DNA of 49,388 bases from Bacteroidales bacterium (GTDB taxonomy: Bacteria; Bacteroidota; Bacteroidia; Bacteroidales; UBA932). Below are positions 1 to 49,388 of this stretch, in pieces. Under the pieces are notes generated by a model. It saw only the letters and a program-made list of their open reading frames with translations. It did not search any database and was not told where the DNA came from. Location: the NCBI GenBank assembly GCA_017454905.1, contig JAFTCB010000021.1:1-49388 (forward strand), in the 5' to 3' direction. Both the position numbers and the translations under genes were made by a program. Position 1 is the first letter of the stretch. The number at the start of each line of letters is the position of its first letter.

Positions 1-435
1 AGCTGCATGTCGGCGATGACAAGCTGCAAGAACGTTCAACCCCGGACGGAGAACCCCGTACAGGAGGTTGTGTCTTCCGAACTCATCCGCACCAGCCAAA
101 GCTGGGACGGCGTGGAACTTCCTGACTATCTCGAGGGCCGTCCGGAATTGGTGGCCGTGAAATACGAGTTCCCCGCCGGCCAGAAACTGGGCTGGCACCA
201 CCATCCCGTGATGAACTACGGGATCCTGGTGCAGGGCGAACTGACCATCATCGGACTGGACGGCCAGGAGAAGACGGTACATGAAGGCGAGGCGGTCGTG
301 GAGATGGTGAATACCATCCACCACGGAGAGAACCGCGGCACGAAGCCCGTCATCCTCTACATGTTTTATCTCTCGCAGAAGGACATGCCCCTGGCGGTGC
401 AGCATCCGGAGATTCCCTTAGACCCGACCCGGTAA
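1..435 (+). CDS. cupin-domain protein, 5' end probably cut by the window
   Basis: Single small cupin barrel. Counting from the ATG at position 7, a histidine cluster (H64-H66, GWHHHP) followed by NYGILVQGELTI matches cupin motif 1, and NTIHHGENRG (H105/H106) matches motif 2; these histidines would bind a metal. The frame is already open at base 1, and the residues just before the cupin (AMTSCKN) look like the end of a lipoprotein signal, so the true start may lie outside the window. If so, this is a periplasmic lipoprotein. Substrate and reaction cannot be told. It converges on the Na/Pi transporter gene with a 13-nt gap; the only nearby hairpin, CCGG-based at about 427-441, is weak. The cupin family call is firm, the lipoprotein idea is inference. 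Confidence 0.8.
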   Translation, partial: SCMSAMTSCKNVQPRTENPVQEVVSSELIRTSQSWDGVELPDYLEGRPELVAVKYEFPAGQKLGWHHHPVMNYGILVQGELTIIGLDGQEKTVHEGEAVVEMVNTIHHGENRGTKPVILYMFYLSQKDMPLAVQHPEIPLDPTR

Positions 436-448
436 TGCCGGGGAACGT

Positions 449-2131
449 TTAACGTGTAAAACGCCGGAGCGTCCTGATCGATTTCGCGATGTTGATCATG
501 TGGTCGGCGATTCGTTCGGCATTGGAGGAAAGCTCCAGGTACTGCGCGCCCACTGAAGGGGTACAGATCCCTTTCTCCATCCGGGAGATGTGTCCCTCTT
601 CCATCCTCTTGGTGTAGTCGTCGATTTCCTCTTCGATGACATTGGCCGCGTCCAGGGCTGCGTAATTCTCATGCTGATAGGCATCCATGGCCTGGGCATA
701 TAGCTGGTGCAACAGTGCCTTCAGCTGACTGATTTCATATTTGGCATCGTCGGAGAACTGCTGGGAAGAACCGGCGAGCGCCGTGGCATATTCAACGATG
801 TTTTCCGCATAATCGCCGATGCGCTCCAGGTCCCGGATGCTGCGGTAGGTGCCGGAGAGATAGGTCCTGTCCTTCTCGCCCAGACCGCTTTTCCCGCTGA
901 GGCGCACGACGAACCCGATGAGCTCCCGGTTGATGAAATCCAGCTCCCGTTCATCCCGTACGAAGAGGTTCTCACTGGTGAAATCCAGTTGAACGGCCAT
1001 CTCCAGCGCGCGGTCCACGTTTCCAAGGGCGATATCGGCCATCCTCAGGATTTCGCGCTTCACCTGCGAAACGGCCACAGGGGGTGTACGGAGCATATTT
1101 TCATCCACATAGCGGAGAGAGAACTCCGTATCCTTCGGCAGCGGTTTGTCGGGAATCATCTTGGTCACCAGTCCGACCAGCACACCGGTCAGGGGAAGCA
1201 TGATCGCGACCGTAACGGTGTTAAAGAAGGTGTGGAACATAGCCAGCTGCACCTGCGGCGCCGAAGGGAACAGTCTCTCGAACAGACTCCCGTAAGAGAC
1301 ATCGAACCACCCCAGCACCATCGCGGCAAGCATGAACAAGATAACGCCGGTACAGTTGAAAAGCAGGTGTATGAGTGCGGTGCGCTTGGCATTGGTCCCG
1401 CTGGTGATACCGGCGATGACAGCCACGACGCAGGAACCGATGTTGGAACCCATGGTCAGGAAGATGCCCTGGTCGATGCCGATAAGCCCGGTCACCACCA
1501 TGGCAAGCGCGATGGACGTCATGACGGATGAACTCTGGATGATGGCCGTGAAGACCGCGCCCAACAGAACCAGCAGGACGGGATTGCCGATTCCGGCCAG
1601 GAATGTCCGGACGCCGTCAAACGCGGCAAACCGTTCCATGGAACCGCTCATGAGTTCAAGGCCGACGAACAGCAGGCCGAATCCTGCAAGAATCCCGCCC
1701 AGCGTCTTCGGACCGCTCTTCTTGGCAAAGATGCTCAGGAAAGCGCCTAACCCGGCAAAGGCGGAAAAAATGACGCTGGTCGATACGGAATTGCCCCCGA
1801 ACATACCCAGGGCTACGATCTGGGCTGTAATCGTGGTACCGATATTGGCTCCGTAGATGATGGTGGCCGCTTGTACCAGGGAGATGATCCCGGCATTCAC
1901 GAAGCCGATGGTCATGACCGTAGTAGCGCCGGAACTCTGGATGGCGGCCGTCCCCAGGGCTCCGATGCCGACGCCCATCAGTTTGCTGCCGGAAGCTTTG
2001 GAAAAGAGTATTTTCAATTTTTCTGAGCTCGCCGCTTCCAGGTTCGAACTCATCATCTGACACGCGATCAAGAATACGCCGATCCCGGCAAGCAGTGTCA
2101 GCAAAGAAGTAATGATTGCTGTTAAATCCAT
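449..2131 (-). CDS. Na+/phosphate cotransporter family protein with PhoU-like C-terminus
   Basis: 560 residues. The first two thirds is hydrophobic with about eight to nine membrane segments and carries two inverted copies of the family hallmark: AIQSSGATTVMTIGF near residue 65 and AIIQSSSVMTSIALAMV near residue 200. The QSS motifs form the Na+/phosphate site in the NptA/SLC34 family. The last ~200 residues are soluble and helical, resembling PhoU, as in many bacterial members of this length. Role: sodium-driven phosphate uptake at the inner membrane. The ATG has no Shine-Dalgarno; the leader holds TTTCTAAAC a few bases upstream, a sequence type seen before other genes here. No pst genes are adjacent. 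Family call is firm; phosphate as substrate follows from the family. Confidence 0.93.
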   Translation of the reverse strand: MDLTAIITSLLTLLAGIGVFLIACQMMSSNLEAASSEKLKILFSKASGSKLMGVGIGALGTAAIQSSGATTVMTIGFVNAGIISLVQAATIIYGANIGTTITAQIVALGMFGGNSVSTSVIFSAFAGLGAFLSIFAKKSGPKTLGGILAGFGLLFVGLELMSGSMERFAAFDGVRTFLAGIGNPVLLVLLGAVFTAIIQSSSVMTSIALAMVVTGLIGIDQGIFLTMGSNIGSCVVAVIAGITSGTNAKRTALIHLLFNCTGVILFMLAAMVLGWFDVSYGSLFERLFPSAPQVQLAMFHTFFNTVTVAIMLPLTGVLVGLVTKMIPDKPLPKDTEFSLRYVDENMLRTPPVAVSQVKREILRMADIALGNVDRALEMAVQLDFTSENLFVRDERELDFINRELIGFVVRLSGKSGLGEKDRTYLSGTYRSIRDLERIGDYAENIVEYATALAGSSQQFSDDAKYEISQLKALLHQLYAQAMDAYQHENYAALDAANVIEEEIDDYTKRMEEGHISRMEKGICTPSVGAQYLELSSNAERIADHMINIAKSIRTLRRFTR

Positions 2132-2181
2132 ATTTGTTGTTTAGAAAGTATGACTTGAATCCTCCGGGCAGAAGGACGGGC

Positions 2182-2469
2182 CTACAATCGGAACGTGCAG
2201 GTCACCAGCCATGGTCTTTCTGGACAGAAACGGACGGGATGATAAAGCAAAACCTGAGTGGAGACAGGCTTGTCGGCCGTCAATGCCGTATCGGATGATG
2301 CCGGATTAATCTTGGGCACCCGCTGGGGTGCGCGCAGGATGGCTTCCTCTTCTACTGCATCACACATCTCTTCAAGACACACATCATACTCGTAAGAAGT
2401 ACTGACACAGGGGACACTTTCCGGCAACAGGGTCAGAAACAATGCAAGAAAAAGTGTCAGTATTCTCAT
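2182..2469 (-). CDS. small exported protein of unknown function
   Basis: 95 residues if started at MRILTLFLALF. The N-terminus is a strong hydrophobic signal sequence (about residues 2-16), followed by a polar acidic tail with a Cys-containing stretch (YDVCLEEMCDAVEEE). A longer start at 2493 (MIFAVLLMMRIL) is possible. A near-consensus -7 box (GATTTTTG, reverse strand, 2484-2491) lies just upstream and favours the shorter start. It sits alone between the phosphate transporter and the divergent flavin reductase. No family recognised. The signal peptide argues that it is real, but it could be spurious. Confidence 0.45.
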   Translation of the reverse strand: MRILTLFLALFLTLLPESVPCVSTSYEYDVCLEEMCDAVEEEAILRAPQRVPKINPASSDTALTADKPVSTQVLLYHPVRFCPERPWLVTCTFRL

Positions 2470-2611
2470 CATTAATAATACTGCAAAAATCATTCCTCCC
2501 GGGGAAGTTTCTTCCGGCTCATGACAACGGGCATTCCGGGAGCGATCCCGCCTTTCCTTTCCCATCGCGCCGGGGCCGCGCAGAAAGATTGAGATAATCG
2601 ATGAAAATGGT

Positions 2612-2619
2612 TACATTTG
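2612..2619 (+). promoter_or_regulatory. Bacteroidetes -7 box TACATTTG for the flavin reductase operon
   Basis: Exact match to TAnnTTTG, 32 nt before the ATG at 2652, in a locally AT-rich spacer. Confidence 0.7.
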
Positions 2620-2651
2620 TAGAAATCATTGAACAAATCTGATTAAGGATC

Positions 2652-3251
2652 ATGGATAAGAAAGAAGAGAAAAAGACTGTATTCAAGTCACTGGGGGCCA
2701 AGCCCTATCTGTTTCCGATGCCGACCTACATGATCGGCACGTACAATGAAGACGATTCCGTGGACGTGATGATGATGGCCTGGGGCGGCATCGTTGATTT
2801 TAAGATGGTGGCCCTGAACCTGGAAGAAAGCCACAAGACCGTGAAAAACCTCCGCGACCGGAAGGCTTTCACCTTGTCCATTCCCGGGACGGATACCCTC
2901 AGGGAGTCCGACTACCTGGGCACTGCCAGCGGCAACAAGTATCCTGACAAATTTGCAGTGAGCGGGCTGCACGCTGTCAAGAGCGAGAACGTGGATGCTC
3001 CCGTGGTGACCGAATACCCTGTCACGCTGGAATGCAAGGTGGTGGAATTCCAGGAGCAGCCCTATGGCCTGCGCGTCCTCGGAGAGATCGTGAACGTCCT
3101 CGCCGATGAGAAGGTCCTGGACGGGAACGGCAAGATTGACGCCGGGAGCCTCAATGCGTTCGCATTCGACCAGATGCGGAACGACTATTATGCGATCGGC
3201 AAGAAGATCGGGACCGCATGGCATGAAGGATTGCCGCTGATGAAGAAGTGA
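2652..3251 (+). CDS. flavin reductase family protein (flavoredoxin-like)
   Basis: 199 residues, normal size for the FMN-binding split-barrel flavin reductase family. Typical features are the N-terminal substrate/FMN loop (PYLFPMPTYMIGTYNEDDSVDVMMMAWGG cut short here; residues ~18-46), a central NLEESHKTVKNLRDRKAFTL region and the SGLHAVKSENVDAP stretch near residue 112, which in this family lines the flavin. Probably reduces or carries FMN in the cytoplasm. The next gene, a nitroreductase, starts in the sequence TGATG, sharing one base with this stop, so the two are translationally coupled and may form a flavin-dependent redox pair. Physiological substrate unknown. Confidence 0.88.
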   Translation: MDKKEEKKTVFKSLGAKPYLFPMPTYMIGTYNEDDSVDVMMMAWGGIVDFKMVALNLEESHKTVKNLRDRKAFTLSIPGTDTLRESDYLGTASGNKYPDKFAVSGLHAVKSENVDAPVVTEYPVTLECKVVEFQEQPYGLRVLGEIVNVLADEKVLDGNGKIDAGSLNAFAFDQMRNDYYAIGKKIGTAWHEGLPLMKK

Positions 3252-3931
3252 TGCGTATGGATCTGAAAGAAGCCATCATGGCACGGCATTCCGTGCGGAA
3301 ATATTTGGACAAACCCATTGCGGAGACCGCCGTAGCGACGCTCCGGGAGGCCATCAAGCGCATTAATGCAGACAATGGACTGAATATCCAGCTGGTTCTG
3401 GACGAGCCGAAGGCGTTCTCTTCCGGGATGTGGAAATACGGTCAGTTCTCCGGAGTGAAAAATTACTTCGTCATGGCCGGTCCCAAAGGAGCGGAAGCCG
3501 AAGAGAAGATCGGCTACTTCGGCGAAGAACTCGTGCTGCTCGCCCAGACGCTGGGGCTGAATACCTGCTGGGTGGGTCTTACCTACAAGAAAATACCCGG
3601 CACGTTCACGCTCCGGGAAGGCGATGCCGTCCACTGTGTCATCGCCCTCGGATACGGGACCATCCCCGGTGTACAGCATCCCTTGAAGCCGAGAGAAAAC
3701 TTCTACGAGGCAGACGGGCAGCTTCCGGAGTGGTTCGAAAACGGCCTGGCGGCAGCGCTCCTTGCCCCGACGGCCGTGAATCAGCAGAAATTCAAATTCA
3801 TCCTGCGCGAGGACAACAAGGTCGGGACCAAAACGCAATTCTCCATGGCCGGCTATACCCAGATTGACCTCGGCATCGTGAAATATCACTTCGAGGTCGG
3901 AGCCGGAAAGGACAATTTCACGTGGATTTAG
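3251..3931 (+). CDS. nitroreductase family protein
   Basis: 226 residues. The N-terminal AIMARHSVRKYLDKPI is the FMN-phosphate binding signature of nitroreductases; GLNTCWVGLTYKK and VALGYGTIPGVQHPLKPR further on are also typical. The C-terminal half (LAAALLAPTAVNQQKFKF) keeps the APTAVNQQ loop that contacts FMN. Expected to be a dimeric cytosolic NAD(P)H-dependent FMN oxidoreductase of unknown substrate. A GTG at 3248 lies one codon upstream, but the ATG at 3251 overlaps the upstream stop as TGATG and is the better start; an ATG at 3257 is another option. Its stop shares bases with the stop of the convergent DUF4491 gene. Confidence 0.9.
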   Translation: MRMDLKEAIMARHSVRKYLDKPIAETAVATLREAIKRINADNGLNIQLVLDEPKAFSSGMWKYGQFSGVKNYFVMAGPKGAEAEEKIGYFGEELVLLAQTLGLNTCWVGLTYKKIPGTFTLREGDAVHCVIALGYGTIPGVQHPLKPRENFYEADGQLPEWFENGLAAALLAPTAVNQQKFKFILREDNKVGTKTQFSMAGYTQIDLGIVKYHFEVGAGKDNFTWI

Positions 3932-4302
3932 TCCTGGGACTTCAGCTTTTTCTTGAGGTTCTTGTGGGAAGGGCTGCTCTTCAGCTCTTCTTTCAAGGCC
4001 TCCCTGCGACGGGCGTAGTAATCGGCACGTGCGGGATTCTCCGGGAACCAGCCGCGCAGGACGCGCATCTCCTGGGAAAGGATCTCATGGATGCCCCAGA
4101 ATGCGGAAAAGGCTGCTGCGCCCAATATGGTGGAAACAATACCTGAAAAGAAGAGCGACGCCACGGCGAACAGCACCCCGGCGAGGGCCAGTACCCACCA
4201 GCTTTTCTTCCCCCAATGATATTCCATCTTGATGACGATCGGATGGCAGATGCCGATGATGAGGAAAACCGCGGCTCCAACAATAATACCACTAAAATCC
4301 AT
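3928..4302 (-). CDS. DUF4491 family small membrane protein
   Basis: 124 residues from MDFSGIIVGAAVFL. Three hydrophobic segments (about 3-20, 33-50 and 52-72) are followed by a polar, basic C-terminal tail (HKNLKKKLKSQD). The opening pattern, a membrane helix ending GICHPIVIKMEYHWGKKSWW, is that of DUF4491, a Bacteroidetes inner-membrane family of unknown function. Family recognition is from memory of the pattern. Upstream sequence holds TTATTTTG four bases before the ATG, one mismatch from a -7 box, so the transcript may have almost no leader. Convergent with the nitroreductase, with overlapping stop codons (TTAG). Confidence 0.75.
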   Translation of the reverse strand: MDFSGIIVGAAVFLIIGICHPIVIKMEYHWGKKSWWVLALAGVLFAVASLFFSGIVSTILGAAAFSAFWGIHEILSQEMRVLRGWFPENPARADYYARRREALKEELKSSPSHKNLKKKLKSQD

Positions 4303-4419
4303 AAAACAAAATAAATGCGTCCCGCTATGCGAAACGATTAGCGGCTGCAAAGATGGGAATAAAACCGATATCAGTCAATCCCCTTTTCTGATTAAATTCC
4401 ATGCCGGAGCCGCAGTCTC

Positions 4420-6102
4420 TCAGAGTGCCTCCGTGTCCCGGGTGATCCGGGACTCCCGGGCCTTGCGGACATAGAGACGGATGATGTCTGCGGGCAGTTT
4501 GCTGCCGCGCACGAAACGACGTGTCTCTTCCGGATGCTTGGCGAGGGCGGTGGCCAGCAGCCAGGCTGTCCCCATCTGCACATAATAGGGCTCTCCTGCC
4601 TGCAGTTCCATGCTTTCCAAGTCCCGGAAGGTCCGCTGCAGGTGCTCCCCGTCCAGGAAATGGCACATCAGGAACAGCAAACCCGTGCGCCGGGTGAATT
4701 CCGGCTGTCCGGATGCGATACATTCCAGGATGAACGGCCGGACTTCGTCTCCCCGCACCCACTTGGCGTTGCAGCAGAAGGTGTCGCACTGCGCCCAGTT
4801 GTCCAGGCGGGGAAGCAACTGCCGGATCCGGCGGATCCGCGTCTCCGGCGGGCATTTCATGTAGTCCAGCGTCAGCCCCCAGATCAGGCGTTCGTCGTGG
4901 GAAAGCTGCAGATCGGCTGCCCAGTCGTCCAGGATGTCCTCCAGGTCGTTGCGGCGGGCGATCGTGCGCGCGACGGACTTCATCTCCGGGGTATGCAGCC
5001 CCAGAATCTCGGTGCCCGGCACGGGAGCGATGATATGGATGTGTCCTTCGCGGTAATGCGCGTCAGTGCGGTAGCGTTCGCAGACCAGCGGCCCCAGGAC
5101 TTCTTCCCGGTAGAACCGGTTGAACAGCGTCCGCAGGGCGGCCTCGTCCCGGATCATGGCGCGGAGTTCGGCGAGTTTGCCGGCGTTGGGCGATTCGGGG
5201 ATCCAGAGCTTCAGGTAACCGCCCTCGGCGTATTTTTCGTGCAGATGGTCCAGGGTGCGCTGCCAATGCCCGGGCCGGGAAAGCTCCGGGTTGTGCGCCA
5301 GGCCGTACTGGACCGTGCGGCGGATGATCTGTTCCGGCTCGATGAGCCGATCTGCCTCGGCGATGATCCGTCCGTACAGGCTGCGGGGAGCATGGTCGGA
5401 CGAGGCACGGTGGTCCTCGGCCGCCTGGGCGATGGTCTCGATCTGTTCCGGAGAGAACCAGCGATGCAGTTCCTCCATTTCCCGGATCATCCGTCCGCTC
5501 TCCAGGTGATGCGTCTTGCGGTCCACCGCGAGGCCGAGGTCATGACAGGCGGCAGCGGCGTAGACCATGTTGCGGTCCACCGGGTAGTGACTGGCAAGCG
5601 CCAGCGCCCGGTTCACCACGGCACGGGCGTGGTCTTCCTGATGAGCCTTATCGAAGGCGGCATAGCGCGGGATGACCGATGTCTCCAGGAAAGCGGCAAG
5701 CGTCGCGTCCGTGCCGAGCAGTTCCGCCGCCAGGAGGGGCAGCAGGCCTTCGTCGGCAGGCAGCCAGTGCACGGCACGCAGTTCGGGGTATGCCAGCCAA
5801 CGGGCGGCCTCGTGCTCGTTCAGGTGAAGGGCCTCGCCCTGCAGGGTGCACAGGAAGCAATGCAGCGTGAGGTGGAAGGCCGGGTAGTCCCACTCGATCG
5901 TCTCCAGCAGGCGGCAGACATCGATCTGTGCATCCAGTTCTTCCCGGATTTCCCGCTTCAGCGCTTCCCGGGGTGTCTCTCCGGGCTCCATTTTCCCGCC
6001 GGGGAATTCCCACCAGTCCTTCCAGTCGCCATACCCGCGCTGCGTTGCGAAGATCTGTTCCCCGCGGCGGATGATGGCTGCTACGACTTCAAGTCTTTTC
6101 AT
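4420..6102 (-). CDS. three-domain NUDIX hydrolase - HD phosphohydrolase - AlkD-like DNA alkylation repair protein
   Basis: 560 residues, three domains in order. Residues ~1-130: NUDIX fold with Nudix box GGKMEPGETPREALKREIREEL (residues 35-57 region; G-x5-E-x7-RE-x2-EE pattern), resembling MutT/CTP-pyrophosphohydrolase types that clean oxidised nucleotides. Residues ~150-320: HD domain with DHARAVVNRALALA (H158), the CHDLG motif (H187, D188) and a later Asp (D251, AEADRLI). Residues ~335-560: AlkD-type HEAT-like repeat domain; ILGLHTPEMKSVAR opens it, and DNWAQCDTF gives W436 and D440, with W514 74 residues later. That matches the spacing of W109, D113 and W187 in Bacillus cereus AlkD as I recall it. 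The start is the ATG at 6102, 2 nt after the nudC stop, so it is co-transcribed with nudC. Likely a combined nucleotide-pool and DNA damage repair enzyme; substrates are inferred. Confidence 0.85.
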   Translation of the reverse strand: MKRLEVVAAIIRRGEQIFATQRGYGDWKDWWEFPGGKMEPGETPREALKREIREELDAQIDVCRLLETIEWDYPAFHLTLHCFLCTLQGEALHLNEHEAARWLAYPELRAVHWLPADEGLLPLLAAELLGTDATLAAFLETSVIPRYAAFDKAHQEDHARAVVNRALALASHYPVDRNMVYAAAACHDLGLAVDRKTHHLESGRMIREMEELHRWFSPEQIETIAQAAEDHRASSDHAPRSLYGRIIAEADRLIEPEQIIRRTVQYGLAHNPELSRPGHWQRTLDHLHEKYAEGGYLKLWIPESPNAGKLAELRAMIRDEAALRTLFNRFYREEVLGPLVCERYRTDAHYREGHIHIIAPVPGTEILGLHTPEMKSVARTIARRNDLEDILDDWAADLQLSHDERLIWGLTLDYMKCPPETRIRRIRQLLPRLDNWAQCDTFCCNAKWVRGDEVRPFILECIASGQPEFTRRTGLLFLMCHFLDGEHLQRTFRDLESMELQAGEPYYVQMGTAWLLATALAKHPEETRRFVRGSKLPADIIRLYVRKARESRITRDTEAL

Positions 6103-6104
6103 GC

Positions 6105-6887
6105 TCAATGGTTGTTGAAGCGTCTGTTGATCAGGCGCCAGGCAATCGATCCCGGCTTGGGCAGCGGAGGCAGGGCGTCCCGGCGGAACCAGCGGGCATC
6201 GGCGATCTCCGACTCCTGGATGCGGATCTCGCCGCTCTTCCAGTCGGCATAGAATGCGATCATCAGCTGGTCCGGGAAGGGCCAGCCCTGGCTGCCGGCG
6301 TACCGGATATTCTCCACTTCCAGCCCGGTCTCTTCCAGGACTTCGCGCCGGAGCGCCTGTTCCAAGGTCTCTCCGATCTCGACGAATCCGGCCAGGCAGG
6401 CATAGATGCCTGCACGGTCCCGGACGTTGCGCAGCAGCAGGATCTCGTCGCCCCGGCTGATCAGGGTGATGATGCAAGGCTCGATGCGCGGGAAATACAG
6501 GCTGCCGCAGGCGGGACATGCCAGCGCGCTCTCGCTGCCGTGGAGCTGCAGCGGTTGTCCGCAGCGGGAGCAGAAGCGGTTGGCATCCAGCCAGCGGGCG
6601 AGGCCGATCATCCGCGCCGCGCGGGCGTTCTCTTCGTCATTATGTGCAAAAAAATAAGCCGGCACCGCCGTAAAAGCGTATCCTTCCGGAGCACATGCCG
6701 CAGGATCCAGCATGACGCCGATGCTCCCGCAGGCCGGGTCTTCGCAGGTCTGCAGAATCAAAGAATCAAGGGAGGCGACAGCTCCCGCATCTGCGGCGTC
6801 GCCTCCCTGGTCAGTCAGGATCTCCCGTCCCCGGAAGATGTATGTCCGCTTCCCTTCCCAGGAAGTGATGTGGCCGAGAAGCGCCAT
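6105..6887 (-). CDS. nudC: NAD(+) diphosphatase / NADH pyrophosphatase (NudC)
   Basis: 260 residues, the usual NudC length. It has the N-terminal adapter domain, a four-cysteine zinc ribbon (C106, C109, C124, C127; CSRCG and CPACG), the Nudix box starting at G167 (GFVEIGETLEQALRREVLEETG) and the NudC signature after it, here SQGWPFPDQLM at residues 199-209 (family form SQPWPFPxS; the first Pro is Gly here). The enzyme splits NAD(H) into NMN(H) and AMP and, in E. coli, removes NAD caps from RNA. It is first in a two-gene operon with the NUDIX-HD-AlkD protein, so two Nudix hydrolases are made together. Confidence 0.93.
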   Translation of the reverse strand: MALLGHITSWEGKRTYIFRGREILTDQGGDAADAGAVASLDSLILQTCEDPACGSIGVMLDPAACAPEGYAFTAVPAYFFAHNDEENARAARMIGLARWLDANRFCSRCGQPLQLHGSESALACPACGSLYFPRIEPCIITLISRGDEILLLRNVRDRAGIYACLAGFVEIGETLEQALRREVLEETGLEVENIRYAGSQGWPFPDQLMIAFYADWKSGEIRIQESEIADARWFRRDALPPLPKPGSIAWRLINRRFNNH

Positions 6888-6896
6888 CCGGGTCTG

Positions 6897-7514
6897 TTAA
6901 TACCAGGGATTCTCGTTGGCCGGAGTACGGATATCGCTCAGGCACTGGATGTCATTGAGGAACCACTCGCCGGTGCTGCCCTTCTGGCGGAGCTTGATGG
7001 AACGGGGGTTGTCGGCACCGCCGGAACGCACCCAAATCGTTGCCCAGCCGGCATTCTGGAAGGTATAAGGATTGCTCTCGGGACGGAACTTGTAAGGATT
7101 GCTCGGGGTATAGTTGTTGTTCGGCGTAGCGCCCTGGAAGTAGGAACGCGGCTTGTAGGTCTTTCCGGTCAGGCGCTCTTTGATGAACTGCTTTTCGTAG
7201 GTAGAGAGGCTTTCGGGGCCCTTCAGCCAGTTGAGCATCTCGAAGCAGTCTTCCGGGTTGGTCTCATAGCGGCAAAGCGCGGCGATCACCAGGGCGGCGA
7301 CTCCGTAGGGATCCTTCATGTTGGCTTCCGGAAGCTTCTGAAGCTGCTCGAGGTTCTCCGGGAGGTTGTAGAACGTGTAGGTCTTGATGCCGCCGTTCAG
7401 CAGGGAGCCGGTATTGATGCCGGCGTTGTTGGCGACATTCTTGAGTGCGCTGCACCCCGCGAGCAGGGCGACAGTGGCTGCGAGTGCGGCCGCGATACTG
7501 AGAATTCGTTTCAT
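6897..7514 (-). CDS. lipoprotein, DUF6935-like
   Basis: 205 residues. The N-terminus is a textbook lipoprotein signal ending in LLAGC (Cys21), so it should be anchored in the periplasm or outer membrane. The body has no catalytic motif I know. The pattern DPYGVAALVIAALCRY, ML..LKGPESLSTYEKQFIKERL, and SYFQGATPNNNYTPSNPY, ending with a beta strand containing SIKLRQKGSTGEWFL, matches my memory of DUF6935, an uncharacterised Bacteroidetes/Firmicutes family. It is transcribed away from the beta-helix gene, from a TATATTTG box at 7550-7557. Ten nt before its ATG lies AACCTCTAAA, shared with the aquaporin leader. Confidence 0.75.
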   Translation of the reverse strand: MKRILSIAAALAATVALLAGCSALKNVANNAGINTGSLLNGGIKTYTFYNLPENLEQLQKLPEANMKDPYGVAALVIAALCRYETNPEDCFEMLNWLKGPESLSTYEKQFIKERLTGKTYKPRSYFQGATPNNNYTPSNPYKFRPESNPYTFQNAGWATIWVRSGGADNPRSIKLRQKGSTGEWFLNDIQCLSDIRTPANENPWY

Positions 7515-7549
7515 ATCGGTATAATTTAGAGGTTGCTTGACTCGTTCAA

Positions 7550-7557
7550 CAAATATA
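7550..7557 (-). promoter_or_regulatory. -7 box TATATTTG for the DUF6935-like lipoprotein
   Basis: Exact TAnnTTTG on the reverse strand, 35 nt before the ATG at 7514. It faces the forward box at 7570-7577 with only 12 nt between, so the two promoters overlap. Confidence 0.7.
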
Positions 7558-7569
7558 AGAATTTTCTTT

Positions 7570-7577
7570 TATATTTG
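7570..7577 (+). promoter_or_regulatory. -7 box TATATTTG for the beta-helix hydrolase gene
   Basis: Exact TAnnTTTG, 22 nt before the ATG at 7600. It also supports that ATG over an upstream in-frame start at 7537, which would lie before the promoter. Confidence 0.7.
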
Positions 7578-7599
7578 TGTAACCACATTTAATACCGTT

Positions 7600-10500
7600 A
7601 TGACCAGACTCCCCCTTTTGCTTGTTGCACTCCTTTCCGGAGGTTTGGCGGCTCCGTCCCCCGAAGCGCTGACCGTGACGGCGGATCACCGGATACAGTA
7701 CAATCCTTACCCCGACGGCGACCGCATTCCGGACTATTCCTATTGCGGGTACAGGGCCTCCGACGCCCCGATTCCGGACCTGTTGGCTGATCCGTCCGTC
7801 TATGTGCTGCGCGTCTCCCCCTCCGGCGGAGACGATACCCGCCGCATCCAGGATGCGCTCGATCATGTGGGCGGGCTCCCGCTTCGCAGTGACGGATTCC
7901 GCGGCGTGGTCCTGCTGGAGGCGGGGCGGTTCCGCCTTGACGGCTCCTTGAAGATGGAATGCAGCGGGGTCGTCCTGCGCGGCTCCGGCGTACAGGAGAC
8001 GACGCTGTTTGCCGCCGGCCATGGCCGGGAGACCGTCGTGGCCGTCGCGGGCAAGGACGACGCCGGGCAAGAGGCTTCCCTGGCCATCCCGACGGATTAC
8101 CTGCCGGTCAATTCGCTGGTCATTCCCCTGCCCGCCGGACATAGTCTGCGCCCCGGTGACCGTGTGCGCATCACCCGTCCCGCCACGCAGGAATGGATCA
8201 GCCTGCTGGGCGCGGACCGGCTCGGTATGAGCGCGGACTACCAGCATTGGCTCTGGACGCCCGGGGACTTCGATCTGGTCTTTGACCGGACGGTCGTGCG
8301 AGCGGATACCGGTTCCGTCACGCTGGACGTTCCCTTGCCGATGGCGCTGGACGCCCGCTATGGCGGCGGCACGATCGCCCGCTATACCTGGCCCGGCCGC
8401 ATCAGCCACATCGGCGTCGAGAACCTGCGCATCGTTTCCGATTGCGACCCTTTGCGTCCCAAGGATGAAGACCACCGCTGGATGGCGGTCACCTTCGAGA
8501 ATGTCGAGGATGCCTGGGCGCGCCGCATCGTGGCGGAGCACTTCGTCAGTTCGCTGGCAGCCGTCTGGGAGACGGCGCGCCGCATTACCGTGGAGGATTG
8601 CAAGAACCTTTCGCCTGTCGGCGAAATCGGCGGATACCGGCGCCTGGCGTTCCAGACGCTGGGGCAGCAGACGCTCTTCCAGCGCTGCTGGTCCGAGGAG
8701 GGCTGGCATGATTTCTCGGTGGGGGCCCTGGCTGCCGGTCCGAATGCCTTCGTGCAATGCTGGGCCGAACGCCCGCACAGCTGGAGCGGTGCCCTGGGCG
8801 GCTGGTCCTGCGGCACGCTTTTCGACCGCACCACCGTGGCCTCCGAAGCTATCAAGTTTACCAACCTCTATCTGGAGAATATGGGGGGAAGCTGGACTTC
8901 CGCCAACGCGCTCTGCTGGATGTGCCGTACCCCGGAGCTGCACCTGGAAGACCCGCCCCTCGCTCATAACTGGGCCTTCGGTACGTCCGGGCAGAGCTAT
9001 GGCGGCGGCTCGCACGGCGAGCACAAGATCAATGAACCGGAAAGTTTCTACTATCATCAGCTGGCGCAGCGCGGTGTCGCCTCGGATGAGATGGACAAGG
9101 TGATCCATTACCCCAGGATCTTCGGTTATACCGATCCGCTCAAGCGGGTGTTCCCGGAAGAATCCCTCGAGGAGGCCCGCCGGAGTGCGGAACCGGCCAC
9201 GACGATGGACCGCTGGATCGATGCGATGATAGAAGCATACCCGCTTGCGCAGAGTGACCGGGGCATCAGCCTGGAGTCCCTGGGCACCCGGCGCCTGCAG
9301 CTGATGCCCGAACCGATCCGGCCGATCGCGGTCCAGCACGGTAAACTGACCCGCGGGGACAGCTACCTGGCGGGCGGGACGGCCCGGACACAGATGTGGC
9401 AGGGCATGCTGCGCCGGAGCTATCTCAAGCGGGCTCCGGACAACATCAACCGTTTCGTGCCTGGCCGTACCGGGCAGGGTTTCACGGACGATCTGGACAC
9501 GGTGGTGTTCCATATGAAGCAGCGCGGACAGGCGGGGCTTTACCATTTCCCCGCCCTGTGGTATGAGCGGCGCCGCGACGACCACGGCCGCATGATGCGC
9601 GCCGATGCGGAAGTCTGGGCGCCGTTCCTGGAGCAGCCTTTCGCCCGCAGCGGCGAGGGCGAGGCCTACGACCGGTTGAGCCGCTATGACCTGGACCGCT
9701 GGAATCCCTGGTACTGGGACCGTCTGGCCGCATTCTGTACCAGGGCAGACGCGCAGGGACTGTTCCTGGTCTCGGAGCATTACCTGCAGCACAACATCAT
9801 CGAAGAAGGGGCGCACTGGGCGGATTATCCCTGGCGCAGCGCCAACAATATCAATGATCCCGGATTTGCCGAGGAAACCTATTATCAGGCGGACAAGCGC
9901 GTATTTATGGCGGAGCAGTTCTACGATGTGGAGCACAATGCCCGCCTGGCCGATTACCACCGCAAATACATCCGCAAGCAGCTGGATGCCCTGGCGCCTT
10001 TCGTGAACGTGATCCATCACATCGGAACGGAATATACCGGACCGCTGCATTTCATGCGCTTCTGGCTGGACTGCATCGCAGAATGGGAGCAGGAGCACGG
10101 CAGGAAGGTCTATGTGATGCTGAGCGCGACCAAGGATGTGCAGGATGCCATCCTGGCCGATCCGGAATACCGCAAAGAGATCAGCATCATCGATATCCGG
10201 CAGTGGTCCCGGCAGGCCGATGGATCGCTCTATGCCCCGGAGGGCGGCGTCAGCCTCGCACCGCGCCAGTATGCCCGCCTGGCCGATCCCGTCACCTCCG
10301 GCCGGGATGCCGTGTGGCAGCAGGTAGCCGAATACCGGAATGCCTATCCCGGGATTGCGGTCGTTTCCAATGCCGGCCGGGCGGAGGATGCCGCCTGGAT
10401 CAGTTTCGTTGCCGGCGGTTCGATGTGTGCCATTCCGGAAGTGCAGGATGCCTTTTTCTACAGATATACCCTGGAGATGGCTCCGCTGGACGGACTGGTC

Positions 10501-10728
10501 ATCAAGGGGAAACAGTGGGGCATGGGCAAGCCGGGCTCGGGCTATGTTGTCTATTGCGCATCGGACGGGCTTACGCTCGACCTGCGCCGGGACAAGGAAT
10601 CATACCGTCTCCGCTGGATCGATCCTGCCACCGGCGCCTGGTGCGGGCCGGAACAGCAGATCCGCGGCGGCACCCGGCTGAAGCTGGCTGCGCCCCAGTC
10701 CCCTGCCGTCGCCTGGGTCTTCCATTGA
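7600..10728 (+). CDS. large secreted carbohydrate-active protein: pectate-lyase-like beta-helix plus hydrolase-like C-terminal domain
   Basis: 1042 residues with a signal peptide (MTRLPLLLVALLSGG). Residues ~60-480 resemble the pectate-lyase/endopolygalacturonase beta-helix fold: it opens with DDTRRIQDALD and VVLLEAGRFRLDGSLKM, then repeating strand-turn units such as ENLRIVSDCD and RRITVEDCKNLSP. Residues ~570-1042 look like a (beta/alpha)8 glycosidase-type domain of the kind annotated DUF6298: FPALWYERRRDDHGR (W654), LVSEHYLQHNIIEEG, and VIHHIGTEYTGPLHF, where E811 is a candidate catalytic acid. A short beta-sandwich-like end follows. Likely acts on a polysaccharide outside the cytoplasm; substrate unknown. 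It has its own promoter and is followed by a strong terminator, so it is a single-gene unit. Beta-helix call is good; the second domain is inference. Confidence 0.78.
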   Translation: MTRLPLLLVALLSGGLAAPSPEALTVTADHRIQYNPYPDGDRIPDYSYCGYRASDAPIPDLLADPSVYVLRVSPSGGDDTRRIQDALDHVGGLPLRSDGFRGVVLLEAGRFRLDGSLKMECSGVVLRGSGVQETTLFAAGHGRETVVAVAGKDDAGQEASLAIPTDYLPVNSLVIPLPAGHSLRPGDRVRITRPATQEWISLLGADRLGMSADYQHWLWTPGDFDLVFDRTVVRADTGSVTLDVPLPMALDARYGGGTIARYTWPGRISHIGVENLRIVSDCDPLRPKDEDHRWMAVTFENVEDAWARRIVAEHFVSSLAAVWETARRITVEDCKNLSPVGEIGGYRRLAFQTLGQQTLFQRCWSEEGWHDFSVGALAAGPNAFVQCWAERPHSWSGALGGWSCGTLFDRTTVASEAIKFTNLYLENMGGSWTSANALCWMCRTPELHLEDPPLAHNWAFGTSGQSYGGGSHGEHKINEPESFYYHQLAQRGVASDEMDKVIHYPRIFGYTDPLKRVFPEESLEEARRSAEPATTMDRWIDAMIEAYPLAQSDRGISLESLGTRRLQLMPEPIRPIAVQHGKLTRGDSYLAGGTARTQMWQGMLRRSYLKRAPDNINRFVPGRTGQGFTDDLDTVVFHMKQRGQAGLYHFPALWYERRRDDHGRMMRADAEVWAPFLEQPFARSGEGEAYDRLSRYDLDRWNPWYWDRLAAFCTRADAQGLFLVSEHYLQHNIIEEGAHWADYPWRSANNINDPGFAEETYYQADKRVFMAEQFYDVEHNARLADYHRKYIRKQLDALAPFVNVIHHIGTEYTGPLHFMRFWLDCIAEWEQEHGRKVYVMLSATKDVQDAILADPEYRKEISIIDIRQWSRQADGSLYAPEGGVSLAPRQYARLADPVTSGRDAVWQQVAEYRNAYPGIAVVSNAGRAEDAAWISFVAGGSMCAIPEVQDAFFYRYTLEMAPLDGLVIKGKQWGMGKPGSGYVVYCASDGLTLDLRRDKESYRLRWIDPATGAWCGPEQQIRGGTRLKLAAPQSPAVAWVFH

Positions 10729-10731
10729 CCG

Positions 10732-10764
10732 GCAGCTTCCGGGCTTGCCTGGAAGCTGCTTTTT
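10732..10764 (+). terminator. Rho-independent terminator after the beta-helix gene
   Basis: Perfect 9-bp stem GCAGCTTCC / GGAAGCTGC (10732-10740 and 10751-10759), 10-nt loop, then TTTTT. It begins 4 nt after the stop codon. Confidence 0.88.
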
Positions 10765-10767
10765 CCG

Positions 10768-10775
10768 TATATTTG
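10768..10775 (+). promoter_or_regulatory. -7 box TATATTTG for the six-repeat secreted protein
   Basis: Exact TAnnTTTG beginning 4 nt after the T-run of the preceding terminator and 21 nt before the ATG at 10797. Confidence 0.72.
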
Positions 10776-10796
10776 TAACAACCAACCTTTTTGCTC

Positions 10797-11207
10797 ATGA
10801 AAAAGATCATCCCCCTCTTGCTCGCATCCCTGTTCCTGCTGACCGGGATCGAGGCGCGTGCCCAGCGCGTGGAGAATGCTTCCCGCAGCACCATCGGTTA
10901 TATCAACAGCAATGGCCGGATCGAGAATGCCTCCCGCAGCACGGTCGGCTATTTCTACGGCGAACGCGTGGAGAATGCCTCCCGCAGCACCATCGGCTAT
11001 ATCACCAGCAGCGGACGCTTCGAGAATGCTTCCCGCAGCACCATCGGATACTATAGCAACGGCCGCGTGGAGAATGCCTCCCGCAGCACAGTCGGCTATG
11101 TGAACAACGGCCGCGTGGAGAACGCGTCCCGCAGCACCATCGGCTATTATGATACATCGATCAAGCCGGAATGGGTTGCCTTCTATTTCTTCTTCCTCAA
11201 GAGGTAG
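10797..11207 (+). CDS. secreted repeat protein, '5-fold beta-flower'-like
   Basis: 136 residues. A signal peptide ends at ARAQ (residue ~23). The mature protein is almost wholly six near-identical repeats of 16-17 residues, consensus R-[VIF]-ENASRST-[IV]-GY-x(4)-G (residues 24-117), then a C-terminal cap PEWVAFYFFFLKR. Short repeats with an IGY strand and a hydrophobic phenylalanine-rich end are what I recall of Bacteroides proteins named 5-fold beta-flower; the fit is by pattern only. The start is the ATG at 10797, preceded in frame by TTG CTC. Function unknown; probably periplasmic or surface-exposed. It ends before the terminator at 11237. Confidence 0.75.
   Translation: MKKIIPLLLASLFLLTGIEARAQRVENASRSTIGYINSNGRIENASRSTVGYFYGERVENASRSTIGYITSSGRFENASRSTIGYYSNGRVENASRSTVGYVNNGRVENASRSTIGYYDTSIKPEWVAFYFFFLKR
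10866..11147 (+). repeat. six in-frame tandem repeats of 48-51 bp
   Basis: Units encode R-x-ENASRST-x-GY-x(4)-G. The core GAGAATGC(C/T)TCCCGCAGCAC is nearly unchanged at DNA level in all six, with occasional silent changes, so the copies look young or kept alike by recombination. Confidence 0.9.
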
Positions 11208-11236
11208 ATCCGCCGGCTGGACCGGCAAATGACAGG

Positions 11237-11263
11237 AAAGCCTCCCGGGATCCGGGAGGCTTT
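11237..11263. terminator. bidirectional terminator between the repeat protein and aquaporin genes
   Basis: Perfect inverted repeat AAAGCCTCCCGG-GAT-CCGGGAGGCTTT followed by CTTTG. Its A/T ends make it usable for both convergent genes. Confidence 0.85.
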
Positions 11264-11292
11264 CTTTGTGTCATGGATGACCAGCGGTTGTC

Positions 11293-11961
11293 CTACTCTT
11301 TGCCGAGATACTTCCAGACCAGGGCGGAGAGGACTGCACCGGCGCAAGGGCCGACGAAGAACACCCACACGCTGGCAAGAGCGTCGCCACCTGCGAAGAG
11401 GGCCGGGCCGAGGGAACGGGCCGGGTTGACGGAGGTGCCGGTCAGGTTGATGCAGACGAGGTGCACGAGGATCAGGGTGAGGCCGATTGCGAGGCCGGCA
11501 AGGTTGCCGGCGCCCTTCTTGGCATCCGTGGATCCGAGCACGACGAGCACGAAGATGAAGGTGGCAAGACACTCGACGAGGAGTGCGCCGCCCACGCCGC
11601 CTGCGTTGGCGACACCGTTGGAGCCGAGACCGCCGGTCAGGTCCGGAGCGGAAACGACGCTGGCGAGCAGCATCAGGACGGCACCGGCGAGGATACCGCC
11701 GATGATCTGGCCGCACCAGTAGCCGCAGGCGTCCTTCCAGGTCATACGGCCGGAGAGGGCAACGGCGAGGGTGATCGCCGGGTTGATGTGGCATCCGGAG
11801 ATGCTGCCGATGGTGTAAGCCATGGCAATGACGGTAAGACCGAACGCGATGGCGGTGCCGACGACACCTGCAGGGGTGTTGCAGCCGAGGAACATCGCGG
11901 TTCCGCAACCGAGCAGCGTCAGAACGAAGGTTCCGATGCATTCAGCAATGTACTTTTTCAT
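11293..11961 (-). CDS. aqpZ: aquaporin Z-like water channel (MIP family)
   Basis: 222 residues with six membrane helices and the two half-helix NPA loops: SGCHINPAIT (NPA at 60-62) and GTSVNPARSLGPALF (NPA at 179-181 with Arg182 of the selectivity filter). The ARSLGPAL sequence after the second NPA and the short length are those of AqpZ-type water channels rather than glycerol facilitators. Acts in the inner membrane as a passive water pore. Eleven nt upstream of the ATG lies AACCTCTAAA, the same 10-mer as before the DUF6935-like lipoprotein; no exact -7 box is visible. Single-gene unit, divergent from the HerA-like gene. Confidence 0.95.
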   Translation of the reverse strand: MKKYIAECIGTFVLTLLGCGTAMFLGCNTPAGVVGTAIAFGLTVIAMAYTIGSISGCHINPAITLAVALSGRMTWKDACGYWCGQIIGGILAGAVLMLLASVVSAPDLTGGLGSNGVANAGGVGGALLVECLATFIFVLVVLGSTDAKKGAGNLAGLAIGLTLILVHLVCINLTGTSVNPARSLGPALFAGGDALASVWVFFVGPCAGAVLSALVWKYLGKE

Positions 11962-12060
11962 TTTAAACGTGGTTTAGAGGTTTTTTCACGATGCTAATTT
12001 AGAAAATTTCCCTGATTATTGTTAACTTTACCCGATAGAAAATACCAAAGCATTCCAAAT

Positions 12061-13686
12061 ATGTACGACGCAACTCACGGACTTTATGTCGCCCACGGCC
12101 CCAACGGGCCCATTTCCCTCATCGGCAAGATGGCCAACCGCCACGGACTCATCGCCGGCGCTACCGGTACCGGTAAAACCGTTACCCTCCAGGTACTTGC
12201 GGAAACCTTCAGCCAGGTAGGCGTGCCCTGCTTCATGGCGGATATGAAGGGAGACCTGTCCGGCATCAGCCAGAGCGGACGCCTGAGCGGCTTCATCGAG
12301 AAGCGTCTGCCGGAGTTCGGTATCGAGAATCCGCAGTTTGCCGGCTGCCCCACGCGTTTCTATGATGTGTTCGGCGAGCAGGGCCACCCGATGCGCACGA
12401 CGATCTCCAACATGGGACCGCAACTGCTCAGCCGCCTGCTCGGACTCAATGAAGTGCAGTCCGGCGTGATGGACATCGTCTTCCGCGTCGCGGACGACAA
12501 GGGGCTGCTGCTCATTGACTTGAAGGACCTGCGTGCCATGCTGGGCTATGTGGCCGAGCATGCCGAGGAATACAGCCGCACCTACGGCAATGTCTCTACC
12601 TCCAGCGTCGGCGCCATCCAGCGTGCGCTTCTGTCCCTGGAGAACCAGGGTGCGGAGAAATTCTTCGCGGAGCCTTCTTTCGACATCCAGGACCTTTTCG
12701 CCAAGGACGAGAACGGGCGCGGCGTGATGAGCGTACTGGCTGCCGACAAGCTCATGCTCAACCCGAAACTGTATTCGACCTTCCTGCTGTGGCTGCTCTC
12801 GGATATCTATGCCACGATGCCGGAAGTCGGTGACCAGGAACTCCCGAAACTCGTTTTCTTCTTCGACGAGGCCCACACCCTGTTTACGGACACGGCGCCG
12901 GCCCTGGTAAGCAAGATCGAGCAGGTGGTCCGCCTGATCCGCAGCAAGGGTATCGGCGTCTATTTCATCACCCAGAATCCTTCCGACATTCCCGACAGTG
13001 TCCTTGGCCAGCTGGGCAACCGCGTCCAGCATGCCCTGCGCGCCTATACGCCCAAGGACCAGAAAGCCGTCAAGGCCGCGGCGGAGACTTTCCGCGTCAA
13101 TCCTGCTTTCAAGACCGAAGACGCCATCATGGCGCTCGAGACCGGCGAAGCGCTGGTCAGCTTCCTGGATCCGAAGGGTGCTCCCTGCATCGTGGAGCGC
13201 GCCAAGATCCTCTTCCCGCTCAGCCAGATCGGCCCCATCACAGCCGGGCAGCGCCTGGATATCAACAACGCCTCCCCTGTCGGCGGCAAATACGACCATG
13301 TGATCGACCGGGAATCCGCCTTCGAGATCCTGCTGGCCGATCAGCAGAAAGCGGCAGAGGAGCAGGCGAAGCAGCAGGAGGAGGTCCAGCGGCAGAAAGA
13401 AGAGGCCGAAATCCAGTACAAAGAGCCCAAGGAAGCCGCGAAAGCGACTTCCGCCACCAAGAAAACCGCCAAGGCCAAGAAGACCATCGCCGGCACCGTG
13501 GCTGCTGCCGCGGCAGCGGCTGCCATCTCCAGCGTCTCCCGCAGCGCCGGTACGGCGGTTGCCAATGCCGTCACGGGTAAAAAGAGCAAGAGCACGAAGT
13601 CCACGGCCGAGAAGGCTATCGGCAGCGCTACCTCCAGTGCCCTCCGTGCCCTCACCCGCAGCATCCTCGGAAGTTTGATCAAGTAG
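12061..13686 (+). CDS. HerA-like / DUF853 ATPase
   Basis: 541 residues from the ATG at 12061; a TTG 14 codons upstream is less likely. Walker A is GATGTGKT (residues 33-40), and the Walker B-like LVFFFDEAHTLF with GIGVYFITQNPSDIP downstream are typical of the DUF853/HerA helicase-like family of FtsK/HerA-fold ATPases. The last ~110 residues are a charged coiled coil (EEQAKQQEEVQRQKEEAE) followed by an unusual Ala/Lys/Ser-rich tail. No NurA nuclease gene is nearby, so this is not the archaeal-type end-resection pair; function in bacteria is poorly known. The M23 gene starts one base after the stop. TAACTTTA at 12023-12030 is a near-match -7 box. Confidence 0.85.
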   Translation: MYDATHGLYVAHGPNGPISLIGKMANRHGLIAGATGTGKTVTLQVLAETFSQVGVPCFMADMKGDLSGISQSGRLSGFIEKRLPEFGIENPQFAGCPTRFYDVFGEQGHPMRTTISNMGPQLLSRLLGLNEVQSGVMDIVFRVADDKGLLLIDLKDLRAMLGYVAEHAEEYSRTYGNVSTSSVGAIQRALLSLENQGAEKFFAEPSFDIQDLFAKDENGRGVMSVLAADKLMLNPKLYSTFLLWLLSDIYATMPEVGDQELPKLVFFFDEAHTLFTDTAPALVSKIEQVVRLIRSKGIGVYFITQNPSDIPDSVLGQLGNRVQHALRAYTPKDQKAVKAAAETFRVNPAFKTEDAIMALETGEALVSFLDPKGAPCIVERAKILFPLSQIGPITAGQRLDINNASPVGGKYDHVIDRESAFEILLADQQKAAEEQAKQQEEVQRQKEEAEIQYKEPKEAAKATSATKKTAKAKKTIAGTVAAAAAAAAISSVSRSAGTAVANAVTGKKSKSTKSTAEKAIGSATSSALRALTRSILGSLIK

Positions 13687-13687
13687 T

Positions 13688-14956
13688 TTGGAAAACAGGA
13701 CCGCCGCCATATTCGCCTTGTGCCTGCTTGCCCTGGTCTCCTGTCACAGGAAACCGCAGGAGGCCGTACCGGCGGAGCCGGAACCGGAGGCAGTGCCGCC
13801 GATCGGGTTCTTTACCGACCGGTATTCGGCGGATACGCTGCAGGTACGCAGCGGCGAGACCTTCTCCGGGCTGATGAGCCGGCTCGGCATGAGTGCGCAG
13901 GATGCCTATACCCTGTCCGGCTTGTGCGATACGGTCTTCGACGTCCGCAAACTCCGCGCAGGCAATACGGTCCACGCCTACTATACGCCCGACAGCCTTC
14001 GCGCGCTGCGCTACGCCGTGTATGTCCAGGACCGGGTGCGGTCGGTCGTCTTTCAATGTGCGGATTCCCTTGCGCTCTGGCGGGTGGAAAAACCGGTAGA
14101 GCACCAGCGCAGGACGGCTGATGTGACGATCACCAGCTCGCTGTGGAATGACATGATCGCCGCCGGGGCTTCTCCGGCCCTGATCGTCGACCTGGCGGAC
14201 ATCTATCAGTGGAGCGTCAACTTTTTCGGCCTCCAGAAGGACGACCGCTTCCGCCTGCTGTACAGCCAGACGGTCTGCGAGGGCGAGGTCGTTTCGGTGG
14301 ACACCATCTATTTCAGCCTCTACACCCCGGCCTCCGGCAAGGAAGTCGCTGCCGTCCGTTTCGACACCGGAGACGGCTCCCGCGGCACCTATTGGGGCAA
14401 GGGCGGTGAAAGCCTCAAGCGGATGTTCCTCAAGGCTCCGCTCAAATACAACCGCATCAGCAGCGGCTTCTCCTATGCCCGCAAGCATCCGGTGACGGGC
14501 CAGGTCCGGGCGCATACGGCCGTGGATTATGCAGCACCGACGGGCACGCCCGTACACGCCATCGGCGACGGGACGGTGATGCGTATCGGCTGGGATGGCG
14601 GAGGCGGCGGCAACCGCATCCGTCTCAAGCATGCCCAGGGCTACGAGACCAGCTATATGCATCTGTCCAGATTCGCTCCCGGGCTCAAGACCGGATCCCG
14701 CGTCTCTCAGGGCCAGCTCATCGGCTACGTCGGTGCCACGGGCACGGCAACCGGGCCGCACCTGGACTTCAGGGTGTTCCAGAACGGCAAGGCCATCGAT
14801 CCCCTCTCGCTCAACTCCCCTGCCTCGGAGCCCCTGGACGCCAAATATCTGGACGGATTCAATGCTCTGTATGACCGCCTGCTGGCGGAGCTGGAAGGGC
14901 GCGTACCGGCTGATTCCGCGGCAGTACCGGACAGCACATCCGTCATTTCGCATTAA
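13688..14956 (+). CDS. M23 family peptidase lipoprotein with a TTG start
   Basis: 422 residues. A lipoprotein signal ends LALVSC (Cys19), so it is anchored on the periplasmic side of an envelope membrane. Residues ~50-230 are a LysM/OapA-like and adapter region (LQVRSGETFSGLMSRLGMS). Residues ~255-375 are the M23 (LytM) domain with HTAVD (H276, D280), YMHLSR (H325) and GPHLDFRV (H358). The usual HxH is H-x-D here, so one zinc ligand is Asp. The role would be cutting peptidoglycan cross-links, or, if inactive, regulating another hydrolase. The start must be TTG: an in-frame TGA lies at 13676 and no ATG or GTG intervenes. Operon with the HerA-like gene (1-nt gap). Confidence 0.88.
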   Translation: MENRTAAIFALCLLALVSCHRKPQEAVPAEPEPEAVPPIGFFTDRYSADTLQVRSGETFSGLMSRLGMSAQDAYTLSGLCDTVFDVRKLRAGNTVHAYYTPDSLRALRYAVYVQDRVRSVVFQCADSLALWRVEKPVEHQRRTADVTITSSLWNDMIAAGASPALIVDLADIYQWSVNFFGLQKDDRFRLLYSQTVCEGEVVSVDTIYFSLYTPASGKEVAAVRFDTGDGSRGTYWGKGGESLKRMFLKAPLKYNRISSGFSYARKHPVTGQVRAHTAVDYAAPTGTPVHAIGDGTVMRIGWDGGGGGNRIRLKHAQGYETSYMHLSRFAPGLKTGSRVSQGQLIGYVGATGTATGPHLDFRVFQNGKAIDPLSLNSPASEPLDAKYLDGFNALYDRLLAELEGRVPADSAAVPDSTSVISH

Positions 14957-14996
14957 AAGACGATCATTGGAAAAATTCTAACCCACAGTCTCACCC

Positions 14997-15662
14997 ATGG
15001 AAATAACACCTATTGCAATTTTTCACTCGCCTGTACAGGAGAAGTTCGGTCTTCCCCGACAGGCCGGTCTTGCGGAGTCGCTCCGGGGTAACATTCTCCT
15101 GGAGCCGGATTTCCGTACGCCGGAAGCACTGCGCGGCCTGGAGGAGTTTGATTATCTCTGGCTCATCTGGGAGTTCCATCTCAACCGGGAAAAGGCTTCC
15201 GAGGGCCTGACCGTCCGTCCGCCCCGCCTGGGCGGCAACGAGCGCGTGGGCGTTTTCGCCTCCCGTTCCCCGTACCGTCCCAACAGGCTCGGACTCAGTT
15301 CCGTGAGAATCGCATCCGTGGATGCCGCCCGGGGAGAAATCCAGGTCCTGGGCGCCGACCTGGCCGACGGCACGCCCATCTATGACATCAAGCCCTATGT
15401 GGCCTATGCGGACAGCCATCCGGGCGTACGCAGCGGTTTCGTGGACGGCAAGCCCTGGAAGCCCCTTCAGGTGTCCCTGCCCCGCGAGTTTTTCCCCTGC
15501 TTCTCGCCGGACAGCATCGACGGCCTCTTCGAGATCCTTGCGCAGGATCCGCGTCCCCAGTATCAGGACGCCCCGGAACGCATTTACGGCCTCCTGTTCG
15601 AAGGCCGTAATGTCAAATTCCGTGTTGCCGACGGCATGCTCACCGTCGTGGGTGTCGAGTAA
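14997..15662 (+). CDS. trmO: tRNA (N6-threonylcarbamoyladenosine(37)-N6)-methyltransferase TrmO
   Basis: 221 residues, the usual TrmO/TsaA (YaeB) length. Diagnostic sequences are IGxFHSP-like ITPIAIFHSPVQEKFGLPRQ at the N-terminus, EFDYLWLIWEFH near residue 50, and VGVFASRSPYRPNRLGLSSV near residue 83, the SAM/tRNA-binding core, plus YDIKPYVAYADS near 128. It adds the N6-methyl group to t6A37 of threonine tRNAs, tightening ACY decoding. It sits 40 nt after the M23 gene on the same strand and may be read through from that operon; no promoter box is visible in the gap. Confidence 0.93.
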   Translation: MEITPIAIFHSPVQEKFGLPRQAGLAESLRGNILLEPDFRTPEALRGLEEFDYLWLIWEFHLNREKASEGLTVRPPRLGGNERVGVFASRSPYRPNRLGLSSVRIASVDAARGEIQVLGADLADGTPIYDIKPYVAYADSHPGVRSGFVDGKPWKPLQVSLPREFFPCFSPDSIDGLFEILAQDPRPQYQDAPERIYGLLFEGRNVKFRVADGMLTVVGVE

Positions 15663-15668
15663 TCCCGG

Positions 15669-16751
15669 TTACCAGTTCTTCCGGTCGAAGGTCCACTCGG
15701 GGTAGAAGGTCTTTTCGTAGTCCTCGTTCATGAAGAGGGCGGCGTCGGAGACCTCTCCCTTCAGTTGCCAGTTCATCCACATGCGGGCCACGACTGCGAA
15801 GGCACCGGCATTCTTTTCATAATAGGTGCCGTGGTGTCCGTCCAGGGTCGAGATCTTGACGACGGGAATGTTGTCCGCGATGCGGCCCCAATCCCCGTTG
15901 GCGTTGTTGAAAGCCACGTCGGCCGTACCGCCGTTGATGTACAACATCGGGGTATGGAGGTTCTTGAGGGACTTCTTGGAAGCGCCGCTCATTTCCATGT
16001 CGCCGATACCGGAGTTGAAGATCATGCAGGTCTTGATGCGCGGGTCGTGCGCTACGGCGAGCACCTGGGCGCCGCCGCAGGACTGTCCCATTGCGGCGAC
16101 CTTCTCGAGATCGATCAGGTGGTAGTATTCGCTCTGCTCATCCGCGCTCTGGTCGGTGATCCAGTCCAGGGCCTCCAGCAACTGGCGGGCATAGGTGCGG
16201 AAAGGAGCCGGGACAGCGGCCGCTTTGGTGCGGTTCCGGTTCTTCTTGGCTGCGGCTGCGGCGGCTTTCAGCGCTGCCTCGCGCTCAGCGGCCTGGGCGG
16301 CGAGTTCCGCTTCCGTATAAGGAGTCAGCCGTTCGCCGTTGCCCATGATGGCGTTGACCTTGGTCTCGGGATACCATCCCCGGACCACCCCCTTCCACTG
16401 GGCGTAAAAGGCATCGTCAGGCATCAGCTGATAGGGGCCGATGGCCAGGATGAAATAGCCGTGCGAAGCGACTTCACTCAGCAGCCGGCTCATCTCGAGG
16501 TTGTTGTTGGCGCAGGCGCCGTTGGCATAGAGGAGCACGGGGATCTTTCCGTTCTTCTCGACATAGGCCTTGAGGTTCTCCGGCCGGTAGATGGTGTGCG
16601 TCGGGAGGCTCTTGTCGCCCACGGCGACGGACTTCCAGGGGCCGGTGCCGCCCCCTTCGATGACCTGGGACTGTTCGGTCTGGGCAAAACAGAATACACC
16701 TGCAATCAGCAAAGAGACCGCAGTCAAAAGCAGTTTTTTCATATTCATCAT
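15669..16751 (-). CDS. secreted alpha/beta hydrolase (dienelactone hydrolase / polyester-hydrolase-like)
   Basis: Up to 360 residues, with three nearby ATGs (16751, 16748, 16742); MKKLLLTAVSLLIAGVFCFAQ from 16742 is a clean signal peptide. Numbering from 16751: nucleophile elbow MGQSCGGAQ gives Ser224, INGGTADVAF gives Asp278, and STLDGHHGTY gives His306 or His307, a full Ser-Asp-His triad. The order and the ANGACANNN oxyanion-loop region resemble the chlorophyllase/PETase-like group of hydrolases. An Ala/Lys/Arg-rich helical insert (residues ~145-180, AALKAAAAAAKKNRNRTK) interrupts the fold before the elbow. Expected to act outside the cytoplasm on an ester; substrate unknown. Convergent with trmO, 6-nt gap. 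Confidence 0.82.
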   Translation of the reverse strand: MMNMKKLLLTAVSLLIAGVFCFAQTEQSQVIEGGGTGPWKSVAVGDKSLPTHTIYRPENLKAYVEKNGKIPVLLYANGACANNNLEMSRLLSEVASHGYFILAIGPYQLMPDDAFYAQWKGVVRGWYPETKVNAIMGNGERLTPYTEAELAAQAAEREAALKAAAAAAKKNRNRTKAAAVPAPFRTYARQLLEALDWITDQSADEQSEYYHLIDLEKVAAMGQSCGGAQVLAVAHDPRIKTCMIFNSGIGDMEMSGASKKSLKNLHTPMLYINGGTADVAFNNANGDWGRIADNIPVVKISTLDGHHGTYYEKNAGAFAVVARMWMNWQLKGEVSDAALFMNEDYEKTFYPEWTFDRKNW

Positions 16752-16858
16752 GATTAAGAGTGATTCGCAGGTGCAAGTTACTCAATCCGCGGGATAATGC
16801 CAATGCGGTGCATTTTCAATTCCGGTCGGAATCTTTCACTTTTCCGTCCCCGGGCGGT

Positions 16859-17722
16859 TCAACCCAGGTCCTGCTCTCCGAAGAGATCCTTGAATCCGAG
16901 ATACAAGGCATCGATGAGGTCGCGGCTGTTCCAGGCTTCCGCTGTACAGCGTCCGGTCAGGCAGTCCCCGGCACGGCCATGGATCCAGACGCCCAGAGCC
17001 GCAGCCGAACGGGCATCATAGCCCCGCGCCAGCAAGCCGGCAGTCAGTCCGGTCAGCACGTCGCCGCTGCCGCCTTTCGCCAGGCCGGGACCGCCCGTCA
17101 TGTTGACGAGCATCTCCCCTTCCGGCGTATGGATTTCCGTATGGAATCCCTTGCTGACCAGCACGCATCCGGTCTCCCGGCACAGCCGGGAAATGCCGGA
17201 CCGCTTTTCTTCCTCCGTCTCGAAGGGGATCAAACGCCGCAATTCCCCGAGATGTGGCGTCAGCACAGAACCGGCAGGGACGCATTCGCGTAATTCCGGA
17301 TGTTCGGCAAGCATGTTGAGCGCGTCGGCGTCCAGTACCATCGGGATCTCCAGGTCGCGAGCGCGCATCAGCAGCAGGGACAGGGCACCGACCGTCTGCG
17401 GCGCCTTGCCCAGCCCGGGACCGACGGCGATGGCCGAAAAGCGGTTCAGCCACTCCGGCACCAGGCTGAAGCAGAAACCCGGGTCCGTGGAGAGCATGGC
17501 CGACGGGAAACTGTTTACCGCGGCTTGCAAAGCACGTTCCGTGGAATGGAGCGTGACCAGCCCGCATCCCGATTTCAAGGCCGCTCCCGTCGCCAGCACC
17601 GCAGCACCGGGCATCGCCTGGCAGCCGGCAACCACCAGCAGATGTCCGTAGCTGCCTTTGTGGCTGTCGTCAGCACGCTGCTTGAGCAGCGGACGCAGGA
17701 ATGCGGGGGTGACGGCGGTCAT
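16859..17722 (-). CDS. nnrD: ADP-dependent NAD(P)H-hydrate dehydratase, stand-alone
   Basis: 287 residues. Ribokinase-fold dehydratase of the Nnr/CARKD family: KGSYGHLLVVAG near the N-terminus, GPGLG (about 107), VLDADALNML (about 130), LTPHLGELRRL (about 155), and NMTGGPGLAKGGSGDVLTGLTAG near residue 220, the nucleotide-binding and catalytic signature. It repairs hydrated NAD(P)H. In most Bacteroidetes the dehydratase is fused behind the NAD(P)HX epimerase domain; here the epimerase half is absent and the start (17722) lies only 5 nt from the stop of the DUF5715 gene, so it is co-transcribed with it. The epimerase may be encoded elsewhere. Confidence 0.92.
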   Translation of the reverse strand: MTAVTPAFLRPLLKQRADDSHKGSYGHLLVVAGCQAMPGAAVLATGAALKSGCGLVTLHSTERALQAAVNSFPSAMLSTDPGFCFSLVPEWLNRFSAIAVGPGLGKAPQTVGALSLLLMRARDLEIPMVLDADALNMLAEHPELRECVPAGSVLTPHLGELRRLIPFETEEEKRSGISRLCRETGCVLVSKGFHTEIHTPEGEMLVNMTGGPGLAKGGSGDVLTGLTAGLLARGYDARSAAALGVWIHGRAGDCLTGRCTAEAWNSRDLIDALYLGFKDLFGEQDLG

Positions 17723-17727
17723 GGTGG

Positions 17728-18537
17728 TTATTTCTCGCAGGCGGTGATATGGAAACAGTGCTCTTTCTTCTCGTATTTCACGAGGATGCGGCCTGCATTG
17801 CGCTCGTCGCGCAGGACTTCCGCCAGGACCTTGGTCAGCTCGTAGGGCTGCATGAATTCGTCGGTCTCCGTCTCGCGGAAATAGCGGCTGTGGCTGATGT
17901 CGAAGGTCGTGCCGTAGCAATGCGAAGAGTTGTCGGAGGCATTGGGATTGCCACTGCGGCGCAGCCGGGCGACATCCTCTTCGGTCCGCAGGATGGATGT
18001 GCAGACCAGCTGGTAGACCGGGAACTGCTTGCGCGTCAGCGAATCATGGAAGGCCTTGGCGATGTGGTTCAGCTCACGCGCGGCGGCGGGAGTCAGGTAT
18101 GGCACGGAGTACCGCAGTTCGTCCACTTTCAGGTAGTCGCTATCTTCGACCTTGCTGAGCCGGCCGGGATCGATATCATCCCGCTTCTCCGGGATCTTCT
18201 TCAGGCCGACGGCCTTCGCCTTCTCCAGGTGAGTCTCATTGATGTCGTCGAACACCTTGCCATAGGACATCACCTTGGTGTAGTAGATGATCTCCCGGGC
18301 CGCGGACACACCGGTTCCGTCCACATCATCCGCCGGATCTTCCGCAACCTCCTCATCCGGCACGGAATCTTCCGGCCCCGGTTGCATCTGCTCCTGGACC
18401 TGCTCCACCACCTCGGTCCGGGTCGGTTTCGCCTTCTTTTCCTTTCTGCTGCAGCCCCCGCCTGCCAGGAATCCAAGCAGGAATCCCAGCAGAAAGGGGG
18501 TCAGCAGGATAATCAGCGCTTTTTGTTTCTTGTTCAT
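17728..18537 (-). CDS. DUF5715 / M15-like peptidase domain protein, membrane-anchored
   Basis: 269 residues. An N-terminal membrane segment (ALIILLTPFLLGFLLGFLAGG) is followed by a Cys (C29) and a long charged linker, so it is either signal-anchored or a lipoprotein. The C-terminal ~170 residues fit DUF5715, related to M15 D-Ala-D-Ala carboxypeptidases: TSILRTEEDVARLRRSGNPNASDNSSHCYGTTFDI (S-x-H-x6-D pattern cut short here) and the final HCFHITACEK provide His, Asp and His for zinc. Likely trims peptidoglycan peptides in the periplasm. It follows gcvPB across a hairpin and precedes nnrD by 5 nt. Confidence 0.82.
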   Translation of the reverse strand: MNKKQKALIILLTPFLLGFLLGFLAGGGCSRKEKKAKPTRTEVVEQVQEQMQPGPEDSVPDEEVAEDPADDVDGTGVSAAREIIYYTKVMSYGKVFDDINETHLEKAKAVGLKKIPEKRDDIDPGRLSKVEDSDYLKVDELRYSVPYLTPAAARELNHIAKAFHDSLTRKQFPVYQLVCTSILRTEEDVARLRRSGNPNASDNSSHCYGTTFDISHSRYFRETETDEFMQPYELTKVLAEVLRDERNAGRILVKYEKKEHCFHITACEK

Positions 18538-18546
18538 TCCATTTCA

Positions 18547-18585
18547 GCCGGATAGCACCCCGCCCGGGGGCAGGGTGCTTCCGGC
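18547..18585 (-). other. strong intercistronic hairpin between gcvPB and the DUF5715 gene
   Basis: Stem of GCCGGA + AGCACCC against GGGTGCT + TCCGGC (13 bp with a one-base bulge) and a C/G-rich 12-nt loop. No T-run follows on the reverse strand, so it is not a standard terminator. It could slow read-through or protect the 3' end of the gcv message from exonucleases. Confidence 0.7.
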
Positions 18586-18592
18586 ATACTGA

Positions 18593-19960
18593 TCAGAATT
18601 TCAAAACAGGTTGCCGGGCGGCGGTCGTCTCGTCGGGACGGCCGATCGGCGTATTGTGCGGTGCTGCGTGCAGCATCTCCGGATCCGCCTTGGCCTCTTC
18701 GGCGATCTTGCGCATCACGGCGATGAACGCATCCAGCGTCTCCAGCGACTCCGTCTCCGTCGGCTCGATCATGATGGCCTGGTGGAACAGGAGCGGGAAA
18801 TAGATCGTCGGAGCATGGAAACCGTAGTCGAGCAGGCGTTTCGCGACATCGAGCGTGCTCACGCCGTTCGGCTCCAGCAGACCGTCGAAGACGAACTCAT
18901 GCTTGCACACCGTCGGGATGGGCAGTTTGTAGCAATCCTTGAGTGATTCCTTGATATAATTGGCGCCCAGGGTAGCCAGCTTGCCCGCCAGCTTGATGTG
19001 CTCGCGGCCGAGCATCAGGATGTAGGCATAGGCCCGCAGGATGATGCCGAAATTGCCGTGGAAACCGCTTACATGCGGAATGTGCAGGAACGGGACCACC
19101 TTGTCGGCCACGCCGACGGGACCGCTTCCGGGACCGCCTCCGCCGTGGGGCGTGGAGAAGGTCTTGTGGAGATTGAGGTGCATGATGTCGAAGCCCATGT
19201 CGCCCGGACGGACGACGCCGAGGAGCGGGTTCATGTTGGCTCCGTCATAGTACAGCAGGCCGCCGCAGCCGTGCACGAGTTCAGCGATTTCCTTGATGTC
19301 GCGCTCGAAGAGGCCCAGCGTGTTGGGGTTCGTCATCATGATGCCGGCGATGTCCGGGCCGAGGAGCGGCTTGAGCGCTTCGACGTCCACGAGGCCGTCC
19401 TCCTTGGACTTGACGACGACGATGTCCAGGCCGCAGACCGCCGCCGAAGCGGGGTTGGTGCCGTGGGCGCTGTCGGGGACGATGACCTTGGTGCGGGCGA
19501 GGTCGCCGCGGCTCATGTGATATTCGCGCATGAGCATCAGGCCGGTGAGTTCACCATGGGCGCCCGCGCAGGGCAGGAAGGTGAAATGCTTCATCCCCGT
19601 AATGGCGACGAGGGCTTTGTCCATGCCGGCATAGACTTCCAGGGCGCCCCGGACCGTATGTTCCGGCTGGAGCGGATGGAGGCCCGTGAAGGCGGGCATG
19701 TTCGCGATCTCTTCGTTGATCTTGGGGTTGTATTTCATCGTGCAGGAGCCGAGCGGGTAAAAGCCCGTGTCCACGCCGAAGTTCATCTGGCTCAGGTTGG
19801 TGTAGTGGCGAACCACATCCACCTCGCTGACTTCCGGAAGTTCCAGTGGCGCCTCTCTCCAGAGAATGCCGCCGGGCAGCTGCCGGCCGGCAGAGGGAAG
19901 AGAGTAACCGGTACGGCCGGGTTTGGAGAGTTCGAAAATGAGTTTGTCGTAGTATTTCAT
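18593..19960 (-). CDS. gcvPB: glycine dehydrogenase (decarboxylating) subunit 2
   Basis: 455 residues, the C-terminal half of the two-subunit glycine cleavage P-protein. The pyridoxal-phosphate lysine is K266 in [35 protein letters not shown] (about 163-177) and [13 protein letters not shown] are further family marks. With GcvPA it decarboxylates glycine and passes the aminomethyl group to the lipoyl arm of GcvH, in the cytoplasm. Last gene of the gcv operon, 12 nt after gcvPA. Confidence 0.96.
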
Positions 19961-19972
19961 ATCGCGGCCCTC

Positions 19973-21280
19973 CTAGTTGACAGATTTGACGATTTCGACA
20001 ATCCGGTCCAGTTCCTCGCGGCCATGCTTCTCCGTGACGCAGAAGGTGACATACCCCTCCTCCGTCTGGAGCGCGGCAAAGAAACCGGCATCCAGCAGTG
20101 CCTGCTGGAGCTTCTCCACGTTGCAGAGCGGCTTGAGGCAGAACTCCTTGAGGAATTCGCCGTCGAAGACCTGCTCGAATTTGCCCGTGGCGAGCAGGGC
20201 GTCATGCAGGTAGTGGGCGCCCTCGTAGCAGAGGGCGTTGAGCTGGCGCATCCCCTCCGGCCCCATCAGGGACAGGTACACCGTGCACCAGAGCGCCATC
20301 AGCGACTCGTTGGAGCAGATGTTGGAGGTCGCCTTCTCGCGGCGGATGTGCTGCTCGCGCGCCTGCAGCGTCAGGACGTAGCAGCGCTTGCCGGAAGCAT
20401 CGACGGTCTGGCCGACGATACGTCCCGGAAGCTTGCGCATCAGCGCGGAGGTGCAGGCCATGAAGCCGACATACGGACCGCCGTAGCAGAGCGGAATGCC
20501 GAGCGACTGGCCGTCGCCCACGGCGATGTCTGCGCCCCATTCGGCCGGCGACTTGACGACCGCCAGGGCGGAAGGATCGCAATACTCTACCAGCAGCGCC
20601 CCCATCCCGTGGACCAGGTCCGCGAGTCCGAGATGACTCTCGATGACACCGAAACGGTTGATGGAAGGGACGATGACACCGGCCAGGTCAAGCACGCCTT
20701 CAGCCACCTCTTCGGCGACCTTGTCGGTGACGACGATGTTGATCCCGGCATACTTGGCATAGGTGCGGATGGTGTCGATCACATGCGGCAGCAGGCGGGC
20801 GGACACGATTACGGAATTGCGCTTCTTGGTGCTGGCCACGCACATGCGCACGGCTTCGGCGGCGGCGGTCGGGCCGTCGTACATCGAAGCGTTGGCGCAG
20901 TCGAGGCCGGTCAGGCGGCAGATCATCGACTGCCACTCGAAAATATAGCGCAGCGTACCCTGCGAGATCTCGCACTGGTATGGCGTGTAGGCGGTCAGGA
21001 ATTCGCTGCGGGACGTGATATAAGGGATCACCGCAGGCACATAATGGTCATAGGCTCCCTGCCCGACGAACACCTTGAGCCGGGTGTTCTTGGCGGCAAG
21101 CCCCTCGAAAAAGTCACGAACCTGCTGTTCGCTCATCGCGGACGGCAGGTCGTACTCCCCTTTGTAAATGAAATCCGCAGGGACATCGGCGTACAGGTCC
21201 TCCAGGGATCCGGCGCCGATCCTTTCGAGCATCACGCGGATATCTTCCCCGGTCTGGGGAAAATAGCTGAATGCTCCCAT
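19973..21280 (-). CDS. gcvPA: glycine dehydrogenase (decarboxylating) subunit 1
   Basis: 435 residues, N-terminal half of the split P-protein. FLTAYTPYQCEISQGTLRYIFEWQSMICRLTGLD (cut short; about residues 92-125) and NASMYDGPTAAAEA are typical of GcvPA. It pairs with GcvPB to make the active decarboxylase. It lies 4 nt after gcvH and 12 nt before gcvPB, so the subunits are made in fixed proportion. Confidence 0.96.
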   Translation of the reverse strand: MGAFSYFPQTGEDIRVMLERIGAGSLEDLYADVPADFIYKGEYDLPSAMSEQQVRDFFEGLAAKNTRLKVFVGQGAYDHYVPAVIPYITSRSEFLTAYTPYQCEISQGTLRYIFEWQSMICRLTGLDCANASMYDGPTAAAEAVRMCVASTKKRNSVIVSARLLPHVIDTIRTYAKYAGINIVVTDKVAEEVAEGVLDLAGVIVPSINRFGVIESHLGLADLVHGMGALLVEYCDPSALAVVKSPAEWGADIAVGDGQSLGIPLCYGGPYVGFMACTSALMRKLPGRIVGQTVDASGKRCYVLTLQAREQHIRREKATSNICSNESLMALWCTVYLSLMGPEGMRQLNALCYEGAHYLHDALLATGKFEQVFDGEFLKEFCLKPLCNVEKLQQALLDAGFFAALQTEEGYVTFCVTEKHGREELDRIVEIVKSVN

Positions 21281-21284
21281 ATCT

Positions 21285-21662
21285 TTACTTGGCGATGTTT
21301 TCGTAAGCGGCGGCGTTCAACAGGGCGTCGAGTTCGGACTTGTCGGACATCTCGACCTTGATGATCCAGGCCTCGTAGGCATCCTCGTTGATCAGTTCGG
21401 GCTTGTCTTCGAGTTCATCGTTGCGGGCGATGACCTTGCCGGAGACCGGAGCGACCAGTTCGCTGGAAGTCTTGACACTCTCGAGAGCACCGAAATCGTC
21501 ACCGGCCGTGACCTCGTCATCGATATCGGGCATATCGACATAGGTGATGTCGCCCATCTCTTCCTGGGCGAAATCGGAAACGCCGACGATGGCTACATTG
21601 CCATCGACCTTGACCCATTCGTGCGACTCGCTGTACAGGAGTCCTTCTGCAATTTTACTCAT
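21285..21662 (-). CDS. gcvH: glycine cleavage system H protein
   Basis: 125 residues from the ATG at 21662. Lipoyl domain with the swinging-arm lysine at K64 in ALESVKTSSELVAPVSG; LLYSESHEWVKVDGN at the start and an ending ENIAK are typical. It carries the aminomethyl intermediate between the P, T and L proteins. A longer in-frame reading upstream runs into gcvT and is not the start. Expressed with gcvT, 23 nt upstream. Confidence 0.95.
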   Translation of the reverse strand: MSKIAEGLLYSESHEWVKVDGNVAIVGVSDFAQEEMGDITYVDMPDIDDEVTAGDDFGALESVKTSSELVAPVSGKVIARNDELEDKPELINEDAYEAWIIKVEMSDKSELDALLNAAAYENIAK

Positions 21663-21685
21663 AATCAGTTGGTTATTGTTTAATG

Positions 21686-22789
21686 TTACTTTTTGTATTT
21701 CGTCTGATAGAAACGTTTCTTGACCACGCTGCCCGGGAACGTGCGCTTGCGGATGCGGATCCACAGCGGCGTGCCCAGGGCGGTGTATTCGCTGTCCACG
21801 AGGGCGAAGCAAAGACTCTTGTCGAGCGAAATGGAGTGATAGCCGGTGGTCACGACGCCAACCTGCAGTCCGTCCTCAAGCTCGACCGGATAGCCGGCGC
21901 GGGGCACGGCATTGTCGGCGAGTTCGATCCCCACCAGCTTGCGGGCGACGCCCTCCGCCTTCTGGGCGGCGAGTGCATCCTTGCCGATGAATTCCGGCTT
22001 GTCCAGCTTGCAGAACATGCCCAGCCCGGCCATCACCGGGGAGATGTCCGCCGTCAGTTCATCCCCGTAGAGCGGCAGGCCGGCCTCGAAACGGAGCGTG
22101 TCGCGGCACCCCAGTCCGCAGGGCTTTACGCCGGCAGCCAGCAGGATGTTCCAGTAGTTGCGGATATGTGCCGGATCCGCATAGATTTCGAAGCCATCCT
22201 CCCCGGTATAGCCGGTACGGCTGACGATGATGCGTTTGCCGTCCCGTTCGCAGTCACAGAAGGTGTAGAAGGCCAGCGGTGCCGCTTCCTGGAAACCCAG
22301 CGTAGCGCAGACAGCCTTCTCGGCTTCCGGTCCCTGTACGGCGATCTGTCCCCAGTCCGCGGAGCGGTTGTCCACCTTGACATCGAAGCCATCGGCCTGC
22401 TCCAGCATCCATGCGTAGTCCGTATCCGTGTTGGCTGCGTTGACGACCAGCAGATAGTGCTGCGGCTCCTTCTCCTTGTAAACCAGCAGGTCATCGACCG
22501 TGCCGCCGTCGGAATAGAGCATCATCCCGTAGAGGATCCCGCCCGGCTCAAGAGTGCGGACATCATTGGTGAAGATATGGTTGACAAAGCGTTCTGCGTC
22601 GGGGCCGCTGATAAAGATCTCTCCCATGTGGGAGACATCAAAGACACCGGCGGCGTGGCGCACTGCGTTGTGTTCGTCGATGATACCGCTGTACTGGATG
22701 GGCATGTCATAGCCGGCGAACGGGCTCATCTTGGCACCGAGCTCGACGTGGAGATCGTGCAGACAAGTCTGCTTCAAAAGATTTTCCAT
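21686..22789 (-). CDS. gcvT: aminomethyltransferase (glycine cleavage T protein)
   Basis: 367 residues, normal length. Typical sequences: FAGYDMPIQYSGIIDEHNAVR near residue 25, GVFDVSHMGEIFISG near 48, the folate-binding ILYGMMLYSDGGTVDDLLVY (the D in DDLLV is catalytic in the family) and SRTGYTGEDGFEIY near 195. It moves the methylene group to tetrahydrofolate, releasing ammonia. Second gene of the operon, 6 nt after the unknown gene at 22796-23260. Confidence 0.96.
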   Translation of the reverse strand: MENLLKQTCLHDLHVELGAKMSPFAGYDMPIQYSGIIDEHNAVRHAAGVFDVSHMGEIFISGPDAERFVNHIFTNDVRTLEPGGILYGMMLYSDGGTVDDLLVYKEKEPQHYLLVVNAANTDTDYAWMLEQADGFDVKVDNRSADWGQIAVQGPEAEKAVCATLGFQEAAPLAFYTFCDCERDGKRIIVSRTGYTGEDGFEIYADPAHIRNYWNILLAAGVKPCGLGCRDTLRFEAGLPLYGDELTADISPVMAGLGMFCKLDKPEFIGKDALAAQKAEGVARKLVGIELADNAVPRAGYPVELEDGLQVGVVTTGYHSISLDKSLCFALVDSEYTALGTPLWIRIRKRTFPGSVVKKRFYQTKYKK

Positions 22790-22795
22790 GATTGG

Positions 22796-23260
22796 TTATT
22801 TGAGAATTTCGAGATCTTTCTTGAGGATCATCTTGGGATCCATCATTGAAACTTTCTGGAAAAGACGCACTTGATTGCCCAGCGACAGATAGACCTTGTC
22901 TTCATGCCTGCCCTTCCGCCACCATTTGTAAAAGCCGACCGGATCGTTCTCGAAGGGGATTTTTGCAAGGATGCCCGAGCTGTAGCCGGGATAATCGATG
23001 ACAAGGCGGAGCCCCATGAATTTCTTGTAATAATCGGGATCTGCACGGCGGAGCTTGCTGACCAGCGGGTTAAGCACCTCGATCGTGTCCACCTGAAGCA
23101 TCTTGTCGCGGACAATCATACGGTGGATGCGTACCGGGTCAAAATTGAGCCAGGCACCCATCCGAAGCGTCTTGGGACCTTCATCGGTCTCAAGCGTCAA
23201 CTCATCCATGGAGAAATAGATCTTCTCGGGATCGAGCGGGAATTGTCCTTCCAAGGGCAT
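22796..23260 (-). CDS. unknown protein leading the gcv operon
   Basis: 154 residues, no signal peptide or membrane segment and no motif I recognise. Mixed composition with aromatic and basic patches (DPDYYKKFMGLRLVIDYPGYSSG, then FYKWWRKGRHEDKVYL), suggesting a small alpha/beta cytosolic protein. It is the first gene after the gcv promoter and ends 6 nt before gcvT, so it is made with the glycine cleavage enzymes; a role in that pathway is only a guess from position. The ATG at 23260 is 28 nt from an exact -7 box. Confidence 0.8.
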   Translation of the reverse strand: MPLEGQFPLDPEKIYFSMDELTLETDEGPKTLRMGAWLNFDPVRIHRMIVRDKMLQVDTIEVLNPLVSKLRRADPDYYKKFMGLRLVIDYPGYSSGILAKIPFENDPVGFYKWWRKGRHEDKVYLSLGNQVRLFQKVSMMDPKMILKKDLEILK

Positions 23261-23288
23261 TTAAACAATAAGTGCGTTATAGATTTTA

Positions 23289-23296
23289 CAAATATA
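23289..23296 (-). promoter_or_regulatory. -7 box TATATTTG for the glycine cleavage operon
   Basis: Exact TAnnTTTG on the reverse strand, 28 nt before the first ATG. The leader is too short to hold a glycine riboswitch. Confidence 0.75.
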
Positions 23297-23324
23297 GGTT
23301 ATTTTTCGAAAAATTCCTACATTT

Positions 23325-23930
23325 ATGGAACAAATGATACGAATAAAAGTTGATTTTACGACGCTGGAAGGCACAAATTGCTACTGTTCGGCCGAAAGTG
23401 CCGGGATGATCCGGCACGAAATAGCCCGTCTCCCCCTCGAAGCATTCCACGAGATCGGGACGGGAGACTACCATTATGTGACTCTTTTCTGGCTGGAGCG
23501 GATCCGGGAGCCGTTCCGCCTCCTTCTTTTCGACCATCATCCCGATGACCAGCCGGGCGCTTTCGGAGAGGATCTGCTCAGTTGCGGCGGATGGGTCGCG
23601 CAGGCCCGCCGGCTGCCGATGCAGCAGGCCGACCTCTGGATCCGCGATGCAGCGGACTTCCCTGCCCTTGCGACCCTTCCCGAACTGCCCGTCTATCTCT
23701 CGGTAGACCTCGACGTCCTCTCGGAGGAATATGCCCGGACAGACTGGGACCAGGGCCGGATGACCCTGGATGAGCTGACCGCCGCCCTGACACGGCTCCG
23801 CGACACCCGCCGCATCCTGGGCGTTGACCTGTGCGGCGGGAACACGATAGAAAAAGGAGCCTCCCCGGAGGATCTTGCCTTGAATGCAAGCACCGGGGAG
23901 GCCCTGTACGATATTTTCCGGAATCTGTGA
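23325..23930 (+). CDS. short arginase/agmatinase-family protein
   Basis: 201 residues, against about 300 for normal ureohydrolases. Metal-site motifs survive: GTGDYHY (H50), LLFDHHPDD (D70, H71/H72, D74; family form DAHxD) and YLSVDLDVLS (D128, D130; family form SxDxDxxDP). ILGVDLCGGNTIE near the end matches the ExxPxxD-type tail only loosely. Expected to hydrolyse a guanidino or related amide compound with Mn2+, or to be a diverged member. The ATG at 23325 overlaps a near-match -7 box (TACATTTA, 23318-23325), so the real start may be the ATG at 23334. Its 3' coding region contains the terminator of the convergent TonB-like gene. Confidence 0.75.
   Translation: MEQMIRIKVDFTTLEGTNCYCSAESAGMIRHEIARLPLEAFHEIGTGDYHYVTLFWLERIREPFRLLLFDHHPDDQPGAFGEDLLSCGGWVAQARRLPMQQADLWIRDAADFPALATLPELPVYLSVDLDVLSEEYARTDWDQGRMTLDELTAALTRLRDTRRILGVDLCGGNTIEKGASPEDLALNASTGEALYDIFRNL
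23851..23902 (-). terminator. Rho-independent terminator of the TonB-like gene, inside the arginase-family coding sequence
   Basis: Read on the reverse strand: outer stem GCCTCCCCGG / CCGGGGAGGC (10 bp), inner stem CTTGC / GCAAG (5 bp), then TCC and TTTTT. It starts about 30 nt past the TonB-like stop at 23931 and lies wholly within the last 80 bases of the opposite gene. Confidence 0.78.
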
Positions 23931-24467
23931 TTAGCGGATGGCGAAAGTCACGGGGATGCTGTAGGTCACAGGCACGTTCTTGCCGCCCTGCTTGGCCGGC
24001 GTCCATGCCGGAGCATTCTGGATGACGCGGAGAGCCTCGGCGTCAAGCGCCTCGGAGACACCCTTCACGACCTTGGCATTCTGGATCTTGCCGTTGGCGT
24101 CGACCACGAAATTGACGGTCACCTTGCCGGACTCGTTGTTCTCAAGAGCGGACTCGGGATACTTCAGATTGGACTGCACGTATTTGACAAAAGCGTCTGC
24201 ATCGCCACCGTTGAACGTCGGCTTCACCTCGACAGAGGTATAAGGGACGATATCACCCAGTTTCTCAAGGGCTTCGTCAACACGGTCGGCAGCATCCTCG
24301 GCGGCGTTCTCGACAGCCTTGGCACCTTCCTTGGCAGCGTTTTCGACAGCCTCGACAGCCTCACCGGCCGGAGCGGGGACTTCTTCATTTCCCTTGCCGT
24401 TGTTCTTGCAAGAGAAAACCATCATCGCACAAGCAGCGATCATGGCGATAGAATAAATCTTTTTCAT
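23931..24467 (-). CDS. TonB C-terminal-domain lipoprotein
   Basis: 178 residues. A lipoprotein signal ends MVFSC (Cys20). Residues ~30-75 form a long Ala/Glu-rich helix (EAVENAAKEGAKAVENAAEDAADR). The last ~95 residues are a TonB C-terminal domain: FVKYVQSNLKYPESALENNESGKVTVNFVVDANGKI (cut short; residues ~90-130) and VIQNAPAWTPAKQGGKNVPVTYSIPVTF at the end. Normal TonB is held in the inner membrane by a helix and driven by ExbB/D; this one is lipid-anchored and has no membrane helix, so it may act as an energy-independent adapter. A -7 box lies 31 nt upstream. Confidence 0.87.
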   Translation of the reverse strand: MKKIYSIAMIAACAMMVFSCKNNGKGNEEVPAPAGEAVEAVENAAKEGAKAVENAAEDAADRVDEALEKLGDIVPYTSVEVKPTFNGGDADAFVKYVQSNLKYPESALENNESGKVTVNFVVDANGKIQNAKVVKGVSEALDAEALRVIQNAPAWTPAKQGGKNVPVTYSIPVTFAIR

Positions 24468-24498
24468 GGTTGATTGAGTACTTTTGTATTTTCGGCTG

Positions 24499-24506
24499 CA
24501 AATGTA
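24499..24506 (-). promoter_or_regulatory. -7 box TACATTTG for the TonB-like lipoprotein
   Basis: Exact TAnnTTTG on the reverse strand, 31 nt before the ATG at 24467. Confidence 0.72.
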
Positions 24507-24571
24507 AAAATAATTCCGGCACATTGTTAAATTTTTTTAATAAATTTTCAATGGCCAGGGCCGGCCGGACC

Positions 24572-25975
24572 CTACAGCAAAGGGGAGAACAGGCGCGCGA
24601 GCGATTCCCCGAAACGCTTGATGGCGGGGCGGCTTTCCCATTCAGCCAGCGCAATGCGCTCACAGTCTGCTTCATCCTGCAGGAAGATGTCCCGCATCCG
24701 GACGGCCAGATCGCGGTCATAAATGAACGCATTGATTTCGAAATCCTGTTCGAAACTCCGGATATCCAGGTTCGTGGAACCGATGGAGACCACGTCATCA
24801 TCCGAGACCATCGCCTTGGAATGCAGGAATCCCTTTTTATACAAAAAGACCTTCACCCCTGCGCTCAGCATGTCTTTAATATAGGAACGTGAAGCCTGGG
24901 TGACGATGAAATTGGCATCCCCTTTTTCCGGGAGCATCAGGCGGACGTCCACGCCGGACAGGGCGGCATTGCGCAGGGCGGCGATGATGGGTTCGTTGGG
25001 AATGAAGTACGGCGTCTGGATATAGATGTAGCGGCGGCTTTCGGTGAGCATCCGCAGGACGGCCTGCATGATGACGCGGAACTCCCCCATCGGCCCGGAT
25101 GTCGCCACCTGCATCAGCAGGTCGCCCGCAGCGGGGACCGGCGGATAGTAGACGGAGTCATCCAGCAGCTGCTTGGTGGAGAATTTCCAGTCCACGAGAA
25201 ATGCGGTCTGCATTTCGGCCACCACGGGACCGGTGACCCGGAGGTGGGTGTCCCGCCAGTTGCCGGTGTTGATGCCGATGGCGTAGCGCTTGGCAATGTT
25301 CATCCCGCCGGTATAGCCGATGCGCCCGTCTATGACTACGTTCTTGCGGTGGTTGCGGTAGTTGGTGTCGCTGGAAAGGATGAGCCGGACGCGGAAGAAC
25401 GGCTTTACCTGCACCCCCTGCTTCTCCATCCGATGATAGAATTTCCGCCGGGTCAGATTGGCCAGGTCATCGATCTGCAGCCGGACTTCTACGCCCGCCT
25501 GCGCCTTCTGCACCAGGATCTCCGCGACTTTCCGGCCGAACTCGTCGTCTTCGAACTTGAAGAACTGGAAATGGATGTGGTGCTGCGCCTGCTCCAGGTC
25601 CTGCAGCAGGTCGGCATACATCGAAGGGAAATCCGTATAGACCCGGACATCATTGCCCGCGACAGGACGGGCCCGTCCGGCGGTATCCAGCAGGGTGATC
25701 AGGTTCTTCCGGGGCTCGGGCAAGTCTCGGCAGAGATGCTCTCCGCAGGCGGTTTCCGCCTTCTCCTGCAGGCGGTCCATGTCCTCCGAACTGACCATGC
25801 GCCGGTTTTTGCGGTCCCGGCCGAAAAAGAAATACAGTACCAGGCCGATGCCCGGCAGAAAGGTCAGCACCAGAATCCATGCCAGAGTACGGATGGGATG
25901 CCCGTTCTCGGCGATTTCCATCACGATGATGCTGAAGAGCAGGATGATAAAAAAGATATTCAACCAGAAAGGCAT
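24572..25975 (-). CDS. cls: cardiolipin synthase (phospholipase D family)
   Basis: 467 residues, typical of bacterial Cls. Two N-terminal membrane helices (about 5-20 and 30-51) anchor it, and two HKD motifs form the active site: NHRKNVVIDGRIGYTGG (H209, K211, D216) and HSKAMVSDDDVVSIGSTN (H385, K387, D392). Between them QTPYFIPNEPI near residue 320 is also diagnostic. It joins two phosphatidylglycerols to make cardiolipin at the inner membrane. Single-gene unit, divergent from cstA; TATCTTTC at 26001-26008 is a near-match -7 box. Confidence 0.94.
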   Translation of the reverse strand: MPFWLNIFFIILLFSIIVMEIAENGHPIRTLAWILVLTFLPGIGLVLYFFFGRDRKNRRMVSSEDMDRLQEKAETACGEHLCRDLPEPRKNLITLLDTAGRARPVAGNDVRVYTDFPSMYADLLQDLEQAQHHIHFQFFKFEDDEFGRKVAEILVQKAQAGVEVRLQIDDLANLTRRKFYHRMEKQGVQVKPFFRVRLILSSDTNYRNHRKNVVIDGRIGYTGGMNIAKRYAIGINTGNWRDTHLRVTGPVVAEMQTAFLVDWKFSTKQLLDDSVYYPPVPAAGDLLMQVATSGPMGEFRVIMQAVLRMLTESRRYIYIQTPYFIPNEPIIAALRNAALSGVDVRLMLPEKGDANFIVTQASRSYIKDMLSAGVKVFLYKKGFLHSKAMVSDDDVVSIGSTNLDIRSFEQDFEINAFIYDRDLAVRMRDIFLQDEADCERIALAEWESRPAIKRFGESLARLFSPLL

Positions 25976-26031
25976 GGCGGCAGATCATTGTATTGTGTTC
26001 GAAAGATAGAGATTTTTCAGCAGAAATTTAA

Positions 26032-26039
26032 TATTTTTG
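26032..26039 (+). promoter_or_regulatory. -7 box TATTTTTG abutting the cstA start codon
   Basis: Exact TAnnTTTG that ends only 4 nt before the ATG at 26044, which would place the transcript start at or beside the start codon. Confidence 0.6.
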
Positions 26040-26043
26040 TATT

Positions 26044-27501
26044 ATGGTATCATTCTTTCTCAGCGTTTTGGCCCTGATTGTCGGCTATCTGTTCTACGGC
26101 AAGCTCGTGGAGCGGGTTTTCGCCCCGGATCCGGACCGTCCCACGCCTGCCCTCTCCCGGACGGACGGGATTGACTATATTCCCCTTCCCTCCTGGAAGG
26201 TCTTCATGATCCAGTTCCTGAACATCGCAGGTACGGGGCCCATCTTCGGTGCCATCATGGGCGCCAAGTTCGGACCCGCCTCCTACCTCTGGATCGTTCT
26301 GGGCTGCATTTTCGGCGGAGCCGTCCACGACTATTTCAGCGGCATGCTTTCGCTTCGCAACGAGGGCGCGGGACTGCCGGAGTTGATCGGCAAGTATCTG
26401 GGCAAGGGTGCCAAGACGGTGATGCTCTGTTTCTCCGTGCTGCTGCTGGTACTTGTCGGCGCCGTGTTTGTCTATAGCCCCGCCGTCATCCTGAAAGACC
26501 TGGCCGGAGACGGCTCCAATGCCGCTTTCATGATCTGGGCCGGCGTCATTTTCGTTTACTATATCATTGCCACGATGCTCCCGATCGACAAGATCATCGG
26601 CCGCATCTATCCGGTTTTCGCCGTGGCGCTCCTTTTCATGGCCATCGCCCTGATGGTCGGACTTTTCGTCAAGTCCCCGGATATCCCCGAACTGTGGGAC
26701 GGCCTGCAGAACCGGACCCAGACCTGGGGTGGCAAGGGGCAGGCCATCTGGCCCTATATGTTCGTGACCATCGCCTGCGGGGCGATCAGCGGCTTCCACG
26801 CCACCCAGAGCCCGCTGATGGCACGCTGCCTGAAGAATGAGAAACTCGGCCGGCCGGTCTTCTACGGCTCCATGATCACCGAAGGGCTCGTGGCCCTGAT
26901 CTGGGCTGCCGTGTCCTCCTATTTCTTCTTCGGCGGCGGTGCGGCGGAAGTCGGGGGCACGTTCGCCGATGCCGCTCCGACCGTGGTGACGAAGGTATCG
27001 CGCGCCTGGCTGGGCGTGTTCGGCAGCGTCCTGGCCCTGCTGGGCGTGGTTGCCGCGCCCATCACGAGCGGAGATACGGCCCTGCGCAGCGCCCGGCTCA
27101 TCATTGCCGAGTTCCTGCATTTTGACCAGAAGCCCGTCGGCAAGCGACTGGCGATCAGCCTGCCGATGTTCGGTATCGCCGCGCTGTTGCTCTGGTTCAA
27201 CATCGCCAACGAAGATGGGTTCAACGTGATCTGGCGCTATTTCGGCTGGGCCAACCAGACACTGGCCGTCTTCACCCTCTGGGCGATTACCGTCTATCTG
27301 GCCCGGGAGCGGAAGGGCGAATGGTACCTGATGACCCTGCTGCCGGCCTGCCTGATGACGGCCGTCAGCGTGACTTATATCTGCGTGGCCCAGATCGGGC
27401 TTCATCTCCCGATCGGATGGAACCGCTGGATCGGCGCCGCCGTGATCGTGCTGAGCGCCGTCCTCTTCTACCGTTGGAAACTCAAATCATCTACCAAATA
27501 G
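26044..27501 (+). CDS. cstA: CstA family carbon-starvation transporter
   Basis: 485 residues, with about 12-13 membrane helices; shorter than E. coli CstA (~700), as is usual in Bacteroidetes. The hallmark sequences are IQFLNIAGTGPIFGAIMGAKFGP near residue 56, DYFSGMLSLRNEGAGLPELIG near 96, and AISGFHATQSPLMARCL near 245, plus APITSGDTALRSAR near 338. Family members import peptides or pyruvate across the inner membrane. It begins almost directly after a -7 box and is followed 6 nt later by ettA, so the three genes to 29575 look like one operon. Confidence 0.93.
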   Translation: MVSFFLSVLALIVGYLFYGKLVERVFAPDPDRPTPALSRTDGIDYIPLPSWKVFMIQFLNIAGTGPIFGAIMGAKFGPASYLWIVLGCIFGGAVHDYFSGMLSLRNEGAGLPELIGKYLGKGAKTVMLCFSVLLLVLVGAVFVYSPAVILKDLAGDGSNAAFMIWAGVIFVYYIIATMLPIDKIIGRIYPVFAVALLFMAIALMVGLFVKSPDIPELWDGLQNRTQTWGGKGQAIWPYMFVTIACGAISGFHATQSPLMARCLKNEKLGRPVFYGSMITEGLVALIWAAVSSYFFFGGGAAEVGGTFADAAPTVVTKVSRAWLGVFGSVLALLGVVAAPITSGDTALRSARLIIAEFLHFDQKPVGKRLAISLPMFGIAALLLWFNIANEDGFNVIWRYFGWANQTLAVFTLWAITVYLARERKGEWYLMTLLPACLMTAVSVTYICVAQIGLHLPIGWNRWIGAAVIVLSAVLFYRWKLKSSTK

Positions 27502-27507
27502 CAAATT

Positions 27508-29184
<1,677 letters not shown>

Positions 29185-29185
29185 T

Positions 29186-29575
29186 ATGAAGAAATCATAT
29201 TCCGACGATATCAAGACCCTTCAGGAGAGCATCAAGCGCCTCCAGGAAATCAAGGAGGTCCTCTATGCCGTGGAAGATGTAGCCCTCGAGGTAGAACGCG
29301 GTGTCAGCGAGATCGACGCCCGCATCCCCCTGCGGGAGAACCTGTCGCAGATCCGTGACGGCGAGCAGCGCGCCCAGGCCGAGCATGCCCTGGACCTGCT
29401 TGAAGAGACTTTCGGACTCATTGACGAGATCCTTGGTCCGCCCGAGGATGAGATGACCGGCGAACCTGTCGGCACCCCGATGGATCCCGTCGCCCGCGGT
29501 TCCCGCTCCAGCGAGCTCCGCCTGGAGGACTTCCTGAAGAACTACAAGCCCGGCTCCAAGAACAAGGTCAGCTAA
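29186..29575 (+). CDS. small coiled-coil protein downstream of ettA
   Basis: 129 residues, cytosolic, no family recognised. The first ~45 residues predict as a coiled coil with heptad leucine/isoleucine spacing (DDIKTLQESIKRLQEIKEVLY), the middle is helical and acidic, and the tail is disordered (GEPVGTPMDPVARGSRSS). It starts one base after the ettA stop (TAATATG), so its level follows EttA; a partner or regulator of EttA is possible but untested. Its stop shares bases with the convergent outer-membrane gene (CTAA). Confidence 0.8.
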   Translation: MKKSYSDDIKTLQESIKRLQEIKEVLYAVEDVALEVERGVSEIDARIPLRENLSQIRDGEQRAQAEHALDLLEETFGLIDEILGPPEDEMTGEPVGTPMDPVARGSRSSELRLEDFLKNYKPGSKNKVS

Positions 29576-30348
29576 CGCTTCGTGATCTGCCAGCTGACGC
29601 CGAACATCAGGATGGCGTAGCGCTCCGGTGCAGTCAGGCAGATGTCCGTGGCAAGGTCAAGCTGCACGCGCGGCGAGACCTGCCAGGCACAGCTCAGCTC
29701 CGACCAGCATTGGAGCCCTTCCCCGGCTCCGATATTGAATTCTTCGATCTGGAAGGCAAATCGCTCCCAGGGTTGGAAGCCCAGGCCGGCCCCGAAGAAG
29801 ACCTCCGGGCGGCCGTCACCCTTCCAGATGAGGTCCGCCTCATAACCCAGGCTGCACCAGGGGGCCAGCTCGTTTTCGCACAGCAGTGCGATCTGCCCTC
29901 CCCAGTGCTCCGACAAGAAGGCGGATCCCTTCCGCCCCGGCACGAGGATATTGGCCATCAGGGCCATTTCAGGCAGGATGCCGTTTCCCTCGTAGAGCCG
30001 GGCTTTCGTCCCGAAAATGACGCTGTCGAAGCCGAACTGACGTCCCTCTTCCCCTTCCGAAATCAGGTAATTGGCCTGCAGACGCAGTTCTGCCGCGTCT
30101 GAAAAGCCCCAGCGGAGCATGGAAGTGTTGACGGTCCAGGTGGTGGCCCAGGGGCCTTCCAGCGCGGATCGTTCCCAGGCGAAACCGGTTTCCAGCTGCA
30201 CCCGTCCCCGGGGCAGCACGGACGGACCGGTGGTCGCTCCGGGACGGTCTGCGGTGAATTCAGCCGCTTCCTGGGCGGAAGCAAGTGTCGATACCGCGCC
30301 AAAGGGCAGCAGCGCAACTAGGAGGGCAGGCAGGATCTTGGCTTTCAT
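29572..30348 (-). CDS. outer-membrane beta-barrel protein (phenol-degradation MetA-like family)
   Basis: 258 residues. The signal peptide ends LASAQ (about residue 26). FTADRPGATTGPSVLPRGRVQLETGFAWE begins the mature protein, the typical opening of the transporter/MetA-like barrel family (cut short here), and the rest alternates short aromatic beta strands, ending with an outer-membrane type terminal strand ILMFGVSWQITKR. Probably an outer-membrane channel or structural barrel; ligand unknown. Its ATG overlaps the fucosidase stop as TAATG, so the two are translationally coupled, which hints at a role with that enzyme's substrate or product. Confidence 0.78.
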   Translation of the reverse strand: MKAKILPALLVALLPFGAVSTLASAQEAAEFTADRPGATTGPSVLPRGRVQLETGFAWERSALEGPWATTWTVNTSMLRWGFSDAAELRLQANYLISEGEEGRQFGFDSVIFGTKARLYEGNGILPEMALMANILVPGRKGSAFLSEHWGGQIALLCENELAPWCSLGYEADLIWKGDGRPEVFFGAGLGFQPWERFAFQIEEFNIGAGEGLQCWSELSCAWQVSPRVQLDLATDICLTAPERYAILMFGVSWQITKR

Positions 30349-31850
30349 TAGTTCGTGTAATATGCTGAAACAGAGGTGATTTTTGGTTTCGCCCGGGCGG
30401 CGAGGATGCGCACGCGAAGGCGGAGGGCATTCTGCTCCGGGAAACGGAGGATACGGCGCGCCCCGACATTGGTGCCGCGGGCGACTTCCTGCCAGCCGTC
30501 AGACCAGACATCCAGGGCGAAGGATTCGATGCGTTCGCCTTCCGAGAGGTCTTCGCGGAGTTCCAGGCGGTCGAAGCGGATGGCCAGCGGGAGGGTGAAT
30601 TCGTAGGCGGGCAGGTTCCCGGCCGGGCCGGGGAGGGCGGTTTTTTTCCGGCGGGCGCCGGAGAGCAGGTCATTCCCGTAGATCTCCCGGATGCGGGCGC
30701 CGACTTCGGCAAGCACCGCGCTGTCGCGCGGGGCGATACGGCCCCGGCGGTCCGGCGGGACGTTGAGCAGCAGGATGCTGTTGCCGCCCACGGAGCGTTC
30801 CCAAATATCCAGGACATCGTCCGCGCTGCGGACGGACTGTTCGTGCTCATTGCGCCAGAACCAGCCGTCGCGGATGGATACGTCCGTCTCGGCGGGCTGA
30901 TAGTGCAGCCAGAAGGGTTTCGGTTGTGCGAGCAGCCTCTCCTGGCTTCCCAGATCGGGCTCTGTCAGGTCGTCGAACATGTTCATCCCGGCAGGATCCT
31001 CCGCATACGGGATGACATTCCACTCCGACTCCCGCGTCTGTCCGGATTCATTGCCGCACCAGCGCAGGTCCTCTTTGCCGAAGACAACGGCATCGGGTGC
31101 CAGCGCATGGATCAATTCCTTCCAGGCCAGGTAGTTGTATTGCTGGCCGCCTTTCCGTTTGGGATGCGCACCGTCGAACCAGACCTCCGACACGGGACCG
31201 TATTCGGTCAGCAGTTCGAAAAGCTGGTTCAGGAAGTATTCGTTGTAATCATCCACCTCGAACGCAAAGGTCCGCTTGTCGGAAAATGGACGCCCGGGCA
31301 CTTCCCGCGGGATGGTGCGCAGGGTAGCTGCACTTCCGTTACCATACAGACCGTCGGGCGCTTCCATTTGGTAAAGATCGGCCGGAGAGAGGTAGAAGCC
31401 GAATTCCAGGCCATATTTGCGGCAAGAGGCCGCGAGCGCCTTTACGATATCGCCCTTGTACGGGCTGGAAGCCACGCCGTGCGAGGTGTAGCGGCTCGGC
31501 CAGAGGACGAATCCGTCATGGTGCTTGGCCGTCAGGATCACGCGTTTCATCCCGGCATCCCGGAAGATCCGGCACCACTGGTCGGTGTCCACCTCCTGAA
31601 GGGTGAATACGGCCGGATCCTCGATGCCGCTCCCCCATTCCACGCCCGTGAAGGTGTTGGGCCCGAAATGCACGAAGGCGGCGAAGCCGTTCTCCAGCGC
31701 ATGGCGCTGCTGTGGCGTCGGAACGACGTGCACGGCCTTCTCGATCACGGCCTCCGGCGAATCGTCCGGCTCCACCCGGAAGGTCCGGGCGGTCTTCATC
31801 GTGCAGGAGGCGGCCAGCAGCGCCGCTACAATCAGGGAAATCTTGCGCAT
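30348..31850 (-). CDS. alpha-L-fucosidase, GH29 family lipoprotein
   Basis: 500 residues. Lipoprotein-type signal (ALLAASC, Cys16). Catalytic barrel ~45-390: FVHFGPNTFTGVEWG, LTAKHHDGFVLWPSRYT, the nucleophile region SEVWFDGAHP (D226) and LLLNVPPDRRGRI are GH29 signatures. A C-terminal ~110-residue beta-sandwich follows. It removes alpha-linked L-fucose from glycans, probably in the periplasm. Some proteins of this GH29 type have other exo-activities, so fucose as substrate is the family default. A box TATTTTTG ends 6 nt before the ATG, so the leader is very short. First gene of a two-gene operon with the barrel protein. Confidence 0.9.
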   Translation of the reverse strand: MRKISLIVAALLAASCTMKTARTFRVEPDDSPEAVIEKAVHVVPTPQQRHALENGFAAFVHFGPNTFTGVEWGSGIEDPAVFTLQEVDTDQWCRIFRDAGMKRVILTAKHHDGFVLWPSRYTSHGVASSPYKGDIVKALAASCRKYGLEFGFYLSPADLYQMEAPDGLYGNGSAATLRTIPREVPGRPFSDKRTFAFEVDDYNEYFLNQLFELLTEYGPVSEVWFDGAHPKRKGGQQYNYLAWKELIHALAPDAVVFGKEDLRWCGNESGQTRESEWNVIPYAEDPAGMNMFDDLTEPDLGSQERLLAQPKPFWLHYQPAETDVSIRDGWFWRNEHEQSVRSADDVLDIWERSVGGNSILLLNVPPDRRGRIAPRDSAVLAEVGARIREIYGNDLLSGARRKKTALPGPAGNLPAYEFTLPLAIRFDRLELREDLSEGERIESFALDVWSDGWQEVARGTNVGARRILRFPEQNALRLRVRILAARAKPKITSVSAYYTN

Positions 31851-31856
31851 GGCACA

Positions 31857-31864
31857 CAAAAATA
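31857..31864 (-). promoter_or_regulatory. -7 box TATTTTTG close to the fucosidase start
   Basis: Exact TAnnTTTG on the reverse strand; it ends 6 nt before the ATG at 31850. Confidence 0.6.
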
Positions 31865-31878
31865 GTAATTAATTTTCG

Positions 31879-31886
31879 TACATTTG
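31879..31886 (+). promoter_or_regulatory. -7 box TACATTTG for the acidic-protein/WYL operon
   Basis: Exact TAnnTTTG, 21 nt before the ATG at 31908; 14 nt from the opposing fucosidase box. Confidence 0.7.
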
Positions 31887-31907
31887 TGCATATCAGATAC
31901 ACAGAAT

Positions 31908-32351
31908 ATGGCTTACGACATTTCCATCAAACTCCCGCAGGGCTGGGTCTCTGACCTGGACACCTACCTCGACGAATCCGGCGTGGAGATCACCCACCTC
32001 TCCTGCCACCTTCCCAACGACAAGAAGCAGACCGACGAGGCTCTGATCGACGCTTATGTGGGCCCGATGCCGGAGGACACGACGGCAGCGGACCAGGCAC
32101 TCGCGAACTACGCCGACACCGTGGGCTTCGACGATGATGACCCTGAGGATTTCGACCCCGTCATCGAGTGGCCTTTCAATGGCAAGAAGGCCTATGGATT
32201 CGAGGCCATCGCCGAGGACGATTCGCCCATGCGGATGATGTGCGTCGAATTCAAGAAAGGCATCCTCGTGATCCTCTGCATCCTGGGCAAGGATGACGCT
32301 ACGCTCGTGCAGGCCGTCGAGCTTGCCGAACGCGGCCTTCGCCTCAAATAG
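31908..32351 (+). CDS. acidic protein of unknown function, coupled to a WYL regulator
   Basis: 147 residues, no signal peptide, strongly acidic (a DDDDPEDFD run near residue 76). The pattern MAYDISIKLPQGW at the start and FEAIAEDDSPMRMMCVEFKKGILVILCIL near the end suggests a small alpha/beta fold. No family recognised. It ends directly before the WYL gene with no gap, so they form one operon; a ligand sensor or target of the regulator is a guess. The ATG at 31908 is chosen over an in-frame ATG at 31884 that lies within the -7 box region. Confidence 0.8.
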   Translation: MAYDISIKLPQGWVSDLDTYLDESGVEITHLSCHLPNDKKQTDEALIDAYVGPMPEDTTAADQALANYADTVGFDDDDPEDFDPVIEWPFNGKKAYGFEAIAEDDSPMRMMCVEFKKGILVILCILGKDDATLVQAVELAERGLRLK

Positions 32352-33257
32352 ATGGACCAGCCCAAGATCGAGCGCGTCCTGCGCCTGATGACCCTGATGT
32401 CGGGAAGCGTCGAATATACCATCGACGAACTTGCCGACAAGTTGGAGACATCCTACCGTTCGATCTACCGCTACATCGACACCTTCAAGCAATGCGGCTT
32501 CGCCGTGGAGAAGATCCATGGCAATGTATACCGCCTGGCGAAGCTCTCCCCCAAATATCCCGACCTGGACAAGCTGGTCTATTTCTCCGAAGAGGAGGCG
32601 TACATGGTGAACCGGCTGATCGACCGGCTGGACCCGACCAATTCGCTCAAGGCCGGTCTGCAGCGCAAGCTTGCCGCCATCTACAGCAGCACCAGCATCG
32701 CCGACTACATCGACAAACGGTCCAATGCCGCCAATGTCGAGGCGCTCTCGCGCGCAATCCGGGAGAAGCGCTCCGTGCGGCTCCTGAACTACGAATCCGG
32801 GCACAGCGGCCAGATCCGCGACCGGCGCGTGGAGCCCTTCGGCTTCACGACCAACTTCATCGACGTCTGGGCGTACGATCTGGAGGATGGACGCTGCAAA
32901 ATCTTCAAGATCAGCCGGATGGAAGAAGTGGAAGTGCTTGACGCGGAAGCGTGGGCGCATGAGCCGGAGCATGAGCGGCAGGGCATGGATATCTTCCGGA
33001 TGGCCGGGAAGGAAGAATTCCGCGTGCGGCTGCGCCTCTCGATGAAGGCCAAGAACCTGCTGGTTGAAGAGTACCCCCTCGCCGAGCGGGACCTGACACA
33101 GGAGCCCGATGGCCGCTGGATCCTTGATACGGGCATCAGCGCCGCCGCGGGTGCAGGCCGCTTCGTGAGCGGCCTGGCGGGTGAAATCGAAATCTTGGAA
33201 GGAGAACCCCTGCGCGCCTGGTTGCGCGACAATGCCCGGGCCCTACTCAAACTCTAG
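32352..33257 (+). CDS. WYL-domain transcriptional regulator
   Basis: 301 residues. An N-terminal winged helix-turn-helix of the HTH_11 type (about 5-60: TIDELADKLETSYRSIYRYIDTFKQCG) is followed by a WYL-type ligand/nucleic-acid sensing domain (about 130-290) with LLNYESGHSGQIRDRRVEPFGF and VWAYDLEDGRCKIFKISRM. These are cytosolic DNA-binding regulators of metabolism, stress or defence genes. No defence genes lie nearby; the immediate partner is the acidic protein upstream. Its last 15 bases overlap the tail of the convergent rhodanese gene. Confidence 0.9.
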   Translation: MDQPKIERVLRLMTLMSGSVEYTIDELADKLETSYRSIYRYIDTFKQCGFAVEKIHGNVYRLAKLSPKYPDLDKLVYFSEEEAYMVNRLIDRLDPTNSLKAGLQRKLAAIYSSTSIADYIDKRSNAANVEALSRAIREKRSVRLLNYESGHSGQIRDRRVEPFGFTTNFIDVWAYDLEDGRCKIFKISRMEEVEVLDAEAWAHEPEHERQGMDIFRMAGKEEFRVRLRLSMKAKNLLVEEYPLAERDLTQEPDGRWILDTGISAAAGAGRFVSGLAGEIEILEGEPLRAWLRDNARALLKL

Positions 33258-34136
33258 CAGGCAACTCTCGTCGGAGCAGAGGTTGCCCAGGGTGGAGCTG
33301 AATCCTTTGATACTCCGGCCCAGCAGGACCTGGGCCACTTTCTGGGCTACGACCGTCCCCAGGAGCACCTTCCCTTCCGGATTGATGACATAGTACGAAG
33401 GAATCCATTTGACGCCGTATGCCGCGCCTACGGCGGAGTCTTTCTTGCCCGCCGGGTCGAAAAGCAGCGTCCCGCTGAGTCGGTTTTCAGTCACGAAGGC
33501 CTTGAGTTCATCCAGCGTGCGGTCGAAAGAGACGGAGACGAATGCCACTTTCTCCGGGTCAGCCGCCTGCTGCATCGCTTTCACCAGCGGCAGGTCGGCC
33601 CGGCAGTCCGGGCACCAGGACGCCCAGAACTCCAGCACGACCGTCTTACCGGCAAAGTCGCCCAGCCGCACCGGACGGCCGTCCAGGTCATTCAGGACAA
33701 GCTCCGGCGCCGTAGCGCCCATCTCAAGCAGATCCACCGCATACTCGTCATCCGGGTCGGGGGTGGATTCAACCTCCTTGAACGAGGCTTTCCAGAATTC
33801 AATGCCCCCGGCCAGGTTATAGACCTGATATCCGGCTTTCGCGAGCATCCTGGCCGCGGCAGTGCTGCGCTTGCCGGTACGGCAATAGATGGCCAGCGGC
33901 CGCTCCACCGGGCAGAGCTGTCCTACTTGCTGCAGGAAATCAGCCGCCTGGCAATCGGCGTTGGCGGCGCCGGCAATATGCTCCCGGGCGTATTCGTCCG
34001 CAGTACGGACATCCAGCAGAAATACCTTTCCATCTGCGAGGAGGGCTTCGAAAGCCTGGGGATCGAGGTCATTGCCCTGACTGCAGGCACACAACCCGCC
34101 GAGGAGGACGGATACAAACGAGATGAATTTCTTCAT
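33243..34136 (-). CDS. rhodanese - TlpA-type thioredoxin fusion lipoprotein
   Basis: 297 residues. Lipoprotein signal ending LCAC (Cys18). Residues ~25-120: rhodanese domain with active-site loop CRTGKRS (C85). Residues ~138-285: TlpA/ResA-like thioredoxin domain with WCPDC (C175, C178), ASWCPDC, and the cis-proline strand IPSYYVINPEG. Combines a persulfide-handling and a thiol-disulfide domain on the outer side of the inner membrane, perhaps for envelope thiol or sulfane-sulfur repair. The two domains are known separately; the pairing is less common. TATCTTTA at 34159-34166 is a near-match -7 box. Confidence 0.88.
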   Translation of the reverse strand: MKKFISFVSVLLGGLCACSQGNDLDPQAFEALLADGKVFLLDVRTADEYAREHIAGAANADCQAADFLQQVGQLCPVERPLAIYCRTGKRSTAAARMLAKAGYQVYNLAGGIEFWKASFKEVESTPDPDDEYAVDLLEMGATAPELVLNDLDGRPVRLGDFAGKTVVLEFWASWCPDCRADLPLVKAMQQAADPEKVAFVSVSFDRTLDELKAFVTENRLSGTLLFDPAGKKDSAVGAAYGVKWIPSYYVINPEGKVLLGTVVAQKVAQVLLGRSIKGFSSTLGNLCSDESCLLEFE

Positions 34137-34211
34137 GGCGACAATACTTTAGCTGCCATAAAGATACGGAAGTGCATCCCGGCGTGCAAGTTTTTTTTCA
34201 TTATTTTGCTC

Positions 34212-34230
34212 TTTGACAAGAACTGTCAAA
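34212..34230. promoter_or_regulatory. operator-like inverted repeat TTTGACA-N5-TGTCAAA
   Basis: Perfect 7-bp inverted repeat (34212-34218 and 34224-34230, spacer AGAAC), 9 bp upstream of the -7 box at 34240 and covering the -33 region. Right size and place for a dimeric repressor or activator site. Confidence 0.55.
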
Positions 34231-34239
34231 ACACAGTCG

Positions 34240-34247
34240 TACTTTTG
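34240..34247 (+). promoter_or_regulatory. -7 box TACTTTTG for the 51-residue gene
   Basis: Exact TAnnTTTG, 39 nt before the ATG at 34287, with TTTG of the inverted repeat at the -33 side. Confidence 0.65.
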
Positions 34248-34286
34248 TATCGTTGAAACAAAAGAAACCCTTTAAATTCAGGCCTT

Positions 34287-34442
34287 ATGAGCAAGAATGA
34301 GAAAATACTGAACCTCCGCGCCGCCCTGGCACAGCAGATTACCGACCGCATCCACAATGAGGAGACCGCCCGGCAGATCGCCGGCAATCTCTCCGCCGAT
34401 TTCATGGAACTCTTCGGAGAACTCGACCTGATGCTGGCATAG
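34287..34442 (+). CDS. 51-residue helical protein of unknown function, own regulated promoter
   Basis: Begins MSKNEKILNLRAAL and ends MELFGELDLMLA. No signal peptide; predicted mostly helical with an amphipathic pattern. No family recognised. It has its own exact -7 box and an operator-like inverted repeat, and good codon usage without stops, which together argue it is a real, regulated small gene rather than noise. It could be a regulatory peptide. It stands alone between the divergent rhodanese gene and the convergent SH3 gene. Confidence 0.6.
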   Translation: MSKNEKILNLRAALAQQITDRIHNEETARQIAGNLSADFMELFGELDLMLA

Positions 34443-34502
34443 ACAGGGGAATCCGGGCCAGTATTGACTTCTTCCTTACGCACGCTGCCGGACCGCAAAG
34501 AA

Positions 34503-35585
34503 CTACGGACAGGTCGTATAAGGGTTGCCGCAGAGCCAACGGGTCTCGATCCAGCCGGTCCCGGCTTGGGCCTTGACCTTCGTCCATTCTCCGTCAGGAC
34601 TCAGGTCCATCGGGCGGACGGCCGCTTCTTCGGTCTTGATGACCGCTGCTACGGAGGAGTCGGCGGAAGGCTCTTGATACAGGTTAAGCGACTGGCCGCC
34701 ATAGTTGCGGGTACGCATCTCCAGCACGGAATAATGGATCCAGGCCTCCCCCGCGATCTCGACGCCATTGACTGTCTTGGCATGAATCTGCCACCAGCCG
34801 TTTTTCGGATTGTAAACAGTAAATGCATTGGATTCGAACTCCGGCCAATCTTCGTATTCCTCTTCTTCCGGGGAGAGCTCCGGTTCACCTCCCAGGCGGA
34901 CAATGACCTTGCCGCTTGGCTTGTCCCGGACGTTGGTGATGCCTGACGGATCCGGATCGTTGACATAGCAGTAGATCGAGACAGGGGCCGAGTCCTGATA
35001 GACGAAAACGCCGTCCTTGAGGACGATATGGTCGGAAGGCACATACTCGTTGTACACCTCGATGGATCCGCCGGTGCGGGGAATGATGAAATTGTCGGAC
35101 ATGCCGTAGTTCATCCCCTCCGGCTCGCGTGCCGGCTTCATCACGCCTTTCGCCGTGTCAACGCGCAGGAAATAGATCCGCGGCAGCGTGTCCTCGTCGA
35201 GGTTGATCATCTTGATCACGAACCAGCCTTTGTCGTCCGGAAGAGGCCAGAAACGGGCCTCCGTCTCGGCGAGTTCTTCCGTCTTGAGGCGGAGCTTGAC
35301 GTAATTGTTTTTCTCATCGAGTTTGAATTCGGCTACGGCGATATCGATGTTCTCCGAATCGCCGGTGAACTGGGCCAGCAGCGCGTGCATCATCGGGTTC
35401 GCGTCGTACTCGCGCGCGAATGACTTCACCATCTCGCCGAACAGGTGTCCGCTTCCGGCATTGATGAAGGAATACTCCTTGCTTTCATCCCACTTCTCGG
35501 CGATGCCGAACACACTCAGTTTCTGCTGGGCGAGAAGCGGCAGCATGCACATCAGGGTCATAGAGAGGGTCAGGATTCTTTTCAT
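34503..35585 (-). CDS. secreted protein with two SH3-type domains
   Basis: 360 residues from the ATG at 35585, with signal peptide ending LPLLAQ. Residues ~20-200 are an unassigned, mixed domain with many acidic residues (INLDEDTLPRIYFLRV). The C-terminal ~150 residues form two bacterial SH3-like repeats: GITNVRDKPSGKVIVRL with WWQIHAKTV, and SLNLYQEPSADSSVAAVIK with GEWTKVKAQAGTGWIETRWL. Such domains bind cell-wall or proteins in the periplasm. It follows the DUF2207 gene by 27 nt and is co-transcribed. The longer upstream reading adds ten unlikely residues. Confidence 0.8.
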   Translation of the reverse strand: MKRILTLSMTLMCMLPLLAQQKLSVFGIAEKWDESKEYSFINAGSGHLFGEMVKSFAREYDANPMMHALLAQFTGDSENIDIAVAEFKLDEKNNYVKLRLKTEELAETEARFWPLPDDKGWFVIKMINLDEDTLPRIYFLRVDTAKGVMKPAREPEGMNYGMSDNFIIPRTGGSIEVYNEYVPSDHIVLKDGVFVYQDSAPVSIYCYVNDPDPSGITNVRDKPSGKVIVRLGGEPELSPEEEEYEDWPEFESNAFTVYNPKNGWWQIHAKTVNGVEIAGEAWIHYSVLEMRTRNYGGQSLNLYQEPSADSSVAAVIKTEEAAVRPMDLSPDGEWTKVKAQAGTGWIETRWLCGNPYTTCP

Positions 35586-35612
35586 ATCAATGGGGTATAA
35601 ACAATAATTCAT

Positions 35613-37349
35613 TTACCGGCTTCCGCCGCCGTGTCCGCCACCGCTGTGCCCCCCGCCTCCGCGGCGGGAAGAATGTCCGCCTCCGCCGGAATAGCGCGTA
35701 TGGGCGGTGGAAGAGGAATAGGAATGGCTTCGCGTATCAGCAGCCACCGACATCTGCTTGGACCTGGCGGCATGATAGAAGGAGGTGGAAACGGCATTCA
35801 GACTGGTCAGGAAATCCTGGCCGGAGCCAAGGTGAGACTGTGCCATGTAGGCAGCGTACTGTTCCGGGTAGAGCTGCCGGAAGCTTTTGGAAACCTTGTC
35901 CGCAATGCCGAACAACTGGGCGAAGACCAGATAATCTTTCCACAGTGTCACTTCCGGGACCTCCCGCTGGTCGGAGATCGTGAAATCCTGCAGGAAATTC
36001 CGGAACCGTGGCAACTCGCACCGCGTTTCGCGGGGCAGGTCCTTCCAGACCTTGATCCCGTTCAGGGAGGCATCATGCGGCCATAAGTTCACTTTCATGT
36101 AATGACTTTCCGACCATTTCCGGAATTCATTCTCTTCCAGGATGCCGTTCTCTCCGGCTGCATCACAGGCGGCCCGGTAAACCTCCCTCTCCAGCGGATC
36201 GTCCGTATCCGGCTGCCGCTGCTTCATCATGCGCAGGTTCCAGCGGTCATCGCCGGCGGGATTCTTCTCCGGAACGGCCAGCCCTTGCTGCACCCAGCGC
36301 AGGAAATAGGCGCCGATCAGCCTGGGGAACATGCTGTCCTTGGTCTCCAGCCGGTCTCCGTAGTCAAGCAGGGCAAAGGCCGCATCCAGCCGCCCGCCGA
36401 GCGGGATATCCCGGAACCATCCCGTGATGCGCTTACTGCCGAAATACTCTTTCCCGTAGCGGATTCCGGTGACGCGCCGGAAGTACTTGGCCAGCAGGCC
36501 CCACAGGGAGGTCACCACGAGCGGAATGATAATCAGGATCAGGAACAGATACCATAGGACCCGGAAGAACTCTTTCACGTCCACGTCCCCGTCCGTTGCA
36601 TCATAATAGTCGCTGCCGGCGAAAGCAGCCTCCTGCAGCTGTGCGAAGGTCCGCGTGTCCGTCGTGAAAGGATCGAAGAGGTCCTTGTCGAAACGCATCA
36701 GCACGGTGAGGTTGTCGTAGTATTGCAGCGGCTCCGTCGATTCGATGATCACATCACCGTTCTCCACGCGGGTGTCCGCTTCGCAACCGAAGACCCAGAC
36801 GCCCATGTTGCCCCCGTCCCCCGCCTGCCAGACGGCGGTGGAATCCACCTCGTTGTGGATGACCAGGCGCACGGAGTCCGGGCTGTCGGTCCATTCGTCA
36901 TTGAGGAAACGCCAGTTGAAGGCGTTGTTCTCTCCATCCGCGGACCGCTGCACGAGGTTGCCGATGACATAGAGGATGGTATAGACATGATTGCCGTATT
37001 CCCCCTGCCCCCAGCAGAGTTCCACGCCGTCGCTCTTCTCGACGATACCGCTGCGGTGTGTTTTCTGGGAAAGCGTGCGGTCAGAGTTCCAGTTCCGGCC
37101 GTCGCTTTCAAACTTGATGTTGTTCTCGTAAACGCTCAGATCCCGGACCGTGCGCTGGCCCAGGTTGTCGATCGGAATATACCATTCCGTGCCCTGGGTG
37201 ACGTTGACATCCCAGGTCTGCCGGACAACGGCATTTCCGTTCTTGACCAGCCACACCTCCGTTTCGATGCGACGGATGTCCGTGGCACCGGATACGATTT
37301 GCAGCAGGAAGAGTCCTGCCAGTACAGGAAGGATATAACGCGTTTTCAT
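35613..37349 (-). CDS. DUF2207 family membrane protein with a Gly/His/Ser-rich tail
   Basis: 578 residues from the ATG at 37349. Signal peptide to about residue 21, then the DUF2207 extracytoplasmic domain (~22-240; RRIETEVWLVKNGNAVVRQTWDV and YIPIDNLGQRTVRDLSVYE are typical openings), a membrane helix (~262-286), and a cytosolic YciQ-like region (~290-510). The last ~60 residues are almost only Gly, Ser and His (SGGGGHSSRRGGGGHSGGGHGGG). Function unknown; a metal-binding role for the His tail is speculation. The -7 box ends 6 nt before the ATG. First of two genes with the SH3 protein. Confidence 0.85.
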   Translation of the reverse strand: MKTRYILPVLAGLFLLQIVSGATDIRRIETEVWLVKNGNAVVRQTWDVNVTQGTEWYIPIDNLGQRTVRDLSVYENNIKFESDGRNWNSDRTLSQKTHRSGIVEKSDGVELCWGQGEYGNHVYTILYVIGNLVQRSADGENNAFNWRFLNDEWTDSPDSVRLVIHNEVDSTAVWQAGDGGNMGVWVFGCEADTRVENGDVIIESTEPLQYYDNLTVLMRFDKDLFDPFTTDTRTFAQLQEAAFAGSDYYDATDGDVDVKEFFRVLWYLFLILIIIPLVVTSLWGLLAKYFRRVTGIRYGKEYFGSKRITGWFRDIPLGGRLDAAFALLDYGDRLETKDSMFPRLIGAYFLRWVQQGLAVPEKNPAGDDRWNLRMMKQRQPDTDDPLEREVYRAACDAAGENGILEENEFRKWSESHYMKVNLWPHDASLNGIKVWKDLPRETRCELPRFRNFLQDFTISDQREVPEVTLWKDYLVFAQLFGIADKVSKSFRQLYPEQYAAYMAQSHLGSGQDFLTSLNAVSTSFYHAARSKQMSVAADTRSHSYSSSTAHTRYSGGGGHSSRRGGGGHSGGGHGGGSR

Positions 37350-37355
37350 TTTAGG

Positions 37356-37363
37356 CAAAGATA
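37356..37363 (-). promoter_or_regulatory. -7 box TATCTTTG adjoining the DUF2207 start
   Basis: Exact TAnnTTTG on the reverse strand, ending 6 nt before the ATG at 37349. Confidence 0.6.
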
Positions 37364-37392
37364 ATAGAAATCAAGGATTTAAGCGCAGATGC

Positions 37393-37845
37393 CTAAAACA
37401 ATTCCGCCAGTGACGCTGCGAGGGCTTCCAGCCCCGCGGCGTCTTCTGCATCGAAGGTCGCCAGTTCGCGGCTGTCGATATCCAGTACGGCCAGCACGGT
37501 CCCGTCCCGCAGGATGGGGACGACGATCTCGCTGCGTGACTCGGAACTGCAAGCGATATGTCCCGGAAATTCTTCGACATCCGGCACGATGACCGTCTCC
37601 GCCCGCTGCCAGGCCGTGCCGCAGACGCCCTTGCCGAAGGGAATACGGGTGCAGGCAACCGGGCCCTGGAAGGGGCCCAGCACCAGTTCGCGGCCGCGGA
37701 CGAGATAGAATCCCGTCCACCAGAAACCGAATGTCCCATGGATCAGCGCAGCGGCGTTTGCGAGGTTGGCCGTCAGGTCAGACTCCCCTTCCAACAGGCC
37801 GTGCATCTGCTTCAGGAGCAGGGCATATTGTTCGGATTTGCTCAT
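37393..37845 (-). CDS. msrC: free methionine-(R)-sulfoxide reductase (GAF-domain fRMsr)
   Basis: 150 residues, single GAF domain. Three conserved cysteines, C65 (VACTRIPFGKGVCG), C75 and C99 (HIACSSESRSEIVVP), have the same 10- and 24-residue spacing as C91, C101 and C125 of yeast fRMsr, the catalytic set. FWWTGFYLV and DIDSRELATFDAEDA are further family marks. Reduces free Met-R-sulfoxide in the cytoplasm, using thioredoxin. Starts in the 4-nt overlap ATGA with the CPBP gene, so both come from one message. Confidence 0.93.
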   Translation of the reverse strand: MSKSEQYALLLKQMHGLLEGESDLTANLANAAALIHGTFGFWWTGFYLVRGRELVLGPFQGPVACTRIPFGKGVCGTAWQRAETVIVPDVEEFPGHIACSSESRSEIVVPILRDGTVLAVLDIDSRELATFDAEDAAGLEALAASLAELF

Positions 37846-38669
37846 CGCTCGTCACGCTTACAGCGGCTGAGCAGGATCACGGTCAGCAGCAGACCCACCA
37901 CGACAGCAGGAACGGAGGCCTCGGCGCCGAAAAGCCCGCCGGTGATCCACTCGGGACCGCTGATGATGGCGGAAAAGATCTTGTCCGGCACCGGATTGCC
38001 GGAAACGGCAAAGCCCAGGACATTGCCCTGGACAAAGTTCCAGGCCCAGTGGATGCCGATGGGCAGCCAAAGCGTCCCCGACCACTTGTAGGCGGCGCCG
38101 AGCAGCAGACCGGCTTCGACCGCAATGGCGAAAGCCCCCCACAGCGTCGCGCCAGGATTGGCCAGGTGGACGGCACCGAACAGCAGCGCCGAAACGATCA
38201 GGGCGGCGGCAGTGTTCCACCGGTCATCGATCAAGCGGAAAATGATCCCGCGGAAGATGATCTCTTCGTACACGGCGACCATAAAGAAATGCAGGAAATA
38301 GGTCAGCAACGGCAGGAAGGCGAAATGCGCCTCCGTAATGCGGTAGCTGCCCGCGAGGGCCATCAGGCCTACGACGACGGCAAAATAACAGACTCCCAGA
38401 AGCAGGCCCAGGCCGAGATCGGCCCAGGTTCGTTTCATGGCGAGTTCCGTGACGGGACGGCGCTCGGTCAGATTGGTCCAGACGGCATAGACAAACAAGC
38501 CGAACAGGCCGGTTCCGACCGCAATGCCCATGACGGCCCAGGGGACGAGCGGCAGTTCCACGCCCATCTCCGAGAAACCGTAGAGCAGGAAGAACAGGAT
38601 CAGTCCGCCCAGCAGGCAGAGGATCCATTTCCAAAGCGGCATCCGCGCCGCAGAAGTATATTTGCGCAT
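37842..38669 (-). CDS. CPBP family intramembrane metalloprotease
   Basis: 275 residues, about eight membrane helices. The CPBP/Abi (CAAX-protease-like) motifs are present: EEIIFRG (E135, E136, R140), AVHLANPG (H168) and IGIHWAWNFVQG (H207, N211). Members cleave or bind substrates inside the membrane; targets in Bacteroidetes are mostly unknown. -7 box 21 nt upstream of the ATG. Coupled by ATGA to the methionine sulfoxide reductase downstream. Confidence 0.9.
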   Translation of the reverse strand: MRKYTSAARMPLWKWILCLLGGLILFFLLYGFSEMGVELPLVPWAVMGIAVGTGLFGLFVYAVWTNLTERRPVTELAMKRTWADLGLGLLLGVCYFAVVVGLMALAGSYRITEAHFAFLPLLTYFLHFFMVAVYEEIIFRGIIFRLIDDRWNTAAALIVSALLFGAVHLANPGATLWGAFAIAVEAGLLLGAAYKWSGTLWLPIGIHWAWNFVQGNVLGFAVSGNPVPDKIFSAIISGPEWITGGLFGAEASVPAVVVGLLLTVILLSRCKRDER

Positions 38670-38690
38670 GTCAATTTCAGTTAAGGGCTA

Positions 38691-38698
38691 CAAATATA
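38691..38698 (-). promoter_or_regulatory. -7 box TATATTTG for the CPBP-fRMsr operon
   Basis: Exact TAnnTTTG on the reverse strand, 21 nt before the ATG at 38669. Confidence 0.7.
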
Positions 38699-38724
38699 CA
38701 ATGAAATGCTGTCTTTGCCAACTA

Positions 38725-39744
38725 CTACAGGGAGGCTTTCGCCTGCTCCATCGCGGCGATCACGCGGTCGCACCAGGCGTCGAATTCCGGATCCGGCGTC
38801 TGCAATTCCGGATGTGCGAGGATATTCTCGATCGTCCGACGCACGCCCTGGTCAAAGCGCGTCGTGCAGCAGAAACCTGGCACGATGCGCTTGAGTTTGC
38901 GGTTGTCGAAGAAAACGGTCCAAGCCTTATCACCGAGCAGCTCTCCTTCGAAATCATACGGTCCCACGGCAGCCAGGAAGTCGGAAGGCACATAACAGGC
39001 TTTCAGCTCCACGCCGAGGACATCCGCAATGATCCCGTAGATCTGCCGCCAGGTCAGCGTCTCATCCGAGGTGATCTGGAAGGCGTTGCCGATGGCGTGC
39101 GCATTGCCCATCAGGCCGCAGAAGCCCTTGGCGAAATCCGTGTTGTGCGTAAGTGTCCACTGGGAGGTGCCGTCGCCGTGGATGATGACCGGCTTGCCTT
39201 CCAGCATGCGTTTCAGTACCTGCCAGGAGCCGTTCGGCCCATGCACGGCCAGGGGGACCTTGCGGTCGTCATAGGTATGGCTCGGACGGATGATCGTGAC
39301 CGGGAAGCCTTCCGTGCGGAACTTCTCCATCAGGAACTCCTCGCAGGCGATTTTGTCCCGGGAGTACTGCCAGTGGGGATTCGAGAGCGGCGTGCTTTCC
39401 GTAATGAAGGGATTGACGGCAGGCTTCTGGTAGGCCGAAGCGGAACTGATATACATATACTGCTTCGTCCTGCCCCGGAACAGGCGCCAGTCGCGCTCGA
39501 CCTGGGCCGGGACAAAACCGATGAAATCGCAGATGCAGTCCCACTGGATGCCCTCCAGGAGCCGGGCGATCTCTGCCTCGTCATTGATGTCCGCCTGCAG
39601 TTGGCGGACATTCCCGGGCACCGCCTCGGGGCGCGTGCCCCGATTGAGCAGATAGAGCTCCCATTCCCCTTCCGCGGCCACCCGGGCCGTGATGGCGGTA
39701 CTGATGGTGCCGGTGCCGCCGATGAAAAGCGCTTTCTTTTTCAT
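38725..39744 (-). CDS. NAD-dependent epimerase/dehydratase family protein (extended SDR)
   Basis: 339 residues. Rossmann NAD(P) site GGTGTIS (9-15) and the catalytic Y-x3-K (Y127, K131 in YSRDK) with Ser at 100/101 (YISSASAYQ). VTIIRPSHTY and HGDGTSQWTLTHNTDFAKGF are typical of atypical/extended SDRs acting on sugars or nucleotide sugars. Its start overlaps the alcohol dehydrogenase stop as TAATG, so it is translationally coupled. Substrate unknown. Confidence 0.88.
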   Translation of the reverse strand: MKKKALFIGGTGTISTAITARVAAEGEWELYLLNRGTRPEAVPGNVRQLQADINDEAEIARLLEGIQWDCICDFIGFVPAQVERDWRLFRGRTKQYMYISSASAYQKPAVNPFITESTPLSNPHWQYSRDKIACEEFLMEKFRTEGFPVTIIRPSHTYDDRKVPLAVHGPNGSWQVLKRMLEGKPVIIHGDGTSQWTLTHNTDFAKGFCGLMGNAHAIGNAFQITSDETLTWRQIYGIIADVLGVELKACYVPSDFLAAVGPYDFEGELLGDKAWTVFFDNRKLKRIVPGFCCTTRFDQGVRRTIENILAHPELQTPDPEFDAWCDRVIAAMEQAKASL

Positions 39745-40925
39745 TATTTAGCCATTCTGTAGATTGCTTCCATATCTTCGCGGGCGAGCCGCTTGAAACC
39801 GCCGATCCTGATCGCGCCGTCGTGGCTGCATTTGCGGGCCATTTCGCGGATTTCTTCTTCCGTGATCTCCCGGCCCAGCAGTTCGTGGATGTTGATCGGC
39901 ATGCCGATGGCATGGTAGAAGTGCTCGATCGCCTCGATGCCCCGGAGCGCAGTGCCCTCGGGATCGGAGAAGTCATTGGGCACGTCCATCACGTTCACGG
40001 CGAACTGCACGAAGCGGCTGATCTCCTCCTTGTAGACATAGCGCGCCCAGCTGGGCCAGATTGCCGCAAGGCCGGCGCCGTGCGTGACGTCGAACATCGC
40101 GCTGAGTTCATGCTCAAGGCTGTGCGTGGACCAGTCTTCCTCGACGCCGCATCCGGTCAGGCCATTGTGCGCGATGCTGCCGCCCCACATGATCTGGGCA
40201 CGGTTCCGGTAGTCCTCGGGATCCTTGAGCACCGCGAATACGCAATCCTTCATGGTGCGGAGCACGGCTTCGGCAAGCGCATCCGTGAAGGTCATGTCGG
40301 TATCGTGGGTGAAATAGCGCTCCATCGTGTGCATCATCATATCCGTCACGCCGGCGGCCGTCTGATACGGCGGCAGGGTGAAGGTGCGGCGCGGATTCAT
40401 GATGGCGAACTTCGGACGGGAAATGTCGTTGGAATAGCCCACCTTGATGTCGCCGTCTTCATTGGTGATCACGCTGGCTTCGCTCATCTCGCTTCCGGCG
40501 GCGGGGATGGTCAGCACGGAAGCGACGGGCAGACAGGTGACGGCTTCGGCTTTGCCGCTGTAGAAGTCCCAGACTTCCCCGGCATACGGGACGCCGTAGG
40601 CAATCGCCTTCGCGGAGTCGATCACGCTGCCGCCGCCGACGGCAAGCAGGAAATCCACGCCCTCGCGGCGGCAAAGTTCAATCCCCTCGTGGACCTTGGA
40701 AAGCCGGGGATTCGGCACGACACCGCCCAGCAGGACAATCTCCAGGCCGCCTTCGCGGAGCAGGTTGCAGATTTTGTCAAGCAGGCCGGACCTGACGGCG
40801 CTCTTGCCGCCATAATGCACCAGGACCTTGTGCCCGCCATAATGCTTGACCAGATCGGCGACTTTTTCTTCGGATTGCTCTCCGAACACGACCTGTGTCG
40901 GAGCATAGTAATTAAAATCTTTCAT
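39744..40925 (-). CDS. iron-containing alcohol dehydrogenase (BdhA/YqhD-like)
   Basis: 393 residues. Rossmann loop AVGGGSVIDSAKAIA (about 95-109) binds NADP(H). Metal ligands are D195 and H199 (GVTDMMMHTMERY), H268 (STHSLEHEL) and H282 (DVTHGAGLA), the Fe-ADH set. GVEEDWSTHSLEHELSAMFDVTHG is a YqhD/butanol-dehydrogenase signature (cut short). Reduces aldehydes with NADPH in the cytoplasm. First gene of a two-gene operon with the SDR; -7 box 24 nt upstream and the 10-mer CCGTTAGCAC 4 nt before the ATG. Confidence 0.93.
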   Translation of the reverse strand: MKDFNYYAPTQVVFGEQSEEKVADLVKHYGGHKVLVHYGGKSAVRSGLLDKICNLLREGGLEIVLLGGVVPNPRLSKVHEGIELCRREGVDFLLAVGGGSVIDSAKAIAYGVPYAGEVWDFYSGKAEAVTCLPVASVLTIPAAGSEMSEASVITNEDGDIKVGYSNDISRPKFAIMNPRRTFTLPPYQTAAGVTDMMMHTMERYFTHDTDMTFTDALAEAVLRTMKDCVFAVLKDPEDYRNRAQIMWGGSIAHNGLTGCGVEEDWSTHSLEHELSAMFDVTHGAGLAAIWPSWARYVYKEEISRFVQFAVNVMDVPNDFSDPEGTALRGIEAIEHFYHAIGMPINIHELLGREITEEEIREMARKCSHDGAIRIGGFKRLAREDMEAIYRMAK

Positions 40926-40949
40926 ATTCGTGCTAACGGATTATTTAGA

Positions 40950-40957
40950 CAAATGTA
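40950..40957 (-). promoter_or_regulatory. -7 box TACATTTG for the alcohol dehydrogenase operon
   Basis: Exact TAnnTTTG on the reverse strand, 24 nt before the ATG at 40925. Confidence 0.7.
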
Positions 40958-40975
40958 GGGATTATTCTTCATATT

Positions 40976-42946
40976 TCAGTCTGCATAGCTGATCCGTCCG
41001 CCCGACAGGCGCACCAGGTCGGGCAGGTCGTAGCAGCGCAGCGCTCCGGGCACGACGTTGGAAAGCATGTCGTACTGAAGCGGATTCTCCAGGTAGCTGC
41101 GCCAGGTGCGGAGCGAACGGCTCAGCGTTACCTTGCGTATGCGCGCATCCAGGACGGCCGCATGGGCGGCCACGGGGCCGCAGAAACCTTCTGCCGTGAT
41201 GCGGACCGGACGACCCTGCAGCATTTCCTGTGCATCGCAGAAATCCAGCAGCGTCAGCACATCCATCACGCGCTGCCCCGGAAGCGGCCGGCCGATGTGC
41301 AGGCAGGTCGCCGCGAGGCGGTATTCCTTGTTCCAGTATTTCAGCAGATTGTACTCCACCGGATCCGCACTCTCCCCCAGTCCGCGTAAATCGGCAAAAA
41401 GCAGGATGGTCCCGTCGGAAACCGCATCATAGCGGTCCAGTTCTGAAAGCAGGGAGCCTTTTCCTTGGTCGCAGAGCCGGACCTCGATCCCCGAGTCCGG
41501 ACGGACATTTTCGGGCACGCGCACGACGACCGGCACGGGGAATTCCCCCTCCCGGTTCAGCTGGAAGCGGTATTCCGTGAAGCCGCGCAATTCCCGGCTC
41601 CCGGAAGAGACGGCCTGGACGGGAGCCGGATCGCCCCCGAGGCCCAGCAATTGGCGGATGCCCGCCTGCACGGAAGCGGGGTCCTGCGCGCAGAAAGCCT
41701 CCCGCGCCGGAGCGAGCGCATCCATTTCAGCCAGCGTGGCCTGCATGGTGCTCTGCGCATCCGGGAATTCGAGATTGACTTGCCCGGAAGCCGTACAGAG
41801 CATATCCGTGCCGCGCCAGGGAGCGCTTTCCACCGCGGGCGCGGTATCCTGGAGCAGCCAGCGGCGGAACCACCCGATCAGATGCTCCTGCACGTCCGGC
41901 GGTGTGGCGTGTCCGTCTTCGGCATAGTATTGCGAGACCGCTTCCGGTACACCGAGGACCGTGTACGCCTTCTTCAGATCCTCGAAACCCTGCAGCGCAC
42001 CCCAGTGGTCCACGAAATCGTATTTCCCGTCCAGGATGATGACGGGCCGGGGCGCCATCGCCAGTACCAGGTCGGCGCCCTCAATGTGCGCACTCCCCTC
42101 GAAGGGCATCTGCTGGCAGCCGTCGGAAGGGCCGATCAGTTCGAGCGTCCGCAGGCGCGAAGAAAAGAACAGGCCCACGCAGGCGCACTGGATGCGGTCG
42201 TCCAGGGCGATCAGGTAGGAGGCCATCGTGCCGCCTCCGGAGAAACCGTAGCAGCCGATCCGCTCCGGATCGATATCCTTGCGCGTGAGCAGGTAGTCGA
42301 CGGCGCGGCTGTTGTCAAACGCCTGCTGGGCGGCCAGGTTGCTCCCCAGAAGCACATAAGGTGCGTTGAGCAGGGTGTGCTCCGTCGTCGCTCCGCGCGT
42401 GAGGTCGTTCCCCTGCGCGTCCAGCAGCTGCATCCGTTCTCCCTGACCGAGGGGATCCACATGGATGACAGCGATCCCGTTGCGGGCCATCAGCGTGGCC
42501 TGCGCGGAACCGTTGCCCTTGCCTGCGGCAGAGTGGCCGGGCATTTCCACACAGGCGGGAATGCGCCCGCGGATTTTCTCCGGCCGGTACAGATGCGCTG
42601 TCACATAGCGCCCGGGGGCACTCTGGAAAATGACCTTTTCCACCACGAAACCGTCGCCCTGGACGGTCGCGACCGTACGGGCATTCAGCGGACCGCGCGG
42701 CGGCAGTTCCCCGAAGAGGACGGCCATCCGCTCCCGGATGCCGGTGACGTATTGCTCCATCGCCGCGCGGGACCGTGTCGCTTCCGCGAAAGCGGCATCC
42801 CGCTCCGCCGTCTGGCGGTGCAGGTCGCGCATGATATATTGATGATAGGCCAGCGGCTGGCGGAAACGCAGTGCCTGATAGTTCTCCTGCGCCGCTGCCG
42901 GCAGCAGGGCGGCGCACAGCAGCGCCGCAGCCAGAATCTTTTTCAT
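40976..42946 (-). CDS. large secreted alpha/beta hydrolase (acetylxylan-esterase-like)
   Basis: 656 residues with signal peptide (ALLPAAAQ). Residues ~90-370 form an alpha/beta hydrolase of the acetylxylan esterase/PF12715 type: YRPEKIRGRIPACVEMPGHSAAGKG, VIHVDPLGQGER, and the nucleophile elbow GFSGGGT (Ser236). VILDGKYDFVDHW and EDGHATPP supply the Asp and His. The second half (~380-656) looks like a diverged, probably inactive copy of the same fold. It deacetylates or de-esterifies plant-type glycans, substrate inferred. It follows the GH31 gene by 9 nt, suggesting shared use on one glycan. Confidence 0.85.
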   Translation of the reverse strand: MKKILAAALLCAALLPAAAQENYQALRFRQPLAYHQYIMRDLHRQTAERDAAFAEATRSRAAMEQYVTGIRERMAVLFGELPPRGPLNARTVATVQGDGFVVEKVIFQSAPGRYVTAHLYRPEKIRGRIPACVEMPGHSAAGKGNGSAQATLMARNGIAVIHVDPLGQGERMQLLDAQGNDLTRGATTEHTLLNAPYVLLGSNLAAQQAFDNSRAVDYLLTRKDIDPERIGCYGFSGGGTMASYLIALDDRIQCACVGLFFSSRLRTLELIGPSDGCQQMPFEGSAHIEGADLVLAMAPRPVIILDGKYDFVDHWGALQGFEDLKKAYTVLGVPEAVSQYYAEDGHATPPDVQEHLIGWFRRWLLQDTAPAVESAPWRGTDMLCTASGQVNLEFPDAQSTMQATLAEMDALAPAREAFCAQDPASVQAGIRQLLGLGGDPAPVQAVSSGSRELRGFTEYRFQLNREGEFPVPVVVRVPENVRPDSGIEVRLCDQGKGSLLSELDRYDAVSDGTILLFADLRGLGESADPVEYNLLKYWNKEYRLAATCLHIGRPLPGQRVMDVLTLLDFCDAQEMLQGRPVRITAEGFCGPVAAHAAVLDARIRKVTLSRSLRTWRSYLENPLQYDMLSNVVPGALRCYDLPDLVRLSGGRISYAD

Positions 42947-42955
42947 ATCTTATTG

Positions 42956-45334
42956 CTATTTAACGGAGAAAACAACTTTGTCATGATTGGTCAGGCGGCT
43001 TTGGATGTGCACCTGGCGCAGGGCCTCGTCGAAATACCAGCCCTCGCTGTCCGAACCGGAAGCGATTTCGGGGAGCGTTCGTCCGTTGGCGCTGACGGCC
43101 GCCGGTTTCGAATCCCACCAGAGCTCCACATGATAGCGGTGCGCCTCCGGACGGTAACTGCCCTCCGGCTTGGCGATCACCAACTGCCAGGCTCCGTCGG
43201 AAAGGGTGCTCTCGATATGGGTGATGGCGTATTCCCCTTGCTTGTAGTTGTCGGTCGTCCCGTCATCTTCGTACAGGTCGAAAGTACTTGCAGCCGAAGG
43301 GAACACGGCCAGCGTGATTACGTCCACCGGCTTCTCCCCCACCCACTGCATCACCGGCTGCTTGGGGATGATGGCGCCTTCCTTGATGAAGATGGGCATG
43401 ATGTCGATCGGCGTCAGGAAGGACTTGTACTGCCGTCCTTCGATCCGCTCTCCGGTCCACAGGTCCACCCACCGGCCGCCCGGGAAATAGACCGGACGGC
43501 TCAGGGCACCCTTGTTCACGACCGGGCAGATCATCATGGACTCCCCGGACATGAACTGGTCGGAGATGTTGTAGGTGCGCTCGTCAGAGAACCAGTCGTA
43601 CAGGAGCGGGGTCATCAGCGGGCGGCTGGTGTTATACATCCGCCAGGCGTTGCTGTAATGGTACGGAAGCAGTTCGTAACGCATCTCATCGTACTGCGTG
43701 AAGATGCGCTGCGCCACGCTCCCGTAGGTCCAGGGCTCATGGTAACGCGGATGGTCCATGCCGAAAAGCAGCGCCACCGGGCTGAACATGCCGAACTGGC
43801 ACCAGCGCAGCCAGAGATCGGTATCGTAATCCGAATACTGCTCGAATCCGCCCATGCAGTGGCTCCAATAGCCCACACCGGACAGACCGATGTTGAGTCC
43901 CGCCCGGATCACCGGCTCGAACCATTGCCACTCGGTGCCCCAGTCGCCGGCCCAGATGAAGGGATACCGCTGGATGCCGGCATAGCCCTCCCGGGTATGG
44001 TCGAAGCCGCGTGTGCCGTTGTAGGCGGCGAATCGTTCGAACGGCGCCTTCGCGTAGGCAATCGGGAAGAGGTTATGCAATTCATCCGCGGAGAAATCCC
44101 CCTGCGGGGTGAAACCCTCCCGGAAGCGCAAGGCGCTGCCGACATCGGTCTTGAAAAAGCGGACACCCAGTTTGGCCAGACGCATGGCCGCATTGTCCCA
44201 CCACCAGTCCACGGCCTTCGGATCAAAGAAATTGATGATGCCGCTGCTGCGGGCCCCGGGGATCGTGACGCCGGCTTTCAGGGCATCGTCCAGCAGGCTG
44301 TTGTGCTTGCCGTTGTCCATGATCGAACGGATGTGCAGGCCAAACATCTGCACGTTCTGGGCGTAGATGCCGTCCACCATCGCCTGCGGGTCGGTGAACT
44401 GCTGCTGGAATTCGAAGGTGCAGCCGCCGTTGCCGAAATTGGTATTGAAGAAGCGCCAGGTGGAGTCCAGCCAGAGCAGGTCGAAGGGGATCTTCTCGTC
44501 GCGCATGCGCTTGGCCAGGGCCACGTTGTACTCCTGGCTGGCTTCGGTCTCATGGTGCCAGGTGCCGCCGCTGTAAGAGCCCAGATGCAGGCCGAAAGCC
44601 GAGCGGGGCATCAGCGGGGAGACTCCCGTCAGGCGCTGGTAATCCTGCAGCAGGCTTTCCGGGCTGTCCCCGACGATGACATAATAGTCCATCGGGCCGC
44701 CTTCGGCGCTGTAGCGATACCGGTCCGGCTGTGTCCAGCCCATGTCCCAGTCGGTCTTGGCCGCCGTGTGGAAGAAGACGGCATAGCCGCGCGAACTGAT
44801 GAAGAACGGGACCGGGCAGTAATTGGCACGAAGGATATCCTTGCCGCCCACGGCCGGCTTCGGACCGGAGCCGAGTTCGACATTGAGGTGGACCTTGCGG
44901 CCGCGCTGGTCCAGGGCGTCCATCCGTTCGCCGAAACCGAAGAAATGCTCATCCGGCGTCAGGATACATTCATTGGAAGGAGCAGCGCCGGCGCTCGACG
45001 CGGTTTCCTGATAAAGGATCCTGCCGTCCTTGTCGCTGACACGGACCAGCCAGGTGCCGGGATCGATCGCAAGACGCATCGCGGCCGTCTCGATGCCCTG
45101 CGCATCCGCGCGGAAATCGACCGGATCGAACGTATACCGGATGACCATCCAGGGCTCGTCCTTGACGAAATCCATTGTCGTGCTCTTGGTCACGCGGACC
45201 ATCCGTTCATTGCAGACCTGGATGCGGAGGGATCCCTCCGGTGTAGAATAGAGCACCTGGTTACCGCTGCGGTTCTGTGCCTGGAGCACCGTGCAGGCGG
45301 CCAGGGAAAGCAATAGCAGAAGATTTTTGCGCAT
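42956..45334 (-). CDS. glycoside hydrolase family 31 (alpha-glucosidase/xylosidase type)
   Basis: 792 residues with signal peptide (TVLQAQN). N-terminal beta-sandwich (~25-230), then the GH31 (beta/alpha)8 barrel with nucleophile D397 (FFKTDVGSALRF) and acid/base D464 (FIWAGDWGTEWQW), and C-terminal beta domains. FFGFGERMDALDQRG near residue 131 is also typical. Cuts alpha-linked glucose or xylose from glycans in the periplasm or outside. First gene of a two-gene operon with the esterase; no SusC/SusD or sensor is nearby. -7 box 28 nt upstream, and the 10-mer CCGTTAGCAC ends 1 nt before the ATG. Confidence 0.93.
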   Translation of the reverse strand: MRKNLLLLLSLAACTVLQAQNRSGNQVLYSTPEGSLRIQVCNERMVRVTKSTTMDFVKDEPWMVIRYTFDPVDFRADAQGIETAAMRLAIDPGTWLVRVSDKDGRILYQETASSAGAAPSNECILTPDEHFFGFGERMDALDQRGRKVHLNVELGSGPKPAVGGKDILRANYCPVPFFISSRGYAVFFHTAAKTDWDMGWTQPDRYRYSAEGGPMDYYVIVGDSPESLLQDYQRLTGVSPLMPRSAFGLHLGSYSGGTWHHETEASQEYNVALAKRMRDEKIPFDLLWLDSTWRFFNTNFGNGGCTFEFQQQFTDPQAMVDGIYAQNVQMFGLHIRSIMDNGKHNSLLDDALKAGVTIPGARSSGIINFFDPKAVDWWWDNAAMRLAKLGVRFFKTDVGSALRFREGFTPQGDFSADELHNLFPIAYAKAPFERFAAYNGTRGFDHTREGYAGIQRYPFIWAGDWGTEWQWFEPVIRAGLNIGLSGVGYWSHCMGGFEQYSDYDTDLWLRWCQFGMFSPVALLFGMDHPRYHEPWTYGSVAQRIFTQYDEMRYELLPYHYSNAWRMYNTSRPLMTPLLYDWFSDERTYNISDQFMSGESMMICPVVNKGALSRPVYFPGGRWVDLWTGERIEGRQYKSFLTPIDIMPIFIKEGAIIPKQPVMQWVGEKPVDVITLAVFPSAASTFDLYEDDGTTDNYKQGEYAITHIESTLSDGAWQLVIAKPEGSYRPEAHRYHVELWWDSKPAAVSANGRTLPEIASGSDSEGWYFDEALRQVHIQSRLTNHDKVVFSVK

Positions 45335-45362
45335 AGTGCTAACGGGAAATTGGTTATTTTCC

Positions 45363-45370
45363 CAAATATA
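45363..45370 (-). promoter_or_regulatory. -7 box TATATTTG for the GH31-esterase operon
   Basis: Exact TAnnTTTG on the reverse strand, 28 nt before the ATG at 45334. Confidence 0.72.
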
Positions 45371-45403
45371 CGACGAATCTTCTAAAAAACAGCCGTTTCC
45401 CGA

Positions 45404-46153
45404 TCACAAACCGCCGACGCCGGTGACGATGACCCCGAGGCCGAAATACAGCAACAGGCAGCAGCACAGCCGCGCCTTGGTCGTCCGGGCGGCGAAGAAA
45501 TTGAGCCAGAGCGCCAGCAGGCTTGTCGTGATGCCAACGGCTGCACCGGTGATGACGTACCACTCCCCTTCTTCCAGCCAGCGGCTCACCAGCGGGAACG
45601 TGCCGATCTGGATGAAATGTCCAAACCAGTTACCGACGAAAGAAAGGACGAATATCCAGACGCCCCAGCCGAAAGCTTTGCGTTTCGCGCAATAAACGAG
45701 CAGTGCTGTCGTCATCAGTACCAGCCACAGGGACGAAGAACTCTCCAGATGCGCGAAGCAGACCAGAAAGTCTTCGCAGGGAAGGCTGAAATGCCAGGAG
45801 GCCTCTCCGACGGACTGCCAGATCAGTGTACCGCCGGCATAGCCCCACCAGAAAGCCGGCCAGGTCCGACCCTGCTTCGCGTTCCGTTCGGCCAGCCAGG
45901 CAAAGACGAAAGACAGGCAGAATCCGGACAGCATGAAAACCAGCCGGAGCGGATTGGGATCCACCTCTTCCCCGTCATCGATGTGCGGGGGCAGGACGGG
46001 ATCCATCAGCCCGCCGAAATGCAGGCAAAGGGCGAAAACGAGGACAAGGACCAGGGTAATGCACACCAGTCCGGCCAGGGGTAACACACCTTCCCGGAGG
46101 CCCGTCTTCCACGGTGCCGCCGGCGTCTTGGAGAATGAGAAGTGTACTTGCAT
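45404..46153 (-). CDS. polytopic membrane protein of unknown function
   Basis: 249 residues with about six to seven hydrophobic helices (e.g. LAGLVCITLVLVLVFALCL near 26-44 and VITGAAVGITTSLLALWL near 201-218). No family recognised. The long loop with DPVLPPHIDDGEEVDPNPLRLV and conserved-looking Trp/His (SWHFSLPCEDF) does not suggest a known transporter. Its promoter lies between two inverted repeats (46157-46177 and 46200-46214), hinting at regulated expression. Single gene, downstream of the tiny lipoprotein. Confidence 0.78.
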   Translation of the reverse strand: MQVHFSFSKTPAAPWKTGLREGVLPLAGLVCITLVLVLVFALCLHFGGLMDPVLPPHIDDGEEVDPNPLRLVFMLSGFCLSFVFAWLAERNAKQGRTWPAFWWGYAGGTLIWQSVGEASWHFSLPCEDFLVCFAHLESSSSLWLVLMTTALLVYCAKRKAFGWGVWIFVLSFVGNWFGHFIQIGTFPLVSRWLEEGEWYVITGAAVGITTSLLALWLNFFAARTTKARLCCCLLLYFGLGVIVTGVGGL

Positions 46154-46156
46154 GCT

Positions 46157-46177
46157 GCCTGATTGGAGTTGTCAGGC
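46157..46177 (-). promoter_or_regulatory. inverted repeat GCCTGA-N9-TCAGGC in the leader of the 45404-46153 gene
   Basis: Perfect 6-bp arms just downstream of the -7 box, covering the expected transcript start and stopping 3 nt before the ATG. Could be an operator or a leader hairpin that hides the start codon. Confidence 0.45.
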
Positions 46178-46179
46178 AA

Positions 46180-46187
46180 CAAAGATA
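46180..46187 (-). promoter_or_regulatory. -7 box TATCTTTG for the membrane protein gene
   Basis: Exact TAnnTTTG on the reverse strand, 26 nt before the ATG at 46153, between two inverted repeats. Confidence 0.65.
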
Positions 46188-46199
46188 CCGCCGGATTTT

Positions 46200-46214
46200 T
46201 GCAACCCGGTTGCA
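46200..46214. promoter_or_regulatory. palindrome TGCAAC-CCG-GTTGCA at the -33 region
   Basis: Perfect 6-bp arms, 12 bp upstream of the -7 box at 46180. The A-run beside it is on the wrong side for a reverse-strand terminator, so an operator is more likely. Confidence 0.4.
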
Positions 46215-46258
46215 TTATCCGGTCCCCGGCCGGACCGGAATCAGGGAAGAGGGGCCGG

Positions 46259-46390
46259 TCAATCCAGAAGCTTGAGGCTGTAATCGATGTCGACCAGCAG
46301 GTCTTTGTTGTCCCGCGTCGAGGCCCATCCGCATCCGGACAACGCGAGCAGGGCCGCGCAAAGGAATAAGATAACTTTTTTCCTATCAAT
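46259..46390 (-). CDS. 43-residue lipoprotein, apparent ATT start
   Basis: Reverse-strand frame (I/M)DRKKVILFLCAALLALSGCGW followed by a short polar tail to KLLD-stop. The N-terminus is a perfect lipoprotein signal: two lysines, hydrophobic stretch, lipobox LSGC (Cys20). An exact -7 box lies 17 nt upstream. No ATG, GTG or TTG occurs in this frame between the promoter and the signal, so the start would be ATT at 46390. Alternatives are a sequence error or an indel, or a start I cannot see. If real it is a tiny lipid-anchored peptide, perhaps entericidin-like. Lies between a terminator and the membrane protein gene. Confidence 0.55.
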   Translation of the reverse strand: MDRKKVILFLCAALLALSGCGWASTRDNKDLLVDIDYSLKLLD

Positions 46391-46407
46391 CGTGTGTGTG
46401 GTTTTCA

Positions 46408-46415
46408 CAAAGATA
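46408..46415 (-). promoter_or_regulatory. -7 box TATCTTTG for the tiny lipoprotein
   Basis: Exact TAnnTTTG on the reverse strand, 17 nt before the ATT at 46390 and directly after the terminator of the DUF4890 gene. Confidence 0.62.
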
Positions 46416-46419
46416 GACA

Positions 46420-46457
46420 AAAAAGATCCCGATGCTGTTTGGCATCGGGATCTTTTT
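46420..46457 (-). terminator. Rho-independent terminator after the DUF4890 gene
   Basis: Perfect 11-bp stem GATCCCGATGC / GCATCGGGATC (46425-46435 and 46442-46452), 6-nt loop, with A-run and T-run on either side, so active on the reverse strand. Confidence 0.9.
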
Positions 46458-46462
46458 CAGGA

Positions 46463-47059
46463 TCAGAATCCGCCGGGACCTCCGAAACCACCGCCGGGGC
46501 CGCCGAATCCGCCACCCGGGCCACCGGGGAATCCGCCGCCGGGACCTCCGGGGAACCCGCCGGGGCCACCCGGGAAGCCGCCCTGTTGCTGCTGCATGCG
46601 CTGCATTTCCTGCTCGCGCCGGCGCTGCTCCTTGCGGTATTCCTTGTACTGGTTTTTGTCCAGGATCTCCTTGATGGCTTTGTCATACTCTTTCTGGTCC
46701 TTCTGCATCTGCTGCATCTTCTCCTGCATCTCACCCATCTGCTCCTGCATCTTGCTGAAGAACTCTTCCCGCTCCGCGTCGGTCATCTTTCGGAAATCTT
46801 TCCGCTCGCCCATGTCGGCGGGGCGGAACTCGAGTTTGCCGTCGTACTGCTTGTTCAACTCCAGCACAGCGGCCTGCTGCTCGGGCGTGAGATTGTACTT
46901 CTCGGTCATCCGGGCCGTTTTCTCCTCCGGATTGAGTACGGGAGGAAGTTCAGGACGGCCGCCGGGGCCGCCTTCAGGGCGTCCCTGGGGGGATTGGGCA
47001 AACATGCCCGCAGTTCCGGCCATCAGGCCGATCACTGCCATCAGAAACAAACGCTTCAT
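46463..47059 (-). CDS. DUF4890 family periplasmic protein with Gly/Pro-rich tail
   Basis: 198 residues from the ATG at 47059, with signal peptide ending GMFAQ. Residues ~45-155 are helical and charged, with LTPEQQAAVLELNKQYDGKLEF and FRKMTDAEREEFFSKMQEQM, the Spy/CpxP-like pattern of DUF4890. The last ~39 residues are repeats of GGFPGGPGG and GGFGGPGGG. Spy-like members act as periplasmic chaperones; that role here is inferred. Followed by a strong terminator, so a single-gene unit; no exact -7 box is visible upstream. Confidence 0.83.
   Translation of the reverse strand: MKRLFLMAVIGLMAGTAGMFAQSPQGRPEGGPGGRPELPPVLNPEEKTARMTEKYNLTPEQQAAVLELNKQYDGKLEFRPADMGERKDFRKMTDAEREEFFSKMQEQMGEMQEKMQQMQKDQKEYDKAIKEILDKNQYKEYRKEQRRREQEMQRMQQQQGGFPGGPGGFPGGPGGGFPGGPGGGFGGPGGGFGGPGGF
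46466..46582 (-). repeat. short tandem repeats encoding the Gly/Pro-rich tail
   Basis: Units of about 24-27 bp encoding GGFPGGPGG or GGFGGPGG, GC-rich and prone to length change by slippage. Confidence 0.8.
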
Positions 47060-47129
47060 AAAAGAATCAAGATTGCGCTTCGGATCGCAGCCGACTATTC
47101 GCAAATCCCATACCAAAATGACTCCCGGA

Positions 47130-48329
47130 CTAGAGAAGATTTCTCCGGACCACCTCGGCGACGAGTTCCGGAGCGGAATGTACATCCAGCTTGGCATGCA
47201 GCCGCTTGCGGTACCACAGCACCGTTTCGTAGCCGAGACAGAGAGCATCTGCAATCTGTTTGGTACTCTTTCCTTCCATCATGAGCCGGATGATGTCCTT
47301 CTCCCGCTGCGTCAGCTGGATGTCGCTTTCCGGCGTTTCAGGGGCGGGACGAAGTTCCTCGATGGTCTCGTCCAGCACGGCCGAAGTCTCGGTGAGCTCC
47401 TGCCGGGTGAGCCGGAGTCGCCGGACCAGCAGCGTTCCGCCGAGGGAGAGCAGAAGGACGAGGATTGCGGCGATCGCCAGCATCCGTGCATTGCGGTAAA
47501 GGTCCCTGTGCGCGGCATTCATGATGGCCAGGTTGTCCGAGTGGGCATAAGCTTCCTCCCGGGCGTGCTCCCCGAAATACTCCTCTGCCTGGGTCAGATA
47601 CTCCAGGGCCTTGGCGGTTTTCCCGGATTCGTGGTACCAGCGGCCCAGACCGTACATGGCGTGCGCGATGATGAGGGAATCACCGGATTGAAGGGCAAAC
47701 TCCAAGCCCTTCTCGTATTCCGGCTTGGCGAGTTTCAAGTCACCATTGTCAGTATATACTTCGCCGATGTTCCGGTGAAGCGTGGAACAATCTTCCCACC
47801 ATTCCCATTTCTCAAAGACTTCACCAGCTTTGGCGTAATAGTATGCGAACTTGTCCAGGGAGTCCTGCGCCGCATAAAAATTGCCGAGGGTCCCCCACAG
47901 ACGCGCCTGGTTAGCTTCCAGGTCGTGCGGGTCCGGGTCGGTCCAGGCCGCTTCCATCTCCTGCAGCACCAACTCCGCGCGACTGTAGTGGACCCGGGCG
48001 CTGTCGTAGCGCTCCGAGGCCCAGAAGCACTGGCCGATCAGGATGGACATGTCGAAAACCGTATTCCGCCCGCCCAGTTCCTGGCCGACCGTCATCGCCT
48101 GCCGGGCGTAATAGACGCTTTTGGCACCGTCCAGCTGCAGGTAGCCCCAGGCCAGTTCCCGGCAGGTCTGGGCATACGCTATCTTTTCCTCATCCGATGC
48201 ATTGAGCAGACGGTCCGGCGTATAGCGCGCCGTGACCCGCTCCAGGGAGTCCAGGTTGCGTCCGCGGTGGTCTCCGTATGCATGGCAGACCACCGGCAGC
48301 AAAAGCAGGATCCAGGCAAAGTTCCTCAT
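47130..48329 (-). CDS. membrane TPR protein with LuxR-type DNA-binding domain
   Basis: 399 residues from the ATG at 48329. Signal peptide (LLLLPVVCHAYG), then ~230 residues of TPR-like helical repeats (e.g. WGTLGNFYAAQDSLDKFAYYYAKAGEVFEKW), a membrane helix (~284-304, AAILVLLLSLGGTLLV), a coiled-coil linker and a LuxR-type helix-turn-helix at the end (LTQREKDIIRLMMEGKSTKQIADAL). This layout, sensing part outside and DNA-binding part inside, is typical of Bacteroidetes one-component regulators. The -7 box (48335-48342) ends 5 nt before the ATG. Target genes unknown; DUF4890 downstream is a candidate. Confidence 0.88.
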   Translation of the reverse strand: MRNFAWILLLLPVVCHAYGDHRGRNLDSLERVTARYTPDRLLNASDEEKIAYAQTCRELAWGYLQLDGAKSVYYARQAMTVGQELGGRNTVFDMSILIGQCFWASERYDSARVHYSRAELVLQEMEAAWTDPDPHDLEANQARLWGTLGNFYAAQDSLDKFAYYYAKAGEVFEKWEWWEDCSTLHRNIGEVYTDNGDLKLAKPEYEKGLEFALQSGDSLIIAHAMYGLGRWYHESGKTAKALEYLTQAEEYFGEHAREEAYAHSDNLAIMNAAHRDLYRNARMLAIAAILVLLLSLGGTLLVRRLRLTRQELTETSAVLDETIEELRPAPETPESDIQLTQREKDIIRLMMEGKSTKQIADALCLGYETVLWYRKRLHAKLDVHSAPELVAEVVRRNLL

Positions 48330-48334
48330 AATCG

Positions 48335-48342
48335 CAAAGGTA
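48335..48342 (-). promoter_or_regulatory. -7 box TACCTTTG adjoining the LuxR-TPR start
   Basis: Exact TAnnTTTG on the reverse strand, ending 5 nt before the ATG at 48329. Confidence 0.6.
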
Positions 48343-48463
48343 GACATTTATTGCGTGAAATACAATTGGCTGATTATAAATGTTTTACACAATCAGGGCC
48401 CTATAAAAACTGCATGGGCTTAATTGCGTAAATATTTAACAATGAGCCAATTCCGTCTCACGG

Positions 48464-49388
48464 CTATTTCACCACAAATTCGACCCGACGGTTCTTGGCA
48501 CGGCCGGCGTCGGTGCTGTTGTCAGCCACGGGCTCGTGGGAGCCCTTGCCCACGGCGCGGAGGTTGAACGGATCCACGCCCTTCGCCTCGAGCGCCTTCA
48601 CCACGGCCTCGGCACGCTCCTGGGAGAGCGGGTCGTTGACCTTGTCGGAGCCCTGGCTGTCGGTATGGCCCTGGACCTCGAAGCGGGCGGTCGGGTTGGC
48701 CTTCATATACTCGGCGACCTTGTCGATCTCCGGCTCGGACTCCGGCTTGATGGTGGCCTTGCCGGTGTCGAAGAGGATGTTGTTGGTCACGAACTTGCCG
48801 GTCTGGGCGATGGCCTGCTCCACGGCCTTGGCGGCCTCGGAGAGGTTGGTGGTTTCCTGTGCATACAGTTCTTTCGCACCGGCGCAGAGGAGCACGTTGG
48901 TGAAGCCTTTATACTTGTAATCGCCATTGCCCCAGAACTTGAAGCGCTCGGGAGCCTGCACGTTCGGCAGGTTGACCACGCGGTTGTCATTGATGTAGAT
49001 CTTGAGCGCGCGCTTGTTGAACGACACGGCGAAATGGTTCCACTGCCCCACCTTGATGATTGACTTGAGCTCCTCCCATTTATTGTCTCCGTATACATTG
49101 TCTTCACTGTTGGGTTTACGAATCCTTAACTGGGTCCAGCCGTCAGGATTATCGGAACGGTATGTGAAACCGAATTCTCCCACCCGGTCATTATCCCCCA
49201 TGTCAAAGATCAGTTGTATTTCGGACGAGCCGTAGTCTCCCCCTTTGCTGCAGAAGACATCCCACTCGATGGTGAAGACATCGGGCAGATAGGATTTCAT
49301 GTTCTCCATCAGCGGCTCCACGAAATTGTATTCTGTCGTGAAGCTCAGGTACTTCTGGCCGTTGATGACCGCCGTCTCGGCATTGCCC
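48464..49388 (-). CDS. OmpA-family protein with LamG-like N-terminal domain, 5' end outside the window
   Basis: The frame is open to the window edge (an internal GTG at 49321 is not a likely start), so the N-terminus is missing. The visible part has a concanavalin/laminin-G-like beta domain (QWNHFAVSFNKRALKIYINDNRVVNL), then a linker, and the OmpA C-terminal peptidoglycan-binding domain: LFDTGKATIKPESEPEIDKVAEYM and EVQGHTDSQGSDKVNDPLSQERAEAV, ending GRAKNRRVEFVVK. Anchors the outer membrane to peptidoglycan while presenting a carbohydrate- or protein-binding domain. Complete at the 3' end. Confidence 0.9.
   Translation of the reverse strand, partial: GNAETAVINGQKYLSFTTEYNFVEPLMENMKSYLPDVFTIEWDVFCSKGGDYGSSEIQLIFDMGDNDRVGEFGFTYRSDNPDGWTQLRIRKPNSEDNVYGDNKWEELKSIIKVGQWNHFAVSFNKRALKIYINDNRVVNLPNVQAPERFKFWGNGDYKYKGFTNVLLCAGAKELYAQETTNLSEAAKAVEQAIAQTGKFVTNNILFDTGKATIKPESEPEIDKVAEYMKANPTARFEVQGHTDSQGSDKVNDPLSQERAEAVVKALEAKGVDPFNLRAVGKGSHEPVADNSTDAGRAKNRRVEFVVK

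Follow-up and report, generated by a model that had tools for sequence, protein, structure and literature searches.

The gene described here lies in a stretch of 49,388 nucleotides (the window) from contig JAFTCB010000021.1 of a Bacteroidales bacterium of the UBA932 lineage, whose genome (G000) is a 2.4 Mb draft in 62 contigs, 82% complete. It is encoded on the minus strand, from an ATG at 6102 to a stop at 4420, and counts 560 codons; the longer stop-to-stop frame amounts to 738 aa, and the start MKRLEVVAAIIR was picked to agree with the relatives of the protein. As reported earlier, nudC is located immediately upstream on the same strand, its end (6887 to 6105) being separated by 2 nt from the start of the triple-domain gene (6102 to 4420). 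The nudC product was identified as an NAD(+) diphosphatase by NCBIfam NF001299 (235 bits versus a cut-off of 158), and its zinc ribbon (PF09297) was found by Pfam. The DUF6935 gene that precedes nudC is possibly the first gene of a predicted operon comprising nudC and the triple-domain gene, and a DUF4491 gene is found 69 nt downstream of the latter. It should be noted that an open frame of 572 aa crosses the triple-domain gene on the opposite strand (4534-6252, plus strand); because further long antisense frames are present in the window, open frames by themselves say little here. Elsewhere in the window, a plus-strand frame of 138 aa (10791-11207) consists mostly of a short repeated motif resembling ENASRSTIGY.

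Table 1. Genes and protein domains at the locus, with the evidence for each.
Feature	Position in the window	Strand	Evidence
Nudix-HD-AlkD-like triple-domain gene, 560 aa	4420..6102	-	open frame, Pfam, same architecture in relatives, dN/dS
Nudix domain, residues 1-125, MutT/CTP-pyrophosphohydrolase-like	5728..6102	-	Pfam, 3gwy, box conservation, Foldseek
HD phosphohydrolase domain, residues about 134-331	5110..5703	-	Pfam, conservation (A2, A5), 2pq7, YedJ
AlkD-like HEAT-repeat domain, residues 332-560; W436, D440, R472, W514	4420..5109	-	Pfam, BcAlkD alignment, invariance, Foldseek
nudC, NAD(+) diphosphatase with zinc ribbon	6105..6887	-	NCBIfam NF001299, Pfam
DUF6935 protein gene	6897..7514	-	Pfam PF22043 (4e-56); 9 nt upstream of nudC

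In agreement with the earlier note, which described one 560-residue frame with Nudix, HD and AlkD-like domains, Pfam placed NUDIX at residues 3-110 (6e-22), HD at residues 157-253 (4e-10) and DNA_alkylation at residues 363-534 (9e-12), each above its curated gathering score, and H158, H187-D188, D251, W436, D440 and W514 were found at the positions given there. The same architecture occurs in four genomes, namely G000, G094, G279 (on the same contig as locus L002) and that of L003. Compared with G279, the whole frame shows a dN/dS of about 0.15, and the junction between the HD and AlkD-like domains (residues 331-365) gives 0.15 against G279 and 0.10 against G094. Identity over the junction reaches 77% to G279, 89% to G094 and 66% to L003, identity alone being reported for L003 because dS was not computable. 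An assembly or frame artefact that merges separate genes, a danger already raised in the earlier note, might be suspected in a draft of 62 contigs that is 82% complete; since the assemblies of G094, G279/L002 and L003 share both the architecture and the junction, and the junction is conserved at the dN/dS values above, we consider such an artefact extremely improbable. The triple-domain gene is under purifying selection in every domain and across the junction. Taken together, these results confirm that it is a genuine, selected, single-chain combination of known enzyme families.

The Nudix domain carries the box GX5EX7REUXEE (G36, E42, R50, E51, E54 and E55), which is invariant in 21 of 21 rows of the alignment, and Asp57 takes the place of its final Gly. 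Its closest solved structure is 3gwy, a putative CTP pyrophosphohydrolase of Bacteroides fragilis (1e-26; 42% identity), followed by MutT2 and then MutT, and Foldseek also returned 3gwy and MutT2. The domain remains below the NCBIfam equivalog cut-offs for MutT (83.2 of 97.9 bits) and NudG (PRK10546, 73.3 of 156). The Nudix module is predicted to be a MutT/NudG-type hydrolase that would take pyrophosphate off nucleoside triphosphates, probably damaged or modified ones.

The motif residues of the HD domain are H158, H187-D188, H198-H199, H231 and D251. The H..HD..D metal motif (H158, H187, D188 and D251) was present in 30 of 30 rows and the two extra histidines located between HD and D (H199 and H231) in 31 of 31; identical invariants were obtained in alignment A5 (20 rows). 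In PMC8177086, two such histidines are presented as the mark of a dinuclear HD site, as in YqeK, and the motif of the triple-domain protein appears to be of this YqeK-like dinuclear type. The HD profile matched 2pq7 (4e-8) and YedJ (1e-7) in the PDB and, weakly, YqeK (2o08, 0.07), and the domain missed the NCBIfam equivalog cut-off for YedJ (PRK10119, 26.7 of 286 bits). With its extended H..HD..H..H..D motif, the HD module would be a phosphohydrolase, probably acting on a nucleotide phosphate.

The extra histidines, diagnostic for a dinuclear site according to the same paper (PMC8177086), and the weak YqeK match are compatible with another reading, in which the substrates of the Nudix-HD half, acting together with NudC, would be alarmones or signalling dinucleotides (Ap4A-like, NAD-type) and not damaged triphosphates, the AlkD part being a passenger. 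The proximity of nudC points in the same direction, but this adjacency is not general: among 180 loci with flanks of differing length, and setting aside the window's own stretches (L102 and L150), nudC was found beside an HD gene in L013, L097 (G096) and L098 (G149) only, and it does not adjoin the triple-domain gene in L130 (G094) or L003, about 285 bases upstream in L134 being too short to judge. Furthermore, the Nudix domain is nearest to CTP/MutT-type pyrophosphohydrolases and the HD profile prefers 2pq7 and YedJ. We therefore hold the dinucleotide reading to be improbable. Because the adjacency of nudC is specific to the window's lineage, the proposal made earlier that NudC gives rise to a four-activity operon is weak, and it is not supported as a general arrangement.

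The AlkD-like domain passed the PF08713 gathering score (45.5 bits, cut-off 21), and its profile, built from the wider set A3, retrieved Bacillus cereus AlkD (BcAlkD; E 4e-11) as the only confident profile match in the PDB. In this alignment, W436, D440, R472 and W514 were paired with W109, D113, R148 and W187 of BcAlkD, Arg148 being a catalytic residue of AlkD as well. Trp109, Asp113 and Trp187 are catalytic in AlkD according to PMC8626424. The equivalents of the four residues do not vary in 34 of 34 rows (33 different retrieved sequences and that of the window's own protein, which is thus present twice) or in 22 of 22 rows of set A3, a range of sequences that goes down to about 30% identity; the same holds for all 17 rows of an alignment with four canonical AlkDs among them. 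The claim that the spacing of W436, D440 and W514 is that of AlkD holds in so far as these residues do pair with W109, D113 and W187, but the spacing of 74 is partly coincidental, because the sub-spacings through R472 are 32+42 here versus 35+39 in AlkD.

A model of the AlkD-like domain alone was built from five sequences (pLDDT 74, pTM 0.72). Relatives were also sought in viruses: the A1 search gave none, and the A3 search returned L180 and L181, two distant loci with a standalone AlkD-like gene, which were used solely to deepen the AlkD model. With this model, Foldseek returned BcAlkD at ranks 1-3 and 5-8, the AlkD-DNA complexes matching best; the best match, 5clb, is a moderate one (TM 0.60, probability 1.00, E 0.034), and no match of the AlkD-only model reached E 0.001. 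The modelled domain is consistent with an AlkD-like alpha-solenoid fold, at the level of this moderate match. Residues 17-43 of the model (about 341-367 of the protein), the site of AlkD's B-helix, have a pLDDT below 50, and in the alignment the four canonical AlkDs have 5 residues more in the B-helix segment. This low-confidence region matters since AlkD2, which is without the DNA-penetrating B-helix, is without excision activity (PMC4433238). AlkF, AlkG and AlkD2 indicate that the AlkD fold can exist without excision (PMC4433238). The AlkD2 structures from Streptococcus mutans (3L9T/4X8Q), if represented in the searched set, were not among the PDB matches of the A3 profile at E<=1, and membership of the domain in AlkD2, though possible, is not supported.

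The AlkD-like module would most likely excise cationic N3/N7-alkylpurines from DNA by the non-flipping mechanism of AlkD, W436 and W514 contacting the lesion and D440 helping catalysis. Alternatively, the module might be a DNA-binding or structural HEAT-like scaffold without excision activity that positions or stabilises the Nudix-HD part, like AlkD2, AlkF/AlkG and the C-terminal domain of Porphyromonas gingivalis DPP III (PgDPP III). As for the latter protein, its full-length form did not rescue alkylation-sensitive E. coli exposed to MMS, the P. gingivalis AlkD did, and the peptidase part expressed alone was about 1000-fold weaker (PMC5708649). Deletion of a Listeria AlkD-like protein led to poorer survival in MMS (PMC4988193). 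The scaffold reading also agrees with an N-terminal cap unlike that of canonical AlkD, with the attachment of similar modules to unrelated partners (GNAT and MsrA) and with the retention of canonical AlkD beside the AlkD-like protein in some genomes. A pure scaffold, by contrast, need not retain four active-site residues that are invariant down to the identity level given above, and the rarity with which the two forms co-occur, described below, argues in the same sense; we therefore regard the scaffold as unlikely, though a serious contender. Base excision by the AlkD-like half, judged from residue conservation and co-occurrence, is slightly favoured. The corresponding claim of the earlier note, that this half excises alkylated bases, is accordingly kept in part: the invariant residues, the AlkD-DNA complexes as best structural matches and the rare company of canonical AlkD in the genus are consistent with it, and the differing cap and the failed complementation by full-length PgDPP III (PMC5708649) speak against it.

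The AlkD-like subfamily was found in 67 of 400 congeners. Canonical AlkD is present in the same genus (best PF08713 match per genome 1e-36 or better), is distinct from the AlkD-like subfamily and was called at E <1e-20; a match in G118 (E 9.5e-4) was left out of the AlkD counts because it sits in a 595-aa frame like one in G079. Among 121 congeners, 61 have canonical AlkD, 25 the AlkD-like form, 2 both (G033, whose AlkD-like copy belongs to the wider A3 type, and G105) and 37 neither (p 9e-7), and among the 53 congeners that are at least 90% complete these numbers are 30, 13, 1 and 11 (p 5e-5), all co-occurrence values being from Fisher tests that ignore kinship. Across the order (295 genomes), canonical AlkD accompanies 5 or 6 of 25 carriers of the AlkD-like form compared with 188 of 270 other genomes (p 2e-6 or 1e-5), G619 (canonical match 8e-21) being counted with and without and G606 being taken as one of the genomes outside the listed matches. 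Outside the genus, 6 of 23 carriers have canonical AlkD (p 5e-5); both forms are held by G520, G672, G479, G583, G428 and perhaps G619, three of which (G672, G479 and G583) carry an MsrA-AlkD fusion. In the contigs of G000, no second PF08713 match was found beyond the triple-domain gene, and as this genome is 82% complete a canonical copy could have been missed.

Kinship was considered on an rpoB tree of 72 rows (77 of the 121 genomes matched, 5 partial matches dropped, 44 genomes without a match), which included 18 of the 25 AlkD-like carriers. On this tree, G000 groups with the canonical AlkD carriers G057, G096 and G079 (support 100), and G094, G011, G043 and G007 are also near canonical AlkD carriers. 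Over 8 independent pairs differing in the AlkD-like form, canonical AlkD differed in the opposite sense in about 5.1, in the same sense in 0.3 and not at all in 2.6 (median sign-test p 0.06). The rare co-occurrence suggests that the AlkD-like module displaced canonical AlkD in the genus, the pairs on the rpoB tree being only suggestive. Concerning other alkylation glycosylases, Tag (PF03352) and AAG/MPG (PF02245) were found in none of the 12 genomes searched, of which eight carry AlkD fusions and four Nudix-HD. HhH-GPD proteins number one or two per genome, Nth, MutY and AlkA being counted together.

The distribution of partial architectures gives indications on how the triple-domain gene was assembled. 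When 400 congeners were queried with Nudix-HD, the matches listed comprised the triple architecture in three (G000, G094 and G279), HD-AlkD in five (G014, G268, G371, G105 and G189) and Nudix-HD without AlkD in at least 20 by match range, ten of these also being seen as loci and the other ten being recognised solely from the match range and the length of the frame; among these matches, HD and Nudix usually stand in separate genes. On the AlkD tree (59 rows), the four triple-domain proteins and three HD-AlkD proteins are united in one clade (99/99) in which the window's protein adjoins the HD-AlkD protein of G014 (98/79). The HD tree (74 rows) recovers the same group of four and three (SH-aLRT 91), nested in a set that contains all 13 Nudix-HD rows (86). 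From these groupings, a single gain of the AlkD module by the group is probable, and so is repeated gain or loss of the Nudix module. The HD-AlkD proteins of G105 and G189 may represent a second, independent event: a separate origin is suggested by the HD tree, but the AlkD tree is compatible with a single clade (AU p 0.25). HD-only relatives stop at a position corresponding to about residue 331-343 of the triple-domain protein, and the start of standalone AlkD-like proteins falls near the equivalent of residue 332, so the fusion appears seamless; residues 320-339 are modelled as a single helix. As to the order of joining, the AlkD module would have been attached to the C-terminal end of the HD domain, near residue 332. 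No AlkD remnants were found behind the Nudix-HD genes in the loci examined (tblastn, E 0.01). The L012 match that extends past about residue 336 was set aside as a chance tail after a stop rather than an AlkD remnant.

The survey of fusions proposed earlier yielded Nudix-HD, HD-AlkD, MsrA-AlkD, GNAT-AlkD and MGMT-HD in the genus or the order. Within the genus, 11 of the 67 AlkD-like carriers were seen with a fusion. MsrA is joined to the AlkD-like module in four genomes of another family (L157, 961-2142, on which alone Pfam was run, L159, L160 and L162) and to canonical AlkD in the genus, by Pfam in G055 and G020 (L284:1332-2531 and L286:953-2236) and by N-terminal sequence and frame in G065 (L285). 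A 545-aa protein of G025 (L287:2025-3659) combines HD_4, whose score is below the cut-off, with MsrA and canonical AlkD, and HD_4-MsrA-AlkD is a second, unrelated triple fusion in the genus. GNAT precedes the AlkD-like module in G106 and G015 (L137:463-1860 and L139:6528-7805). In Candidatus Cryptobacteroides onthequi (L021:1330-2526), an MGMT domain with an intact PCHR motif, above the Pfam cut-off and just below that of NCBIfam ogt, is fused to an HD domain of the same subfamily as that of the triple-domain protein; GNAT-HD was seen in L042 and L065, both below the cut-off. MsrA-AlkD, HD_4-MsrA-AlkD, GNAT-AlkD and MGMT-HD show that repair enzymes were joined repeatedly. The 919-aa frame of L026 has no Pfam match before HD and may be a mere open frame instead of a fusion, and EamA-Nudix in L056 may be two genes sharing one frame.

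Some proteins of the survey carry unassigned parts. The 432-aa protein of L138 (5872-7170) has an AlkD-like C-terminal half, and Pfam gave no match at E 0.01 for its N-terminal half (about 190 aa). In L288 (839-2074) and L289 (1322-2560), canonical AlkD carries about 170 further residues at its C-terminus, for which Pfam gave none at E 0.001.

We thus favour, with a probability of about 0.55, a single chain with three catalytic modules, the Nudix module acting on triphosphates, the HD module on a nucleotide phosphate and the AlkD-like module excising alkylpurines, as predicted from sequence families and conserved residues. These modules would share expression as one chain, any further coupling being conjecture. 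Nearly as credible is a fusion of bookkeeping only, in which short neighbouring genes were merged and the three enzymes are active independently, with no functional coupling. The modules do occur alone or in other combinations in the genus, as shown by the mostly separate HD and Nudix genes and by the minority of AlkD-like carriers with a fusion, their partners are varied (GNAT, MsrA and MGMT), and in G014 the HD-AlkD gene is followed after 3 nt by a Nudix gene. Against mere merging, the triple architecture is maintained under selection in four genomes and the fusion partners look like damage or stress enzymes, an impression for which there is no background rate of all fusions to compare. Going beyond the three-module chain, a more speculative and rather doubtful proposal is that the genus repeatedly welds repair enzymes into damage-control chains, that canonical AlkD was functionally displaced by a divergent clade of AlkD-like modules, some of them borne by such chains, and that one protein would watch over the nucleotide pool as well as alkylated DNA.

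Should the AlkD-like module prove active, the HEAT-like repeat glycosylases would gain a further branch, some of whose members are joined to nucleotide-cleaning enzymes, from an uncultured lineage with relatives found mainly in rumen and gut. Given how rarely the module shares a genome with canonical AlkD, a functional swap between the two could be put to a direct test. That fusions with MsrA, MGMT, Nudix and HD recur would be natural evidence of joint pathway use, and would help to assign substrates to the HD phosphohydrolase subfamily of the triple-domain protein. No description of a Nudix, HD and AlkD fusion, or of a fused Nudix DNA alkylation repair protein, was found in the openly licensed PMC literature, and as far as this literature shows Nudix-HD-AlkD-like is a new combination of known families.

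Each module nevertheless has recognisable counterparts. The Nudix domain shares its box and fold with the CTP pyrophosphohydrolase/MutT group (3GWY, MutT2, E. coli MutT and Orf135) but misses the equivalog cut-offs for MutT and NudG and is fused to HD and AlkD-like domains. The HD domain has the H..HD..D core of YedJ, of 2PQ7-type hydrolases and of YqeK, with extra conserved histidines as in the latter, but the similarity is distant only and the domain forms its own subfamily with a conserved C-terminal region. On the AlkD side, S. mutans AlkD2 (4X8Q, 3L9T) is likewise AlkD-related and HEAT-like with an altered N-terminal cap, and lacks excision activity (PMC4433238). The closest published case is PgDPP III (PG_0317; PMC5708649), also a Bacteroidales protein with an AlkD-like domain C-terminal to another enzyme; its partner is a peptidase, and its full-length form gave no alkylation rescue. 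The best structural match is B. cereus AlkD (3BVS, 3JX7, 5CL3-5CLB), which has in common with the triple-domain protein the PF08713 fold and the equivalents of W109, D113, R148 and W187, whereas the domain described here belongs to a divergent subfamily with a shorter and different N-terminal cap and stands behind Nudix and HD domains.
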